This document shows positions 1-56,287 of a stretch of DNA of 56,287 nucleotides, one piece after another (the first letter of the stretch is position 1; every line of letters starts with the position of its first letter). The position numbers and the translations under genes are program-made. The DNA is taken from positions 1 through 56,287 of the forward strand of contig JAOULC010000021.1 of NCBI GenBank assembly GCA_029882215.1, in the 5' to 3' direction. The stretch is from Gammaproteobacteria bacterium. Its GTDB lineage: Bacteria > Pseudomonadota > Gammaproteobacteria > SZUA-229. Under the pieces are notes generated by a model that was not told where the DNA came from, did not search any database, and saw nothing but the letters and a program-made list of their open reading frames with translations.

Positions 1-358
1 TAAACGATTTTATTTTTAAAGCTCCTGATAAAGTGAGTGTTTATTATTACAAATATCGACTGTCAGTACTTACACTGTATATTTAATTTTTTGAATGAAC
101 TTTTTTCTTAATGATTAATAAATAATTGTTTAAAATCTAAGCATAATTGAATTAGTAATTATAAAGATAAAGTTTATAAAGATGTATTAACAGTCACTTT
201 AGACAATTTTTATAAAAATACAGTATTTTAAATATATACGGGCTACTACTTTTAGAATAGGGTGGCTATATTCCAAAAAAATCTATGTATTATCAATAAA
301 ATCGTTTAATCTTTATACCTCCCCTTTGTTCAGGAATCTTAGTTAATAAACTAGAACG
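1..358. other. AT-rich leader with no gene
   Basis: I see no convincing coding frame here. The stretch is very AT-rich and ends in the 5' region of the activase gene. A perfect 13-base inverted repeat sits at its two ends: TAAACGATTTTAT at 1-13 and its reverse complement at 296-308. The left copy touches the window edge, so its true extent is unknown. No standard promoter or FNR-type site could be assigned with confidence. Confidence 0.4.
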
Positions 359-3300
359 ATGAAGACTTCTATCTGCATAGGAATTGATATTGGCTCTACA
401 ACAGTTAAATGTACTGTTGTAGATATCGATAATATGGATGTAGTCTGGTCTCGTTATGAACGTCATGAGACTAGACAGGCTGAAAAAGTTCTCGAATTAT
501 TGACCTGTATTCATGCGCAGTTTCCTGATGTTTCAAATGAAAATATCAGGGTCTTTATTACAGGATCCGGTGCCGGGCCTTTAATTGATGTTATCGGTGC
601 GCGCTTTGTTCAGGAAGTCAATGCGGTAACACTGGCGGTAGAAAAATTACACCCAGATGTTAACAGTGTTATTGAGCTGGGTGGTCAGGATGCAAAAATT
701 ATTCTGTTTAAGGAAAACAAAGAAACCGGTGAACGTCATATAGCAACCTCCATGAATGATAAGTGTGCATCAGGCACCGGTGCCACAATTGATAAGTGTG
801 TGATGAAGGTTGGTATTAAGCATGATCAGTTAGCAACGCTAAAATATGACGAGAACAAAATCCATCATGTCGCTGCGAAATGTGGCGTCTTCGCTGAAAC
901 TGATATTGTAAACCTGATCAAATCGGGAGTACCTGCATCAGAAGTTTTATGTTCGCTTGCTGATGCAATTGTTATGCAAAATCTATCAGTATTAAGCCGC
1001 GGAAATATACTGAAAGAAAAAATCCTGTTACTCGGTGGTCCGAATAAATATTTACCTTTTTTACAGCAGTGCTGGAAACACAGAATTCCGCAAACGTGGG
1101 CTGAAAGAGGACATGATGTTTTGTCAGGGCCTAACAAAGATGAGCTGATTATTGTGCCAGATAATGCAGAGTATTATGCAGCCTATGGAGCCGTGGTATT
1201 TGGAATGGCAGAGCTTTCAGATAATACTGCTTATAACGGATTGGACGCGTTGTCAGAATTTATACATCATGGGCGGCAAGCAAATTTAAAAAGTGCCGAT
1301 GCAGGATTACATTCTGAAAGAACAGAGCTTATAGACTTTAAAAAAAAATATGCAATTCCGCTTTTCAAACCTAAACAGTATGCTCCCAGTACGACAATAA
1401 AAGGTTATGTCGGACTTGATGGTGGATCAACCAGTTCAAAAGCGGTTTTGATAGATCAACATGGCGAGCTGCTTTGTAAGCAGTATCAATTGTCAAAGGG
1501 TAATCCGATTGAGGATACTAAAGAATTATTAAGCCAGCTGAAAGAGTATGCTAAATCTCAGAGCTGTAAGCTTGAAGTGCTTGGATTTGGTGCAACAGGG
1601 TATGCTGCAGATGTATTAGAGAAATCAGTCTGTTGTGATGTTAACGTGGTTGAAACCGTAGCGCATATGATGAGTGCAAAAGTTGCCTGTGGTGATGATA
1701 TTGATGTTATTTGTGATATAGGCGGGCAGGATATAAAGGTATTATTTCTGCAGCATGGACAGATAAAAAATTTCAGGTTATCAAATCAGTGTTCAGCCGG
1801 TAACGGCATGTTATTGCAATCTATGGCTGACCAGTTTGGCGTTAGGGTTGAAGAGTTTTCTGATGTCGCCTTTAGCGCAAAATTGTCACCTAAGTTCAGC
1901 TATGGATGTGCCGTATTCCTTGATACGGACCGTGTAAATTTTCAGAAAGAAGGCTTTAGTAAAGAGGAGCTTTTTGCCGGTCTGGCCAGAGTACTGCCAA
2001 AAAATGTCTGGCAGTACGTCGTGCAAATTCCGCGTATGTCAGAGCTAGGGCGAAAGTTTGTTTTACAGGGTGGCACACAATACAATCTAGCTGCAGTTAA
2101 AGCACAGGTTGATTATATTAAAGCCCGGGTACCTGACGCTGAGGTGGTTGTTCATCCGTACTGCGGTGAAGCCGGTGCGATTGGAGCAGCGCTTGAAGCC
2201 AGGCGTAGTGTTATGCGACGCGGTTATTCCACGTTTATCGGTATAGATGAGACGATAGGACTTAAAGTAAGTTCACGCACCGACGAAGAAACACGCTGTA
2301 CATTCTGTATCAACAACTGTTCCAGAACATTTATTGATACAGAAACAGCCGGTGGCGAAATATCCCGTTATATCGCAGGTTTTTCATGTGAAAAAGGAAC
2401 TGTAGAATCTAAAGAAGCAGTGGTTTCTCTTAATCAGCAAAGAAAGAAATTGAAATCTGATTATCCAAATCTGGTCGACTATGAGGCAAATAGAGTTTTT
2501 CGCCAGTTGCCAGCAGAGAAAGATAAAGGTGTTGTACACAGTAATAGTGAGATAACTTATGGTTTCAAGCTAAAAAATATATTTTCATTATTCACAACAT
2601 GTAACAAGACCCATCAAGGTGATAATCTACAGCAGAAAATGCGTAAAAAAATTCGCATTGGAATACCACGGGTTCTTAATCACTATACAAATGCCCCGTT
2701 CATGCGGGCGTATCTGGAAGCGCTGGGACTGGCATCAAAAAACATTGTATTTTCTGAGCAGACTTCAGAAGACCTATGGAATGATGGTGGTAAGTATGGC
2801 TCGATCGATCCCTGCTATCCTGCAAAAGTATCTCTCGCTCACGTACATCATTTGATTTATAAAAAACACAGCCGTAAACCGCTGGATGTCATCTGGTTTC
2901 CCTGTATTACAAAAATCCAGAGTTTTACTACAGAAATGAAGGAATCAACGACCTGTCCTGTTGTTGCCGGTACACCCAAGGTAGTCAGTGCTGCGTTTAG
3001 CAAAGAAAAGAATTATTTCGAGACTAATAATATAAAATATTTAGACACAGCACTCGATTTCAGCGACAAGCTACTTTTGAAACAGCAGTTATTTAATACT
3101 TGGTCCGGTGTTTTGCAACTGACAGAAGAAGAAAATCACGCCGCCTGTCAGCGTGCCTGGCAAGCAATGGAAACTATTGATATAGACTTGCAGAGACGCG
3201 GTCTGGAACTATTAACAGAAGCAGAAAAAAATAATACGATAGTCCTGTTAATGTTAGGAAGGCCTTATCATAATGATCCAGGACTTAATCATGAAATCCT

Positions 3301-4051
3301 TGAAGATTTTCAGTCACTTGGTTACCCGATTATTTCAATCAGATCGATCCCTAAGGATCCTGGTTATTTATCACGTTATTTTAAAAATGATCTTGATAAA
3401 GGATTAATTAAGGATGTCTTTGATATTACCGATGTCTGGCCTGAAAACTATTCAGTTAATTCGGTTCAAAAAGTATGGGCGGCAAAGTTTGCGGCACGCC
3501 ATCCGCATGTTGCAGTTTTAGATTTATCAAGTTTTAAATGCGGACATGATGCACCAAGCTACGGGATTATCGAGCAGATTATTGCAACAAGTAAAACACC
3601 TTATATGGCAATGCATGATATTGATGCAAATAAGCCGGCAGGCAGTATAAAAATACGGGTGAAAACGTATGCCTACACGCTGCAAAGGTATCAGGAAAAA
3701 CTGAATGACCAGCTGAAAAAAATTAATGAACTGGAAAAAAGAGTTAAGAAGAAGAGAATTGAACTGCTGCAACACCACATCAAAAAATTTGATGATGTGT
3801 TAATGAATGATGATAAAGAAAAATGGTTGCAAATTGACAAGCAGTATCAACGGTACTTACAGGAGTCTGCCGATAAAGATGATGTCTTGACTGAAAAACC
3901 TATTGCTACAGATGAAGCCACAGTCACGGTCCATTTTAATGCAGGTTTTCAGCAAAGAAATAATAAAGATAATTTTGGTTCTAATGATAATCAACATATA
4001 GGTAATGGTTTCAGACAGGATAAACTGAAGCGGACTCAGGGCGTAAAATGA
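359..4051 (+). CDS. Double-module BadF/BadG/BcrA-type ATPase (acyl-CoA dehydratase activase-related, DUF2229)
   Basis: This is a 1230-residue relative of the ATP-driven electron activators of 2-hydroxyacyl-CoA dehydratases. There are two ASKHA-fold activase modules. Module 1 starts with GIDIGSTT and has ELGGQDAK, Cys136 in CASGTG and Cys175 in CGVFAETD. Module 2, from about residue 350, has GLDGGSTS, DIGGQD, Cys478 in CSAGNG and Cys517 in YGCAVFLDTD. Each module keeps its two cysteines 39 residues apart, as in HgdC, where such a pair from each subunit holds a [4Fe-4S] cluster. A cysteine motif CTFCINNC follows near residue 647, then a DUF2229/CoA-enzyme-activase region, a lysine-rich coiled coil (about 1100-1160) and a polar tail. 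It overlaps the next gene by four bases (ATGA). By family it should pass electrons to that partner using ATP. The substrate is unknown. Confidence 0.85.
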   Translation: MKTSICIGIDIGSTTVKCTVVDIDNMDVVWSRYERHETRQAEKVLELLTCIHAQFPDVSNENIRVFITGSGAGPLIDVIGARFVQEVNAVTLAVEKLHPDVNSVIELGGQDAKIILFKENKETGERHIATSMNDKCASGTGATIDKCVMKVGIKHDQLATLKYDENKIHHVAAKCGVFAETDIVNLIKSGVPASEVLCSLADAIVMQNLSVLSRGNILKEKILLLGGPNKYLPFLQQCWKHRIPQTWAERGHDVLSGPNKDELIIVPDNAEYYAAYGAVVFGMAELSDNTAYNGLDALSEFIHHGRQANLKSADAGLHSERTELIDFKKKYAIPLFKPKQYAPSTTIKGYVGLDGGSTSSKAVLIDQHGELLCKQYQLSKGNPIEDTKELLSQLKEYAKSQSCKLEVLGFGATGYAADVLEKSVCCDVNVVETVAHMMSAKVACGDDIDVICDIGGQDIKVLFLQHGQIKNFRLSNQCSAGNGMLLQSMADQFGVRVEEFSDVAFSAKLSPKFSYGCAVFLDTDRVNFQKEGFSKEELFAGLARVLPKNVWQYVVQIPRMSELGRKFVLQGGTQYNLAAVKAQVDYIKARVPDAEVVVHPYCGEAGAIGAALEARRSVMRRGYSTFIGIDETIGLKVSSRTDEETRCTFCINNCSRTFIDTETAGGEISRYIAGFSCEKGTVESKEAVVSLNQQRKKLKSDYPNLVDYEANRVFRQLPAEKDKGVVHSNSEITYGFKLKNIFSLFTTCNKTHQGDNLQQKMRKKIRIGIPRVLNHYTNAPFMRAYLEALGLASKNIVFSEQTSEDLWNDGGKYGSIDPCYPAKVSLAHVHHLIYKKHSRKPLDVIWFPCITKIQSFTTEMKESTTCPVVAGTPKVVSAAFSKEKNYFETNNIKYLDTALDFSDKLLLKQQLFNTWSGVLQLTEEENHAACQRAWQAMETIDIDLQRRGLELLTEAEKNNTIVLLMLGRPYHNDPGLNHEILEDFQSLGYPIISIRSIPKDPGYLSRYFKNDLDKGLIKDVFDITDVWPENYSVNSVQKVWAAKFAARHPHVAVLDLSSFKCGHDAPSYGIIEQIIATSKTPYMAMHDIDANKPAGSIKIRVKTYAYTLQRYQEKLNDQLKKINELEKRVKKKRIELLQHHIKKFDDVLMNDDKEKWLQIDKQYQRYLQESADKDDVLTEKPIATDEATVTVHFNAGFQQRNNKDNFGSNDNQHIGNGFRQDKLKRTQGVK

Positions 4052-5604
4052 AAAACAATAATGTATTTCAGATTGATTTTGATACGGTAGAAAAGGAAGT
4101 TCGGGCATATGAAAAAGAACAGTCGCTCGCGTTAAATATAGAGCCAAAGGTAAGTAATCAATGGATTGATAAAAACCCGAGAGAATTCAATAAAAGCCAG
4201 CGTGAGACCACTACCGTACTGTTTGGTGGATTGACTTTAATGCAGGATGTATTTATTCAGGCAGCCTGTGAGGGGCTGGGTTATAAATTCAAAGCACTTG
4301 ATTGCCCGGATAATGATGCTATGCAAATCGGCAAAGAATTCGGTAATCGTGGACAGTGTAACCCGACTTATTTTACCGTGGGTAATCTGCTTAAATACCT
4401 TATGTATTTGCGTGACCAGCAGGGCCTGAGTACACAGACCATCATTGAAAAATATATATTCACGACAGCAGGTGCCTGTGGGCCATGTCGTTTTGGTCTG
4501 TATGTGACGGAATACAGAAAAGCATTAAGAGATGCCGGTTTTGAAGGTTTCAGAATACTGTTGTTTGAAAGTAAAGGTGGCATTAATCAGGGCGGAGAGA
4601 AGCTCGGGCTGGACTTTAACAGAAGATTTTTTAAAGCTATGTTTAATGCCATTATTTTAGGTGATGTGGTTAATTTGCTGGGTTATCGTATGCGCCCGTA
4701 CGAAGTTAATAAAGGGCAGGTTGATAAGGTGTTGCTTGAGTGCCGGCAGTTAATAGTAAATAGATTACTAGCCAATAAAACTGTGATTCCTGCCTTACAT
4801 GAAAGCAAGCGCCTGCTTGATGTCGTGCCACTGGCCAGATTACAGGTGAAACCCAAGGTATCTGTTATTGGTGAGTTTTGGGCAATGACAACCGAGGGTG
4901 ATGGTAATTATCATCTGCAAAAATTTCTCGAGAAAGAAGGTGCTGAAGTCGATATACAACCGGTAACGAACTGGACATTATACATGATCTGGTCGGTCGG
5001 TTATGATATCAGCCAACAGCTAAAGCTTGGATTAAAGTGGCAGCAGAAACTGAAGTTACGTAAAAAATTAGTCTTGTTAAAACTGGCTGAGCTTGTGATG
5101 ACAATATGGTTTAAACGTTATGCCAATGCGATCGGTTTAAATGATTATCATCTGGCGGATATGCAGTCACTGGCAGCAGACAGTCATGAATACTATCCGA
5201 ATGAGTTGCGTGGTGGTGAAGGTCATATGGAAGTCGGCAAATTAATTCAGGCGGTTAAATACAAAAAGTCACATCTGGTTTTAAGTGTAAAACCATTCGG
5301 CTGTATGCCCTCATCGGGCGTGTCTGATGGTGTGCAGGCACTGGTCACAGGAAAATATCCTCAAGCAGCTTTTCTTGCGATTGAAACATCCGGTGACGGA
5401 GCTGTTAATGTATATAGCAGGATTCAGATGGCACTTTTCAAAGCAAGAGAAAAAGCACAACAAGATATGGATGGGGTAACGGGCAAATATTCTCTCGAAG
5501 TTGTTAAACAAAAAATTGGGAATAAACAGATCGTCTCAAGTTGGTACCCGAAGCACCGCTGTGCACTGACTGCGGCTAATCTGATCTATTCTCTTAATGA
5601 ATAA
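4048..5604 (+). CDS. HgdB-like / double-cubane-type iron-sulfur protein
   Basis: The 518-residue product resembles the 2-hydroxyglutaryl-CoA dehydratase component family (COG3581-like), the second half of what is often one long activase-dehydratase polypeptide. Visible candidate cluster ligands are Cys74, Cys86, Cys104 (in RGQCNP), Cys144 and Cys147 (in GACGPC), and Cys419 (in FGCMPSSGVSDG). The ATG lies inside the activase stop overlap, so translation is probably coupled. By family it is the electron acceptor of the activase and could be an acyl-CoA dehydratase or a double-cubane [8Fe-9S] reductase. The sequence alone does not decide. No CoA-transferase or fermentation genes are nearby, which weakens a simple amino-acid fermentation role. 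Confidence 0.75.
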   Translation: MKNNNVFQIDFDTVEKEVRAYEKEQSLALNIEPKVSNQWIDKNPREFNKSQRETTTVLFGGLTLMQDVFIQAACEGLGYKFKALDCPDNDAMQIGKEFGNRGQCNPTYFTVGNLLKYLMYLRDQQGLSTQTIIEKYIFTTAGACGPCRFGLYVTEYRKALRDAGFEGFRILLFESKGGINQGGEKLGLDFNRRFFKAMFNAIILGDVVNLLGYRMRPYEVNKGQVDKVLLECRQLIVNRLLANKTVIPALHESKRLLDVVPLARLQVKPKVSVIGEFWAMTTEGDGNYHLQKFLEKEGAEVDIQPVTNWTLYMIWSVGYDISQQLKLGLKWQQKLKLRKKLVLLKLAELVMTIWFKRYANAIGLNDYHLADMQSLAADSHEYYPNELRGGEGHMEVGKLIQAVKYKKSHLVLSVKPFGCMPSSGVSDGVQALVTGKYPQAAFLAIETSGDGAVNVYSRIQMALFKAREKAQQDMDGVTGKYSLEVVKQKIGNKQIVSSWYPKHRCALTAANLIYSLNE

Positions 5605-5803
5605 AATACGAGTTAGATAATAAATTGTTAAAAAAGATCTGTTTTCTTTATGTGTTCTCATTCAATCGCTATTATCTGATTGATTTATAAGGTTATATTT
5701 TTAATTTTCTGTCCACGGAATGATAGTGTTTGTTTGTTTATTGATGTGTTTTAGAGTGAGATATGCTCTAATTAGACGCTCTTTATTTTGAGTTATGAAT
5801 TAA

Positions 5804-6601
5804 ATGATTGTATACCCAGAAATTGACCCGGTTGCTATTAGCTTTGGTCCAGTCACTATCCACTGGTATGGACTGATGTACTTAACAGGCTTTGCTTTAG
5901 TCTGGATATTAGGAATGCACCGCGCGAAGCAAGCTGATTCCGGCTGGACTAAGCAGCAGGTCGAAGATCTTGTGTTTTTTGGTGCTGTGGGTTTGATATT
6001 AGGTGCGCGAATTGGCTATATACTGTTTTATAATTTCTCGGCTTTTATCGATAATCCTGTGATTTTATTTAAGGTATGGCAAGGCGGTATGTCATTTCAT
6101 GGTGGTGCTCTTGGCGTAATGGCAGCACTGGTTCTGTTTGCTAGAAAGTATAACAAACAGTATTTTGATATTACTGATTTTATGCTGCCTTTAGCACCAC
6201 CTGGTTTAATGGCGGGAAGGATGGGTAATTTTATAAATGCGGAACTGCCGGGGCGAGTTGCAGATCCAGACCTGCCATGGGCATTTGTTTATCCACATAT
6301 TGATAATCTTGCAAGACACCCGTCCTCCCTGTATCAGGCACTGACTGAGGGGCTGTTATTATTTATTATTCTATGGCTGTTTTCTTCATCTAAAAAACCA
6401 CGCATGGCTGTTTCGGGGCTTTTTTTATTAGCCTATGGATGTTTCCGTTTTACAACAGAGTTTTTCAGAGAGCCTGATGCACACATGGGATTTGTTGCTT
6501 TTGACTGGATGAGTCAGGGTCAGGTTTTATCAATACCAATGATTATCGCCGGCATGACGATTCTGCTGTTAGCCTATAGAAAACAGGGCCGGTCTTCATG
6601 A
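5804..6601 (+). CDS. lgt: Prolipoprotein diacylglyceryl transferase
   Basis: Lgt moves a diacylglyceryl group from phosphatidylglycerol to the lipobox cysteine of prolipoproteins in the inner membrane, the first step of lipoprotein maturation. The 265-residue protein has about seven membrane segments. It carries the family signature [14 protein letters not shown] near residues 138-151, and HGGALG earlier. Length is normal for the family. Its last bases overlap thyA (ATGA at 6598), and folA follows thyA by four bases, so lgt-thyA-folA look like one operon, as in many gammaproteobacteria. The window contains at least one likely Lgt client, the lipoprotein at 36281-39232. Confidence 0.96.
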
Positions 6602-7449
6602 AACAATATCTGGATTTATGTAAGCGGATCATAAATGAAGGTTACTGGATAGAAAATGACCGCACTGGTAAAAGGTGTCTTACCGTCATTAATGCTGATT
6701 TAACTTATAATGTCGCTGCTAATGAATTCCCGCTAGTGACCACCCGCAAGAGTTACTGGAAATCGGCCATAGCCGAATTTCTTGGTTATATTCGTGGTTA
6801 CGATAGTGCCGCAGATTTTCGTGCACTGGGTACAAAAACCTGGGATGCCAATGCCAATGAGAACAGTGCCTGGTTAAACAATTCATATCGTAAGGGTGAG
6901 GATGATATGGGACGCGTTTATGGTGTGCAGGGACGAAGCTGGAAAAAGCCCGACGGGGGGAATGTTGATCAGTTGCGTAAGATAGTCGATAACCTCAGCA
7001 AAGGCATTGATGACCGGGGGGAAATTTTAAGTTTTTACAACCCCGGTGAATTTCATATGGGTTGCCTGCGACCTTGTATGCATACACATACTTTTTCTCT
7101 GCTTGGTGATACGCTTTACTTAACGTCTTACCAGCGTTCGTGTGACGTACCTTTAGGTCAGAATTTTAATCAGTTGCAGGTTTTCTTTTTCCTGAAAATT
7201 ATGGCGCAGATCACCGGCAAGAAAGCGGGTCTGGCTTACCATAAAATTATTAACGCACATATCTATGAAGACCAGCTTGAGTTAATGCGAGACGTACAGT
7301 TAAAACGTGAGCCATTCGCATCACCGCAGCTAAATATCAATCCAGATATCAAATCTCTGGAAGATCTTGAAACATGGGTGACGATGGATGACTTTGAAGT
7401 GACGGGTTATCAGCATCATGAACCGATAGCTTACCCGTTTTCAGTTTAA
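6598..7449 (+). CDS. thyA: Thymidylate synthase
   Basis: ThyA methylates dUMP to dTMP using 5,10-methylenetetrahydrofolate and releases dihydrofolate. The 283-residue protein is of the somewhat longer Vibrio-like type. The catalytic cysteine is Cys160 in [11 protein letters not shown], rather than the PCH of E. coli ThyA. The nucleotide-binding stretch [15 protein letters not shown] and the C-terminal [11 protein letters not shown] are present. It starts inside the lgt stop codon. folA, which recycles the dihydrofolate this enzyme makes, begins four bases after its stop, so the pathway pair is kept together. Confidence 0.96.
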
Positions 7450-7453
7450 AAAT

Positions 7454-7945
7454 ATGACTATCTCAATTATCACTGCAATGGACCAAAATCGTCTGATTGG
7501 TAAAGATAATGCTCTGCCATGGAAAATTCCGGCTGACTTACAGTTCTTTAAAAAAATAACCATGTCTAAACCCATTGTTATGGGAAGAAAAACATTTGAA
7601 TCGATTGGCCGTCCATTACCGGGCCGACAGAATATTATTATCACCCGTGATAAAAGCTTTAGTGCCGAGGGCTGTGATATTGCCTGGTCGACAGAGCAGG
7701 CGCTTGAGCTGGCTGCGGATGCTGAAGAAATAATGATAATAGGTGGTGCAAATATTTATCAACAGTTTCTGGAAAGGGCGGATCGTATATACCTGACTTT
7801 GGTGCAGTCTGAGTTTGAGGGGGATGCCTGGTTTCCAGATATTGACCTCAGACAGTGGCAGCAATTAGAAAAAGAAGATCACAAAGCTGATGATAAAAAT
7901 GAAGCCGATTATAGTTTTCTTGTGATGCAGCGAAAAGAACTATAA
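7454..7945 (+). CDS. folA: Dihydrofolate reductase
   Basis: FolA reduces dihydrofolate to tetrahydrofolate with NADPH and is the target of trimethoprim. The 163-residue protein is of standard length. It begins with IITAMDQNRLIG, followed by ALPWKIPADLQFF with the substrate-binding acidic residue, then VMGRKTFESIGRPLPGR and MIIGGANIY of the cofactor site. It is the last gene of the lgt-thyA-folA run. About 590 bases of poorly coding sequence separate it from the convergent apaH. Confidence 0.96.
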   Translation: MTISIITAMDQNRLIGKDNALPWKIPADLQFFKKITMSKPIVMGRKTFESIGRPLPGRQNIIITRDKSFSAEGCDIAWSTEQALELAADAEEIMIIGGANIYQQFLERADRIYLTLVQSEFEGDAWFPDIDLRQWQQLEKEDHKADDKNEADYSFLVMQRKEL

Positions 7946-8532
7946 CTAACGCTACTATACTATATGAGTGATTAACAGATAAAAATTACCAACAAATAGC
8001 AGGCCTTATTCTGCAGCGTTGATAAATCAGAAATAGTATTTTATGAATTATTTGGCTCTGTGAACACCTCTTGCAACTCAGATCGGGCAGGCTTTGAAGT
8101 TAGTATCTTCTGATTCATTAAAACTATGGTTACACCATATCAGTATTCAAACAAAGTCTGCGATTCCTATTTTTACTGCAACAGTGGCTAATACATATCC
8201 TGAAGAGAAGATAAGAGTATCAGATTTTTAGCTAAAGCCAGGTTTAGTATTGTATAAAGTTTGTCCCAATCACAAAGGAGATAAATATCGGAGATACCTC
8301 TATCTGGATTGTATATTTGAAATACGGCAGGCTGATTGCTGGCACGCAATCAATTGCGAACTGACAGTATATGCTACAAAACTATCCCAAGATAAAGTAC
8401 AGTTGATCAGTGATAATGCTGATATGCGGGGTGTTTCTGAGCTGCCTGATGAGTACCGGAAAGAGTCATTACATAAAGCCTTCAATACTTCATCGTAACC
8501 AGCAGAAGTACATAAACAACTGGAAAAATAAA
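7946..8532. other. Intergenic stretch between folA and apaH
   Basis: The stretch between two convergent operons holds no recognisable gene, apart from the weak frame at 8250-8498. I saw no strong terminator hairpin, transposase remnant or RNA gene. Base composition is more AT-rich than the flanking genes. It may be decayed sequence. Confidence 0.4.
8250..8498 (+). CDS. Doubtful small open reading frame
   Basis: The frame encodes 82 residues from a TTG codon, with a weak AGG seven bases upstream. The product has five cysteines, no recognised domain and no membrane segment. It lies in a low-quality intergenic stretch. It may be a remnant of a decayed gene or no gene at all. I do not recognise it. 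Confidence 0.15.
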   Translation: MYKVCPNHKGDKYRRYLYLDCIFEIRQADCWHAINCELTVYATKLSQDKVQLISDNADMRGVSELPDEYRKESLHKAFNTSS

Positions 8533-9360
8533 CTAAAAAGGGGAAATGCCGTCAGAACAGTCTATTTGTGTTAGCTGTCTGTCAGGGCTGATTTTTAAAG
8601 CGCTTAATTTACCCTGCCATAAACAGCCGGTATCAATCGGATAAATATGCGGCTGCTTAATATTTGATAAGGTCGACCAGTGGCCAAATATGATGTCATC
8701 ATTTTTGCTTTCACGTTCTGTTACCAAAAACCAGGGTACTAAATCTTCAGGCTGACTGCCGACATTACCTTTGAATTTATAATCAGGCTGGCCATTTCTT
8801 CGACAAAAACGCATGCGGGTAAAGACGTTGGTGATAAAGCGATAACGATCCCATCCCTGCAAATCATCACTCCATTTTGGAGGATAGTTACCGTACATGT
8901 GCCTGAAAAACTCCTGCGGTTTATCCTGCTGTAAAACGCTTTCTATTTCCTGTGAGTATTGTTGTGCCTGTTGAATAGACCATTCGACAGGCAGGCCGGC
9001 ATGTACCATAGAGATGTTAAGGTCAGGGTCGTAATGGAAAAGTTTTTGAAACCGCAGCCAGTCAACCAGTTCGCTGAGATCATTGGCCTGCAGAATGTCG
9101 GAAAAGGTATCGTACTTTGCAGGTTTTGTGGAGAGGTATGCGACGGCAAGAAAATGTAAGTCATGATTACCAAGAACAGTAATGGCTGCAGTGTTTAGCT
9201 GTTTAATAAAACGAATGGTATCTAATGATTTCGGACCGCGATTAATAATGTCGCCACAAAACCAGAGCGTATCGGATGTACTGTCAAAGTTGATTTTATC
9301 CAGCAACCGTAACAGGTCATCAAAGCAGCCCTGTACATCGCCGATGGCATAAGTTGCCAT
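8533..9360 (-). CDS. apaH: Diadenosine tetraphosphatase (symmetrical)
   Basis: ApaH splits Ap4A into two ADP and also removes nucleoside-tetraphosphate caps from RNA in enterobacteria. The 275-residue protein shows the metallophosphatase motifs in order: AIGDVQGC at the N-terminus, FCGDIINRGP, LGNHDLH, and later histidines in MVHAGLP and GHWS. It is the last gene of the lptD-to-apaH operon on the minus strand. A methyltransferase gene has been inserted between apaG and apaH, ending three bases before the apaH start. Confidence 0.96.
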   Translation of the reverse strand: MATYAIGDVQGCFDDLLRLLDKINFDSTSDTLWFCGDIINRGPKSLDTIRFIKQLNTAAITVLGNHDLHFLAVAYLSTKPAKYDTFSDILQANDLSELVDWLRFQKLFHYDPDLNISMVHAGLPVEWSIQQAQQYSQEIESVLQQDKPQEFFRHMYGNYPPKWSDDLQGWDRYRFITNVFTRMRFCRRNGQPDYKFKGNVGSQPEDLVPWFLVTERESKNDDIIFGHWSTLSNIKQPHIYPIDTGCLWQGKLSALKISPDRQLTQIDCSDGISPF

Positions 9361-9363
9361 TTG

Positions 9364-9978
9364 TTATCCCTGTTCCTGGTGTTTTTCAACGAGTATAAAC
9401 CGAAACCAGCCATTGGCCAGTGCCGGTTCTTCATGCACCAGCATCAGATCTTGCCGTGAATTTAACAGCGTTTCAAAAATCACATCTGTGCGACTGGCAA
9501 TGTGTCTGCTGAACAGGTTAATAAACCGGCGTACCGGCGCGAATTCACCGGGCTTTAAAAATTTGTCAAAGATATGAATTCTGCCGCCAGGTTTTAGCAC
9601 ACGTGATGCTTCGCTCAGTGCTTTTTCCGGTTCGGGTACAACAGCGAGGAACAGGTGCATGATAACGACATCAAAACTGTTATCTGCAAATGGTAACGCC
9701 ATGCTGTCGGCTTGCTCTAATGTGATTGAGCAGGGGCTGCTGTCAGCACGTCGCTGAGCTTTTTTAAGCATAGCCGGTGTGATGTCTGTGCCGGTATAGT
9801 GGCAGCCTGTCTGCAGAAAGGGGATATCCAGACCACTGCCTATACCGTTGATGAGAATTTTTTTATCCGTTGCCTGCTCGATATAAGCAAAGCTGCGCTG
9901 ACGCCAGACTGCAGTGGCCTTTTGAATCAGCGGGTCATAGATGTATGCCAGTAAACTGTATGAGTGTTTAAGTGACAT
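9364..9978 (-). CDS. Class I SAM-dependent methyltransferase
   Basis: The 204-residue protein has a Rossmann-type methyltransferase fold. Motif I is ILINGIGSGLDIPFL, the acidic residue of motif II is in YTGTDITPAML, and motif IV lies in FADNSFDVVIM, followed by RVLKPGGRIHIFD. It is closest in style to UbiE/phosphatidylethanolamine N-methyltransferase-type proteins (Methyltransf_11), but the substrate cannot be read from the sequence. It sits between apaG and apaH with very short gaps, so it is probably cotranscribed. This gene is not part of the classical apaG-apaH arrangement. Confidence 0.85.
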   Translation of the reverse strand: MSLKHSYSLLAYIYDPLIQKATAVWRQRSFAYIEQATDKKILINGIGSGLDIPFLQTGCHYTGTDITPAMLKKAQRRADSSPCSITLEQADSMALPFADNSFDVVIMHLFLAVVPEPEKALSEASRVLKPGGRIHIFDKFLKPGEFAPVRRFINLFSRHIASRTDVIFETLLNSRQDLMLVHEEPALANGWFRFILVEKHQEQG

Positions 9979-9995
9979 TGCGCGTGAGCCGGCTG

Positions 9996-10379
9996 TTAGT
10001 GCAGCGCTTTTGGCAGAGCCAGTGTAAAGGCCGGTATTTCTGCATCAAAGTTGACACCATCGTCAGCAATCATCTGGTAACTGCCATACATGCTACCAAC
10101 CGGTGTCTCCATATGGGTTCCACTGGTGTATTCAAAACTTTCACCGGGAGACAGGTGAGGCTGTTCTCCGATCACACCTTCACCTTTCACTTCCTGAGCT
10201 TTGCCATCGGCATCAGTTATGATCCAGTGGCGGCTAAGTAGTTTGGCAGCAACCGAGCCGGTATTCTGAATATTCACGGTATAGGCAAAAACGTAATGGT
10301 CGGCAGCAGGATCTGATTGTTCTTTTAGGTAGTAACTTTGAACAGTGACCTGAATATCATGTTTGGGGTCGGTCGGCAT
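9996..10379 (-). CDS. apaG: ApaG domain protein
   Basis: ApaG is a small all-beta protein (127 residues, normal length) found between rsmA and apaH in many proteobacteria. The family hallmarks visible are YTVNIQN near the N-terminus, the RHWIITDADG segment, VKGEGVIGEQPHL and FEYTSGTHMETPVGSMYGSY. Its biochemical role is not well established. The fold is related to fibronectin type III, and the same domain occurs in eukaryotic FBXO3 and PolDIP2. A small membrane-protein gene separates it from rsmA here. Confidence 0.95.
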   Translation of the reverse strand: MPTDPKHDIQVTVQSYYLKEQSDPAADHYVFAYTVNIQNTGSVAAKLLSRHWIITDADGKAQEVKGEGVIGEQPHLSPGESFEYTSGTHMETPVGSMYGSYQMIADDGVNFDAEIPAFTLALPKALH

Positions 10380-10421
10380 TGTTTTGTCCTGTGTTGTCGT
10401 AGCAGATTTAGAAATATTATA

Positions 10422-10676
10422 TCAGGCACTGGGTTTATAAAACATTAACAGAATCATGGCTAAACTGAAGAGCAGGCCAATAATGCCAAAGGCACGTAAG
10501 GCGACTGTGTTAAGAATGTATTCACGCTGGTTTTCCTTGGTGACACCAAAGCGGCGGTATGACCAGCGAATAACGCTGTTCAGGTAGTGATTGAAATCGG
10601 CGGGTACAAACGCAAGAATCAGGCTTAATATTGGGAATAAGACCGATATTAAGTTGAGAAAGAAATTATGTGTCAT
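10422..10676 (-). CDS. Small two-helix membrane protein
   Basis: The 84-residue product has one hydrophobic segment near residues 5-25 and another near 60-80, with a basic stretch (RWSYRRFGVTKENQRE) between them. I do not recognise a family. The ATG overlaps the rsmA stop by four bases, and apaG starts 42 bases after its end, so it is translated within the operon. Conservation of this position in relatives would be the best clue to function. Confidence 0.7.
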   Translation of the reverse strand: MTHNFFLNLISVLFPILSLILAFVPADFNHYLNSVIRWSYRRFGVTKENQREYILNTVALRAFGIIGLLFSLAMILLMFYKPSA

Positions 10677-11467
10677 TGGGCTTCATGCGATTTTTTATCA
10701 AGATAATTACACAGTTGGTAGTAAGCCAGAGGTGCAATGTTTTCCGGCCGCGCCCCGGGATCAATCCCAACCGCTTGCAGGTCTTCGACCGAGCAGGTTG
10801 TTTTAAGTGTGTTTCGGATGGTTTTTCGGCGCGTACTAAATGCCTGTCTGACCAGGGTTTCAAGTAGCGGGTAGTTGGTAACCGGGCATTCAGGTAGTCT
10901 TGGCTGCAGGTTAATAATAGCGGAGTCAACTTTTGGCTGAGGATCAAAAGCTTCGGGTGGCACGCCAAATAGCTCGGTTACTTTGCAGTGATATTGCAGC
11001 ATGATACTGAGACGGCCATAAGCACCACAATCCGGCCCGGCTGCCATGCGTTTAACAACTTCCTTTTGCAGCATAAAGAACATGTCCTGGATATGTTCGG
11101 CATGTTCTAATAATTTAAACAGAATCGGTGTAGAGATATTATAGGGCAGATTGCCAATGAGTCTGAGTTTGCTATCTGCTTCGACCAGAGTATTAAAATC
11201 AAAGTTAAGTACATCGATATTGTGAACAATCAGCTCACCTGAGCCTTCACATTTATCTTTTAGTAACGGGATCACATCACGATCTAATTCAATGACATTA
11301 AGCCGTCCGGCTTTTTTTAGTAAAGGCAGAGTCAGTGCGCCAAGGCCGGGGCCAATTTCTACCAGCGTCTGACCGGCTTCTGGGTTAATCGACTGAATGA
11401 TTAAGTCGATGACGCGACTGTCAATTAGAAAGTTTTGTCCGAATCTTTTTCTCGCCTGATGGCTCAT
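10673..11467 (-). CDS. rsmA: 16S rRNA A1518/A1519 dimethyltransferase
   Basis: RsmA (KsgA) dimethylates two adjacent adenines in the 3' hairpin of 16S rRNA late in small-subunit assembly. Its loss gives kasugamycin resistance. The 264-residue protein begins with ARKRFGQNFL, continues with LVEIGPGLGALTLPLL (SAM site), and has the catalytic NLPYNIS near residue 117. It overlaps pdxA by four bases (ATGA) and the following small membrane gene by four bases, so translational coupling is likely on both sides. Confidence 0.97.
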   Translation of the reverse strand: MSHQARKRFGQNFLIDSRVIDLIIQSINPEAGQTLVEIGPGLGALTLPLLKKAGRLNVIELDRDVIPLLKDKCEGSGELIVHNIDVLNFDFNTLVEADSKLRLIGNLPYNISTPILFKLLEHAEHIQDMFFMLQKEVVKRMAAGPDCGAYGRLSIMLQYHCKVTELFGVPPEAFDPQPKVDSAIINLQPRLPECPVTNYPLLETLVRQAFSTRRKTIRNTLKTTCSVEDLQAVGIDPGARPENIAPLAYYQLCNYLDKKSHEAQ

Positions 11468-12468
11468 GATAATTTAATCTTCTGTTGTGCCATGCGGTCA
11501 GCTTCCTGACATGCGTAAATAAAACTGCCGGGATCTGCTTTGCCGGTGCCGGATAATTCAACAGCGGTGCCATGATCAACAGACGTACGAATAATCGGTA
11601 AGCCCAGCGTGATGTTGACTGCCTTGCCAAAACCGCTGTGCTTTAGCACTGGCAGGCCCTGATCGTGATACATAGCCAGAATTGCATCGGCATGTTTTAA
11701 ATGCCGCTCTGTGAATAAGGTGTCGGCGGGCAAAGCATCCGACAGGTTCAGTCCCTGCTGCTGTAACTGAAGAATAACCGGTTGAATGGTATCAATCTCT
11801 TCCCTGCCCATATAGCCATTTTCACCGGCATGAGGATTGAGTCCACAAATATAAATGGCCGGATTAGTCAGGCCAAAGCGCTGCTTTAAATCATGATCAA
11901 GAATACGTATCACTTTTTCCAGGGCATCTTTAGTGATAGCCTTGCTGACATCGGCAAGTGGCAGGTGAGTGGTAACCAGTGCAACACGCATTTTTTCAGT
12001 TGCCAGCATCATCACCGGGGTGCAGCCGCCGCACTGCTGAGCAAGATATTCTGTGTGACCGGTAAACGGAATCCCTGCCTGATTAATAATACCCTTGTGA
12101 ATAGGGCCGGTGACAAGCGCATCAAATTCACCGTGCAAGCAGCCCTCGGTTGCTTGCTGAATGGTCTCTAAAATATACAGTGCGTTTGCCGGGTTGAGCA
12201 CACCACATTCTGCATTTGAAGCAAGTGGAATGTGCAAAATTTCGAGCTGTCCTGCTTTATGCTTTGTTCTCGGGGCGGCAGAGTCATATTCGCTGAACTG
12301 AACATCAATGCCCAGTATAGCGGCACGCTGTTGCAGCATTTGCTGATCTGCAATCGCAACCATCTGAAAGTCATGTGCCTGTAGCGCCAGCTGTAATACA
12401 AGGTCTGGACCGATACCACCGGGTTCTCCCGGTGTGATGGCCAGCCTGGAAATAATTGAGTGAGGCAT
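11464..12468 (-). CDS. pdxA: 4-hydroxythreonine-4-phosphate dehydrogenase
   Basis: PdxA oxidises 4-phosphohydroxy-L-threonine in the DXP-dependent route to pyridoxal 5'-phosphate. The 334-residue protein starts with LAITPGEPGGIGPDL. It shows TGPIHKG, GHTEYLA and the metal-binding histidines in TTHLPL and MYHDQGLPVLK, then NITLGLPIIRTSVDHGTA. Length and motifs are typical. It lies between surA (five bases upstream) and rsmA (overlapping), the standard gammaproteobacterial order. Confidence 0.97.
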   Translation of the reverse strand: MPHSIISRLAITPGEPGGIGPDLVLQLALQAHDFQMVAIADQQMLQQRAAILGIDVQFSEYDSAAPRTKHKAGQLEILHIPLASNAECGVLNPANALYILETIQQATEGCLHGEFDALVTGPIHKGIINQAGIPFTGHTEYLAQQCGGCTPVMMLATEKMRVALVTTHLPLADVSKAITKDALEKVIRILDHDLKQRFGLTNPAIYICGLNPHAGENGYMGREEIDTIQPVILQLQQQGLNLSDALPADTLFTERHLKHADAILAMYHDQGLPVLKHSGFGKAVNITLGLPIIRTSVDHGTAVELSGTGKADPGSFIYACQEADRMAQQKIKLS

Positions 12469-12473
12469 TTATA

Positions 12474-13781
12474 TTAGTCCGCTGCATCGCTTGGATTGTG
12501 ATATTTTATATAGGCTTCATCGCGCAAGCGCCGTAGCCAGAGCTCCAGTGCTTCGTCTGATTTAGAGGCCACAATCGTCTGATAGGCTTTGTTTTCAATA
12601 ATTAATGTGGTTTTATCTGATTTTCTGCGATCAAGAACCTGCACAATATGCCAGCCAAATGGTGACCTGAAAACATTACTGATCTGATTCTTTTGTAAGC
12701 TTTTCATGACGGCTTCAAACTGTGGTACAAATGCTCCGGGTACTGACCAGCCCAGACTGCCGCCGGAACCTTTTGATGCGGTGTCCTGCGAATGCTGTTT
12801 TGCCATTTGTTCAAAGTCGGCACCGTTTTTAAGTTCTTTGTGCACGGACTCAAGTAATTCTCTGGCTGCCTCATCGCTTGTTAATTCATCGACTTTAATC
12901 AGAATGTGGCGGGCCAGTGTTTCTTCAATAATCACCCGTTTGCTGTTTTCACTGGCGTGAAATTTTAGAATATGAAAACCGGAGGGAGTATGAATGATAT
13001 CACTGACATCACCTGCTTTTAATTTGTTCACTGTTGCAACATACAGTGAGGGTAATTCAGTAGCGGCGCGCCAGCCGAGATCACCGCCTTCAAGTGCCTT
13101 CTGACCGTTAGATAATTCAATCGCCAGCTTGTCAAAGGCTTCACCATTTTTTAGTCTGGCAAGCACAGTCTCGGCTTTTTTACGGGCCTGTTGTAAAACA
13201 TTGCTGTCGACATCTTCAGGCACAGAAATCAAAATGCGTGAGAGGTGGTAGCGACTGTCTTTGTCACCGGCTTTTTTCTGTCGCTGCAAAAACTGTTTGA
13301 TTTCACTGTCCGATACTTTGATGTCATCAAAGACAAGTGCTTTTTGCACGCGCGCAATGATCGTGGCACGTTTTACCTGTTCTCTGAAGTCGTCAAAGCT
13401 GACACCTTCTTTGATGAGCTGGTTGCGTAAGCCGCTCACTGATATTTTATTTTGTCTGGCAATGTTTTCAATTCGGCTGTTTAATTCAGCATCTTTAAGG
13501 TTAATGCCGTACTGACTGGCTCGCTCAATTTGTAAGGCATCAAGAACCATGCGGTCAAGAACTTTTGCCCGCAGCTGGCTTCTGCTGGGAGCGCTTTTTT
13601 TGCTGCGTAAAATTTGCTTGCGCAGCTCAGTGATGCGCTTTTGTAACTCAGACTCAGTGATAATCTGATTATTGATTTCAACCAGAATAGTATCCAGTGA
13701 TTCCACTGCGCTGCCGGTTGTACTAACGCTTAATAATGAGCAGAGAAATAGCAGGTTGAATAAAAGTTGTGTTGCACGCAT
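12474..13781 (-). CDS. surA: Periplasmic chaperone / peptidyl-prolyl isomerase SurA
   Basis: SurA escorts unfolded outer-membrane proteins, including LptD, across the periplasm. The 435-residue protein has a signal peptide (about residues 1-26), a SurA N-terminal domain beginning with LDTILVEINNQIITESELQ, and two parvulin-type domains. The first carries YHLSRILIS and GDLGWR, the second ARHILIKVDE and GSLGWSVPGAF. A C-terminal helix completes the core chaperone fold. The lptD gene lies 79 bases upstream in the same direction, pairing the chaperone with one of its known clients. Confidence 0.97.
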   Translation of the reverse strand: MRATQLLFNLLFLCSLLSVSTTGSAVESLDTILVEINNQIITESELQKRITELRKQILRSKKSAPSRSQLRAKVLDRMVLDALQIERASQYGINLKDAELNSRIENIARQNKISVSGLRNQLIKEGVSFDDFREQVKRATIIARVQKALVFDDIKVSDSEIKQFLQRQKKAGDKDSRYHLSRILISVPEDVDSNVLQQARKKAETVLARLKNGEAFDKLAIELSNGQKALEGGDLGWRAATELPSLYVATVNKLKAGDVSDIIHTPSGFHILKFHASENSKRVIIEETLARHILIKVDELTSDEAARELLESVHKELKNGADFEQMAKQHSQDTASKGSGGSLGWSVPGAFVPQFEAVMKSLQKNQISNVFRSPFGWHIVQVLDRRKSDKTTLIIENKAYQTIVASKSDEALELWLRRLRDEAYIKYHNPSDAAD

Positions 13782-13860
13782 AAAATATACTCTTACATAT
13801 TTTGTTATGAAAATTAAAAGCAGCCTGTGGTATTAAACGTTTAATTAAGGCCGCAAATCA

Positions 13861-16107
13861 TTACTCAGGATGAAACCCAAGGATAGCACGTTCCAGTTCT
13901 TCATTGGCTCTGCCAAAGCTAGAGAAGCCCTTTAAGATAAGGCTGACCATGACGGAGCGATCAAATATATCCTGATTGTTCTCATCCTGTATTAGCTGGC
14001 CTCTGGCAATAATTCTAAAGGCCCAGCAACAGCTGTTATATTCCAGCCCAATAATACTGGCCAGATCCTGTTTGTCTTTGTGTGAATAGTTCCAGCGGGC
14101 CAGCCCTGACCAGTGATCGGAAACCGGCCACTTCGCAGAAATATCAGTCTGATCAATGGCATCATCAGGGTTTGCATCACGCCGGTAACGATAAGCCAGG
14201 TTAAAAATATGCCGGTTATCAGTTTGATATTGATAACGAAAGCTGCCTTTAGAAAGCTCTTTGTTTTCAATGTCCTGTAGTACCGATAAGCGATAAGACC
14301 AGTCTTGTTTGTGAATCTTAAATTCAGCAGCGATATCCGATTTTGTGGCTGTCTGTGTGCTGCTGCCAGTTAGCGATACTTGCCGGTCATCAAAATAAAA
14401 TATTTGACCGATACTGGCAGAAAAGAGTTCATTACCATTATCATTATTAATAATCCGGCTGCTGAGAGCGGCGCTCAGCTGATTAGCGTCTGCTACCCGG
14501 TCGCTGCCTGTAAAACGATTCTCACGAAATAACTGAGCAAAACTGAAGTCCGGCTCAGCACTGTCAAATAAAGGAGTAGCAGACTGATCAACGGCTGGCA
14601 CATTCAGGTAATAAAGTCTGGGCTCCAGTGTCTGGGTGTATTCTTGTGCTAAGCGGCGTTCAAAAAACAAACCGCTGTCTAGCTGAAAAACGGAAAGATT
14701 GCGGTCACTGATGTCCAGTGCTGTGCCGTTACCGTCATTGATATCATAGGCCGTCAGTCGCTGGCCAATGGACGGTTTAAAGAACCAGCTGCTGGCCTGC
14801 TGTGGCCAGCTAAGGCTGGGGTAGATATCGCTGCGGTTACCGTTGGCTTTACTGTCAGTCGGGTGAGTAAAATTAACCCATTCTGCAGCAAGATTAAATT
14901 TAAGGCCTGAGTTAGCAATCGCTTCACTACCATTAATCGTTAGCTGTGGCTCACGCCGATAAGGTCTGGCGTCAGCTGCAATCGCATCATCGATGGTCTG
15001 AAATTGTTGTTGCAGTAGTTTGCTGCGCCAGTTGCCGCTGCGAAATTGTAAATCAAGTGCTTGCTGTAAATGACTTACACTGATTACAGACTGGCTCTGG
15101 CCAAAGTCAGTCAGGTAATGGCTGTCTGAAGTAGCGCTGCTATTGATGTTGAAACTTAGCTGTTCGGTTAACTTACTGTGATTTATAAAGCGGTTGTAGT
15201 AGCGATCTTCTCCGCTTAGCTGATCGCCGCTGATGAAATCCAGCTCAATTTCACCCTCACTGCTGGCAGTCAGGTAGCGGTAGTTGTTATTGACTAACAG
15301 ACCACGTTTCTCGATATATGTCGGGGTGATCGTCGCGTCCTGGTTGGCGGCAATATTCCAGTAATAAGGCAGGCTGAATGTATTACCGTTAATGCCGCTG
15401 GAAAAGCTGATTTCAGGAACCAGAATACCGGAACGTCGTCGGTCGCCCAGCGGGAAAGAAATATACGGCAGGTAGAAAATCGGCAGCTCTTTTATGCGGA
15501 TGACAATGTGGCGGGCCGAACCCGACTCATCGTTATGATCAAGTTCAAGATTATCTGCGCTGAATGTCCAGGTTTCATTGTCTGGTTCACAGGATGAAAA
15601 GCTAACATTGCTAAAAAATGTCGTGTCTTTACCAGTCAGATTGATGTACGGCGATGAACCTTGCATGTGATTAGATAAAATAACAAATTTAACATTGTTA
15701 AACGAGCTGGTTTCGCTGTTGTTGTTGATCTGCCCGGATTCACTGCTAAATGACAATTTTTCACTTTCTATATGCGACGGAGCGTCTAAAAAAAGCGTCG
15801 CTTCATTTTTATTATAAGTGAGTGAGTCGGTGCTGAGACGAAAACCCTGTTTTTCAAGCAGGACATTATCTTTAAATAAAGTGGAGCCGTCTTTAAGTGA
15901 CTGAATAGAGCGGGCGCTCAGGTCAATCTGATCCGGGTCGGAAATATCGGGTAAAACGGGGACGGTATTAAACACCGAACGGCTGTCGGAACACATGCCC
16001 CATAAATCGCTGTACTCACTATTTGCGGCCTGTATTGAGCCAGAGACTGTAGTCAATAACAGTGCGGCAAAAAACAAATCGGCGGATAAAGGTTTGAGCA
16101 TGTACAC
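13861..16107 (-). CDS. lptD: LPS-assembly outer-membrane protein LptD
   Basis: LptD with LptE inserts lipopolysaccharide into the outer leaflet of the outer membrane. The 748-residue protein has a signal peptide (about residues 1-28), a periplasmic OstA-like jellyroll (about 55-200) and a long C-terminal barrel. Four cysteines sit where the E. coli disulfide partners are expected: Cys39, Cys173, and the adjacent pair Cys693/Cys694 in YNSCCWAF. The GTG start is kept because AGG lies six bases upstream. An ATG two codons later is possible. The gene starts 22 bases after argF, so part of its promoter may lie inside argF. Confidence 0.95.
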   Translation of the reverse strand: MYMLKPLSADLFFAALLLTTVSGSIQAANSEYSDLWGMCSDSRSVFNTVPVLPDISDPDQIDLSARSIQSLKDGSTLFKDNVLLEKQGFRLSTDSLTYNKNEATLFLDAPSHIESEKLSFSSESGQINNNSETSSFNNVKFVILSNHMQGSSPYINLTGKDTTFFSNVSFSSCEPDNETWTFSADNLELDHNDESGSARHIVIRIKELPIFYLPYISFPLGDRRRSGILVPEISFSSGINGNTFSLPYYWNIAANQDATITPTYIEKRGLLVNNNYRYLTASSEGEIELDFISGDQLSGEDRYYNRFINHSKLTEQLSFNINSSATSDSHYLTDFGQSQSVISVSHLQQALDLQFRSGNWRSKLLQQQFQTIDDAIAADARPYRREPQLTINGSEAIANSGLKFNLAAEWVNFTHPTDSKANGNRSDIYPSLSWPQQASSWFFKPSIGQRLTAYDINDGNGTALDISDRNLSVFQLDSGLFFERRLAQEYTQTLEPRLYYLNVPAVDQSATPLFDSAEPDFSFAQLFRENRFTGSDRVADANQLSAALSSRIINNDNGNELFSASIGQIFYFDDRQVSLTGSSTQTATKSDIAAEFKIHKQDWSYRLSVLQDIENKELSKGSFRYQYQTDNRHIFNLAYRYRRDANPDDAIDQTDISAKWPVSDHWSGLARWNYSHKDKQDLASIIGLEYNSCCWAFRIIARGQLIQDENNQDIFDRSVMVSLILKGFSSFGRANEELERAILGFHPE

Positions 16108-16129
16108 ATATAGCCTGTGAAAAAAACGG

Positions 16130-17032
16130 TTATGCCATTAAAAATTCCAGCAGCGCTTTTTGTGCATGAAGCCTGTTCTCAGCCTCATCCCAGACCACGC
16201 TTTGAGGGCCGTCAATAACCCCTGCCGACACTTCCTCGCCGCGGTGTGCCGGCAGACAATGCATAAATAAAGCATCTGAGTTGGCATGCTTCATCAGTTT
16301 TTCATTGATCTGGAAATTAGCAAACGCTTTTTCACGAATCTTCTGTTCTTCTTCCTGGCCCATGCTGGCCCAGACATCTGTTACCAGTAAGTCGCTGTTT
16401 TCTGAAGCGGCCACCGGGTCATCGGTAATGCTTACGCAGTCACCGGCCAATTTAATCAGCTCAGCATCCGGCTCATAACCTTTAGGGCAGGCAACATTGA
16501 GTTTGAAGTCAAGTTGTCGCGCTGCATTGATGTAGGAGTGGCACATGTTATTACCATCGCCAATATAGGTTACGGTACGACCTTCAATGCTGCCGCGGTG
16601 TTCGATGTAACACTGCATGTCGGCCAGTAACTGGCACGGATGAACAAAATCGGTGAGACCATTGATCACCGGCACAGACGAATACTCAGCCAGTGTTTCT
16701 AATGACTCATGTGAAAATGTACGCACCATAATAGCATCGACCATGCTGGAAATAACACGGGCGGTATCTTCGATGGGCTCACCACGACCAAGCTGAGTGT
16801 CGCGCGGAGAAAGAAAAACCGCATGGCCGCCAAACTGTGCCATACCGGTTTCGAATGAAACGCGGGTACGGGTGGATGACTTATCAAAAATCATCGCCAG
16901 AACTTTGTTTTTTAACGGTTCAAAAATTTCACCGGCGTGCTGCATTTTTTTAAGTTCAATACCACGGCTCAGCAGTGTTTTTAATTCATCACGGCTTAAA
17001 TCCATCAGGCTAAGGAAATGTCTTTTTGTCAT
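16130..17032 (-). CDS. argF: Ornithine carbamoyltransferase
   Basis: ArgF makes citrulline from ornithine and carbamoyl phosphate in arginine synthesis. The 300-residue protein has the carbamoyl-phosphate site [23 protein letters not shown], the ornithine-site region [13 protein letters not shown] and [11 protein letters not shown]. The start is supported by GGAG eight bases upstream. It follows argD by 14 bases and is surely cotranscribed with it. I did not find a clear ArgR box upstream of the pair. Confidence 0.97.
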
Positions 17033-17046
17033 TGTATAGTCTCCGC

Positions 17047-18240
17047 TCAGGCGGTTTGTTTTTGACTTAAAAAGTCTTTAATCAGAAGGCTGGTGATTGA
17101 TACCAGCTTTGAGGCTTGTGCATCGGTCATGATAAAAGGCGGCAGTAAGCGGATAACATTAGCGGCAGTCACATTAATTAAAAGGCCTTTTTCAAGTGCT
17201 TTAGCTACCAGTTCGCTACAATCTTCAGTTAGCTCGATGCCGATTAATAAGCCTGCCGCGCGGATCTCTTTAACGCCCGGCTGGTCTGCAAGCTGGCTAT
17301 TAAATTGTTCCATTATCATCCGACTGAGCGCTGAACAGCGAGCTAACAAGTCTTCACTCTCAATACTTTCTATAACGGCAATCGCCGCTGCGCAAGCCAG
17401 CGGGTTACCGCCAAACGTTGAACCGTGATTGCCGGGGTGAAAGAGATCCGCTGCTGTGCCATGAGCCAGACAGGCTCCAATAGGAACGCCATTGCCCAGG
17501 GCTTTAGCCGAGGAGATGACATCCGGTTTGATCGTACTGTGCTGATAGGCAAACCATTTGCCGGTACGACCCATACCGGTTTGTATTTCATCCAGCATCA
17601 TTAGCCAGTCATTGCTATCGCAGATGTCACGAATTTGTTCAAGGTAGTGCGCGTCGGGGATATGCACGCCTCCTTCACCTTGTACTGGCTCAAGTAAGAT
17701 AGCCACTACATTGCTATTGTTTTTCGCAATGTTCATCACGGCCTGAATGTCGTTATAAGGAGCGCGAATAAAACCCTGCACCAGCGGTTCAAAACCGGCC
17801 TGTACTTTGCGGTTACCGGTGGCCGAAAGAGTGGCAAGGGTACGGCCATGAAAACTGTGTTCCATGACGATAATCTGTGGGTTATCAATTTGTTTGCTGT
17901 GACCGTACAGGCGTGCCAGTTTAATGGCCGCCTCATTGGCTTCGGCACCGGAATTGGCAAAAAACACCTTATCCATGCCGGCTTTTTCGCATAATAATTT
18001 AGCCAGTGTTTGCTGGCGTTCAATTGAATAAAGGTTGGAGGTATGAAGCAGCTGCTCAGCCTGTGACTGGATGGCGCGGGTAACGGCCGGGTGATTATGG
18101 CCGAGGCTGGTAACCGCAATGCCGCAGAGTGCATCCAGGTATTCGTTACCATTGTTATCCCACAGTAATGCACCATTACCTTTTTCAAAGGTAACCGACA
18201 TAGGCGCATAATTCTTCATCAGGTATTCATTGCCAGTCAT
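17047..18240 (-). CDS. argD: Acetylornithine/succinyldiaminopimelate aminotransferase
   Basis: ArgD is a PLP enzyme that converts N-acetylglutamate semialdehyde to N-acetylornithine and can serve the DAP branch of lysine synthesis. The open frame extends to a TTG at 18285. I chose the ATG at 18240 because GGAG stands seven bases before it and the protein then starts like other ArgD proteins (397 residues). Motifs seen are [50 protein letters not shown] and the PLP lysine in [15 protein letters not shown]. argF follows directly. Confidence 0.96.
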
Positions 18241-18385
18241 AGACCCGCTCCGTGCTGCTTTCATGCCTGAAAATCTGTCAGGCAAAAACGAAAAACGGTA
18301 GCAAAAGCCACCGGAAAACAGTCGATTATACCCGATACTGCTGTTATATCAATCATGCGTGAGATACAGCTAAATCTGCGTGGCT

Positions 18386-21300
18386 TTAGGTATTTGCTGC
18401 GTGGTGGTTTTGAATAGATTGCTGCGTGACTATAAAGAGACTGTTTAACTCTGTTGCAAGCGCGCCGATAGCTCGCCTGTCACTTTTTACGATCGCGCTT
18501 TCAAGTGCCGAGGCACATTGTGATAATGAGGTGGCTCCTACACTGGCACAACTGGATTTTAGGCTGCGACTAAGGCGAGAGACTTCTTCAAATTGCTGTT
18601 GCTCAGAATGCTCAATGATTTTCTGGATGTTGGCCGGGGTTTCATGTAGAAATGTATTGATGATGTTCTCAAAGGTGTCAGGCAGTAAGGTTTTGAGTTC
18701 TTCATAAACCATAAAATTCATTGTTGAACAATTTGTGGAGGCTGCTGCTATTTCTGAGCGGCCGGTTGTTTCTGGTAACCAGCGATTAAGCATGCTGATC
18801 AGGCCAGAGAAGTTAAAGGGCTTGGATAAGAAATCATCCATGCCGCTTTCAATGCAGCGGTCACGGTCGGATTTTTGTGCATTGGCTGTCAAGGCGATGA
18901 CAGGAATGTCTCGGCTGTTTAAATTATCGCGTAGTTGACGCGTGGCCTGAAAACCATCCATTTTAGGCATTAAACAGTCCATCAGTATTAAGTCATAGTT
19001 TTTGGTTTTAACTTTTTCAAGCACTTCAAGGCCATTAACGGCCAGATCAGCAGTAATACCAAGCTTTTTTAATAAGCCGGTTGTGACTTTCTGATTGATC
19101 GGGTCGTCTTCCGCTAAAAGCACTTTGGCCTGACTGAAGCGCTGAGAGGATATAGTGTTTTCACTGTTCGTCATGGCGGAAGCGGATGCATTCACCGAGT
19201 GTGATGTGAGTATCGGGCCTGTTTTTGCCTGTTGATGGGTGACGGCAGAAATCATTTCCAGAATCACCCGGGCGGTGACGGGTTTTGTTAAATAACCAGA
19301 GAAACCTAATTGCTGAAAACGTAGTATATCTCCATTGCTGCCCGCAGAGGTTAAAAGTATCAGTGGTAAAGCAGCAGTATTCGGGTTGTCCAGAATCGCC
19401 TTGCCAAGCTCTGCACCATCCATTGATGGCATACAAAAATCAAGAATAACGGCATCAAAGAGATTGTCAGAGGCTACAGACTGCTCGAGAATTTTCAGTG
19501 CCTGCTCAGCAGCAGTGGCTGTTGTTGTGTTAATGCCGGCAGTCGAGGTCTGTTCGAGAAGAATTCTCAGGTTGGTCGCATTGTCATCAACAATCAGTAA
19601 ATTGAGACCTGTTACATCGTACGTGGGGGTAGTGTCAGGGCAGGATGTAGTGGGCAGGGTAATTTCAAAGGAGAATTCAGAACCTCTACCGGGTTCGCTT
19701 TTAAGGTTTATCTTACTGCCCATTAATTCAATCAGTTGTCGGGAAATACTCAAACCTAAACCCGTACCACCGTAGTTACGGGTTGTAGAGGTGTCTGCCT
19801 GGGTAAAGGCATGGAATAACTGATCCTGCTGTTCTTCAGGAATGCCGACCCCTGTATCAGAAATCGCGAAGCGTATATCAGCAGAAATACCGGTTTTATT
19901 TTGACAGGTTATTTCAAGTAAGATGTGACCTGTTTTTGTAAACTTGATGGCATTGCCAAGCATGTTTAGTAATACCTGTCGTAATCTTCCCGGATCACCG
20001 ATAACATATGCCGGGCAGTCAGCCGAAAGATTAAATAATAAATCGAGGCCTTTTTCACGGGCTTTACTGCTCAGTAGTTTAGTGACATCGAAGCAGCAAT
20101 CATGCAAGTTGAAAGCGACCAGTTCAAGTTCCATTTTTTTGGCTTCAATTTTAGAGAAATCAAGGATGTCGTTGATAATCGTCAGTAAGTTCTGAGCGGA
20201 CAGCTGGATAGTGTTCAGGTATTCAGTCTGCTGCTCATTTAATTCTGTGTCAGCGAGTAACTGGGCCATGCCTAATACCCCATTCATCGGGGTACGAATT
20301 TCATGACTCATGGTCGCTAAAAAATCAGACTTTGCCTGAGAGGCCACTTCAGCTTTATCACGGGCTAACTCAAGCTCTTTGGCTTTTTGTTTAAGCTCAT
20401 TCTGGAACTTTTTGGTTTCAGAAATATCCTGAAAACTACCAACGTAATGCGTTGTGTTTCCGAAGGTATCCTTTACTGCTGTAATGCTGGTGTTTTGTGG
20501 AAAAACTTCATTGTTCTTGCGTTTGTTCCATATCACACCGCTCCACTGACCTTTTGTCTCGATATCAGTCCACATATCCCTGAAAAATGCTGTCTCATGT
20601 TTACCTGAGTGAAGTATTTTAGGGTTTTTCCCTACGACTTCTTTTTCGGAGTAACCAGTTATGCAGCTAAAAGCCTTGTTAACCCTGATCATGTTTTGAT
20701 GTTTATCGGTAATAATAATGCCTTCATGGATGTCAAAAGCGGTGGCTGCAATGCGTAGTGACTCTTCACTGATCCGCCGTTGAGCCCGCATCAGTTCAAA
20801 ATTAACAATGAGTTCACCGATTTCGTCTGTACGCTCTGATGTTAGTTCAATGTCATAATCGCCTTGCTGGAAGCGATTCACAGCTTGTTTTAATTTTATG
20901 ATGGGTGCCAGAATCATTCTGTTCTGTAGAAAAGCACCCGTGAGCATAATAGTGACTAATATGAACAGTAAAACAATTTCAACTTGGCGTGTGTGATTGA
21001 TGATTTTCTGATACTCAGTGCTCCAGTCAAGGAACAGGACCAGCGTGCCGAGTTTTACTTTATAGTCTTCGATAATGTCATGTTTGAGCTTAAAGATATG
21101 ATTGCCTTGCGGCTCCTGGTAATCAAAAACTGGATAAATTCGGTCATTATTACGCAGGACAAGAGTGATCTCCCGCCAGTTTTTATGATGAATACGCATC
21201 TGCTCATCAAGGAACTCATTGAGTGTTGCCAGGTCATTGCTGATCAGGCCGCGTTTGATTTCGGGTTCAATTGTTTTTAAGAAATCAATATGGGTCTCTT

Positions 21301-21415
21301 TAAGCGACTCAATTTGTTCCTGTTTCTGTTTAGCCGCCCAAATAAAATGAATGAAGCCGGCAAAAAGAATGGCTCCGATCAGCATCGGTAGCAGTAATTT
21401 AAAGCGTAAACTCAT
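18386..21415 (-). CDS. BarA-like hybrid sensor histidine kinase with degenerate Hpt domain
   Basis: The 1009-residue kinase has TM1 (about 7-27), a periplasmic domain (28-142), TM2 (143-165), HAMP, a PAS domain (about 220-335), a HisKA domain with His371 in MSHEIRTPMNG, a HATPase domain with N and G boxes, two receiver domains and a C-terminal Hpt-like domain. The phospho-acceptor aspartates are visible in VILDFCMPSMDG and LILMDCLMPKMDG. In the Hpt signature, where a histidine should precede the LKGS-type motif, the protein reads LSRSLKSSCASVGA, so the acceptor His is Arg. The chain may end at the second receiver or use a separate Hpt protein. A PhnD-like binding protein lies 10 bases upstream in the same operon and may be its periplasmic sensor. 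Confidence 0.92.
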   Translation of the reverse strand: MSLRFKLLLPMLIGAILFAGFIHFIWAAKQKQEQIESLKETHIDFLKTIEPEIKRGLISNDLATLNEFLDEQMRIHHKNWREITLVLRNNDRIYPVFDYQEPQGNHIFKLKHDIIEDYKVKLGTLVLFLDWSTEYQKIINHTRQVEIVLLFILVTIMLTGAFLQNRMILAPIIKLKQAVNRFQQGDYDIELTSERTDEIGELIVNFELMRAQRRISEESLRIAATAFDIHEGIIITDKHQNMIRVNKAFSCITGYSEKEVVGKNPKILHSGKHETAFFRDMWTDIETKGQWSGVIWNKRKNNEVFPQNTSITAVKDTFGNTTHYVGSFQDISETKKFQNELKQKAKELELARDKAEVASQAKSDFLATMSHEIRTPMNGVLGMAQLLADTELNEQQTEYLNTIQLSAQNLLTIINDILDFSKIEAKKMELELVAFNLHDCCFDVTKLLSSKAREKGLDLLFNLSADCPAYVIGDPGRLRQVLLNMLGNAIKFTKTGHILLEITCQNKTGISADIRFAISDTGVGIPEEQQDQLFHAFTQADTSTTRNYGGTGLGLSISRQLIELMGSKINLKSEPGRGSEFSFEITLPTTSCPDTTPTYDVTGLNLLIVDDNATNLRILLEQTSTAGINTTTATAAEQALKILEQSVASDNLFDAVILDFCMPSMDGAELGKAILDNPNTAALPLILLTSAGSNGDILRFQQLGFSGYLTKPVTARVILEMISAVTHQQAKTGPILTSHSVNASASAMTNSENTISSQRFSQAKVLLAEDDPINQKVTTGLLKKLGITADLAVNGLEVLEKVKTKNYDLILMDCLMPKMDGFQATRQLRDNLNSRDIPVIALTANAQKSDRDRCIESGMDDFLSKPFNFSGLISMLNRWLPETTGRSEIAAASTNCSTMNFMVYEELKTLLPDTFENIINTFLHETPANIQKIIEHSEQQQFEEVSRLSRSLKSSCASVGATSLSQCASALESAIVKSDRRAIGALATELNSLFIVTQQSIQNHHAANT

Positions 21416-21424
21416 AATAAATAT

Positions 21425-22252
21425 CTACTGTGCTACATAAAAGCGTTTCAAGTTCATCCCCTTGAGCTCTTGGTAGTCTGACATACTGGCTTTGCCTAGC
21501 TGTTTTATCGGAATTTGTGCCAGCAGTGCCTGACCTTCGGCTGTTTTTGATATCTTAATAAACGCTGCCAGTACTTTTTCACGATCTGATTGCTTTACTC
21601 TCGGGTGAACCGCTACAGGATGTGGTGCAACAGGTATGGTCTTATGGATGATCCTCATGCTGTCGCGTAGTCTTTTATTTTGTTTGAGCAAAGTTTTGCT
21701 CACGCCACCACCTGCTGCTGCCTGTTTTAAATAAACATTCAGGTAAACAGAGTCGTGGGTTTTAACATATTTAGGGTTTATGTTGAGCTTGAATTTGTCA
21801 TGTAATTCCGCCCTCATTTGCATCGATGCACCCAGTGCATTAGGTGAAGGAAAGGCCAGTGTTTGATTGTCCAGATCTTTAACAGAGCTGATTTTACTGT
21901 CGTTTCGCACCACCAGAATACCTTGCAGTTTTTTACCGTGATCTCTGACTAAAGGGGTATATCCGTGTGATTCGTTAGCAATTAATAAATGAAAAGGGTT
22001 CATGTAAGCAAAGTCGAACTGGCCGCTGAGAAACTCTTTCTCGAAAGCAGAGATGGTAGGCGCACCTGCTAACTTGAATTTCAGCCCTGTTTCTTCCTGC
22101 AATTTCTGCAGCACGGGATTCCAGATTTTGCTGAGCTTTGTTATTTCAAATTGAGGCACAACACCAAAAGTATAGACTGTCTCAGCCAGAGCCGATATTG
22201 ACGCAGAGAATAATACTGTAACCATGAACAGCAAGAACAGTTTAACTTTCAT
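21425..22252 (-). CDS. PhnD-like periplasmic phosphate/phosphonate-type binding protein
   Basis: The 275-residue protein has a signal peptide (about 1-23) and a type 2 periplasmic-binding fold of the PhnD family (PF12974-like). Typical stretches are YTFGVVPQFE at the start, FDFAYMNPFHLL, LDNQTLAFPSPNALGAS and PHPVAVHP. No ABC permease or ATPase is next to it. It is followed after 10 bases by the hybrid kinase gene. This suggests it feeds ligand information to the kinase rather than supplying a transporter. The ligand is unknown. Confidence 0.85.
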   Translation of the reverse strand: MKVKLFLLFMVTVLFSASISALAETVYTFGVVPQFEITKLSKIWNPVLQKLQEETGLKFKLAGAPTISAFEKEFLSGQFDFAYMNPFHLLIANESHGYTPLVRDHGKKLQGILVVRNDSKISSVKDLDNQTLAFPSPNALGASMQMRAELHDKFKLNINPKYVKTHDSVYLNVYLKQAAAGGGVSKTLLKQNKRLRDSMRIIHKTIPVAPHPVAVHPRVKQSDREKVLAAFIKISKTAEGQALLAQIPIKQLGKASMSDYQELKGMNLKRFYVAQ

Positions 22253-22372
22253 TGATTGGCCTGTGGTTAGTAAGGTTTTTATGTTTGAGCTTATAGAGTA
22301 TAGATCAACAAAATAAAATCGCAGGTTACAGAGTAGTAAAAAATCCGTACAGGCTAAGGTTTTCAGGCAAAA

Positions 22373-22398
22373 AAAACGGCGGTAAAAACCGCCGTTTT
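22373..22398 (-). terminator. Intrinsic terminator downstream of the PuuD-like gene
   Basis: A perfect 11-base stem (AAAACGGCGGT / ACCGCCGTTTT) with a four-base loop is followed, on the minus strand, by a run of eight T. It ends the transcript of the gene at 22420-23010. Confidence 0.9.
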
Positions 22399-22419
22399 AT
22401 TAAGCATTAGGTACGATGC

Positions 22420-23010
22420 TTAGAAAGGCATTCCGCCATGTCCGAATGCAGTCATGCACATCAGCATTGGAATAGACAAAACAACGTTTGTACGTGAAGC
22501 CATCAGGGCAGTTTTCTTTGCAGCCGCGATAACATCCGCGCTGTGCTCTTTGCCGTCCAGACCCAGGATTTTCTTCTGGTTAGGCCAGATCAGTCCCCAG
22601 ACATTTAGCAACATAATAGTACCTAACCATGCGCCAAGACCAATGACTTGTGAGCCTTCAGCAAAGGTAAATGCCGCCATTATGCCGCCAGTGCCTTGCA
22701 GTGCACCAACACCTGTTATCCAGGTAGCAAGTGCCGCCCAACGGAACCAGAATAAAGCGCGTGGTGCAATGTATTTATTAATGGCAGCAGGACCGGGGCC
22801 ATCAGTGTCAGCCAGTGCAACGCCTACACCGGGCACCTGTATAAAGTTAAAGTAATACAGTAAGCCGATCCAGATAACACCAGCGATCACATGTAACCAT
22901 GTTGTTAATGCAGCAATATTAAGTTCACCGCCGCCTAATACAGCAATACTAATAGCAGCGAGTACAAAACCGCTGATAATAGTGCCTTTTACAGAAAGTA
23001 ATGGATTCAT
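22420..23010 (-). CDS. PuuD-like (urate hydroxylase N-terminal type) membrane protein
   Basis: The 196-residue product has about four to five membrane segments. It resembles the membrane domain found at the N-terminus of PuuD-type urate oxidases (PF06181-like), with motifs WLHVIAGVIWIGLLYYFNF, PRALFWFRWAALATW and LLNVWGLIWPNQKK. Full PuuD proteins also carry a C-terminal cytochrome c domain. This one stops before it and has no CxxCH motif, so urate oxidation is doubtful. Similar short membrane proteins are common as stand-alone genes of unknown role. A strong terminator follows. Confidence 0.7.
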   Translation of the reverse strand: MNPLLSVKGTIISGFVLAAISIAVLGGGELNIAALTTWLHVIAGVIWIGLLYYFNFIQVPGVGVALADTDGPGPAAINKYIAPRALFWFRWAALATWITGVGALQGTGGIMAAFTFAEGSQVIGLGAWLGTIMLLNVWGLIWPNQKKILGLDGKEHSADVIAAAKKTALMASRTNVVLSIPMLMCMTAFGHGGMPF

Positions 23011-23165
23011 TTGAATTCCCCAGGGGTTAATAGTTGATTCTTTTAGTCGGCATTAGGGTAGGTCAGACTGTTGGTGAATGCAATCATCATTTATGCTTAT
23101 ATTTAAAAAAATCAGTTAAGTCGCTCTGATATAATCAGCATCAATGTATTTAACCTATAAAAACT

Positions 23166-24716
23166 ATGGATAATATTGAATTAAGTCTGTTTTCCAGCCG
23201 AATATCCTCTGTTTGCGATGAAATGGGGGCGGTACTGCAACGTGTTGCCTTTTCCCCCAATATTAAAGACCGGCTGGATTTCTCCTGTGCTATTTTCAAC
23301 GCGGAAGGCAAATTGTGTGCTCAGGCCGCACATATACCTGTCCATTTGGGCAGTATGGCTTATGCCATGGCTGATGTTGTGTCGGCTATTGACTGGCATG
23401 AAGGGGATATGGTGATGCTAAATGACCCGTATCTGGGAGGTACTCATCTGCCGGATGTAACCATAATCGCACCGTTGTTTATCAGTCAGAAACTGGCGGG
23501 GTTTGTGGTAAACCGGGCTCATCATGCTGATATTGGTGCAGAAAGTCCGGGCTCCATGCCGGTTTCCTCTAGTCTGCTGCAAGAGGGTGTGGTCATTGCG
23601 CCCACCAAACTGATCAAAGCTGGTCAGCTGGACCAGTCTGTAATGGCCGCTTTATTAGCTAAGCTGAAAAACACCGATGAGTCGCTGGGCGACTTCAATG
23701 CTCAGATCGGTGCTAACCGGCGCGGGCTGGAACGTTTGCAATTACTGGTTCAGTCGCTCGGGTTTGAACGCTATGTGGCGGCACTACAAGCACTTAATGA
23801 CTATGCCGCCAGTATTGCCCGTGAAGCATTAAAAACCATCCCTGATGGTGTTTATCAGTTCACCGACTGGATGGATGATGATGGTCAGGGGCAGCAGAAC
23901 ATTGCTATCAAGGTGACGTTAAGAGTGCAGTCTGGACAGTTGCTGGCTGATTTTTCCGGTACAGCGCAGCAAGTTCACGGCAATATTAACTGCCCGTTGT
24001 CGGTGGTGGCTGCAGCCGTGTTCTATGTGTTTCGCTGCCTGATGCCGGCGCAGACTCCTGCCTGTGCCGGCAGCTTTGAGGCCATTAAATTCACTGCGCC
24101 TGAGGGCTGCTTATTAAATGCAAGATACCCTGCGGCAGTGGCCGCCGGCAATGTGGAAACCAGTAGCCGAATTGTGGATGTGGTGATGGGGGCGTTAGCG
24201 CAGGCGGTGCCGGCATTAATACCCGCTGCCAGTCAGGGTAGTATGAATAATCTGGCGATGGGTTTTGCCGGTAATGAGCAGCAAGCGTCGTGGAGCTATT
24301 ATGAAACCATTGGTGGTGGCATGGGAGCCGGGGCAAAAAATGCCGGCTTAAGTGCCGTGCAAACGCATATGACCAATACCTTAAACACACCGATAGAAGT
24401 ATTAGAAAAGCACTACCCGCTGCGTGTTCATCGCTATGAGATTAGACAGGGTTCAGGCGGTGAAGGTGAACACAGCGGCGGTGATGGCATTATCCGCGAG
24501 TTTGAGTTTTTACAGCCGGCGCAGTTTACGCTGTTAACAGAGCGCAGAAGTACCCAGCCATGGGGTATTAATGCCCGGCCCGGTCATGCGGGTAAAAACA
24601 GATTAAATGACAAGCCCATCGTCGCCAAAGTGAATTGTGAGGTGACAGTTGGCGACAGGCTGAGAATAGAAACCCCCGGTGGGGGCGGCTGGGCCGCTGA
24701 TGAGTTTAAACCTTAA
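23166..24716 (+). CDS. hyuB: Hydantoinase B / oxoprolinase-type subunit
   Basis: The 516-residue protein is a full-length HyuB/5-oxoprolinase B-type subunit, with the N-terminal block [35 protein letters not shown] and [17 protein letters not shown], and a C-terminal glycine-rich end. Such subunits normally work with an ATP-dependent HyuA to open hydantoin or 5-oxoproline rings, or occur in acetone/acetophenone carboxylases. No hyuA lies beside it here. Its final bases overlap the convergent chemoreceptor gene by 11 bases. Confidence 0.88.
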
Positions 24717-26205
24717 AGAAACGGGTTTGCTCTTGTAGTTGTCTTCCCAGGCTGGCCAGTACCGACGAGGCATTTGCGGTGATATCTGCTGCTTCTGAAC
24801 TGCTTTGCGCACTGTGGCTGATATGAGAAATGCTCTGGTTAATTTCATTGGCAACGGCATTTTGCTCCTCACCGGCGGTAGCGACTTGCTGGTTCATTGC
24901 CTTAATCACACCGACTGCCTGTACGATGCCATTGAGCGACTGATTTACTTCAGAGGTTTGTTCAACGGTCTTAACGGTTTGTTGACGGCCTTCTTCCATC
25001 GCCTGAACGGCTTTCTGGCTACCGCTTTGTAAGCGGGTAATCATTTCTTCGATTTCAGACGTCGACTTTTGAGTGCGGCTGGCCAGAGTGCGAACCTCAT
25101 CCGCAACCACTGCAAAACCCCGGCCCTGCTCACCGGCTCGGGCTGCTTCTATGGCGGCATTGAGTGCCAGTAAGTTGGTCTGTTCGGCAATGCTTTTTAT
25201 AACATCCAGCACCGTACCGATATTTTGGCTGTCTTTTTCCAGCTCGCTGATCACCTGAACGGCATTGGATACTTTGTTTTCAAGTGTACTGATAGAAGAC
25301 ATCATCTGATTCACAATTTGATGTCCATTGCTGGCCTCATCGTCTGCACTGACAGCGGCTTCAGCTGCGGCGTTAGTGTTATTGGCCACTTCCTGAACCG
25401 TAGCAGTCATCTCATTAATTGCGGTGGCTACCTGTTCAATCTGAGACTGCTGGTCATTCATCGACACCCGGTTACGACTGGTTATATCACTCATTTCATC
25501 GGTCGATGATGATATCTGACTGGCCGCACCCATGACCTCGATTAGTGTTTTATGGGTGTGTTGCATGAAATTATTAAAATCATGGGCAAACTGGCTGTTC
25601 GCATTCTCCTGTCGATAAGACAGATCAATCATGCCGTCTTTAACGGCAAGGTGAGAGCCGATTTGCTGAATCTCCAGTGATGTTTTGAGTTCTTTACCGC
25701 CTTTAAAATTCAGGTAGACCAGTACGATGGTTTCAAAAACAACAAAAGCTGCGTGAATCAAAACCAGATCAATGCCGGTTCTGGCGGGGAAAACATAGAC
25801 CCCCATCCCCATTTCCTGAATGAAATTGAAACTAAGATGGTGCACAGCAATCACTAAGGCACCCACAATGACGGGTACCCAGTCTTTGTATTGCAACAGG
25901 AAAGCCAGCAGCACGAAAATAATAAAATGCAGTTCAATCATGCCGTGTCCCTGATGAATCGTCAGCGCAGAGAAGATCATGAAAGACGCTGCGACAGCAC
26001 AGCGTGTGAGTAGCGTGCCTTTACCCAGAAAATAAAGTGCTGTCGGCACCAGTGCGGCTGGCAAGCCAATAATAAAGGCTTCAGACCAGGTGTTATACCA
26101 GTTAGCAAGAAGCAAGCTGTAGACAAAAAGACCCCAAATGATAGCAATCATCATGCGGTCTGATTGCGCGTAAAAGCGCTGTAAGGAATGGTTTTCGTTG
26201 CTCAT
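24706..26205 (-). CDS. Methyl-accepting chemotaxis protein with polytopic N-terminus
   Basis: The open frame runs upstream to 26346, but the ATG at 26205 is the natural start: it removes the overlap with the preceding gene and a non-homologous tail. The protein is then 499 residues. About six membrane helices occupy residues 15-170, with no periplasmic ligand domain, so the membrane part itself probably senses. The cytoplasmic part has the conserved hairpin tip [20 protein letters not shown] and [13 protein letters not shown]. By family it controls CheA at receptor arrays. No che genes are nearby. Confidence 0.92.
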
Positions 26206-26221
26206 GATAATTACCTGAAAA

Positions 26222-26860
26222 TTAAATGCTATGGTTTGATGTCTTATCCCAGTCACAAAAACAGCCGAACACCATGGTGTTAAGCAATGACGGGGTTTGT
26301 CCCTGGGTGAGCAGATCGGCGACGCGCTCGACAAAGGCAGTGCCACCTAAGCCACAGAAAGTACTGTCACTATAAGGGCCAAAATACGCTAACTGGCCAG
26401 CCTCATCGATCACCGCCGCTGCCGGTGCGGCAGGGATTCTGGCTTTACCGGCCAGTAATAAGTGCTGATCGATAATGACCTGAGAAGCAAATTGCTCACC
26501 TGCCATTTTGATGATTTGCTGGTCACTAAAATCCGGGTGAGGACGAACAATGGTGACCAGTTTGAAATTCTCCTGCTGATACTTTTTGGAAATGGCATTA
26601 ACATGAGCGCTATTAAAGCGATTACAGCTACAACCCGGTTGCCAGAAGTGCACTAAATAAGCAGAGCCCGGATTGTTTTGTCTGAGAGGTGCCAGTAATG
26701 CATTCAGTGAAAGATTTAAAGCCTGTGACTCAATCACCGATGCGGCCTGAATATCAAACGGCCGTAAATCTCTGGTCTGAAACCACCAGAAAGCATAAGC
26801 GGTCGATATTAGCCAGATAGTCATGATCAGGCCGGCTAACCAGTGTTTCTTACACATCAT
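26222..26860 (-). CDS. Membrane-anchored thioredoxin-like protein with CxC motif
   Basis: The 212-residue protein has one N-terminal membrane anchor (about 8-28) and a periplasmic thioredoxin-like domain resembling DUF6436. The usual CxxC is replaced by Cys-Ser-Cys in [12 protein letters not shown]. Later come [12 protein letters not shown], where the cis-proline loop of the fold is expected, and a C-terminal CFC. It sits just upstream of the chemoreceptor gene (16 bases after the corrected start) and is likely cotranscribed. A redox role in the periplasm is inferred from the fold only. Confidence 0.7.
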
Positions 26861-27056
26861 TAAAGTGGTCTTAATTAAATTAATATTAGCGAGAGTTTAG
26901 TTCAGAATAAAAAAATTGTAATGAAAGCAGGTCAATGCAGAAAGCACAAAAAAGCAAGCAGAGTCTGATTTTTATCTGCGGGCAGATTCATAGTCCATGA
27001 AGCGGTCTATCTGAGTAAGAAGGTGAACTGAAAATTTGTTTTTAAAGAAAAAAGTA

Positions 27057-27093
27057 GCCGGGGTCGGAGGAGGAGAACTGCGTGTACCCCGGC
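27057..27093 (-). terminator. Intrinsic terminator downstream of the rhodanese gene
   Basis: An eight-base perfect stem (GCCGGGGT / ACCCCGGC) with a 21-base loop is followed on the minus strand by TACTTTTTTC. It lies 25 bases past the rhodanese stop codon. Confidence 0.75.
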
Positions 27094-27117
27094 GTGATGC
27101 TGTAATTAGACCGTCAG

Positions 27118-27936
27118 CTAGTGTTTAATATTGATAATGTCGTTATAAAACCCCATGGCACCTTTGGCCATAAAGTAATAGTCTTTAATTTTCTCCTTTT
27201 CCAGTGTGTATTGAAGCCAGCGTACCTGTTTACCCACAGCATCATAAATGAGCAGTGTTTTTTTGGCTTTAGCGGCCTGACGCATGCGTTTAATGACCTG
27301 TTCTTTTTGGTTCAGGCTGATCCAGCGTTCAAAACCAATAAAATAGCCCACGCCATTAGCGCGCTGTGTGGTATCACGAATATCAATGACCATGGCTTTG
27401 TCGCCCATTGAATACACCATTTCAGTAAACGCTTTTGGTGAAAGCGTATGTGCTTTTAACGTGGCTTTGCTTAACAGGTTGGCAGGGTTAAGCGGTGAAT
27501 GGCCTAAAAGAGTGGATTTGTCCGGATAGGCTTTAGCCCACTCAAACATACCGGCATCATAGGCAAAAACATTTTCAATACCATTATCCATAGCGGCTTT
27601 AGCTGCCTTGTATGATTTATAGCAGGTACGTCCATTGCAGTAAAAAACAATGGTTTTATTGGTGGTTTTTCGGATCTCGCGTACTTTTGCCACAAAATCT
27701 TTACGGGATACCGGGATATTGATCGCGGTATTGATATGAATGGTTTCAAACTCGTAATTAGAACGGGTATCAACAATCAAAACCTGATTAAAGTCTTTAT
27801 TTAAATCCTCTTTGGTATAGTTTTTTACCTGAGGGAATTCCGCTCTTCCTGGAAATCCATCGGTGTTCGCCTGGGCACTGCTTGCAAAGGCAAAAATACC
27901 CAGACTAAGGCCAAGTAGAAAATAGAGTTGTGTCAT
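27118..27936 (-). CDS. Exported tandem rhodanese-domain protein
   Basis: The 272-residue protein has a signal peptide (cleavage probably after AQA, about residue 23) and two rhodanese-like domains. The first domain contains VDTRSNYEF and an active-site loop with the catalytic cysteine, FYCNGRTCYKS. The second keeps the fold pattern (MVIDIRDT) but its loop reads LIYDAVGKQ without cysteine, so it is probably inactive. In classical thiosulfate sulfurtransferases the C-terminal domain is the active one, so the order is reversed. It likely acts on sulfane sulfur or redox targets in the periplasm. Confidence 0.85.
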   Translation of the reverse strand: MTQLYFLLGLSLGIFAFASSAQANTDGFPGRAEFPQVKNYTKEDLNKDFNQVLIVDTRSNYEFETIHINTAINIPVSRKDFVAKVREIRKTTNKTIVFYCNGRTCYKSYKAAKAAMDNGIENVFAYDAGMFEWAKAYPDKSTLLGHSPLNPANLLSKATLKAHTLSPKAFTEMVYSMGDKAMVIDIRDTTQRANGVGYFIGFERWISLNQKEQVIKRMRQAAKAKKTLLIYDAVGKQVRWLQYTLEKEKIKDYYFMAKGAMGFYNDIINIKH

Positions 27937-28181
27937 TTATAGTGTCCCTGAAAATATTAATAGCAGTCATCTCTCTTGTTATTGCGGAGATATTCTTGCT
28001 TGAGTTTGCTATTAGGGGATAACCCTAATATATTTTTATCGTTATTAAAAGAACTATCTTTCCACTTAATGCAGATATGGCTTAGATTAATACAGAAAGG
28101 GTTTAAATTAATACAGAACTTGCTTGTTATTAGGTTTAAAATGAGCGGAGTGACTAATAATTAAATGGCTCGGGTATAAAA

Positions 28182-29960
28182 ATGTGTGGAATATGTGGTG
28201 AATTTCGGTTTGACGGGCAAAAACCGGATCTGGCTCTAACTCATCGTATGATGGAAAAACTGGAGCGCCGTGGTCCCGATCATGCCGGCAGCTTTTCTGA
28301 TGGCCCGGTTGCACTGGGTCACCGGCGTTTATCCATTATTGACTTATCTGAGCACTCTAGTCAGCCAATGGTAGATCAGGAACTGAGCCTGTCACTGGTT
28401 TTTAATGGCACGATTTATAACTATCCTGAATTGCGTTCTGAATTACAGCATAAAGGTTATCGTTTTTTTTCTAGCGGTGACTCAGAAGTCATATTAAAAG
28501 CTTATGCGGAATGGGGTGAGAAATGTGTCGAGCGCCTGCACGGCATGTTTGCTTTTGCGATCTGGGATATGAAGCGCCAGCAGTTGTTTATGGCGCGCGA
28601 CCGGATGGGCATCAAGCCGTATTACTACAGTTTTGACAATAAACGTGTGCGTTTCGCCTCGACCACCCAGGCTCTGCTACAAGCCGATGATAACGACACC
28701 TCGATTGACAGCTTCGGCTTGCATAACCAGCTCAGCCTGCATGCCGTGATCCCGGCACCGCGTACGATCCTAAGTGGTATCCGTAAAATGCAGCCGGCCC
28801 ATTACATGATTGTAAAAGCCGATGGCAGCTGTACCGAGCAACGCTACTGGACACTCAATGCCAGCCGTCAGAGCATCGTTCGTAGTGATGAGGAATGGAT
28901 TGAGGTGATTCATGAAAGCCTGAAATCCGCTGTCGCAAAGCGTAAATCCATCGCCGATGTACCGGTCGGTGTGCTGTTATCCGGTGGTCTGGATTCCAGT
29001 TTGTTAGTTGGCTTGCTGGCCGAGCAGGGCGTGGGTAACTTAAAAACCTTTACCGTTGGTTTTGAAGATCAGCCGGAAGAAAAAGGTAATGAGTTTGAGT
29101 TTTCAGATCCGGTGGTAGAAAAGTTTGGCACCGAGCATCACAAATTTTTCATGAAAAATGAAGACGTCTTAGGGCGTCTGCCGGAAGCGGTGGATGCGAT
29201 GACCGAACCGATGGTCGGTCAGGATGCAGTGGCGTTTTATCTGCTATCAGAACAGGTATCAAAAGAAATCAAAGTGGTGCAAAGCGGGCAGGGGGCCGAT
29301 GAGGTCTTCGGTGGTTATTTCTGGTATCCGCAAATGCACCACTCTATAGGATCAGACCTGGAACGTTTCAGCAGTCGTTACTTTGATCGTGACCATGCCG
29401 AGTATCTGGAAACCGTGGATAGCCGTTTTCACGGTGAAGATTACACCTCGCAGCTGGTTAGTGGCTTATTGGCCCAGCCGAATGCCGATGAGTATCTGGA
29501 TAAAGTGTTGCGTATGGATGTCACTACGCTGATTGTTGATGACCCGGTCAAACGGGTGGATAACATGACCATGGCCTGGGGGCTGGAAGCGCGTGTACCG
29601 TTTTTAGATCATCAGCTGGTCGAGCTGGCCGCATCGATGCCGCCTGAGTTAAAGCTGCGTGATAACGGCAAATACGTGCTTAAACAAATCGCCCGCGGCT
29701 TAGTGCCGGATTCGGTAATTGACCGTAAAAAAGGCTATTTTCCGGTGCCGGCATTAAAATACGTGCGCGGTGAGTTTCTGCATTTTATGCAAGAAATATT
29801 AACCGGCGATACCGCGAGACAGCGTGGTCTGTTCAATCCAAAATATGTTGAAAAGCTGCTCAGTCAGCCGGAATCCTATCTGACCCGGCTGCAAGGCAGT
29901 AAGTTATGGCATCTGGCGCTGCTGGAATTCTGGTTACAACGTAACGTTGATAAACATTAA
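28182..29960 (+). CDS. N-acetylglutaminylglutamine amidotransferase-like asparagine synthase
   Basis: The 592-residue protein is a class II glutamine amidotransferase fused to an asparagine-synthetase domain. Met-Cys-Gly-Ile exposes Cys2 as the N-terminal nucleophile. RRGPDHAG and GHRRLSIIDLSEH follow, and the ATP PP-loop is VLLSGGLDSSLL near residue 265. Details such as LVFNGTIYNYPELR and the C-terminal FPVPALKYVRGE match the trio-type amidotransferases that amidate N-acetylglutaminylglutamine, a compatible solute, better than housekeeping AsnB. In other bacteria this gene stands with an acetyltransferase/ATP-grasp synthetase and a peptidase. Neither is here, so the substrate is uncertain. 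Confidence 0.82.
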   Translation: MCGICGEFRFDGQKPDLALTHRMMEKLERRGPDHAGSFSDGPVALGHRRLSIIDLSEHSSQPMVDQELSLSLVFNGTIYNYPELRSELQHKGYRFFSSGDSEVILKAYAEWGEKCVERLHGMFAFAIWDMKRQQLFMARDRMGIKPYYYSFDNKRVRFASTTQALLQADDNDTSIDSFGLHNQLSLHAVIPAPRTILSGIRKMQPAHYMIVKADGSCTEQRYWTLNASRQSIVRSDEEWIEVIHESLKSAVAKRKSIADVPVGVLLSGGLDSSLLVGLLAEQGVGNLKTFTVGFEDQPEEKGNEFEFSDPVVEKFGTEHHKFFMKNEDVLGRLPEAVDAMTEPMVGQDAVAFYLLSEQVSKEIKVVQSGQGADEVFGGYFWYPQMHHSIGSDLERFSSRYFDRDHAEYLETVDSRFHGEDYTSQLVSGLLAQPNADEYLDKVLRMDVTTLIVDDPVKRVDNMTMAWGLEARVPFLDHQLVELAASMPPELKLRDNGKYVLKQIARGLVPDSVIDRKKGYFPVPALKYVRGEFLHFMQEILTGDTARQRGLFNPKYVEKLLSQPESYLTRLQGSKLWHLALLEFWLQRNVDKH

Positions 29961-30265
29961 ATGCTGTTTACCGCAAATGAACGTGAATAAACGCAAAAAA
30001 ATCAAAACCTAGTTATGTAAGGTGCTGTATCTGAAAAGCATCGTAGATTATGTTTTGTGGTTCTTATGGTGTCCTTCGCGTTTATTTGCCGTCAATAAGA
30101 GACCTTGAAACGCGCCTAATAATCGCCATATTGGACACATTCATTGGTTTTTATATAAAAACCTAGTAAAATACTCAGGAATAGTGGTTTGGGCTGGTCT
30201 TGTGCGGAATATTCTGGCAGACTGCACGACCTTTTTTATAGATTACAAAGTTTGAGGTTTTTAGT
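29961..30265. other. Intergenic region with inverted repeat and leader hairpin
   Basis: No gene is visible. Close to the upstream gene's end, AATAAACGC at 29986-29994 is mirrored by GCGTTTATT at 30078-30086, part of a longer imperfect inverted repeat of the CGCAAATAAACGC kind scattered in proteobacterial genomes. Nearer grxD, TAAAAT at about 30168 could be a -10 box, followed by the hairpin described separately. Confidence 0.45.
30196..30237 (+). terminator. Hairpin with T-run before grxD (terminator or attenuator)
   Basis: GGTC-TT-GTGC pairs with GCAC-GACC across an 18-base loop, directly followed by six T, 28 bases before the grxD ATG. It could end the amidotransferase transcript or act as an attenuator in the grxD leader. 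The bulged stem makes it weaker than a classical terminator. Confidence 0.45.
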
Positions 30266-30589
30266 ATGGATGTACTGGATCGTATTCGCGAGCAAGTAGA
30301 AAGCAACGCTGTCATGTTATACATGAAAGGTACACCGCAATTCCCAATGTGTGGCTTTTCAAGCCGTACGGCTGAGGCGCTAAAACAGTGTGGTCAGGAA
30401 TTTGGTTATGTAAACGTACTGGCTGACCCTGAAATCTTTGAAAACCTGCCGCGTTTTGCTGACTGGCCAACCTTCCCTCAGGTTTATATCAACGGTGAGC
30501 TGATTGGTGGCTGTGATATCACACTTGAAATGTTTGAAAAAGGCGAGCTCAAACCAATGGTTGAAGCGGCCGTGACTAATAAGTCTTAA
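30266..30589 (+). CDS. grxD: Monothiol glutaredoxin (CGFS type)
   Basis: GrxD (Grx4) binds glutathione-ligated [2Fe-2S] clusters and passes them between iron-sulfur assembly factors. The 107-residue protein has the active site CGFS at residues 29-32, the GSH-binding WPTFPQVYINGELIGG and CDITLEMFEKGEL. Length is typical. In E. coli grxD lies near rnt. Here an RNase T gene is also close, but a REC-GGDEF gene stands between them. A strong bidirectional terminator follows. Confidence 0.97.
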   Translation: MDVLDRIREQVESNAVMLYMKGTPQFPMCGFSSRTAEALKQCGQEFGYVNVLADPEIFENLPRFADWPTFPQVYINGELIGGCDITLEMFEKGELKPMVEAAVTNKS

Positions 30590-30605
30590 TTTCAATCATC
30601 AGCAC

Positions 30606-30633
30606 AAAAAAAGGAGCTTCGGCTCCTTTTTTT
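30606..30633. terminator. Bidirectional intrinsic terminator between grxD and the GGDEF gene
   Basis: A GGAGC-TTCG-GCTCC hairpin with a stable UUCG-type tetraloop is flanked by seven A and seven T, so it can end transcripts from both convergent genes. Confidence 0.93.
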
Positions 30634-30676
30634 GTGGCTTGGCTTTTTGCTATAGCTTAGCGCTGCTCGCAGGCCT

Positions 30677-31630
30677 TTAATAAACCAGCTGATTGCAGCC
30701 GGCGTCCTTGGCTAAATGCATTTTATTATCAGCGCATTCCATGATTTCCTTTACCGATGGCTTTTCACCGCCACCTCGATAGTAACAGGCACCAATAGAT
30801 ACGGTCAGTTCCAGTGAACCGGCACTGCTTTGGAAGGATCGTCCGTTAATCGTGTTAATAACCCGTTCAAGCGAACTCAGTTTAAAATGGTCCTGATGGG
30901 TGTAGTGCATAATAACGGCAAACTCTTCACCGCCCAGCCGGGTAACGATATCGGTAGGGCGAACACAGCGGCGTAAGCGGCGGGTAAACGCGACCAGGAT
31001 TTCATCGCCGATATCATGGCCATAGCTATCATTAATTTTTTTAAAATGATCGATGTCGATCACGGCGTAACACACACCACTTTTACGCGATGATGCGGCT
31101 AATAAGTGAGCATCCAGTTCTTTTAATAATAAGCGTCGATTACCAATGCCGGTCAGCGGGTCAGATAAGGAGACTTCTTTCAGATGTTTGACCATCTGGC
31201 TGAGTTCGTGGCTGGATTGCAGTAACATATTTTGTAACTGATTAATTCGCGCCACAGAAATAATGCGAGCAATCATTTCACGCGGATTAGGTGGCTTGGT
31301 TAGATAGTCATCGACCCCGCGGCTAAAGGCTTCTTCCATATGCTGGATGCCTTCCTGCGCGGTAAAGAGAATAATGCCGGTGTAACAATTGCCTTCTTCG
31401 TCCTGATTACGAATCCGGTCGGTCAACTGCAAACCATCCATTTCTGGCATGACCCAGTCAGCAATCACAATATCCGGCTTTTCCTGGGTTAGCATTTCAA
31501 GTGCGGCCTGGGCGCTTTCCGCCATTCGCAGGTTAGTAAAGCCAGCCTTACTTAATATGGATTTGATAACTGCCCGGCTAAACTGCAGGTCATCGACAAT
31601 TAATATTGAGCTGTCCTTGTAAGAAATCAT
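30677..31630 (-). CDS. Response regulator diguanylate cyclase (REC-GGDEF)
   Basis: The 317-residue protein has an N-terminal receiver domain (phospho-acceptor Asp in IVIADWVMPEMDG, lysine in DDYLTKPPNP), a short helical linker and a GGDEF domain (about 155-317). The active site is GGEEF. An RxxD inhibitory site (RPTD) lies exactly five residues before it. By family it makes cyclic di-GMP when phosphorylated and is feedback-inhibited. No cognate kinase gene is adjacent. Candidate partners are the hybrid kinases at 18386 and 33377, but neither link is shown by the sequence. Confidence 0.94.
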   Translation of the reverse strand: MISYKDSSILIVDDLQFSRAVIKSILSKAGFTNLRMAESAQAALEMLTQEKPDIVIADWVMPEMDGLQLTDRIRNQDEEGNCYTGIILFTAQEGIQHMEEAFSRGVDDYLTKPPNPREMIARIISVARINQLQNMLLQSSHELSQMVKHLKEVSLSDPLTGIGNRRLLLKELDAHLLAASSRKSGVCYAVIDIDHFKKINDSYGHDIGDEILVAFTRRLRRCVRPTDIVTRLGGEEFAVIMHYTHQDHFKLSSLERVINTINGRSFQSSAGSLELTVSIGACYYRGGGEKPSVKEIMECADNKMHLAKDAGCNQLVY

Positions 31631-31715
31631 AAAGGTCCTTAGCGACTACTTTTTATTATTGTCCCGATAATACCCGTATCTGCAGCTGAAAAACAGAGTA
31701 AGTCAGTGAGAGTGT

Positions 31716-32339
31716 TTAAATTGCAGACACCTCATCCCATTTATTGACGATCTTGCAGAATAACTCGGCTGTTTTGGTGGCATCGTAAACGGCAGAATGC
31801 GCTTTGCCATCGTCCCATTCTATCCCTGCCGCCTGCACCGCACGAGAAAGTACCGTCTGGCCATAGGCTAAGCCGGCGAATGAAACCGTATCAAACATAC
31901 TGAACTGATGGAATGGATTGCGTGCCAGATTGTTTCTTTCTGCGGCAGCGTTAACAAAGTTAAGATCCAGTGTGGTATTGTGCCCGACCATAATGGCACG
32001 GGTGCAGCTGGTTTTTTTGAGCTCTTTGCGAATCGCCTGAAAAACCAGTGTCAGTGCTTCATATTCGGTTTTTGCCATACGAAACGGATTATAAGGGTCA
32101 ATACCGTTGACCTGCATGGAGGCAGGTTCCATCGTCAGCCCTTCATACGGCTTAATATGACAGGAAATGCTTTCTTTGATAGCCAGTTGTCCGTTATCAT
32201 TAATTTCTAAAATCAGCGCAGAAATTTCCAGTAGTGCATTTTTCTTATGGTCGAAACCACCGGTTTCAACGTCAACCACGACGGGTAAAAACCCGCGAAA
32301 ACGACTGGACATTGGGGTGGCATTATTATTTTGAGACAT
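31716..32339 (-). CDS. rnt: Ribonuclease T
   Basis: RNase T trims 3' ends of tRNA, 5S and 23S rRNA as a DEDD exonuclease. The open frame reaches 32381, but I place the start at the ATG at 32339, which gives 207 residues, aligns with known RNase T N-termini (SRFRGFLPVVVDVETGGFD) and avoids overlap with the divergent gene. Catalytic residues are Asp and Glu in DVETGG, Asp in GHNTTLDLNF, and His/Asp in AHSAVYDA. A divergent TraB-like gene starts 25 bases away. Confidence 0.93.
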   Translation of the reverse strand: MSQNNNATPMSSRFRGFLPVVVDVETGGFDHKKNALLEISALILEINDNGQLAIKESISCHIKPYEGLTMEPASMQVNGIDPYNPFRMAKTEYEALTLVFQAIRKELKKTSCTRAIMVGHNTTLDLNFVNAAAERNNLARNPFHQFSMFDTVSFAGLAYGQTVLSRAVQAAGIEWDDGKAHSAVYDATKTAELFCKIVNKWDEVSAI

Positions 32340-32364
32340 AGTCAGAGAGTCAAGGGTTGGTCGC

Positions 32365-33279
32365 ATGGACGTTAAAAGCAAAGCGCTATTCTACCGTACT
32401 GCCCAAATAATTTGTTGTTTATTCTGGGCGCTATTCGCACAAAATGCTTTTTCCGGGCCTGAATCCAGAGCGGTTCTGCACCCGCAAGGTCTGCTGTGGA
32501 AAATACAAAAAAATAATCAGCCGCCCAGTTACTTGTTTGGCACCATCCATATTAGCGATAGCCGTGTTATCCAGTTACTGGATGTCGTACAAACGGCATT
32601 GCAGGAAACCGACGTCTTTGCGATGGAGGTTATTCTTGATCAGCACGCTCAAATAGCCATTTCAAGAGCCAGCTTTTTCTCTGATGATGAGCTGCTGGAA
32701 GACTATATTGATACCCTGCAGTTAGATCGCATTAACCAGATCATGTATCAGTACTATGGTATAAATCCTGAGATTGTTAACAGGATGAAACCCTGGGCTG
32801 TTATGGCAACCATCAGTTCGCCGCCACCGGAAAGTAATAAAACGGTGCTTGATATACAGCTACAGAGTCTGGCGAGTGAGTATGATCACCCGGTGTTTGG
32901 TCTGGAAACGGTTGCAGAACAAGTCGAGGCATTATCGGGCATGACCAGGGCAGAACAATTATGGCTGCTTAATAAAAGTGTCGATGATTTTGAAAAAAAT
33001 ATGGGCTTGCTGGAAAGAATGATTGAGAGTTACCTGAAGAGGGACTTACAGGGGCTGATACAGGAACAAGCCGAGCTGATGGATGACAAAAGCTCGATTG
33101 ATGACCGCTTTATGGAAAAACTGCTGGATCAGCGTAATTTAAAAATGGCTGAGCGAATGATAGCTATTATGAAAAATAAAAGTGTCTTTGTTGCCATTGG
33201 CGCACTGCATTTGCCAGGAAAAAAAGGTGTGCTGCATTTATTAGAAAAAGCCGGTTATCAGGTAGAAAAGATTTATTAA
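32365..33279 (+). CDS. TraB/GumN family protein
   Basis: The 304-residue protein has a hydrophobic signal segment (about 10-30) and a TraB/GumN domain (PF01963-like). Landmarks are YLFGTIHISD near residue 53, FAMEVILD, GLETVAEQ, and the C-terminal FVAIGALHLPGKKGVLHLL. Related proteins carry GxxH pairs proposed to bind metal, and the eukaryotic relative TIKI is a metalloprotease, but bacterial function is not settled. It is divergent from rnt. Confidence 0.85.
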   Translation: MDVKSKALFYRTAQIICCLFWALFAQNAFSGPESRAVLHPQGLLWKIQKNNQPPSYLFGTIHISDSRVIQLLDVVQTALQETDVFAMEVILDQHAQIAISRASFFSDDELLEDYIDTLQLDRINQIMYQYYGINPEIVNRMKPWAVMATISSPPPESNKTVLDIQLQSLASEYDHPVFGLETVAEQVEALSGMTRAEQLWLLNKSVDDFEKNMGLLERMIESYLKRDLQGLIQEQAELMDDKSSIDDRFMEKLLDQRNLKMAERMIAIMKNKSVFVAIGALHLPGKKGVLHLLEKAGYQVEKIY

Positions 33280-33288
33280 AGTCAGTAA

Positions 33289-33306
33289 ATCATACTTAAG
33301 TATGAT
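33289..33306. promoter_or_regulatory. Palindromic operator-like site A
   Basis: ATCATACTTAAGTATGAT is a perfect 18-base palindrome, about 70 bases upstream of the hybrid kinase start at 33377. The same 14-base core occurs upstream of two other genes of this island (39298-39311 and 39654-39667). Its symmetric TACT/AGTA halves suit a dimeric LuxR/NarL-type regulator such as the one encoded at 35192. Confidence 0.7.
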
Positions 33307-33376
33307 GTGTTTTTTGTGAAATTACTTTAGTTTAAAATTAATTGTATAAAGTAGAATTTCAGAGACCTTTTTAAAT

Positions 33377-35188
33377 ATGGGTATTAATAAAATATTTGTA
33401 GTCTATGTCGATCTAATTGATTGGCTCAGTCGATTTTTTTCCAGCAGCTATAAAAATCCTCTTACTCTAGATTCTCAGGTTCAATTGTTTTTCAAACAAG
33501 TGCCTTCAGTTGTTATTGCGGCAAGTATTGCAGCAACGGCTTTAAGTTTTTTATTTTATGATACAGCAGGAACCAGACCTGCAGTCATTTGGGTATTAAG
33601 CGTTTATTTATTTACAGCTGTTCGACTTTATAGTGTGTATCAATATGGAAGAAGTCGTCAGAAAGCGGCAGATAAGATGGATAATCGCTTTTGGTCAGTC
33701 TTGTGTACGAGTTTTTCAACACTATCTGGCCTGCAATGGGGCACCGCTGTACTGTTATATTTCAACCCTGAATCAACGGTTGATATTTCAATCCTGGTCT
33801 TGCTCGAGTTGGCAATGGTTGCAGCTGCAGTGGCATCACTGTCTGTTATTCCTATTGCATTCGTAGGTTATGCAACACCAGTGGCATTAATGACAGCTTA
33901 TCCCCTTTTTTTTAGCGGTAACAGTGACTATTATGTGCTCGGAGTACTTGTTATTGTTTATCTGTTTGTAATGTATATGTTTTGTAAAAATATTTATAAA
34001 GCCACTATGTTCGGTATTCGCATGTCAATAGAAAATGCCAGTTTAGTTCAAAGTTTACAAATTGAAAAAAATAAAGCAGATCATTCTAATGATGCAAAGT
34101 CACGTTTTCTTGCCTCGGCAAGTCATGATTTAAGGCAGCCATTGCAAGCATTAACTTTATTTACTGAGGCATTAAAAGAAGAAGTTAATGAAGAAAAACA
34201 AAACTCGTTAGTTGATAGAATCTCTAAAAGTCTGGATGCCTTAAAGGGCTTGCTTAACTCATTGCTGGATATATCTAAACTGGATGCTGGTGGTGTGCTG
34301 GTTAACAAGTCTGGTTTTGATGTGGCAAGTGTTTTTGAAGAAATTCGAACAGAGTTTCGGCCAATGGCAGAGAAAAAATTTCAGCAACTGGCGATAACCA
34401 ATGCATCATTGTTTGTGTATTCAGATCCGATACTTATTAAACGTGTTATTCAAAATTTAGTCATTAATGCCATTAAGCACTCATCTGAAGAATCTCTGAT
34501 TATTGTTGATATTAAACCGGAAGGTGAAAATGCGGTGATTACCGTTAAGGATAACGGGCCGGGTATTCCTAAAAATGAAATCACGAAAATCTTCAATGAG
34601 TTTCATCAGTTGAATAACGCTGAACGTGATCGAAACAAAGGGCTGGGTCTGGGTCTAGCAATAGTGGAAAGATTAACAAACTTACTATCTGTTGAGCTTA
34701 GTCTCGATTCACTGCCAGGAGTAGGGTCAGTATTTAGTCTGGTTTTACCAAAAGCTAAAGCAGATCAGATAAAACAAATACAACCAGAGTCAGCCTCTTT
34801 CTCGATAGGACGGCTTAACGGCTTAGGTGTACTGGTTGTTGACGATGAAATTGATGTGCGTGAATCGCTGGTGATGTTACTGGAAGGCTGGGGTTGTGAC
34901 GTCTGGCAAACAGACAATATCGCCGGTGCGGTGGCGCTTTTTAATCAACAGACAGTTGATCTTGTGATAACAGATTACCGGCTAAGACAAAATGAAACCG
35001 GATTAGAATTATTACGAACTGTAAATGTTCATAGTAAAAAGGTGTCCGGGCTGGTTATTACCGGTGACACATCAGTCGAAAAAATAAAAGAATTTATGCA
35101 CGAAGATTATCTGGTGTTGCATAAGCCAATTAGACCTGCAGAGTTGCGCGTTGCTATCAGGCAGCTTACTACAGCAGAAGTGGCTTAA
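33377..35188 (+). CDS. Membrane hybrid histidine kinase with receiver domain
   Basis: The 603-residue protein has about six membrane helices (residues 45-215), a HisKA domain with His250 in SASHDLRQPLQAL, a HATPase domain (VIQNLVINAIKHS, DNGPGIP, GLGLGLAIVERL) and a C-terminal receiver with Asp533 in LVITDYRL. The SHDLRQPL type of kinase commonly partners LuxR-type regulators. The convergent gene ending three bases away encodes exactly such a regulator, so the two probably form a pair. The palindromic site upstream suggests the kinase gene is under the same control. The membrane part has no recognised periplasmic sensor. Confidence 0.92.
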   Translation: MGINKIFVVYVDLIDWLSRFFSSSYKNPLTLDSQVQLFFKQVPSVVIAASIAATALSFLFYDTAGTRPAVIWVLSVYLFTAVRLYSVYQYGRSRQKAADKMDNRFWSVLCTSFSTLSGLQWGTAVLLYFNPESTVDISILVLLELAMVAAAVASLSVIPIAFVGYATPVALMTAYPLFFSGNSDYYVLGVLVIVYLFVMYMFCKNIYKATMFGIRMSIENASLVQSLQIEKNKADHSNDAKSRFLASASHDLRQPLQALTLFTEALKEEVNEEKQNSLVDRISKSLDALKGLLNSLLDISKLDAGGVLVNKSGFDVASVFEEIRTEFRPMAEKKFQQLAITNASLFVYSDPILIKRVIQNLVINAIKHSSEESLIIVDIKPEGENAVITVKDNGPGIPKNEITKIFNEFHQLNNAERDRNKGLGLGLAIVERLTNLLSVELSLDSLPGVGSVFSLVLPKAKADQIKQIQPESASFSIGRLNGLGVLVVDDEIDVRESLVMLLEGWGCDVWQTDNIAGAVALFNQQTVDLVITDYRLRQNETGLELLRTVNVHSKKVSGLVITGDTSVEKIKEFMHEDYLVLHKPIRPAELRVAIRQLTTAEVA

Positions 35189-35191
35189 GTT

Positions 35192-35824
35192 TCAGATAAT
35201 ACCTACTTTTTCTGCTTCCCGAACACATTCAACCCGGTTTTTTACATTTAGTGTCTGAAAAATGATACTGATGTGTGACTTAACCGTAGGTTCAGAAATC
35301 GATAATAAATCAGCAATTTCTTTATTAGATAAGCCTTTTGAAAGTGACTGTAATACTTGTTGTTGTCTTTTGGTCAATGCGGTGACGCTGTCGGCCTGTT
35401 TGTAAAGATAGTCCAGTTCTTTTTCAATCAGCGGAGTAAGTGCTGCAGGCAAATAAAAGTTACCGGATAATATTTCTGATAAAGCATCAATCATCACGGT
35501 AGTGTCAGAGTGCTTAGGAATAAACCCGCTTGCACCGGCAAGAACTGCGCGGGCAATTTGATTGATGTTTTCAGAAGCAGAGACAAAGACCACAGGAGAT
35601 AAAATATTCTTTTCGCGAATATCTTTCAGCAGGGTAATGCCATCAATGTCCGGAATAGATAAATCGAGAATAATCAGGTCATAATTATTGTTTTTAGATA
35701 ATATCTTCATTCCTTCCTGGCTGTTATTGCAGGAGGTGATGCGGGTGTCAGCATTAAGTTTGTCGAGTAATAAACAGAACCCGTCAAGAAATAACTGATG
35801 ATCGTCAACAACAAAAATATCCAT
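35192..35824 (-). CDS. LuxR/NarL-type response regulator
   Basis: The 210-residue protein has a receiver domain (acidic pair in VVDDHQ, phospho-acceptor Asp54 in IILDLSIPD, Lys in GFIPKHSD) and a C-terminal LuxR-type helix-turn-helix (LTKRQQQVLQSLSKGLSNKE, then LLSISEPTVKSH). It faces the hybrid kinase at 33377-35188 with a three-base gap. It is the best local candidate to bind the CATACTTAAGTATG sites. No copy of that site was seen upstream of this gene itself. Confidence 0.94.
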   Translation of the reverse strand: MDIFVVDDHQLFLDGFCLLLDKLNADTRITSCNNSQEGMKILSKNNNYDLIILDLSIPDIDGITLLKDIREKNILSPVVFVSASENINQIARAVLAGASGFIPKHSDTTVMIDALSEILSGNFYLPAALTPLIEKELDYLYKQADSVTALTKRQQQVLQSLSKGLSNKEIADLLSISEPTVKSHISIIFQTLNVKNRVECVREAEKVGII

Positions 35825-36113
35825 ATGCTTTTAATTGATTTTTTATATTTGTAATCAGATTGTAAATGAGTTTGATTGATTTTGATAGAAATCTATAAAA
35901 ACGGATAATAATTAAATTGTATTAAAGTGCTTTAATTAAAGCTGTGAATTCAAAGACTTAGGTGTTTTTTTATCAGTAATTTTTGTTTGTTAATAATTAT
36001 TATTATGGTTATCTGTTTGATAAAAGAGAATAAGAAGCAAATTAATTCGGGCAGGTGGCGTCCGTTTAGGGTTAAAATATATAAGGCTTATAAAAAATAG
36101 AAGCAGTAATAAA

Positions 36114-36138
36114 AAGACTGGTTAGTAAAGCCAGTCTT
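36114..36138 (-). terminator. Distal terminator hairpin
   Basis: AAGACTGG / CCAGTCTT form an eight-base stem with a nine-base loop, followed on the minus strand by TTTATTA. It is probably a second terminator for the lipoprotein gene. Confidence 0.6.
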
Positions 36139-36246
36139 AACAGATGTTCGATCCAGGTTAGATAAAATTATATTTCATCTTTTAAAACACAATAGTTATT
36201 CTAACAATTTTTATTTTTTATAATTTTAATATTAAGACAGTAAGAA

Positions 36247-36266
36247 GCGGGCCAGAACTGGCCCGC
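36247..36266 (-). terminator. GC-rich hairpin just after the lipoprotein gene
   Basis: GCGGGCCA / TGGCCCGC form an eight-base stem with a GAAC/GTTC loop, 15 bases past the stop codon. The T-run on the minus strand is poor, so termination may rely on this hairpin together with the distal one. Confidence 0.6.
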
Positions 36267-36280
36267 ATGTTGTTTTTACA

Positions 36281-39232
36281 TTAATGAGGCTGAAGATCCC
36301 AGTCTGCAGATATACCAACCTGAGCAGGAGTTGCTGTGCCACTCCAGCTCCAGAGTGAACCATTAGTTTTGAGGGCAATTGAGTGTCCGGAGCTTGATAT
36401 TAATGCCCAGTCAGTATCAGTGCCTATCTGAGTGGGGCTATTTGAAGTACCTTGACCCCAGTTCCAAAGTGTACTGTTGAGTTGTAAAGCCAGTGTGTAT
36501 GTACTGTTTTCACTAGCTGCAATCGCGCCCCAGACTTGTTCGTCTTCCAGTCCACAGCTGGTGATAATACAGATGTGGTTAGGTGTATTTCTGTTAGTGG
36601 TGTCATTTAATCCTAGTTGATAACTATTGTTACGGCCCCAGGCCCATAAGGTATTATTGTCACGGATGGCAACACTATAACCATTAGCGGCAATCACTTG
36701 CTGCCAGTTATTATCAGAACCTACCCGGATGGGTACGCTTTGGGCTGTGTTGTGACTTAAGCCTAGCTGGCCATAGAAGTTGCTACCCCAGGCCCATAAT
36801 GAGCCATCATGTTTTAATGCAAGGTAATGGTTGTTACCGACAGAGACACTTGCCCAGTCTGTATCAGTTCCAATTTGTGTTGGTTGTGCCAGTGGACTGA
36901 AAGCATCCAGTGTCCATTTCCATAAGCTGCCATCACTGGCGATGGACATTACTTCAGAAAATCCTGCGGATACATAGATGTAGCTGAGTGTGTTTCCGTT
37001 GGGCTGAGGCAGTGCAAAAATACTAGGGTCTGGCGAAACCGATTGATCATGCGTGCCATATCCGGCGGCCCATAATGCACCATTGGTATCCAGAGCCGCA
37101 ATGAAATTAGAGCCTGCAGCAATTTGAAGCCAGCTTGCATTGTTAGCCGGTGCAGGTGTCGAGCGGGAGTTAAGATCACCTGTCATCAGTTCACCATAGT
37201 TGTTGAACCCCCAGCTCCACATGCTGTCATCTGTTTTCGCAACATAGTTGGTATCAGTCCCCGTATAGTCTGCCGATCCTAACTGAGTGTTATGAACCAG
37301 TGGATCCAGGCCTGCTGTAATTATTTCAATATTGTCATTATATCCATCACCGTCGGTATCAACGTTTCTTGGGTCTGTTCCCGCAGTCATCTCAACTGCA
37401 TCATCTGCACCGTCACCATCGGCGTCTGAGTTAGTTGGCGAGGAATAAACCTGGCTTGAATCAAAACCATTAACCCAGCCGGTACGAAGCTCATCATAAT
37501 CAGTGATACCATCATTGTCAGTGTCATCGATATCGATACGTGTTCCGTAGATGCGTTCCTCACGGTTATAAAGTCCGTCAGAATCCGAGTCAGTTAAAAG
37601 TGAAATATAGATGGAGTCGCCGATATTAAGAACGATGTCATTGAAGCTGGTGGCAGCCGTATCAAAACTACTACCAGAACCACTGATCTGCCAAAATGAC
37701 TTGTTGATGGCATTGTCTGCATAACCATTTAAGCTGGCGAGAGCAGTAATTGTTGTTCCTACTCCGCTGACCATAGCCACTGTCGAAGCTGTTCGATAGG
37801 TTCCAGGAGTGTCGCCGCCTGCAGTGTCTTCACTAAAACCCAATATATTCATAATGGTTGCCATATCGGTTCCTGCCGCACTGCCATCCGGATTACGGTT
37901 AACATTGGTAGCTATCAGATAGCGTTCAACCGTGCCGTTACCATAATCAATAACAACCAGCCCAGTCCGGGCAATCGTTGTATCGTTCAAATAGGCATAA
38001 CTAAAGCCTTCCTGGTTGCTCATGGTAAATTGACTAACAATTGGTGTTAGCTCGGAAGGGTTTTTCAGTAATTCTTTGGCATCCGCCAGACTGATATCAA
38101 AGCTAATAAGAACATTAGTAATCGTTGTCCCGGCGGAAATATCAGCTCCTGTCGGAAAAGCGATTTGTGATGAAATTACTGAGAATGACGAGGTGTCCGG
38201 GTTGACTCGTTGCAGGCTTAAGTTCAGGTTGCTCAGGTTATAAGCAAAGCTGCCAAAGTTAGAGATATCCAGCTGTGTACTCACTGATCCACTATCGAAA
38301 TTGACGCTATTTACACAATTATTTTCAAACAGAGATTTATAATCGTTTTGTGCAGAATTTTTTGAAGTAGTAGTTAGTGATGTGGTATTTTCTTGAACGG
38401 TCGCTGCTGCGACTGAAGCGGATATGGTCGTTTTAAGATTGGCCGAGGGTGGCCAGTTATCGGTGCCAATCGTTGCTTTTAATTTAGTTTTGATTTCTGC
38501 ATTTTTGTTAATAGTAGTTTTGTTTGATTCAGAACTACTGCGAATAGCACTGGCAGTGTCAGAGTTTAGAGTGGTTTGGGAAGAGCTCGCAGTGGTTGTG
38601 CAGTTGATTGAATCTTTACGGTTAATATCAATATTGATATCACCCACAAAACTGATCTCCATTTGAGGAATATTAGCAATTAATGGGCTGGAGCCACCGC
38701 CAATAATTTCTTGATAGTCGGTTTTGTTATCGCCATCAGTATCAGCAAGGGTAGGAGAAGTGCCTGATAATAAATACTCATTCCCATCAAATAGTGATGG
38801 GTTTGGTGTTAAGTCATTATTAGGGCCGCGAGCATCATTATCGGTGTCTACATCTCTTGGGTCACTTTTATAAGTCACGATTTCATCATTATCATTGAGA
38901 CCGTCACTATCTGTATCGGCTTTTGTTGGGTCAGTTCTGGAGTTTGACTCGGCAAAATCATCCAGTCCATCAGCGTCTGCATCGGTGCTCTCAGGATTAC
39001 TAGATACCGAGTAGGTGGTTGTGACGCCGTCTCCATTTAAGTCAACAGTCACATCCCAGCCAGTGAGTTCTGCGCAATCAAACAAACCGTCGCCATCTGT
39101 ATCATCGGTAGCGACACAATTAGCTAATGTAATAGTTGGAGCTGCCGGACCACTACTGCCGCTATCACATGCGCTGACTGCAAGCGCAAACAGCAAGCAA
39201 AGAAATGCATAAAGATTAAATTTAATCGCCAT
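36281..39232 (-). CDS. Lipoprotein with calcium-binding type 3 repeats and RCC1-like propeller
   Basis: The 983-residue product has a lipoprotein signal with lipobox VSAC (Cys22) and Asp at +2, which in E. coli keeps a lipoprotein in the inner membrane. Two clusters of thrombospondin type 3-like repeats (pattern DxDxDGxxD, for example DTDGDGLFD and DADADGLDD) lie at about 40-185 and 560-645, so calcium binding is expected. Between them is a serine/threonine-rich region. The last 320 residues form about seven RCC1-like repeats marked by LWAWG, as in LWAWGSNFYGQLGL. I infer a surface or periplasmic binding protein. No enzyme motif is visible. A CATACTNNAGTATG site lies 66 bases upstream. Confidence 0.85.
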   Translation of the reverse strand: MAIKFNLYAFLCLLFALAVSACDSGSSGPAAPTITLANCVATDDTDGDGLFDCAELTGWDVTVDLNGDGVTTTYSVSSNPESTDADADGLDDFAESNSRTDPTKADTDSDGLNDNDEIVTYKSDPRDVDTDNDARGPNNDLTPNPSLFDGNEYLLSGTSPTLADTDGDNKTDYQEIIGGGSSPLIANIPQMEISFVGDINIDINRKDSINCTTTASSSQTTLNSDTASAIRSSSESNKTTINKNAEIKTKLKATIGTDNWPPSANLKTTISASVAAATVQENTTSLTTTSKNSAQNDYKSLFENNCVNSVNFDSGSVSTQLDISNFGSFAYNLSNLNLSLQRVNPDTSSFSVISSQIAFPTGADISAGTTITNVLISFDISLADAKELLKNPSELTPIVSQFTMSNQEGFSYAYLNDTTIARTGLVVIDYGNGTVERYLIATNVNRNPDGSAAGTDMATIMNILGFSEDTAGGDTPGTYRTASTVAMVSGVGTTITALASLNGYADNAINKSFWQISGSGSSFDTAATSFNDIVLNIGDSIYISLLTDSDSDGLYNREERIYGTRIDIDDTDNDGITDYDELRTGWVNGFDSSQVYSSPTNSDADGDGADDAVEMTAGTDPRNVDTDGDGYNDNIEIITAGLDPLVHNTQLGSADYTGTDTNYVAKTDDSMWSWGFNNYGELMTGDLNSRSTPAPANNASWLQIAAGSNFIAALDTNGALWAAGYGTHDQSVSPDPSIFALPQPNGNTLSYIYVSAGFSEVMSIASDGSLWKWTLDAFSPLAQPTQIGTDTDWASVSVGNNHYLALKHDGSLWAWGSNFYGQLGLSHNTAQSVPIRVGSDNNWQQVIAANGYSVAIRDNNTLWAWGRNNSYQLGLNDTTNRNTPNHICIITSCGLEDEQVWGAIAASENSTYTLALQLNSTLWNWGQGTSNSPTQIGTDTDWALISSSGHSIALKTNGSLWSWSGTATPAQVGISADWDLQPH

Positions 39233-39297
39233 GAATATATCCCCAATATTATTAAGTTTTATGCTGGGATTATGGTAGAGAAAGCGGCAGTAGGCAT

Positions 39298-39311
39298 CAT
39301 ACTAAAGTATG
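39298..39311. promoter_or_regulatory. Palindromic operator-like site B
   Basis: CATACTAAAGTATG has the same half-sites as site A (CATACT / AGTATG), with AA instead of TA in the centre. It stands 66 bases before the lipoprotein start, almost the same distance as site A from its gene. Confidence 0.65.
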
Positions 39312-39653
39312 GTTTTCAGATGAAAGTGATAAGCGGTTACTTATTAAAGAGAGGAAATGATGCTCGATAAATATATCTAGTTAGATGCTAACAGTATGTA
39401 AATATAATTAGATTAGAAGTTTGAAATGCATATATAACTGTTTGTTTGTTTGATTAGTCGTAAATAGGAGGTTTTCTTCAGTGATTTTAAAAGCTCTGTA
39501 TATTATAAACAGAGCTTTTTTTAAGAAATACTTTTTTGTAAAGTTTTTACGGCAAGAAAAATGTTAGAAGTATTTTATGATCATAATGGTTCCTTAAAAG
39601 GCTATTGAATGCTATGTGAAACTTGATGTAAATCAAATAAATATTATCAGAAC

Positions 39654-39667
39654 CATACTTAAGTATG
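39654..39667. promoter_or_regulatory. Palindromic operator-like site C
   Basis: CATACTTAAGTATG is identical to the 14-base core of site A. It lies 145 bases upstream of the SGNH hydrolase start. The longer distance suggests a long 5' leader or a second promoter element. Confidence 0.65.
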
Positions 39668-39812
39668 ATTCTATTGTTTTTTTCATGCCTTAAAATAAGT
39701 TATATACGTTAAACGAACAGCGCCCTGTTTTAAATAGACAATGAAAATATGGTTGTATTTACAAAGATAGTAGCGTCAGTTAAAAAAATATAAATTAAAA
39801 AGGTAGTGATAA

Positions 39813-41828
39813 ATGAAAAAAATATATTTGAAAAAAATGTTTTATGGGATGCTGGGGTTGAGGTCTGTCGTATTGGTTGTAGTGCTACTAACAGTATCTA
39901 GTATGGTGCAGGCTAATAATGCAATGCTATCAGCAAGCTTTGACTGGAATATGCCTGAGCGACTATTTGATACAAACAGTGATGGCATACCAGAATATGA
40001 CCCATTAATGGAAGTCGAACCGGTTGATGGTTGGCAAATTAATTTAGATGCCTGTTTAAGTACTGGTGATAATAATATTGTTAGTTATAGCTGGAAGCTG
40101 GATGATGTTGATGTTACTTCATCGGCAAATTGTAGTGGTGTAATAACAGTGCCAAACCTGGGTGTGCACACGCTGAAACTAACGATAGAAGACAGTGTTG
40201 GTACGATTGCTACTGTACAAAAAGATATAGAAGTGAAAAATATATTGCTGGTTGGTTTGGGCGATTCATTTGCATCAGGTGAAGGTAACCCGGATGTGCC
40301 AGCTGTTATACCGGCGGCGGCTGATGTTGTCACGGATGTAATGACCAATATTTATGAGTCTGATGCTATCCAGCAGAATATTGCTGATTACAATAATCTG
40401 AAAACGACAGCACAGCAAACCTATAATACAGCAATTACTAATTATAATAATGTATTGGGTTATTCTGAGGCGATTATTTATAACGGCCCACTGTATGTTT
40501 CATGGTGGTTATTAGTAGAACCAGCCTGTTTAGAGGTTTTGGGTATCCCTCTGACACCAAATGACTGCAATACGGCAACTAATAATCGTGATTATTATTA
40601 TCACAAAACACGATATGGTATAATTGGGCTGGGTATATCGTATTCAAATATGCATAACGATATGAGTGCCATTATTGATGCGGCGAATACAGCTACCTTT
40701 AATGCCCTGGCAACGCGTGACGCAGCTCAGGCCGAGCTGGATAACCTCACTGCTATGATAATCAATAGCGAAAATCATCTTGCAATTAATACAGCTGCAA
40801 TAGCAGATACTTTAACAGCACTAGGTGCTTACCCTGGTGAGTGGATGGATCAACAATGTCATCGTTCGGCAATTTCCGGTCAGGCTCAGGCAGCCTTAAA
40901 ACTTGAACAGGCTGATACAAAAAGCAGTGTTACCTTTGTGCATCTAGCTTGTTCTGGTGCAACCATTCTGAGCGGGCTGACGAGTACACAAGCTAAAGGA
41001 ACCGATCAGGTAACCTCTCAGATAGACCAGCTTGCTAACAGAATTGGTGCGCGTACGATTGACAGCTTACTGGTATCGATTGGTGGTAACGACGTTGGCT
41101 TTTCAACGGTGCTTCAAAGTTGTGTCGATAGCGAACCATGTTTAACACTTTGTAGTGATGGACTTACTTTATGTCCAAGTACAGGTCTTGATATTTTTAA
41201 TACTGGTGTGAGTAAATTACAAGCGGATGCGACTACTAATGGTTCGTTTGCATCATTACAGGCAAAGTTCACAGAGGTGTTAGGAAGTCAGTTAGATGCC
41301 AGTAATGTATATTTCACTTCATATCCAGATATGTTGCAGGATGATGACGGCACAACCTGTCGACAAGATCCAAATGATACCTGGTCAACCATGCCTAATT
41401 TCTCTAATTCAGAAATGGCTGCTGCACGAGTACTCTCTACACAACTTAATACAGAAGTTGGTACTCTGACGGTATCAAATGGCTGGAATTTTATTGATAC
41501 ACTTCCAGATGCAATGGCAAACCACGGTTATTGTGCGAATGATCACTGGATAGTAAGAATGTATGAAACTTTTGAAGTGCAAGGTGATCAGTCAGGCATG
41601 GTGCATCCAAACCTGAAAGGACATCAGGCTTATGCCAATGAAATTTCAAATAGAATTATTCCTGTCTTAATACCAGTACAGAATGAAAATCCAGTCACGA
41701 GTTATCAAGCTGCGGCTGATAACTCTGCTGCAGCAATGGGACCGTTATTCGCATTAATAATGGCTATGTTTGCAGGGCTTGGTTTTAGAGGACGTGTGAG
41801 TTACTCGAAAGAAAAGTCAGATAACTAA
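39813..41828 (+). CDS. Exported SGNH/GDSL-type hydrolase with PKD-like domain and C-terminal anchor
   Basis: The 671-residue protein has a signal peptide (about 1-35), a PKD-like beta domain (about 40-145) and an SGNH esterase domain. Catalytic blocks are GLGDSFASGEGN with Ser152, SIGGNDVGF with Asn426, and MVHPNLKGH with His598. A long insertion (about 160-345), rich in Asn/Ala and helix-forming, separates block I from HRSAISGQA. The C-terminus has a hydrophobic segment (about 640-658) followed by a short basic tail, like a sorting or anchoring signal, but I do not recognise a named CTERM class. The substrate is unknown: an ester on lipid, glycan or peptidoglycan is possible. Confidence 0.85.
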   Translation: MKKIYLKKMFYGMLGLRSVVLVVVLLTVSSMVQANNAMLSASFDWNMPERLFDTNSDGIPEYDPLMEVEPVDGWQINLDACLSTGDNNIVSYSWKLDDVDVTSSANCSGVITVPNLGVHTLKLTIEDSVGTIATVQKDIEVKNILLVGLGDSFASGEGNPDVPAVIPAAADVVTDVMTNIYESDAIQQNIADYNNLKTTAQQTYNTAITNYNNVLGYSEAIIYNGPLYVSWWLLVEPACLEVLGIPLTPNDCNTATNNRDYYYHKTRYGIIGLGISYSNMHNDMSAIIDAANTATFNALATRDAAQAELDNLTAMIINSENHLAINTAAIADTLTALGAYPGEWMDQQCHRSAISGQAQAALKLEQADTKSSVTFVHLACSGATILSGLTSTQAKGTDQVTSQIDQLANRIGARTIDSLLVSIGGNDVGFSTVLQSCVDSEPCLTLCSDGLTLCPSTGLDIFNTGVSKLQADATTNGSFASLQAKFTEVLGSQLDASNVYFTSYPDMLQDDDGTTCRQDPNDTWSTMPNFSNSEMAAARVLSTQLNTEVGTLTVSNGWNFIDTLPDAMANHGYCANDHWIVRMYETFEVQGDQSGMVHPNLKGHQAYANEISNRIIPVLIPVQNENPVTSYQAAADNSAAAMGPLFALIMAMFAGLGFRGRVSYSKEKSDN

Positions 41829-41854
41829 CTATAAAGTCGTCATGCCGATATGCT

Positions 41855-41896
41855 TTAATCCGGAATCCGTTTTTTAAAGAATGGGTTCCGGATTAA
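41855..41896 (+). terminator. Terminator hairpin after the SGNH hydrolase
   Basis: TTAATCCGGAA and TTCCGGATTAA form an 11-base stem with a 20-base loop, 27 bases after the stop codon. The following T-run is weak. Confidence 0.6.
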
Positions 41897-41950
41897 TTAA
41901 AAAGTATTGTCCTAAATGACAGTATTGTTGTTTTTCGGGTTGATTAAAAA

Positions 41951-42068
41951 GTTTGCGGTGGGCAGTGTTCGGTTTGCGGTAAAGTCAAAAGACTAAAAAG
42001 AATTGTTGACGATTAATCTTAAATAAGATTTTTGGCAAACCGCAAACCGCAAACCGCAAACCGCAAAC
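41951..42068. repeat. Heptamer tandem repeat with inverted copies
   Basis: GCAAACC is repeated four full times plus a partial at 42035-42068. Inverted copies (GTTTGCGG at 41951-41958, GGTTTGCGG at 41971-41979) lie just to the left, so the transcript could fold back. It lies immediately after the pyrC stop codon. Confidence 0.8.
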
Positions 42069-42074
42069 AACGGA

Positions 42075-43118
42075 CTACGTCCGTAACTTCCAGCGCTCTG
42101 TTTCCCCGGCATGCATGGGAATAATCTTTTCATCGGCCAGTGGGTATGAGTCTGGCACTGTCCAGTCTGTTTTCTCTAATGTAACCGTATTGGTGTTTCT
42201 CGGCAGGCCATAAAAATCTGCACCGTTAAAGCTGGCAAAGGCTTCCAGTTTGTCGAGCGCGTTATTATCATCAAAGGCACGTGCATACAGTTCAATCGCC
42301 AGTGGCGCAGAAAAAATACCGGCACAGCCGCAGCTGCTTTCTTTTCTACTCTGAGAATGGGGGGCGCTATCCGTGCCGAGGAAGAATTTGTGGCTACCGG
42401 AGATGGCGGCTTTCACTAACGCCAGCCGGTGTTCTTCGCGTTTTAACACAGGCAGGCAATAATAGTGCGGGCGGATACCACCTTTAAAAATTTCATTGCG
42501 GTTATAAAGCAAATGCTGCGGCGTGATGGTTGCGCCGACGAAGCGGTCTGCCTCTTCCACAAATTGCGCAGCATGTTTGGTGGTGATGTGCTCAAATACG
42601 ATCTTTAACTCAGGAAAATCATTTTTCAAGGGTTCCATTACCTGTTCAATAAAACGGGCCTCACGGTCAAACACATCCACTGCCGGGTCAACCACTTCGC
42701 CATGAACCTGCAAAATCATGCCCAGCTTCTGCATGGCTTCCAGTGTGCTGTAACAGTTCTTTATATCAGTAACACCGGCATCCGAATTGGTGGTCGCACC
42801 GGCAGGATACAGCTTGAAGCCGTGCACAATGCCGCTATCTATGGCGCGGCTCACTTCATCAGCGGGGGTGTTATTGGTTAAATACAGCGACATTAACGGC
42901 TCAAACTGATGCTGCTCAGGAACCGCGGCAAGAATTCGCTGGCGATAAGCCCGGGCCATTTCGCTGGTTGTTACCGGCGGTGTCAGGTTTGGCATAACGA
43001 CCGCGCGGGCAAACTGTCGACTGGTGTGTGCTACAAGATCGGTTAAAACAGCGCCATCGCGTAAGTGCAAATGCCAGTCATCTGGCCGGGTGATTTTTAA
43101 TGTCATTTTGATGTCCAT
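42075..43118 (-). CDS. pyrC: Dihydroorotase (PyrC type)
   Basis: PyrC closes carbamoyl-aspartate to dihydroorotate in pyrimidine synthesis. The protein (347 residues from the ATG at 43118; a TTG one codon earlier is also open) has metal ligands in [10 protein letters not shown], the lysine in [13 protein letters not shown], His in LQVHGEV and VFEHITT, and Asp in FLGTDSAPH. Length and motifs are those of the E. coli-type class II enzyme. It stands alone, with a heptamer repeat downstream. Confidence 0.96.
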
Positions 43119-43234
43119 CAACTTAGTGGCTGAATTATCTCAGATTTAGTGCTGAATGTAATATTTGTTGCTGTAACTAAGTCGCATGTCTGTTAAAAAA
43201 GGCCAGCTATAAAACATAAGGACAATAAAAAATC

Positions 43235-44005
43235 ATGGCGGTAGAATTATTTAATGACGGGGTTCACAAATGCATTTCATTTAGTGACCTGGTTAAAGGT
43301 GAAGGCGTGCAGTCTAATCAGTTTCTTATTGTCAATGGTGACGAGGCAATACTGCTTGATCCGGGCGGGCAGTTAACGTTCACACCATTGTCGCTGGAGC
43401 TGCGTAAGCTGGGGGACTTTGATACCTTAAATTACATTTTTGCCTCGCATCAGGATCCGGATATTATTTCAGCGATTGATGCCTGGATAACCCGCACGCC
43501 GGCAAAAGTGGTGGCGTCAAAACTATGGGCACGCTTTCTGCCGCACCTGTTGCCTGCCTATATGGGTGATAAAGTGGGTGAGCGTATCATCTCGGTTAAT
43601 GATGAGGGCCTGAAACTGCCATTTGGTGATACCGAACTGTTAATCTTACCGGCGCATTTCCTGCACTCTGTGGGTAATTTGCAAATCTTCGATCCGGTCA
43701 GTAAAACCTTGTTCTCAGGTGATATGGGCGCTTCAATGGTGGATGATGGCCCGGAACACTCGGTAGAAAATTTCACCGACCATATACAGTATATGTCAGG
43801 GTTCCATAAACGTTATATGGTGTCGAATAAAGCCTGTCGCTTATGGGCGAATATGATCCGCCAGCTGGATGTACAGATGATGGTGCCGCAGCACGGCAGG
43901 AGCTTTAAAGGCCCGGAAATGATCAATCAGTTTCTGGACTGGATCTCGGCGCTGGAATGCGGTGTGGACCTGCTAACAGAAGAGAGTTACACGATACCCT
44001 CGTGA
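43235..44005 (+). CDS. MBL-fold protein related to flavodiiron/ODP domains
   Basis: The 256-residue protein has a metallo-beta-lactamase fold with the motif SHQDPD (His72, Asp74, Asp76), LPAHFLHSVGN, LFSGDMGAS and a late VPQHGRSFKG. The HxDPD pattern, rather than HxHxDH, and the overall layout point to the oxygen-binding di-iron (ODP)/flavodiiron branch, though no flavodoxin domain is attached. It may bind or reduce oxygen. Enzymatic activity cannot be read from the sequence. The gene is monocistronic as far as I can see. Confidence 0.8.
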   Translation: MAVELFNDGVHKCISFSDLVKGEGVQSNQFLIVNGDEAILLDPGGQLTFTPLSLELRKLGDFDTLNYIFASHQDPDIISAIDAWITRTPAKVVASKLWARFLPHLLPAYMGDKVGERIISVNDEGLKLPFGDTELLILPAHFLHSVGNLQIFDPVSKTLFSGDMGASMVDDGPEHSVENFTDHIQYMSGFHKRYMVSNKACRLWANMIRQLDVQMMVPQHGRSFKGPEMINQFLDWISALECGVDLLTEESYTIPS

Positions 44006-44150
44006 GTTAGTGTCACCGATCATCAGTCTGAAGTTGTAAGCTGGTAACAGCGGCTTATGACTTTAGACTGCGTGGCCTGAAAAGTGTTTTGCGATTGTGC
44101 GGCATATTTCATATCATTGTTCGATCTGAAAATGCAGACAAGGCTAAAAC

Positions 44151-44681
44151 TTGAACGTTCTTCCCGCTTTATCTTTTATCCGTATTATGGGGCTGCTGTC
44201 AGCGCCGCAGGATTTGCCATACTCAAAGAGCCTGCTAAGGCAGGTGCTGTTTATTTACTTTGTCAGCGGACTGCTGGTGTTATTACCGGGCACTAGCGAC
44301 CTGTTTACCGCCGTGGTGTTAATGCTGCTGGATTTAGCGATGCTGACCGGCTTTCTCAAATTCTGCCTTTATACCCGCAATACCTCTACGCGTTTTCTGC
44401 AAACCTTTATTGCCTGCCTTGGGGTGGGGGTTTTGTTTCAGCTGCTGGCACTGCCGCTGGTGCTGGTGATGAATACCGGTGCAGAACTATCACAGGCCAA
44501 TAATGCGCTGGGTGCGTTATTTTACTTTTTACTGCTTAGCTGGCAGGTAACGGTGATTGCACATATTTTACGCCATGCAATGAATATGCAAATGACACTT
44601 ACTCTGCTGTTATCATTCTCTTACGTCTTACTGGTCATTTATATCAGTAATCAGGCCGTTATATTATTAGCGGCCAGTTAA
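44151..44681 (+). CDS. Polytopic membrane protein of unknown function
   Basis: The 176-residue product has about four to five hydrophobic helices and few charged residues. The frame opens with TTG at 44151, preceded by AAGG about nine bases upstream. An ATG at 44187 (residue 13) is an alternative. I do not recognise the family. It ends 18 bases before mpl and is likely cotranscribed with it, so a cell-envelope role is plausible but unproven. Confidence 0.65.
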   Translation: MNVLPALSFIRIMGLLSAPQDLPYSKSLLRQVLFIYFVSGLLVLLPGTSDLFTAVVLMLLDLAMLTGFLKFCLYTRNTSTRFLQTFIACLGVGVLFQLLALPLVLVMNTGAELSQANNALGALFYFLLLSWQVTVIAHILRHAMNMQMTLTLLLSFSYVLLVIYISNQAVILLAAS

Positions 44682-44699
44682 CAGGATTAAACCGATTCA

Positions 44700-46073
44700 A
44701 TGCATATACATATTTTAGGAATTTGCGGCACCTTCATGGGTGGTATTGCGGTGCTGGCCAGACAGGCCGGGCATAAGGTCAGTGGTTCGGATATGAATGT
44801 TTATCCGCCAATGAGCACCCAGCTTGAAGAGCAGGGAATAGCACTGATTCAGGGCTATGAACCCGAGCAGTTAAACGAAGAACCGGATCAGGTAGTGGTG
44901 GGCAATGCCATGTCACGCGGTAAACCGGTGGTTGAATACGTCCTCAACCGCAACCTGTCCTACACCTCCGGCCCGCAATGGCTGTATGAAAATGTACTAA
45001 AAGATCGCTGGGTGCTGGCTGTAAGTGGCACTCATGGCAAAACCACCACGGCCAGCATGCTGGCGTGGATACTGGAATATGCCGGCCTCAAGCCGGGCTT
45101 TTTGATTGGCGGCATACCGGCTAACTTCGGGCTGTCGGCAAGGCTGGGAGAATCGCCTTTTTTCGTCGTCGAAGCGGACGAATACGACACCGCTTTTTTT
45201 GATAAGCGCTCAAAATTCGTGCATTACCATGCGCGTACACTAGTCATGAATAACCTGGAGTTTGATCACGCCGATATTTTTGAAAATCTCGATGCGATTA
45301 AAAAACAGTTTCACCATCTGCTGCGAACCGTGCCGGGTGAAGGCCTGATCATTAGCAATGCTGAACAGCCCAACCTCGATGATGTACTGGAAAAAGGCTG
45401 CTGGACGACGGTCGAAAAGTTTACAGAAAATAGTGCCGATAAAGCAGCCGCTGGCTGGGGTGTACGCCTGCTCGAGGAGACAGGCAAACATTTCGAGGTG
45501 TTATTAGACGGCGAAAGCAAAGGCCAGGTGAGCTGGAATATGATCGGCGCGCATAATCGCAGCAATGCACTGGCAGCGATTGCCGCCGCGCGTCATGCCG
45601 GTGTGCCGGTTGAGGTGGCGCTGGAGTCGCTGAGCACATTTACAGGCGTAAAACGCCGGCAGGAAATTATCGGTCAGATCAATGGCGTCACCGTGTATGA
45701 CGATTTTGCGCACCACCCCACCGCGATTGAAGAAACCCTGCAGGGCTTGCGTCAGCGTGTCGGCCAGCAGCGCATCATTGCGGTACTGGAACCGCGCTCA
45801 AACACCATGCGCATGGGTGTACATAAAGATAAACTGGCAGCTTCATTGGCTTTATCCGATCAGGTGTTTTTATTTCAGCCGGCGGATATCGACTGGGCGC
45901 TGGATACGGTGATTGATGAGCTGGGAGAGAAAGCCAGACTTTTTAATTCGGTGGATGCTATGATCAGTGAATTACAGCGGATGATGAAGCCGGATGATCA
46001 TATTATGATAATGAGTAACGGTGGCTTTGATGGTTTTCATCAGCGTTTGATAGCAGCAATGGAAGCTGAGTGA
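44700..46073 (+). CDS. mpl: Murein peptide ligase
   Basis: Mpl joins recycled murein tripeptide to UDP-N-acetylmuramic acid, re-entering it into peptidoglycan synthesis. The 457-residue protein has the Mur-ligase order: an N-terminal Rossmann domain (ILGICGTFMGGIAVLA), the ATP loop VSGTHGKTTTASM, a central domain with EADEYDTAFFDKRSKF, and a C-terminal domain with DDFAHHPTAI and LEPRSNTMRMG. Length is typical. It precedes the protein-kinase gene by 32 bases. Confidence 0.96.
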   Translation: MHIHILGICGTFMGGIAVLARQAGHKVSGSDMNVYPPMSTQLEEQGIALIQGYEPEQLNEEPDQVVVGNAMSRGKPVVEYVLNRNLSYTSGPQWLYENVLKDRWVLAVSGTHGKTTTASMLAWILEYAGLKPGFLIGGIPANFGLSARLGESPFFVVEADEYDTAFFDKRSKFVHYHARTLVMNNLEFDHADIFENLDAIKKQFHHLLRTVPGEGLIISNAEQPNLDDVLEKGCWTTVEKFTENSADKAAAGWGVRLLEETGKHFEVLLDGESKGQVSWNMIGAHNRSNALAAIAAARHAGVPVEVALESLSTFTGVKRRQEIIGQINGVTVYDDFAHHPTAIEETLQGLRQRVGQQRIIAVLEPRSNTMRMGVHKDKLAASLALSDQVFLFQPADIDWALDTVIDELGEKARLFNSVDAMISELQRMMKPDDHIMIMSNGGFDGFHQRLIAAMEAE

Positions 46074-46105
46074 TGGTTTTTTTTCTGCTTTCATAGTGAG
46101 CCGAC

Positions 46106-47506
46106 ATGCTACGAATAAATAGCAAACAGCAGAAAGCGCCTAAACGTATCGGCCGCTATAGCATCCTCGAAACGCTGGGCAGAGGTGCCAGTGGCACTGT
46201 CTACAAAGCTTATGATCCTTTTGTGCAACGCCATGTTGCGATTAAATATTCCTCCGACCTGTCACAGATAGAGGACCGTCAGGCACGTGACCGGGTATTG
46301 CGCAGTTTCTTTCGCGAAGCTTATGCGGCCGGTAATCTGCATCATCCGAATATCGTTTCACTTTATGATGCCGGCATGCAGGGCAGTCACAGTTACATAG
46401 TGATGGAATTTGTTGAAGGAGTAACCTTAAAGTCTTATGCCAAAGAAGCGGCGCCGGTGGATCTGGCATCGGTGATTAATATAGTCACGCAGTGCTGCAA
46501 AGCGCTGGACTATGCCCACGAAAAAGGCGTTATTCACCGCGATATTAAACCGAGCAATATGCTGATTGCCAGTGACGGTCATATCAAACTGGCGGATTTC
46601 AGTATCGCCAATGTCAGTCGTTCGGATGACACACAGATAATCGGCTTAACCGGTTCGCCGATGTATATGTCACCGGAAGTCATTCGTGAGGAGGTGGCCG
46701 GCCCGCAAAGTGATATCTATTCGCTGGGTGTGGTGATGTATGAATTACTCACCGGTGAAACCCCTTTTTCCCCCGGTAATATGCACAGTGTTATGTATCA
46801 AATACTCAATCACGAAGCCAAACCGGTTACCAGGCTGCGACTGGATCTGCCGGAAAGGCTTTCAGAGATTGTCAGTAAATGTCTGAGCAAATCACTTAGT
46901 CAGCGTTATCAGTACGGCTATGAACTGGAACGCGATCTGGAGGTCTGCGTATCGGCTCAGTATTTTCAGGAAGAAAAAATTGGCGACCGGGAAAAAAGAA
47001 AAATGCTGAGTAAGCTGGCTTTCTTTGCAGGCTTTCATGAAGAAGAAGTCGACGGCGTGCACAAAGTTTGTCAGTGGTATAACTATCATGCCGGCCAGGC
47101 GATCGTGAATGAAGGCAGTACAGACGACGGCTTTTATATTCTGGCGCTGGGTTCAGTCGACATCAGAAAAGGTACTATACTGTTAGATACGCTGAATGCC
47201 GGTGAGTGCTTTGGTGAAATGGGTGTGCTGAATGATGTTCCCCGCAGTGCCAGCGTGGTGGCAAAAAGTTTTATACTGCTGATGAAAATAACGGCTGAAG
47301 CGCTGGAAAGCACCAGTGCGAGTTGTCAGATGCAGTTTTATAAAAAATTTGCACAGACATTATCTCAACGGCTGGTCAGCAGTAATGAACGTTGTATTGA
47401 AAGCACCCTGAACCAGGATAAAGTGAAAAAGCAGACAAACAGCAAAGCGGCGAATGACAAGAAAAAACCACGGACGATAAAAAAACAACAGGTAAAAGAT
47501 GAATAG
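46106..47506 (+). CDS. Ser/Thr protein kinase fused to a cyclic-nucleotide-binding domain
   Basis: The 466-residue protein begins with a Hanks-type kinase (about 16-285): glycine loop LGRGASGTVYKA, ATP lysine Lys48, catalytic HRDIKPSN (Asp146) and SPMYMSPEV. The usual DFG reads DFS (Asp164-Phe-Ser166), a mild change that keeps the metal-binding Asp. A cNMP-binding domain follows (about 325-415), with the phosphate cassette GECFGEMGVLNDVPRSASV containing the Arg and Glu expected to hold a cyclic nucleotide. The tail is lysine-rich. It is predicted cytoplasmic, with no membrane helix. It overlaps ubiX by eight bases. Control of the kinase by cAMP or cGMP is inferred from the fusion. Confidence 0.92.
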   Translation: MLRINSKQQKAPKRIGRYSILETLGRGASGTVYKAYDPFVQRHVAIKYSSDLSQIEDRQARDRVLRSFFREAYAAGNLHHPNIVSLYDAGMQGSHSYIVMEFVEGVTLKSYAKEAAPVDLASVINIVTQCCKALDYAHEKGVIHRDIKPSNMLIASDGHIKLADFSIANVSRSDDTQIIGLTGSPMYMSPEVIREEVAGPQSDIYSLGVVMYELLTGETPFSPGNMHSVMYQILNHEAKPVTRLRLDLPERLSEIVSKCLSKSLSQRYQYGYELERDLEVCVSAQYFQEEKIGDREKRKMLSKLAFFAGFHEEEVDGVHKVCQWYNYHAGQAIVNEGSTDDGFYILALGSVDIRKGTILLDTLNAGECFGEMGVLNDVPRSASVVAKSFILLMKITAEALESTSASCQMQFYKKFAQTLSQRLVSSNERCIESTLNQDKVKKQTNSKAANDKKKPRTIKKQQVKDE

Positions 47507-48107
47507 CAGAAAAAAAATAGCGCTGGCCGTGACAGGAGCATCCGGTGTGCAGTACGGATTCCGGTTGCTTGAAGTGCTGTTAAAAGAAAATCATCATGTC
47601 TACCTAATGCTGAGTAAAGCCGCACAGGTTGTCACCGCTATGGAGTCGGAACTAAAACTGCCGGGGCGCAAAAGCGAGCAGAAAAAATACCTGTCAGCAC
47701 TGTTTAATACAGATCCGTCATTGCTGGATATTTTTGGTGATGAAGAATGGACGGCGCCGGTTGCCAGTGGCTCGGCAAAAGTTGATGCCATGGTAGTCTG
47801 CCCCTGCAGTATGAGTACCTTGTCACAAATCGCCGTAGGGGCCAGCAGCAATTTAATGGAACGGGCAGCGGATGTGATGTTAAAAGAGCGTCGTAAACTG
47901 ATTATCGTTCCAAGAGAAACCCCGTTCTCCGATATACATCTGGAGAACATGCTGCGTTTAAGCCGTATGGGTGTGGTGGTGATGCCGGCCAATCCGGGAT
48001 TTTATAACAAGCCTGAAATGGTCAGTGATATTATTGACTTTATGGTCGCACGGATTTTAGATCAGCTGGATATTGCGCAGGATTTATTGCGGCCATGGGG
48101 TCAGTAA
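47499..48107 (+). CDS. ubiX: Flavin prenyltransferase UbiX
   Basis: UbiX makes prenylated FMN, the cofactor of UbiD-type decarboxylases in ubiquinone synthesis. The 202-residue protein starts with ALAVTGASGVQYGFRLLE. It has VCPCSMSTLSQIAVGASSNL, AADVMLKERRKLIIVPRETPF and MLRLSRMGVVVMPANPGFYNKP, all family hallmarks. The start lies within the kinase gene (eight-base overlap), so the two are translated from one transcript. No ubiD is in the window. A terminator follows directly. Confidence 0.96.
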   Translation: MNSRKKIALAVTGASGVQYGFRLLEVLLKENHHVYLMLSKAAQVVTAMESELKLPGRKSEQKKYLSALFNTDPSLLDIFGDEEWTAPVASGSAKVDAMVVCPCSMSTLSQIAVGASSNLMERAADVMLKERRKLIIVPRETPFSDIHLENMLRLSRMGVVVMPANPGFYNKPEMVSDIIDFMVARILDQLDIAQDLLRPWGQ

Positions 48108-48143
48108 ACCAAATAAGCACTTCGGTTTATTTGGTTTCTTTTT
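48106..48143 (+). terminator. Intrinsic terminator after ubiX
   Basis: AAACCAAATAA / TTATTTGGTTT form an 11-base stem with a 10-base loop, followed by CTTTTT. It begins at the ubiX stop codon. Confidence 0.85.
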
Positions 48144-48146
48144 AAA

Positions 48147-48176
48147 ATCTACATCTACATCTACATCTACATCTAT
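48147..48176. repeat. Hexamer tandem repeat ATCTAC
   Basis: Four exact copies of ATCTAC are followed by ATCTAT. It lies directly after the ubiX terminator and before the large palindromic element. It is a likely slippage site. Confidence 0.9.
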
Positions 48177-48188
48177 AGCAAAGTCAAA

Positions 48189-48781
48189 GGCGTCGGTGGT
48201 TGGCCGACAGCAACTCACTTTTCTGTCTACAGCTACAGAAAAGTAAGCAAAAGAAAGCTGTTCCGTTAATCAAGCTCTCATTAAAAAGCAATGAGAGTAC
48301 TCTCGTCAGTCGCAATATTTACGGCTGCTGCGGAACTCGCGAATGATAGAGCTATTCGCTCAGACATCCTCGCAGAAGGCTCCGTAAATATTACGCCTTC
48401 CTCGGCTTGCTTAAATGGGAGGGGTAAATCTAAACAAAAAGATCAAAAGATCTAAGACTAAAAACAAAAAAATAAAGGCTTTAATTTTGTATCGGTTTTG
48501 ACTCACCTTCCCCATTTAAGCAAGCCAAAGAGGGAGTTAAAAACAGGGAGTTGTCTGCGAGGATGCCTGAGCATGTTTTTTTATGCGAGTTCCGCATTAG
48601 GGCAGGACGCCCGTAAGTAGAGCAACGCAGGAGCAGTTGTCGAGCAGCCCTGTTTTTAATGAGTGATGAGGGTATCCGCATGTTTTTTATGCGGACTTGA
48701 TTAACGGGGCGTATTTTTTTGGGTGACGTTTTTTTGTACGAGCAAAAAAAGGTTACTTGCTGTCGGTCAACCACCGACGCC
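48189..48781. repeat. Large imperfect palindromic element (about 590 bp)
   Basis: The outer 25 bases at 48189-48213 match the reverse complement of 48757-48781 at 24 positions. Inside, nested inverted matches occur: GCTCAG-CATCCTCGCAG (about 48359 and 48558), GCGGAACTCGC (about 48340 and 48586), and a perfect 16-base pair at 48404-48419 and 48511-48526. Each arm is roughly 230-270 bases. No transposase is inside, and open frames here are not credible. It looks like a dispersed non-coding repeat or MITE-like element. Confidence 0.75.
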
Positions 48782-48876
48782 CTTGATCTTGCCTTTGATT
48801 TTGATTTAGATTCAAAAGTGTAAAGTAAATAATAATTACTTTACATATCAACTATATACCAACGAAAATACCCTCA

Positions 48877-49368
48877 ATGCAAATTACAAAAACAAAACAA
48901 CGGGTTCTTATGTTTCTCTGGTTAATCATCTCCATCCCTGTCATCGTCACGCTGCTGATATTAATGAGCAATCAGGCCAATTTAAGTCAGGCACCGGGCC
49001 TGCTGCCGCGGTTAAAAATATTCACAACCACTAATCGTGCTGAAGTCAGCCGTGAGCCGGTATTAGCGGAATTACAGTCACCACAGTTTAAACAAACGGC
49101 AGATAAAGTATTTGCGGCTTTGCCGGCAATTGTGGAATCACTGGGCTGGGAGATTAAAGAAATCAATGAGGACAAGTTAAGATTGCGGGCGGTGGTCAGC
49201 ACGCCGCTGTGGAAATTTAAAGACGATGTGGTGATTAATGTACTGGCAGGGGCTGATCACAGTTACCTGCTGGCCAGCTCGCAATCGCGTATTGGTCGCG
49301 CGGATCTGGCGGCTAACTCACGGCATTTACAAGTGCTGCTAGAAAAGCTGCGGCATGCCGGGTTGTAG
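48877..49368 (+). CDS. DUF1499 family membrane-anchored protein
   Basis: The 163-residue protein has one N-terminal membrane helix (about 10-31) and a DUF1499-type domain (PF07386-like). Typical blocks are QTADKVFAALPAIVESLGWE, LRAVVSTPLWKFKDDVVI and SYLLASSQSRIGRADLAANS. The family is widespread and its function is unknown. It lies between the palindromic element and the lytic transglycosylase gene. Confidence 0.8.
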   Translation: MQITKTKQRVLMFLWLIISIPVIVTLLILMSNQANLSQAPGLLPRLKIFTTTNRAEVSREPVLAELQSPQFKQTADKVFAALPAIVESLGWEIKEINEDKLRLRAVVSTPLWKFKDDVVINVLAGADHSYLLASSQSRIGRADLAANSRHLQVLLEKLRHAGL

Positions 49369-49421
49369 CCGGTAATCGGTTTTGTCAAAGCAGCGGATTT
49401 ATCTTAGACTATAATAAAAAA

Positions 49422-50087
49422 ATGAGATTAATGATGATGAAGTTCTGCAGCGGATCGGTTCTTGTTGCATTTAAACTGCTGTTGTTCGGCCTGCTGACAA
49501 GTACTCAGGCGATAGCAGAAAATATTTATAAATACACGGATGCCAATGGTCATGTCAGCTATTCGGCCGAGCGACCACCGCAGGAGCTGGGTTACACACG
49601 CTTATCCCAAAACTGCTTTTACAATAGTTCAAGTTGTCAGGGCAATAAAACCGCCGCCAGACCCTGGTCATCCGAACCCTTAGATCACTCTTCCTTTGCC
49701 GGCTTTATCCGCGAAACGGCGACTCTTTATGAGTTAGATGCCGCCCTGCTCAGAGCCGTTATTCACGTTGAATCGGGTTTTAATCCTTATGCCATCTCGT
49801 CCAAAGGTGCACGTGGCTTAATGCAGCTGATGCCGCCGTTATTACAGGAATATGAAGTCTCGCGGCCGTATGACTATCGGCAGAACATCGCCGCAGGAGC
49901 CCGGCATTTAGCCGGCCTGTTAAAGCGCTTTAATCAGAATATTTCACTCGCCACCGCAGCTTATAATGCGGGTGAAGGTGCTGTACGGCGGTATAAAAAA
50001 ATTCCGCCCTATAAAGAAACGCAAAATTACGTGCGAAAAGTTCACTTTCTTTTCAAACGCTACCGCATGGCAGCGCAGTCGGGTTAA
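49422..50087 (+). CDS. Exported lytic transglycosylase (SLT) with DUF4124 region
   Basis: The 221-residue protein has a signal peptide (about 1-32), a short DUF4124-type segment (NIYKYTDANGHVSYS) and a Slt-type domain. The catalytic glutamate is Glu117 in HVESGFNPYAISSKGARG, followed by LMQLMP and TAAYNAGEGAVRRYKKIPPY. By family it cleaves peptidoglycan glycan strands with formation of 1,6-anhydro-muramic ends in the periplasm. The anhydro-muropeptides released are the source of the tripeptide that Mpl, encoded upstream, recycles. Confidence 0.92.
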   Translation: MRLMMMKFCSGSVLVAFKLLLFGLLTSTQAIAENIYKYTDANGHVSYSAERPPQELGYTRLSQNCFYNSSSCQGNKTAARPWSSEPLDHSSFAGFIRETATLYELDAALLRAVIHVESGFNPYAISSKGARGLMQLMPPLLQEYEVSRPYDYRQNIAAGARHLAGLLKRFNQNISLATAAYNAGEGAVRRYKKIPPYKETQNYVRKVHFLFKRYRMAAQSG

Positions 50088-50249
50088 TCACAGAGGTACC
50101 AGGGTAGGTTTGTGCTGAGTCGGAGTGTTTTTCATTAGTTGAAAGATGCGAGGTACAAGCCGGATCAAAGCGATAAAGAACAGTATTCATCAGCTGGTTC
50201 TGTGCCTCTGTGACGGTATTTTGTTTGGTGCCTGATCAGCACCAAACAA
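50088..50249. repeat. Structured intergenic sequence with two inverted repeats
   Basis: TCACAGAGG at 50088-50096 is mirrored by CCTCTGTGA at 50205-50213. Just after it, an 11-base perfect stem (TTGTTTGGTGC / GCACCAAACAA, 50221-50249) with loop CTGATCA could act as terminator of the transglycosylase gene, although no T-run follows. Confidence 0.5.
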
Positions 50250-50349
50250 GATAAACTGTTGACTAGTAAGCTTAGGGTATGGGTCACACATCGCTCTTTT
50301 TAAAGGCTAAAGTCAATTTATAAAGTATAAGCCAACTCAATACACTTAT

Positions 50350-50619
50350 ATGTGTCAAACTCCCATAATGAACTGTCGCCCAAATTGCGGTGCTTGCTGC
50401 ATCGGCCCCTCCATCTCTTCCTCCATCCCCGGTATGCCAAACGGTAAACCAGCAGGCATGGCTTGTATCCAGTTAGATGAGGACATGAAATGCACTATTT
50501 TTGACCATCCTGAACGACCAGACGTCTGTCAAAATTTGCAACCAGCAGAGGACATGTGTGGTGACTCAAAAGAGCAAGCTTTGCGGTTCCTTGGCTGGCT
50601 GGAACAGCAAACTTCATAA
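50350..50619 (+). CDS. YkgJ-type cysteine-cluster protein
   Basis: The 89-residue protein belongs to the small YkgJ/CxxCxxCC zinc- or iron-binding family. The motif is CRPNCGACCIGPSIS, with further cysteines in MACIQLD, MKCTIF, PDVCQNLQ and EDMCGD. The start at 50350 is not well supported by a ribosome site. The ATG at 50368 (residue 7) would fit other family members. The function of the family is unknown; metal-cluster binding is inferred from the cysteines. Confidence 0.85.
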   Translation: MCQTPIMNCRPNCGACCIGPSISSSIPGMPNGKPAGMACIQLDEDMKCTIFDHPERPDVCQNLQPAEDMCGDSKEQALRFLGWLEQQTS

Positions 50620-50680
50620 TATTAATGATTTCTGAATATCCCTAAAAAGCCGTCCTGTCGCCTCTCTAAAAAAGTCAATA

Positions 50681-50696
50681 AAACTTTCTATAGTGT
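50681..50696. promoter_or_regulatory. NrdR-like box 1
   Basis: AAACTTTCTATAGTGT matches 13 of 16 positions of the ACACTATATATAGTGT consensus of NrdR boxes. It starts exactly 32 bases before box 2, the three-turn spacing typical for NrdR pairs. Confidence 0.75.
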
Positions 50697-50712
50697 TTTT
50701 GTCTTATTTAAC

Positions 50713-50728
50713 ACACTACATATTGTGC
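50713..50728. promoter_or_regulatory. NrdR-like box 2
   Basis: ACACTACATATTGTGC matches 13 of 16 positions of the NrdR consensus. With box 1 it should let the ATP/dATP-sensing repressor NrdR control the ribonucleotide reductase genes downstream. Confidence 0.8.
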
Positions 50729-50732
50729 AAAA

Positions 50733-50748
50733 GTGACGTATTTGTCAC
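50733..50748. promoter_or_regulatory. Palindrome GTGAC-N6-GTCAC before nrdJa
   Basis: The sequence GTGACGTATTTGTCAC lies just downstream of the NrdR boxes, 53 bases before the nrdJa start. It resembles a dimer-binding site but has eight rather than six bases between the GTGA and TCAC parts, so it is not a good CRP/FNR site. Confidence 0.35.
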
Positions 50749-50801
50749 AATGCCTCCAGTTTCTTGTTATACATAATAATTGAATTTTCCAAGGGGGAAG
50801 G

Positions 50802-52952
50802 ATGACAGCTACGCATCTACACGCTGTGAAGGGTGGAACAGAAGAAGTACCGTTTCAGGATACATCTCTGGATATCTGGGATAAAAAATACCGCTTAAAG
50901 ACCAAAGAAGGCGAGGCCGTTGACGGCAACTTGCAAGACACTTACGAGCGTGTTGCAAAAGCCCTGGCAGAGGTTGAAGAAACGCCTGCATTACAAAAAA
51001 AATGGCATAAAAAATTCCTTTGGGCACTGCAGCACGGTGCAATTCCAGCCGGGCGTATTATCTCCAATGCCGGCGCGCAGGAACACAAACCTGCGACTTC
51101 AACCATTAACTGTACCGTATCCGGCATCATTGCTGATTCAATGGACGATATACTGAAAAAAGTATACGAGTCCGGTTTAACGCTAAAAGCGGGTTGCGGT
51201 ATCGGTTATGAGTTTTCAACCCTGCGCCCTAAAGGCGGTTACGTTTCAGGTGCCGGTGCTTATACTTCTGGCCCGATGTCATTCATGGATATCTACGACA
51301 AAATGTGTTTTACCGTGTCGTCAGCCGGTGGCCGTCGTGGCGCACAAATGGCCACTTTTGATGTGGGCCATCCGGACGTGTTTGATTTCATCAAAGCCAA
51401 GCGTGAAGACGGCCGTTTGCGCCAGTTTAATTTATCACTATTAATCACCACGGCCTTTGTTGAAGCAGTAAAAGCCGATACCGACTGGAAGCTGGCGTTC
51501 CCCGTCAGTGGCAAAGAACAGGAAGACGGTGAGTTTGATGCTAATGCCGACGACATCATCTGGCGCGAGTGGCCACAAAAAGAAGGTTACATCGTTAATG
51601 ATGATGGCCTGGTGGCTTGTCGCGTAACGCGCACCGTGCCGGCCCGTCGTTTGTGGGATTCCATTATGGCATCCACTTATGATTACGCTGAGCCGGGTTT
51701 TATTCTGATCGACAAAGTTAACGAGCTGAACAATAACTGGTTCTGCGAAAACATCCGCGCTACCAACCCGTGTGGCGAGCAGCCATTACCCCCTTACGGC
51801 TCATGCCTGCTGGGTTCTGTTAATTTAACGCGTTTTATCAACAAACCCTTTACCGCAGAAGCCTCGTTTGACTGGGATGGATATCGCGAAACAGTCGCTA
51901 TCTTTACCCGTATGCTCGATAACGTCGTCGAAATCAATGGTCTGCCACTGCCACAGCAGCAGCAAGAGATTATGAACAAACGTCGTCACGGCATGGGTTA
52001 TTTAGGTCTGGGTTCAACCCTTACCATGATGGGGCTTAAATACGGCTCAGCAGAATCATTAAGCTTCACCGAAGAAGTCACCCGCGAATTAGCCATGACA
52101 GGCTGGCGCACGTCGTTAGAGTTAGCCAAAGAAAAAGGCCCGGCACCTATTTTAACGCAGGACTTCAGCGTCACTCAGGAAATGCTCTACAAGCGTCCTG
52201 AAATGAAAAAAGACGGCTATAAAGTCGGCGACATCGTCAAAGGCAGTGTGTTACACGCCAAATACAGTCGCTACATGCAAAAAGTGGCAGAAGTTGATCC
52301 AGAGCTGGCGGCTGAACTGGCAGAAGTGGGCGCACGTTTCACCCACCACAGCTCAATCGCACCAACCGGTACCATCTCCTTGTCACTGGCCAACAATGCC
52401 AGCAACGGCATCGAGCCAAGTTTTGCACACCACTATGCCCGTAACGTTATTCGTGAAGGCAAAAAGAGCAAAGAGAAAGTAGATGTTTTCTCCTACGAAT
52501 TGCTGGCTTACCGTTCAATGATCAATCAGCAAGCCATGCCGTACAGTGAAGACCCGGCCACACAGTTACCGGAATACTTCATCACCGCAGAAGACATCAC
52601 GCCGAAACAGCACGTGGATATTCAGGCCGCTTCGCAGAAATGGATCGACTCATCGATCTCAAAAACAGCGAATGTACCGACTGACTACCCGTTCGAAGAT
52701 TTCAAAAATATCTACGAATACGCCTACGACATGGATCTGAAAGGCTGCACCACTTTCCGCTTCAATCCGGAAGTGTTCCAGGGTGTACTGGTTAAAGACA
52801 GCGACCTTGAAAACACTATGTACCAGTTCACACTGGAAAATGGTGAAGTGATTGAAGTGAAGGGTAATGAAGAGATCGAGTACGACGGTGAGATGCATTC
52901 GGCGGCCAACCTCTTCGATGCTTTAAAAGAAGGCTACTACGGCAAATTCTGA
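50802..52952 (+). CDS. nrdJa: Class II (adenosylcobalamin-dependent) ribonucleotide reductase, catalytic part
   Basis: This enzyme reduces ribonucleotides to deoxyribonucleotides with coenzyme B12 and works with or without oxygen. The 716-residue protein has a strong ribosome site (AAGGGGGAAGG). It shows STINCTVSGII with the first redox cysteine, the KAGCGIGYEFS region, and the active site NPCGEQP with Asn322, Cys324 and Glu326. The SSIAPTGTISL motif comes later. The C-terminus lacks the shuttle cysteines of one-piece NrdJ. These appear to be in the separate nrdJb product downstream, as in the split Pseudomonas enzyme. Two NrdR-like boxes precede the gene. No cobalamin riboswitch was recognised. 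Confidence 0.93.
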   Translation: MTATHLHAVKGGTEEVPFQDTSLDIWDKKYRLKTKEGEAVDGNLQDTYERVAKALAEVEETPALQKKWHKKFLWALQHGAIPAGRIISNAGAQEHKPATSTINCTVSGIIADSMDDILKKVYESGLTLKAGCGIGYEFSTLRPKGGYVSGAGAYTSGPMSFMDIYDKMCFTVSSAGGRRGAQMATFDVGHPDVFDFIKAKREDGRLRQFNLSLLITTAFVEAVKADTDWKLAFPVSGKEQEDGEFDANADDIIWREWPQKEGYIVNDDGLVACRVTRTVPARRLWDSIMASTYDYAEPGFILIDKVNELNNNWFCENIRATNPCGEQPLPPYGSCLLGSVNLTRFINKPFTAEASFDWDGYRETVAIFTRMLDNVVEINGLPLPQQQQEIMNKRRHGMGYLGLGSTLTMMGLKYGSAESLSFTEEVTRELAMTGWRTSLELAKEKGPAPILTQDFSVTQEMLYKRPEMKKDGYKVGDIVKGSVLHAKYSRYMQKVAEVDPELAAELAEVGARFTHHSSIAPTGTISLSLANNASNGIEPSFAHHYARNVIREGKKSKEKVDVFSYELLAYRSMINQQAMPYSEDPATQLPEYFITAEDITPKQHVDIQAASQKWIDSSISKTANVPTDYPFEDFKNIYEYAYDMDLKGCTTFRFNPEVFQGVLVKDSDLENTMYQFTLENGEVIEVKGNEEIEYDGEMHSAANLFDALKEGYYGKF

Positions 52953-52959
52953 CGTCGAT

Positions 52960-53062
52960 ATTTTGTTTGTGGGGGTGTTGGCTAACAATTTTTTTACTGC
53001 TCATTTACTTATTGTAAACATCGCATTAAAAAATTGATAACCGCCTACCCACAAATCAAAAT
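52960..53062. repeat. Long imperfect inverted repeat between nrdJa and nrdJb
   Basis: About 35 bases starting ATTTTGTTTGTGGG at 52960 are mirrored by a block ending CCCACAAATCAAAAT at 53062, with a 30-base loop. In RNA it forms a long hairpin eight bases after the nrdJa stop. It may be a partial terminator or a processing site that sets the nrdJa/nrdJb ratio. Confidence 0.6.
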
Positions 53063-53197
53063 CTCTTTGACAGAATAGAGAAAGTTTTAGAGAGTAATAC
53101 CTGCTAAAACACAGGCTCCGATTTAGTGAATCAGAAATAGAGACTAAACAAGATTTAAAACAGGGCTGCGGCGTTGTTGGAAAAAAGGAAAGAAAAT

Positions 53198-53893
53198 ATG
53201 GCTACTAAAATCAATTCAAAAATTGTCAGTTTTAAAGTAGTAAAAGAAGAAGAGCCTGCAGCGGTTGTTGCAAAGGTTGAAGATGCAGCGAATGCAGTGG
53301 TGCACATGCACGAAGATGTTGAACGTCCTGAGTTACTGCTGGGTTCAACCTACAAGGTGAAAACACCGCTGTCGGAACATGCACTGTACATCACCATTAA
53401 TGACATTGTTTTAAATCACGGCACCGACCACGAGCTGCGCCGTCCGTTTGAAATTTTCATCAACTCAAAATCAATGGATAACTTCCAGTGGGTAGTCGCA
53501 CTCACCCGTGTTATCTCAGCCGTGTTCCGTAAAGGCGGCGACAGCTGCTTTCTGGTGGAAGAACTCAAAGCCGTGTTCGATCCAAAAGGCGGTTACTTCA
53601 AAAAAGGCGGCAAGTACATGCCATCACTGGTCGCAGAAATCGGTGATGCCATCGAGTCACACATGAAAATGATCGGCATGATCAAAGAAGAAGGCCTCGA
53701 CGAACACCAGCAAAAATTAGTCGACGCAAAACGCGCCGAGTACGATGCCCAGCAAAACAGAGCCAGCGACAAAGAAGAAGCCGGTGAGTTTCCACCGGGT
53801 GCACAGCTTTGTGCCAAGTGTTCGACTCAGGCTGTGGTGATGATGGACGGGTGTATGACGTGTCTTTCTTGTGGCGACTCAAAATGCGGGTGA
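53198..53893 (+). CDS. nrdJb: Class II ribonucleotide reductase C-terminal subunit (NrdJb-like)
   Basis: The open frame begins with TTG at 53174, but the ATG at 53198 has AAGGA nine bases upstream and gives 231 residues, close to the Pseudomonas NrdJb. The central part (GSTYKVKTPLSEHALYITIN, RRPFEIFINSK, ALTRVISAVFRKGG) is a TSCPD-type domain. The C-terminus has a cysteine-rich ribbon with CAKCSTQ and CMTCLSCGDSKCG, which should hold the redox cysteines that re-reduce the active site. It works with the product of nrdJa 245 bases upstream. The gap contains a long hairpin. Confidence 0.9.
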   Translation: MATKINSKIVSFKVVKEEEPAAVVAKVEDAANAVVHMHEDVERPELLLGSTYKVKTPLSEHALYITINDIVLNHGTDHELRRPFEIFINSKSMDNFQWVVALTRVISAVFRKGGDSCFLVEELKAVFDPKGGYFKKGGKYMPSLVAEIGDAIESHMKMIGMIKEEGLDEHQQKLVDAKRAEYDAQQNRASDKEEAGEFPPGAQLCAKCSTQAVVMMDGCMTCLSCGDSKCG

Positions 53894-53906
53894 TTTGCGG
53901 CGCCTG

Positions 53907-54131
53907 AAACGAGATAGCGTTGTTGCGGCGCAATTTTAAAATACTCACGTACTAGTTGTACGCTCCGTTTTTAAAATAGCACCGCGCCTGGCTCTATCGT
54001 TTAATGCTTGCAACTCACAAAATAGCGGCGCTCTGACACCGGATACAGCGTTGCAGCACTAATTGAAAATGCTCACGTACTGCGTGTACGCTGCGCTTTT
54101 CAATTAGCACCGCGCCTTGTCTGCGGAGCCA
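53907..54131. repeat. Two copies of a stem-loop intergenic repeat
   Basis: Copy 1 (about 53907-54002) and copy 2 (about 54031-54131) each contain a core CTCACGTAC-N5-GTACGCT flanked by inverted arms (AATTTTAAAA/TTTTAAAAT in copy 1, AATTGAAAA/TTTTCAATT in copy 2) and CGGCGC/GCACCGCGCC-type edges. The compensating changes in the arms keep pairing in both copies. They lie between nrdJb and the cassette array. Confidence 0.75.
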
Positions 54132-54246
54132 GTGCTTGCTCATTTGGATGAGCTGGCGATTAAAGAATAAGAGTAAAAATAATAAAAAATTGAAAAGGAA
54201 TTTCCCAGTCTCATTGTAAATTCCTGAATAACAAAAAAAGGAAAAT

Positions 54247-54345
54247 ATGAATCAAAATGTCTTCATATTACGTGTAATGCGGGATATACCCCATAATGTC
54301 GTAATTAAACACCCCGTTTTGGGGTCTACTCACTGTTATGTGTAA
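54247..54345 (+). CDS. Possible 32-residue leader or cassette-fragment peptide
   Basis: The frame starts at an ATG preceded by AAGGA at short spacing (four bases) and ends with TAA at 54343, just inside cassette 1. The product has no recognised motif. Part of the frame overlaps the hairpin ACCCCGTTTTGGGGT at 54311-54325. It may be chance. Confidence 0.2.
   Translation: MNQNVFILRVMRDIPHNVVIKHPVLGSTHCYV
54335..54341 (+). other. Cassette junction (R' core) at the left end of cassette 1
   Basis: GTTATGT is the crossover core, with cassette 1 beginning at the T after the G (54336). It is exactly complementary to the R'' box ACATAAC of the attC of the same cassette (54760-54766), as integron chemistry predicts. 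The preceding CTACTCACT resembles the right half of an attC, but a full-length attC or attI site is not evident upstream. Confidence 0.7.
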
Positions 54346-54351
54346 AAACAA

Positions 54352-54765
54352 ATGAACGGAATTCAATACAAATTTCATTTCCCATGGCGTATTCATGCGG
54401 CAATAGCTATTTCATTATTATGGCTGCCAGTAATATTCTCAGACAAAGCATTAACAATTGAAATATTCTTATTTGTATCTGTAGTTATAGCTATGCCTAT
54501 TCTTACCATCTGGCAAGTAAGTGTTATGTCTATTAACTCAAAAGGCATTAAGTTATATCGGGTAAATAAATTAGTCTGGTCTGATATAACCGAAGCCAAA
54601 CTAACAAGTTTTGTTGGCTTACCGTACATACTTATAAAAAGAAAAAAAGGCATGAAATGGTGGTTACCCTTGTACTTTAAAGGTAACCTAACTGTTAAAG
54701 ATGCTTTAATAAATAATGCACCAAAAGAAAACCCAATATATGAAGCAGCAACTAAAAACACATAA
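54352..54765 (+). CDS. Cassette 1 gene: small membrane protein of unknown function
   Basis: The 137-residue product has two membrane helices (about 12-30 and 35-55) and a C-terminal cytoplasmic part with a beta pattern (VSVMSINSKGIKLYRVNKLV, WSDITEAKL, PYILIKRKK) that could be a bacterial PH-like domain. The stop codon lies inside the R'' box of its attC, as is usual for cassette genes. The start is 16 bases from the cassette's left edge, leaving little room for a promoter. Composition is far more AT-rich than nrdJ. I do not recognise a function. Confidence 0.7.
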   Translation: MNGIQYKFHFPWRIHAAIAISLLWLPVIFSDKALTIEIFLFVSVVIAMPILTIWQVSVMSINSKGIKLYRVNKLVWSDITEAKLTSFVGLPYILIKRKKGMKWWLPLYFKGNLTVKDALINNAPKENPIYEAATKNT

Positions 54766-54861
54766 CAAGTGCATTAAGAACATTCGCTTGTCGCTCATTG
54801 GGACTTTTAAAAGAGGCGCTCTCGCTTCTCTTTTAAAAGCCCCTTATGCAAAACGTTAGAT
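54760..54861 (+). other. attC recombination site 1
   Basis: The 102-base site runs from R'' ACATAAC to R' GTTAGAT. Outer arms pair GCATTAAG with CTTATGC, leaving an extruded base. The inner hairpin pairs CTTTTAAAAGAG with CTCTTTTAAAAG around GCGCTCTCGCTT. These are the hallmarks of a folded attC recognised by integron integrases. Confidence 0.85.
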
Positions 54862-54889
54862 GCCTTAAGGGAATACTGGATAATTCACA

Positions 54890-55609
54890 ATGTTATATTT
54901 TATTTTAGGTGTTTTAGTGTCATTACTGGTTATCACAATATTATCAGTAATATTTCCCTCCACAGTTCTATTTGAGTGGGTGAAGTTAAATATATCCAAC
55001 ATTCAAGCAGCTGGATCTTTAGCTATAGCTAGTAGTGCTGTTGTTGCTTTCTTTCTTTATAGAGCGACAATAAAAAGACACAAAAAAGAAGACGCTGATA
55101 AATCTTCTGAATATTTCTTGAAGGAAGGAAAAGAGTTACTCGAAAAAACATATCAATTATTTACAGATGATGGCGAAAACAAATCACCACCTCGTAATGA
55201 CAGATTGCTGTGGCTTACTACAGCAAGAATGATTATTAGATATCAAAATCTAAAATCAAAAATTACAGCAAATGCACATTTAGAAATAATTGAAGAGCAT
55301 GAAGAGTACTGGAGATTTCACTTCTATAAATTACTAGATGAAAACAGTGCCAATTTCTCCATAAGGTATTTTCAACCCTCTGGTGATAGATACAATGGTT
55401 TTAATGTGGCAAGAAACTCTATAGCAATAATATTCGATTTTGCTAAATGGAATGGCCCTGACCCACTTGAAGGTGTTGATGATAAAAGACTGTTTGCTAA
55501 AAAGGTCGTATCAATAGACCAACATGGAATCGAACATTATCTTGAGCAGTATGAAGGATATTGGGCTGACGTTATGGAAATAAGAAGAAATGAATACAAC
55601 GACATCTAA
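54890..55609 (+). CDS. Cassette 2 gene: two-helix membrane protein of unknown function
   Basis: The 239-residue product has two N-terminal membrane helices (about 2-24 and 38-57) and a charged cytoplasmic part of about 180 residues, mostly helical, with YFLKEGKELLEKTYQLF, LLWLTTARMIIRYQNL and FDFAKWNGPDPLEG. I do not recognise a family. The stop codon lies in the R'' box ATCTAAC of its attC, and that box is complementary to the GTTAGAT at the cassette's left edge, so this is an intact cassette (54856-55661). Confidence 0.75.
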   Translation: MLYFILGVLVSLLVITILSVIFPSTVLFEWVKLNISNIQAAGSLAIASSAVVAFFLYRATIKRHKKEDADKSSEYFLKEGKELLEKTYQLFTDDGENKSPPRNDRLLWLTTARMIIRYQNLKSKITANAHLEIIEEHEEYWRFHFYKLLDENSANFSIRYFQPSGDRYNGFNVARNSIAIIFDFAKWNGPDPLEGVDDKRLFAKKVVSIDQHGIEHYLEQYEGYWADVMEIRRNEYNDI

Positions 55610-55667
55610 CAATACGCTCAAGCAGGGACGCGAAAAAACATCGCGCCCCTTAGCTCAACCGTTAGAG
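55604..55667 (+). other. attC recombination site 2
   Basis: The 64-base site from R'' ATCTAAC to R' GTTAGAG has the classical short layout: GCTCAAGC and TTAGCTCAACC around a GGGACGCGA / TCGCGCCCC stem. Layout and length recall the aadA-type attC. The last R' base is G rather than a pyrimidine. Confidence 0.88.
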
Positions 55668-55682
55668 CCATAAGAGAAGAAT

Positions 55683-56144
55683 ATGAATTACCAAGAAATG
55701 GACGAACAAAATCAAGCCATAGCAAACCAAGAAATTAATGCTAGGCTGAGTGGGCTTAAAGATATTCTAAGAGGCCTTGCAGTTTCTATTTCAAAATACC
55801 TTATAGCAGCAAACTCAGGTGGTATTTTAGCTATTCTTGCATATTTAAACTCATTAAAGAATGTTGACCCAACGAGTTCTATAAAAGTATCACTTGTTTT
55901 TTTTGTTATAGGTCTAGTTTTAATTTCTGTTGTTCTTTTTTGGGTGTGCTGGAGAGTCTGGAAGATTGACAGTCAATATAAAAAAGATATGTCAGTTTTT
56001 TATAATAACCAAATATCTTTTTTTGAACTTAGACGTAGAGATAATGAAAGAACGGAAAGTGATAAAGTTGAATATTTCTTAGGGGCTTTATCATTCATAT
56101 CATTTATGGTTGCTGTAATATCAGGAGCAATAAATTTTGTTTAG
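55683..56144 (+). CDS. Cassette 3 gene: three-helix membrane protein of unknown function
   Basis: The 153-residue product has an N-terminal polar helix, membrane helices at about 38-57, 68-92 and 132-152, and a charged loop (FFELRRRDNERTESDKVEY). No family is recognised. It starts 21 bases after the cassette edge. No attC follows. Instead an IS3-type end begins 16 bases after the stop, so the cassette is probably interrupted. Confidence 0.7.
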   Translation: MNYQEMDEQNQAIANQEINARLSGLKDILRGLAVSISKYLIAANSGGILAILAYLNSLKNVDPTSSIKVSLVFFVIGLVLISVVLFWVCWRVWKIDSQYKKDMSVFYNNQISFFELRRRDNERTESDKVEYFLGALSFISFMVAVISGAINFV

Positions 56145-56160
56145 ATTAAAGGGGTCAGAG

Positions 56161-56287
56161 TGAACCTCCCCCAGTTTAACGGATACTTTTAATCAGAGAC
56201 AAAAGTCTCTAATGGAGTGTCCCAATGAGCAGTAAACGTAAGCCCTATAATACTTATACAAAAGAGTTTAAGCTAGAAGCCCTTCGC
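56161..56287 (+). mobile_element. Left end of an IS3-family insertion sequence (cut by window edge)
   Basis: The sequence from 56161 begins TGAACCTCCCCCAGTTTAAC, a typical terminal inverted repeat of IS3-family elements. It is followed 64 bases later by an orfA start. Only the left end is in the window, so the right end and target duplication cannot be seen. Confidence 0.8.
56225..56287 (+). CDS. IS3-family transposase OrfA (partial, N-terminus only)
   Basis: Twenty-one codons are visible from ATG at 56225. The translation MSSKRKPYNTYTKEFKLEA matches the start of the helix-turn-helix OrfA of IS3/IS911-like elements. The frame runs off the window end. OrfB should follow by programmed frameshift. 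Confidence 0.85.
   Translation, partial: MSSKRKPYNTYTKEFKLEALR

Follow-up and report, generated by a model that had tools for sequence, protein, structure and literature searches.

A cassette array behind nrdJb headed by a candidate attI site with no adjoining integrase gene

Analysis of a contig of 56,287 bases, which was taken whole and is referred to here as the window, led us to the reading that the integron cassettes at its right end probably occupy an attI platform behind nrdJb that has no integrase gene of its own and would have been filled in trans. The attC sites and cassettes at the right end of the window are genuine, and orphan attI-type landing sites recur behind nrdJb in several related bacteria.

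attC sites, cassettes and their surroundings

The features considered are listed with their coordinates, strand and description.

50802-52952, plus strand: nrdJa, encoding the large portion of a split class II (B12-dependent) ribonucleotide reductase (TIGR02504, 583.3 bits, above the cut-off)
53198-53893, plus strand: nrdJb, encoding the C-terminal portion of the same split enzyme (TSCPD domain above the cut-off)
53894-54140, no strand: intergenic repeats with stem-loops, "REP-like" by inspection, partly common to the sister genome (BLAST to L124)
54247-54345, plus strand: 32-codon open frame in the sequence that crosses the attI-type site and ends in cassette 1
54282-54335, plus strand: candidate attI-type site, cut between G54335 and T54336
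54311-54325, no strand: inverted repeat ACCCC-GTTTT-GGGGT within the attI-type site
54336-54855, plus strand: cassette 1, 520 bp, 5' end GTTATGT fully complementary to the R'' box ACATAAC of its attC
54352-54765, plus strand: cassette 1 ORF, 137 aa, no family above the cut-off
54760-54861, plus strand: attC 1, matched by model R1
54856-55661, plus strand: cassette 2, 806 bp, 5' end GTTAGAT fully complementary to the R'' box ATCTAAC of its attC
54890-55609, plus strand: cassette 2 ORF, 239 aa, no family above the cut-off
55604-55667, plus strand: attC 2, matched by model R1
55662-56149, plus strand: cassette 3, attC missing, cut at about 56150
55683-56144, plus strand: cassette 3 ORF, 153 aa, probable membrane protein
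56150-56287, plus strand: IS-like sequence, by inspection, start only; the contig stops inside it

A preliminary description of this DNA had proposed two attC sites at these positions, delimiting cassettes of 520 and 806 bp whose 5' ends exactly complement their own R'' boxes, and had named a covariance-model search as the means of checking them. The search was run with R1, a model trained on 17 attCs near intI in other genomes and on no sequence of the window. Of 39 candidate attCs collected, two were the window's own; from the other 37, 24 were chosen by eye (set A1), and the 17 of set A2 were left after removal of seven whose 3' end had been misaligned or shifted by MAFFT. Applied to the 56-kb window with filters off, R1 scored both sites clearly as attC, attC 2 with 32.4 bits (E 1.1e-07) and attC 1 with 23.9 bits (E 4.9e-05), while the best score after these was 12.7 bits (E 0.15) among the 13 matches listed. 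On a genome-wide scale the E-values, which are rough for R1, come to 6.9e-06 and 0.003, respectively. Comparison of the folds revealed z-scores of -4.59 and -5.01 for the bottom strands, equalled by none of 200 shuffles in either case, and of -3.77 (0/200 shuffles as good) and -2.55 (5/200) for the top strands; attC is expected to show this strand bias. The cassette limits and the complementary ends were upheld, and chance palindromes were rejected in view of the model scores together with the 7/7 complements. Among defence families the cassette ORFs found no convincing match (best E 0.006).

On the right, the start of an IS-like sequence is recognisable by inspection; the 21-residue ORF start contained in the 138 bases present gave no Pfam match. 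One other partial copy (85%) was found on contig C94 of the assembly, where neither of the two listed surrounding ORFs of at least 80 aa is a transposase.

The orientation of the attCs would place an integrase gene to their left, and the earlier observation that none lies there proved correct and extends to the entire contig. TIGR02249, the integron integrase model, had no match on it, and none of the four matches to PF00589 (tyrosine recombinases) in the genome is located on it; between nrdJb and the attI-type site, the best tblastn match to IntI had an E-value of 4.2. An intI on the right of the array was rejected as a candidate because of the attC orientation; on that side the absence of intI covers the 620 bases present beyond attC 2. 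The window does not unite intI, attI and attC as a complete integron does, the intI being found on contig C67. With regard to the neighbouring genes, the nrdJb of the window shows a C-terminal match to PRK08665 that is under that model's cut-off, and shares 92% identity with its counterpart in the sister genome. Rfam returned nothing in the window at gathering scores, the window contains no tRNAs, and a search of positions 53880-54420 for sigma-70-like promoters found none, with 1.5 expected.

The attI-type site at the left edge

The array starts 442 bases behind nrdJb at the attI-type site, with all cassettes on one side of the insertion point G54335|TTATGT and with no adjoining intI. As this left edge is of the attI type, it represents the head of an array that runs on rightward beyond the IS-like sequence and off the contig. 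The suggestion that it might be the detached tail of a larger integron, which would have its left edge in mid-array, was therefore not supported; a detached tail of the C67 integron was likewise rejected, the edge being attI-type and not attC.

Scoring with a 53-column attI profile, which is genus-based, was built without the window and was chosen after the sites had been seen, ranked the window junction first among 1,962 G|TT positions (16.9 vs 8.7 for the next). None of 8,441 background positions, drawn from 30 of 80 background loci, reached the window junction, and after removal of the 14 core columns it still ranked second of 1,962. When the scan was widened to N|TT, two non-insertion places in the repeat-rich sequence upstream of attI on C67 and C86 scored 19.6 and 17.5, above the 16.9 of the window. 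A separate core matrix, which left out other attI core types (endings TAG, CAAG, GCTG, GATG and ATAG), ranked the junction only 221st of 1,964 when ungapped, as the match requires a 1-base gap. With this gap, introduced after the ungapped rank, the junction came first of 1,964 and 6 of 22,435 background positions were as good, a rank that is flattered since the ACTG-type training cores had been chosen partly for their likeness to the window junction.

Outside the core, local alignment of the flank to three attIs was equalled by 455, 291 and 747 of 2,000 shuffles, and 160, 101 and 85 of 2,122 window pieces scored as high; MAFFT did not align the flank in register with other attIs. Global 70-base alignments including the core were matched by 2/1,000 and 18/1,000 shuffles. 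Two blocks, GGATATAC and GTCGTAAT, also occur in the site, the latter lying 38 bases from the cut, the same distance as in an attI copy on contig C97. Other attI copies of the genus contain inverted repeats at the equivalent place that differ in sequence, and the frame corresponding to the 32-codon one is open in all six attI copies examined. By its ranks in the 53-column profile and in the gapped core matrix, the window site is a candidate attI, that is, a target which IntI would bind and recombine. Evidence against this reading comes from the ungapped rank, the local alignments of the flank, the two higher N|TT scores and the lack of a promoter match, and also from the attI adjoining the intI of this genome, which is unlike the window site.

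A competing explanation would be an off-target insertion of the attG kind, at a place that is no attI and whose likeness to one reflects the taste of the integrase for G|TT and a loose neighbourhood. Insertions of this kind are on record (Loot et al. 2024, as cited in PMC12444791 and PMC12901181), attI-like sites are reportedly common in genomes (PMC10127599), and outside the core the likeness did no better than shuffles. We nevertheless consider it improbable, as the window site stands far above the other G|TT positions in the 53-column profile and combines both blocks, with the spacing seen in C97. Furthermore, attG insertions are described as scattered over many loci in PMC12444791, whereas the nrdJb place recurs, with five of five high-scoring cores found there.

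Integron pieces elsewhere in the genome and behind nrdJb in relatives

The attC and IntI search proposed earlier for the full chromosome was carried out on the draft assembly (144 contigs, 4.64% contamination), where it yielded one intact intI on C67 and, with model R1, a further attC cluster on each of C10 and C141. The encoded protein of 326 aa covers positions 1-314 of 315 of TIGR02249 with 456.2 bits (cut-off 265), which assigns it to the integron integrase family, and matches the integron integrase structure 2a3v at E 1.8e-87; its catalytic residues were recognised by inspection only. The attI region of C67 is copied on C97 (98% over 152 bases), and further copies were found on C119 (88% over 228 bases against C97) and C86 (87% over 224 bases, clearly decayed). 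No intI was seen beside these three copies, and 8 kb of C97 and C119 gave no match to IntI. When C86, C97, C119 and five further stretches were searched with R1, no attC appeared up to an E-value of 2; two degenerate attC-like stretches on C86 are visible by eye. Overall, the one intact intI found in the genome contrasts with five attI-type places, of which one adjoins intI itself, one lies behind nrdJb, and the others are located near endA, fliP and the RuBisCO large-subunit gene.

Contigs C67, C97 and C119 each stop at or just past the repeated attI. This behaviour, together with the contig number and contamination of the assembly and the statement in PMC9024848 that draft genomes inflate the counts of integrase-less cassette clusters (CALINs), is consistent with an assembly artefact, by which the nrdJb region would have been wrongly joined to an array that truly follows the C67 attI. 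We regard such an error as highly improbable: the window site differs from the attI of C67, C97 and C119, so that no common stretch exists there for a false join, the left edge of the array lies 54 kb from the contig start, and attI cores are independently present behind nrdJb in relatives.

The latter were sought in 97 distinct nrdJb loci (102 less five duplicates) from genomes that are fragmented drafts. Only five of 24,448 G|TT positions carry an attI core of at least 12 bits, and each of these falls in the first kilobase behind nrdJb, which contributes 1,407 same-strand positions. They belong to five other genomes, the window with its 1-base gap not being among them, and score 15-18 bits of a possible 19.8; their cassettes differ, and intI was not found at these loci. 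attCs follow the core in four of the five (L022, L260, L262 and L263, not L261), and the 5' end of the first cassette complements the R'' box of the attC in 7/7 positions in L022 and L262 and in 6/7 in L260. A lone cassette with another core type lies 464 bases behind nrdJb in genome G028 (L271; complement 7/7, attC 46.7 bits). The intI-adjacent attI of G044 and of G051 is of another type than their nrdJb site, and in G002, a second species, an attI of the same type stands beside nirB (TIGR02374, 941 bits) with no intI. The preliminary description had also named, as a refuting result, the same flank without cassette boundaries in relatives; by BLAST, positions 54140-54340 matched none of the 53 other genomes in the family, and the sister genome has an attC behind nrdJb and no attI-like site. 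A second match from this BLAST (32 bases, 88%, C39) was taken as chance.

In genome G021, nrdJb is immediately followed by intI (18 bases between the aligned ends), with an attI core CAAG|TT. None of the other intI-region loci tested, 83 in all and most of them spanning ~1.5 kb on each side, matched nrdJb; adjacency of nrdJb and intI is therefore not general, and nrdJb was rejected as the usual home of intI. The exact position of the G021 gene is what one would expect if a complete integron behind nrdJb had lost its intI by deletion and the remaining attI and cassettes were inert and decaying, with no action in trans. The diverged attI-type site of the window, the weak arms of attC 2, the interruption of cassette 3 by the IS-like sequence and the decay of the C86 copy fit such a dead relic, and CALINs are usually interpreted as degraded integrons (PMC9024848). 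However, no trace of intI is left between nrdJb and the site, the five relatives keep their 15-18-bit cores with no adjoining intI and with different cassettes, the G021 attI belongs to another core type, and an intact IntI exists in the genome of the window. A relic thus appears rather unlikely.

We therefore favour an integrase-less attI platform behind nrdJb. Recombination of a bottom-strand attC with a double-stranded attI is the route in any integron, and the cassettes of the window were probably inserted singly at the attI-type site in this way, each as a folded bottom-strand attC. As no intI is present at the nrdJb locus, the recombinase must have had another source: an intI that formerly stood here and was later lost, or the intact C67 IntI acting in trans. 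Both sources are favoured, in that an old integron locus behind nrdJb may have lost its intI or may never have needed one; a working attI would have been retained behind nrdJb, which the IntI of the genome could still fill. We infer both the action of IntI in trans at this site and the order of events. Going one step further, and with less confidence than in the platform itself, it is quite possible that the family possesses a distributed integron, in which one integrase gene serves several scattered chromosomal attI platforms. As part of this tentative reading, nrdJb would be a conserved outpost that keeps an attI without intI and is loaded with cassettes that vary from species to species.

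Comparison with known integron types

CALINs are often taken for debris or for random off-target insertions. Should many of them occupy attIs that have gone unrecognised, one integrase would control more than one array, and tools that seek attI only beside intI would overlook such platforms; an attI heading a CALIN would also provide a direct, testable cause for conserved CALIN places, and the nrdJb locus offers a natural set of sites for testing attI-headed CALINs. According to PMC9024848, IntegronFinder seeks attI only in class 1 integrons. A literature search that covered few subscription journals met no report of attI without intI or in multiple copies, and the matches listed for nrdJ with integron included no paper with nrdJ.

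The proposal that the array is a CALIN agrees with our data: at least two attCs with no intI nearby make a CALIN by definition, and the window has two (32.4 and 23.9 bits) and no intI on the contig. In Xanthomonas, CALINs often lie at conserved places with intI elsewhere in the genome, which resembles the situation in the window, and that study (PMC12444791) sets these places against scattered attG insertions in E. coli without settling what causes the difference. Unlike the window with its attI-type edge, the CALIN definition includes no attI at the left edge. attG sites, the definition of which was taken from two citing papers (PMC12444791, PMC12901181), share with the window the presence of cassettes in the chromosome away from intI. 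Their insertion point is unlike attI or attC, whereas that of the window is attI-like by the 53-column profile and its locus recurs across genomes. The delta-attI cassettes of mobile integrons, as described in PMC12901181, also place attI sequence away from its own intI, but there the attI piece forms a cassette end, while in the window it heads the array beside chromosomal genes. Sedentary chromosomal integrons have in common with the window an attI-type site, cassettes running one way, the expected attC structure and an IntI of the family in the genome; the window differs from them in that its intI is not beside the attI and in that five attI-type places accompany a single intact intI.

Cassettes, attC sites and array ends

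To locate recombination sites, a covariance model was derived from 17 attC sites adjoining intI genes of other genomes, and its paired columns behave as expected of attC: in the R box the three inner pairs, and in the L arm most pairs, are formed in 17/17 sequences. Searching the window with this model returned only the two sites of the preliminary description at better than E 0.15, which close the cassettes listed below.

Cassettes and attC sites at the right end of the window
54336-54855, cassette 1, ORF of 137 aa
54760-54861, attC 1, closes cassette 1 (covariance model)
54856-55661, cassette 2, ORF of 239 aa
55604-55667, attC 2, closes cassette 2 (covariance model)
Start only, cassette 3, ORF of 153 aa, then IS-like sequence

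The window is the whole of contig C45, which stops within this IS-like sequence, its final 138 bases. None of the ORFs of cassettes 1-3 (137, 239 and 153 aa) gave a family match above cut-off, and no promoter-like site for cassette expression was found at 53880-54420. By eye, attC 1 is asymmetric, one side having roughly 21 additional bases between the L'' arm and the inner stem (54779-54799), an imbalance absent from the training sites.

In a control set of 80 nrdJb loci from other genomes (792,833 bases) the model produced three matches at E ≤1, two of them being cassettes of the nrdJb-flank kind, while the intI-adjacent regions searched gave many matches, training sites included. Across the whole assembly (a draft of 144 contigs totalling 3,425,802 bases; completeness 98.15%, contamination 4.64%), seven matches at E ≤10 were obtained: two in the window, two on contig C10 and three on contig C141, and therefore further array segments lie elsewhere in the assembly. 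According to gene labels assigned by inspection, the C141 (L198) and C10 (L197) segments terminate in ordinary chromosomal genes or, on C10, in a REP-type transposase-like gene. A cassette on C141 (L198 5010-5351, minus strand) codes for a small protein in which a superinfection-immunity domain was recognized (PF14373, E 2.4e-17) and which perhaps serves phage exclusion.

A likely attI-type left edge, and attI copies in the genus

Comparison with attI sites of the family suggests that the left edge of the array, G54335|T54336, is likely, though not certainly, an attI-type site. At first sight the junction is a plain G|TT, several intI-adjacent attI sites of the family showing the core GTCTAATATACTG|TT, and an ungapped matrix of 7 cores placed it only at rank 221 of 1,964. 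With a matrix of 8 cores and one gap permitted it ranked first (background 6/22,435); as this was a second attempt, with training cores picked partly by likeness to the junction, a separate 53-column profile, anchored at the cut, was made from attI sites of three types present in the genus (contig C97 of the window's genome, C9 of the second species, G002, and C24 of the sister genome, G001). Here the junction scored 16.9 against 8.7 for the runner-up among 1,962 positions, none of 8,441 positions from 30 of the 80 background loci was as good, and with the core removed the junction still ranked second of 1,962. Because true attIs reach 76-79 on the same profile, the window site must be much diverged. 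Two results speak against the assignment: when the flank outside the core was aligned locally without constraint, the outcome was not superior to shuffles, and a scan open to any N|TT gave two positions, within the repeats upstream of attI on C67 and C86, that outscored the window (19.6 and 17.5). No IntI remnant was found by tblastn between nrdJb and the junction (best E 4.2).

A pattern of two conserved attI blocks, run on four genomes, matched four places in the window's genome (C45, C67, C97 and C119), three in G001, one in G002 and none in G003 (68% complete); reversed, it matched in none of the four. A decayed copy close to fliP on C86 was added by BLAST with the C97 copy as query. Away from the cut, the C97 copy is flanked by genes for a CysQ-like phosphatase and the RuBisCO large subunit, and the C119 copy by an endonuclease I gene. 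IntI had no match in 8 kb each of C97 and C119, nor beside the C86 copy (best E 0.22), where the contig ends about 350 bases away on the intI side, so that an intI may lie beyond that end. G002 has an attI of the same type beside nirB, without intI, its intI lying on a separate contig with a different upstream region. In G001, one copy adjoins an intI truncated at the N-terminal end and another just a 26-residue intI remnant. Since two right ends are known against four or five left ends, some arrays would be short or lost.

The only full-length integron integrase above the TIGR02249 cut-off in the window's genome is a 326-aa ORF near the end of C67, residues 13-324 of which align with the solved integrase 2a3v; the remaining matches fell under the cut-off, and C45 had none. 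Immediately 3' of this intI lies a 136-aa ORF (L011 6293-6703) with a relative in G002 (L123, about 1228-1628; BLAST 66% over 809 bases, covering the ORF and part of intI). It has no Pfam or NCBIfam match and is possibly a companion gene of this IntI type.

Upstream of the cut, attI regions of the genus (L011, L121, L123 and L205) carry repeated inverted repeats whose arms vary from one species to another and whose places are constant, making them possible binding sites for integrase or repressor. By eye, a tandem repeat of about 60 bases adjoins the first cassette on G001 contig C11 (L121 300-530). In the window (54247-54345) and in L205, L243, L244, L200 and L121, a single frame is open across attI into the first cassette; it is open for at least 18 codons upstream of the cut in 6/6 attI copies, the other two frames being mostly closed. 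This might reflect a short leader peptide or chance; class 1 attI contains such a short ORF.

attI cores behind nrdJb in relatives

The NrdJb relatives belong to Gammaproteobacteria, chiefly metagenome-assembled genomes. The two best core matches of the 80 background loci both lay just 3' of nrdJb. With 20 further nrdJb loci of the family the set comprised 102 loci (97 distinct), and scoring covered 24,448 G|TT positions. Of these, five reached 12 bits, all less than 1 kb 3' of nrdJb on its strand, a zone holding 1,407 of the 24,448; at 11 bits, five lay within the zone and five beyond. The window is absent from these five because of its 1-base gap.

attI cores behind nrdJb (locus, distance from nrdJb, score)
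L261 (G051; locus identical to L016), +758, 18.2 bits
L260 (G032), +147, 16.7 bits
L022, +335, 16.4 bits
L262 (G044), +253, 16.4 bits
L263 (G052), +893, 15.3 bits

Downstream of the core, attC sites were found in L022 (two), L260, L262 and L263, whereas L261 yielded none. In L022 and L262, the first cassette has a 5' end exactly complementary to its R'' box; in L260 the complement holds at 6/7 bases. The attC of L263 is about 2.6 kb beyond the core, past a transposase gene of the IS91 type and an ORF of the phage integrase family; two pieces of this ORF match IntI (31-39%), and it was not accepted as intI, yet it is a tyrosine recombinase at the locus. Among other family genomes, G028 (L271) has a single cassette at a TAG-type core 464 bases 3' of nrdJb (attC 46.7 bits, complement 7/7), and G021 has intI immediately 3' of nrdJb, where the attI is of a different type and the attC scores 36.8 bits. 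In G001 an attC of 19.0 bits lies about 665 bases 3' of nrdJb, and no attI-like site was found in this flank.

By tblastn, IntI was absent from the 80 background loci and, except for matches in L276 (G021) and L263, from the 20 family loci. Elsewhere in their genomes, G044, G051 and G052 have an intI above cut-off (the G051 gene contains one in-frame stop), and G032 has an intI fragment only.

Probable origin and use of the nrdJb-flank site

In integrons generally, IntI joins the attC of a circular cassette, as a folded bottom strand, to the G|TT point of attI, and the unusual feature of the window is a landing site that stands alone. The likeliest account would be an old integron place behind nrdJb, at which the integrase was lost, or was never local, in most lineages, and which would remain usable by an IntI from elsewhere. 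Such use is favored over pure decay because good cores in five other genomes carry different cassettes, although a simple match between IntI and site is argued against by the differing attI types of intI in G044 and G051. In the parts of the literature within reach, we did not find attI-type heads on CALINs (attC clusters without integrase), present in several copies within a genome and found repeatedly after the same housekeeping gene. CALINs away from intI at conserved loci are already known in Xanthomonas (PMC12444791).
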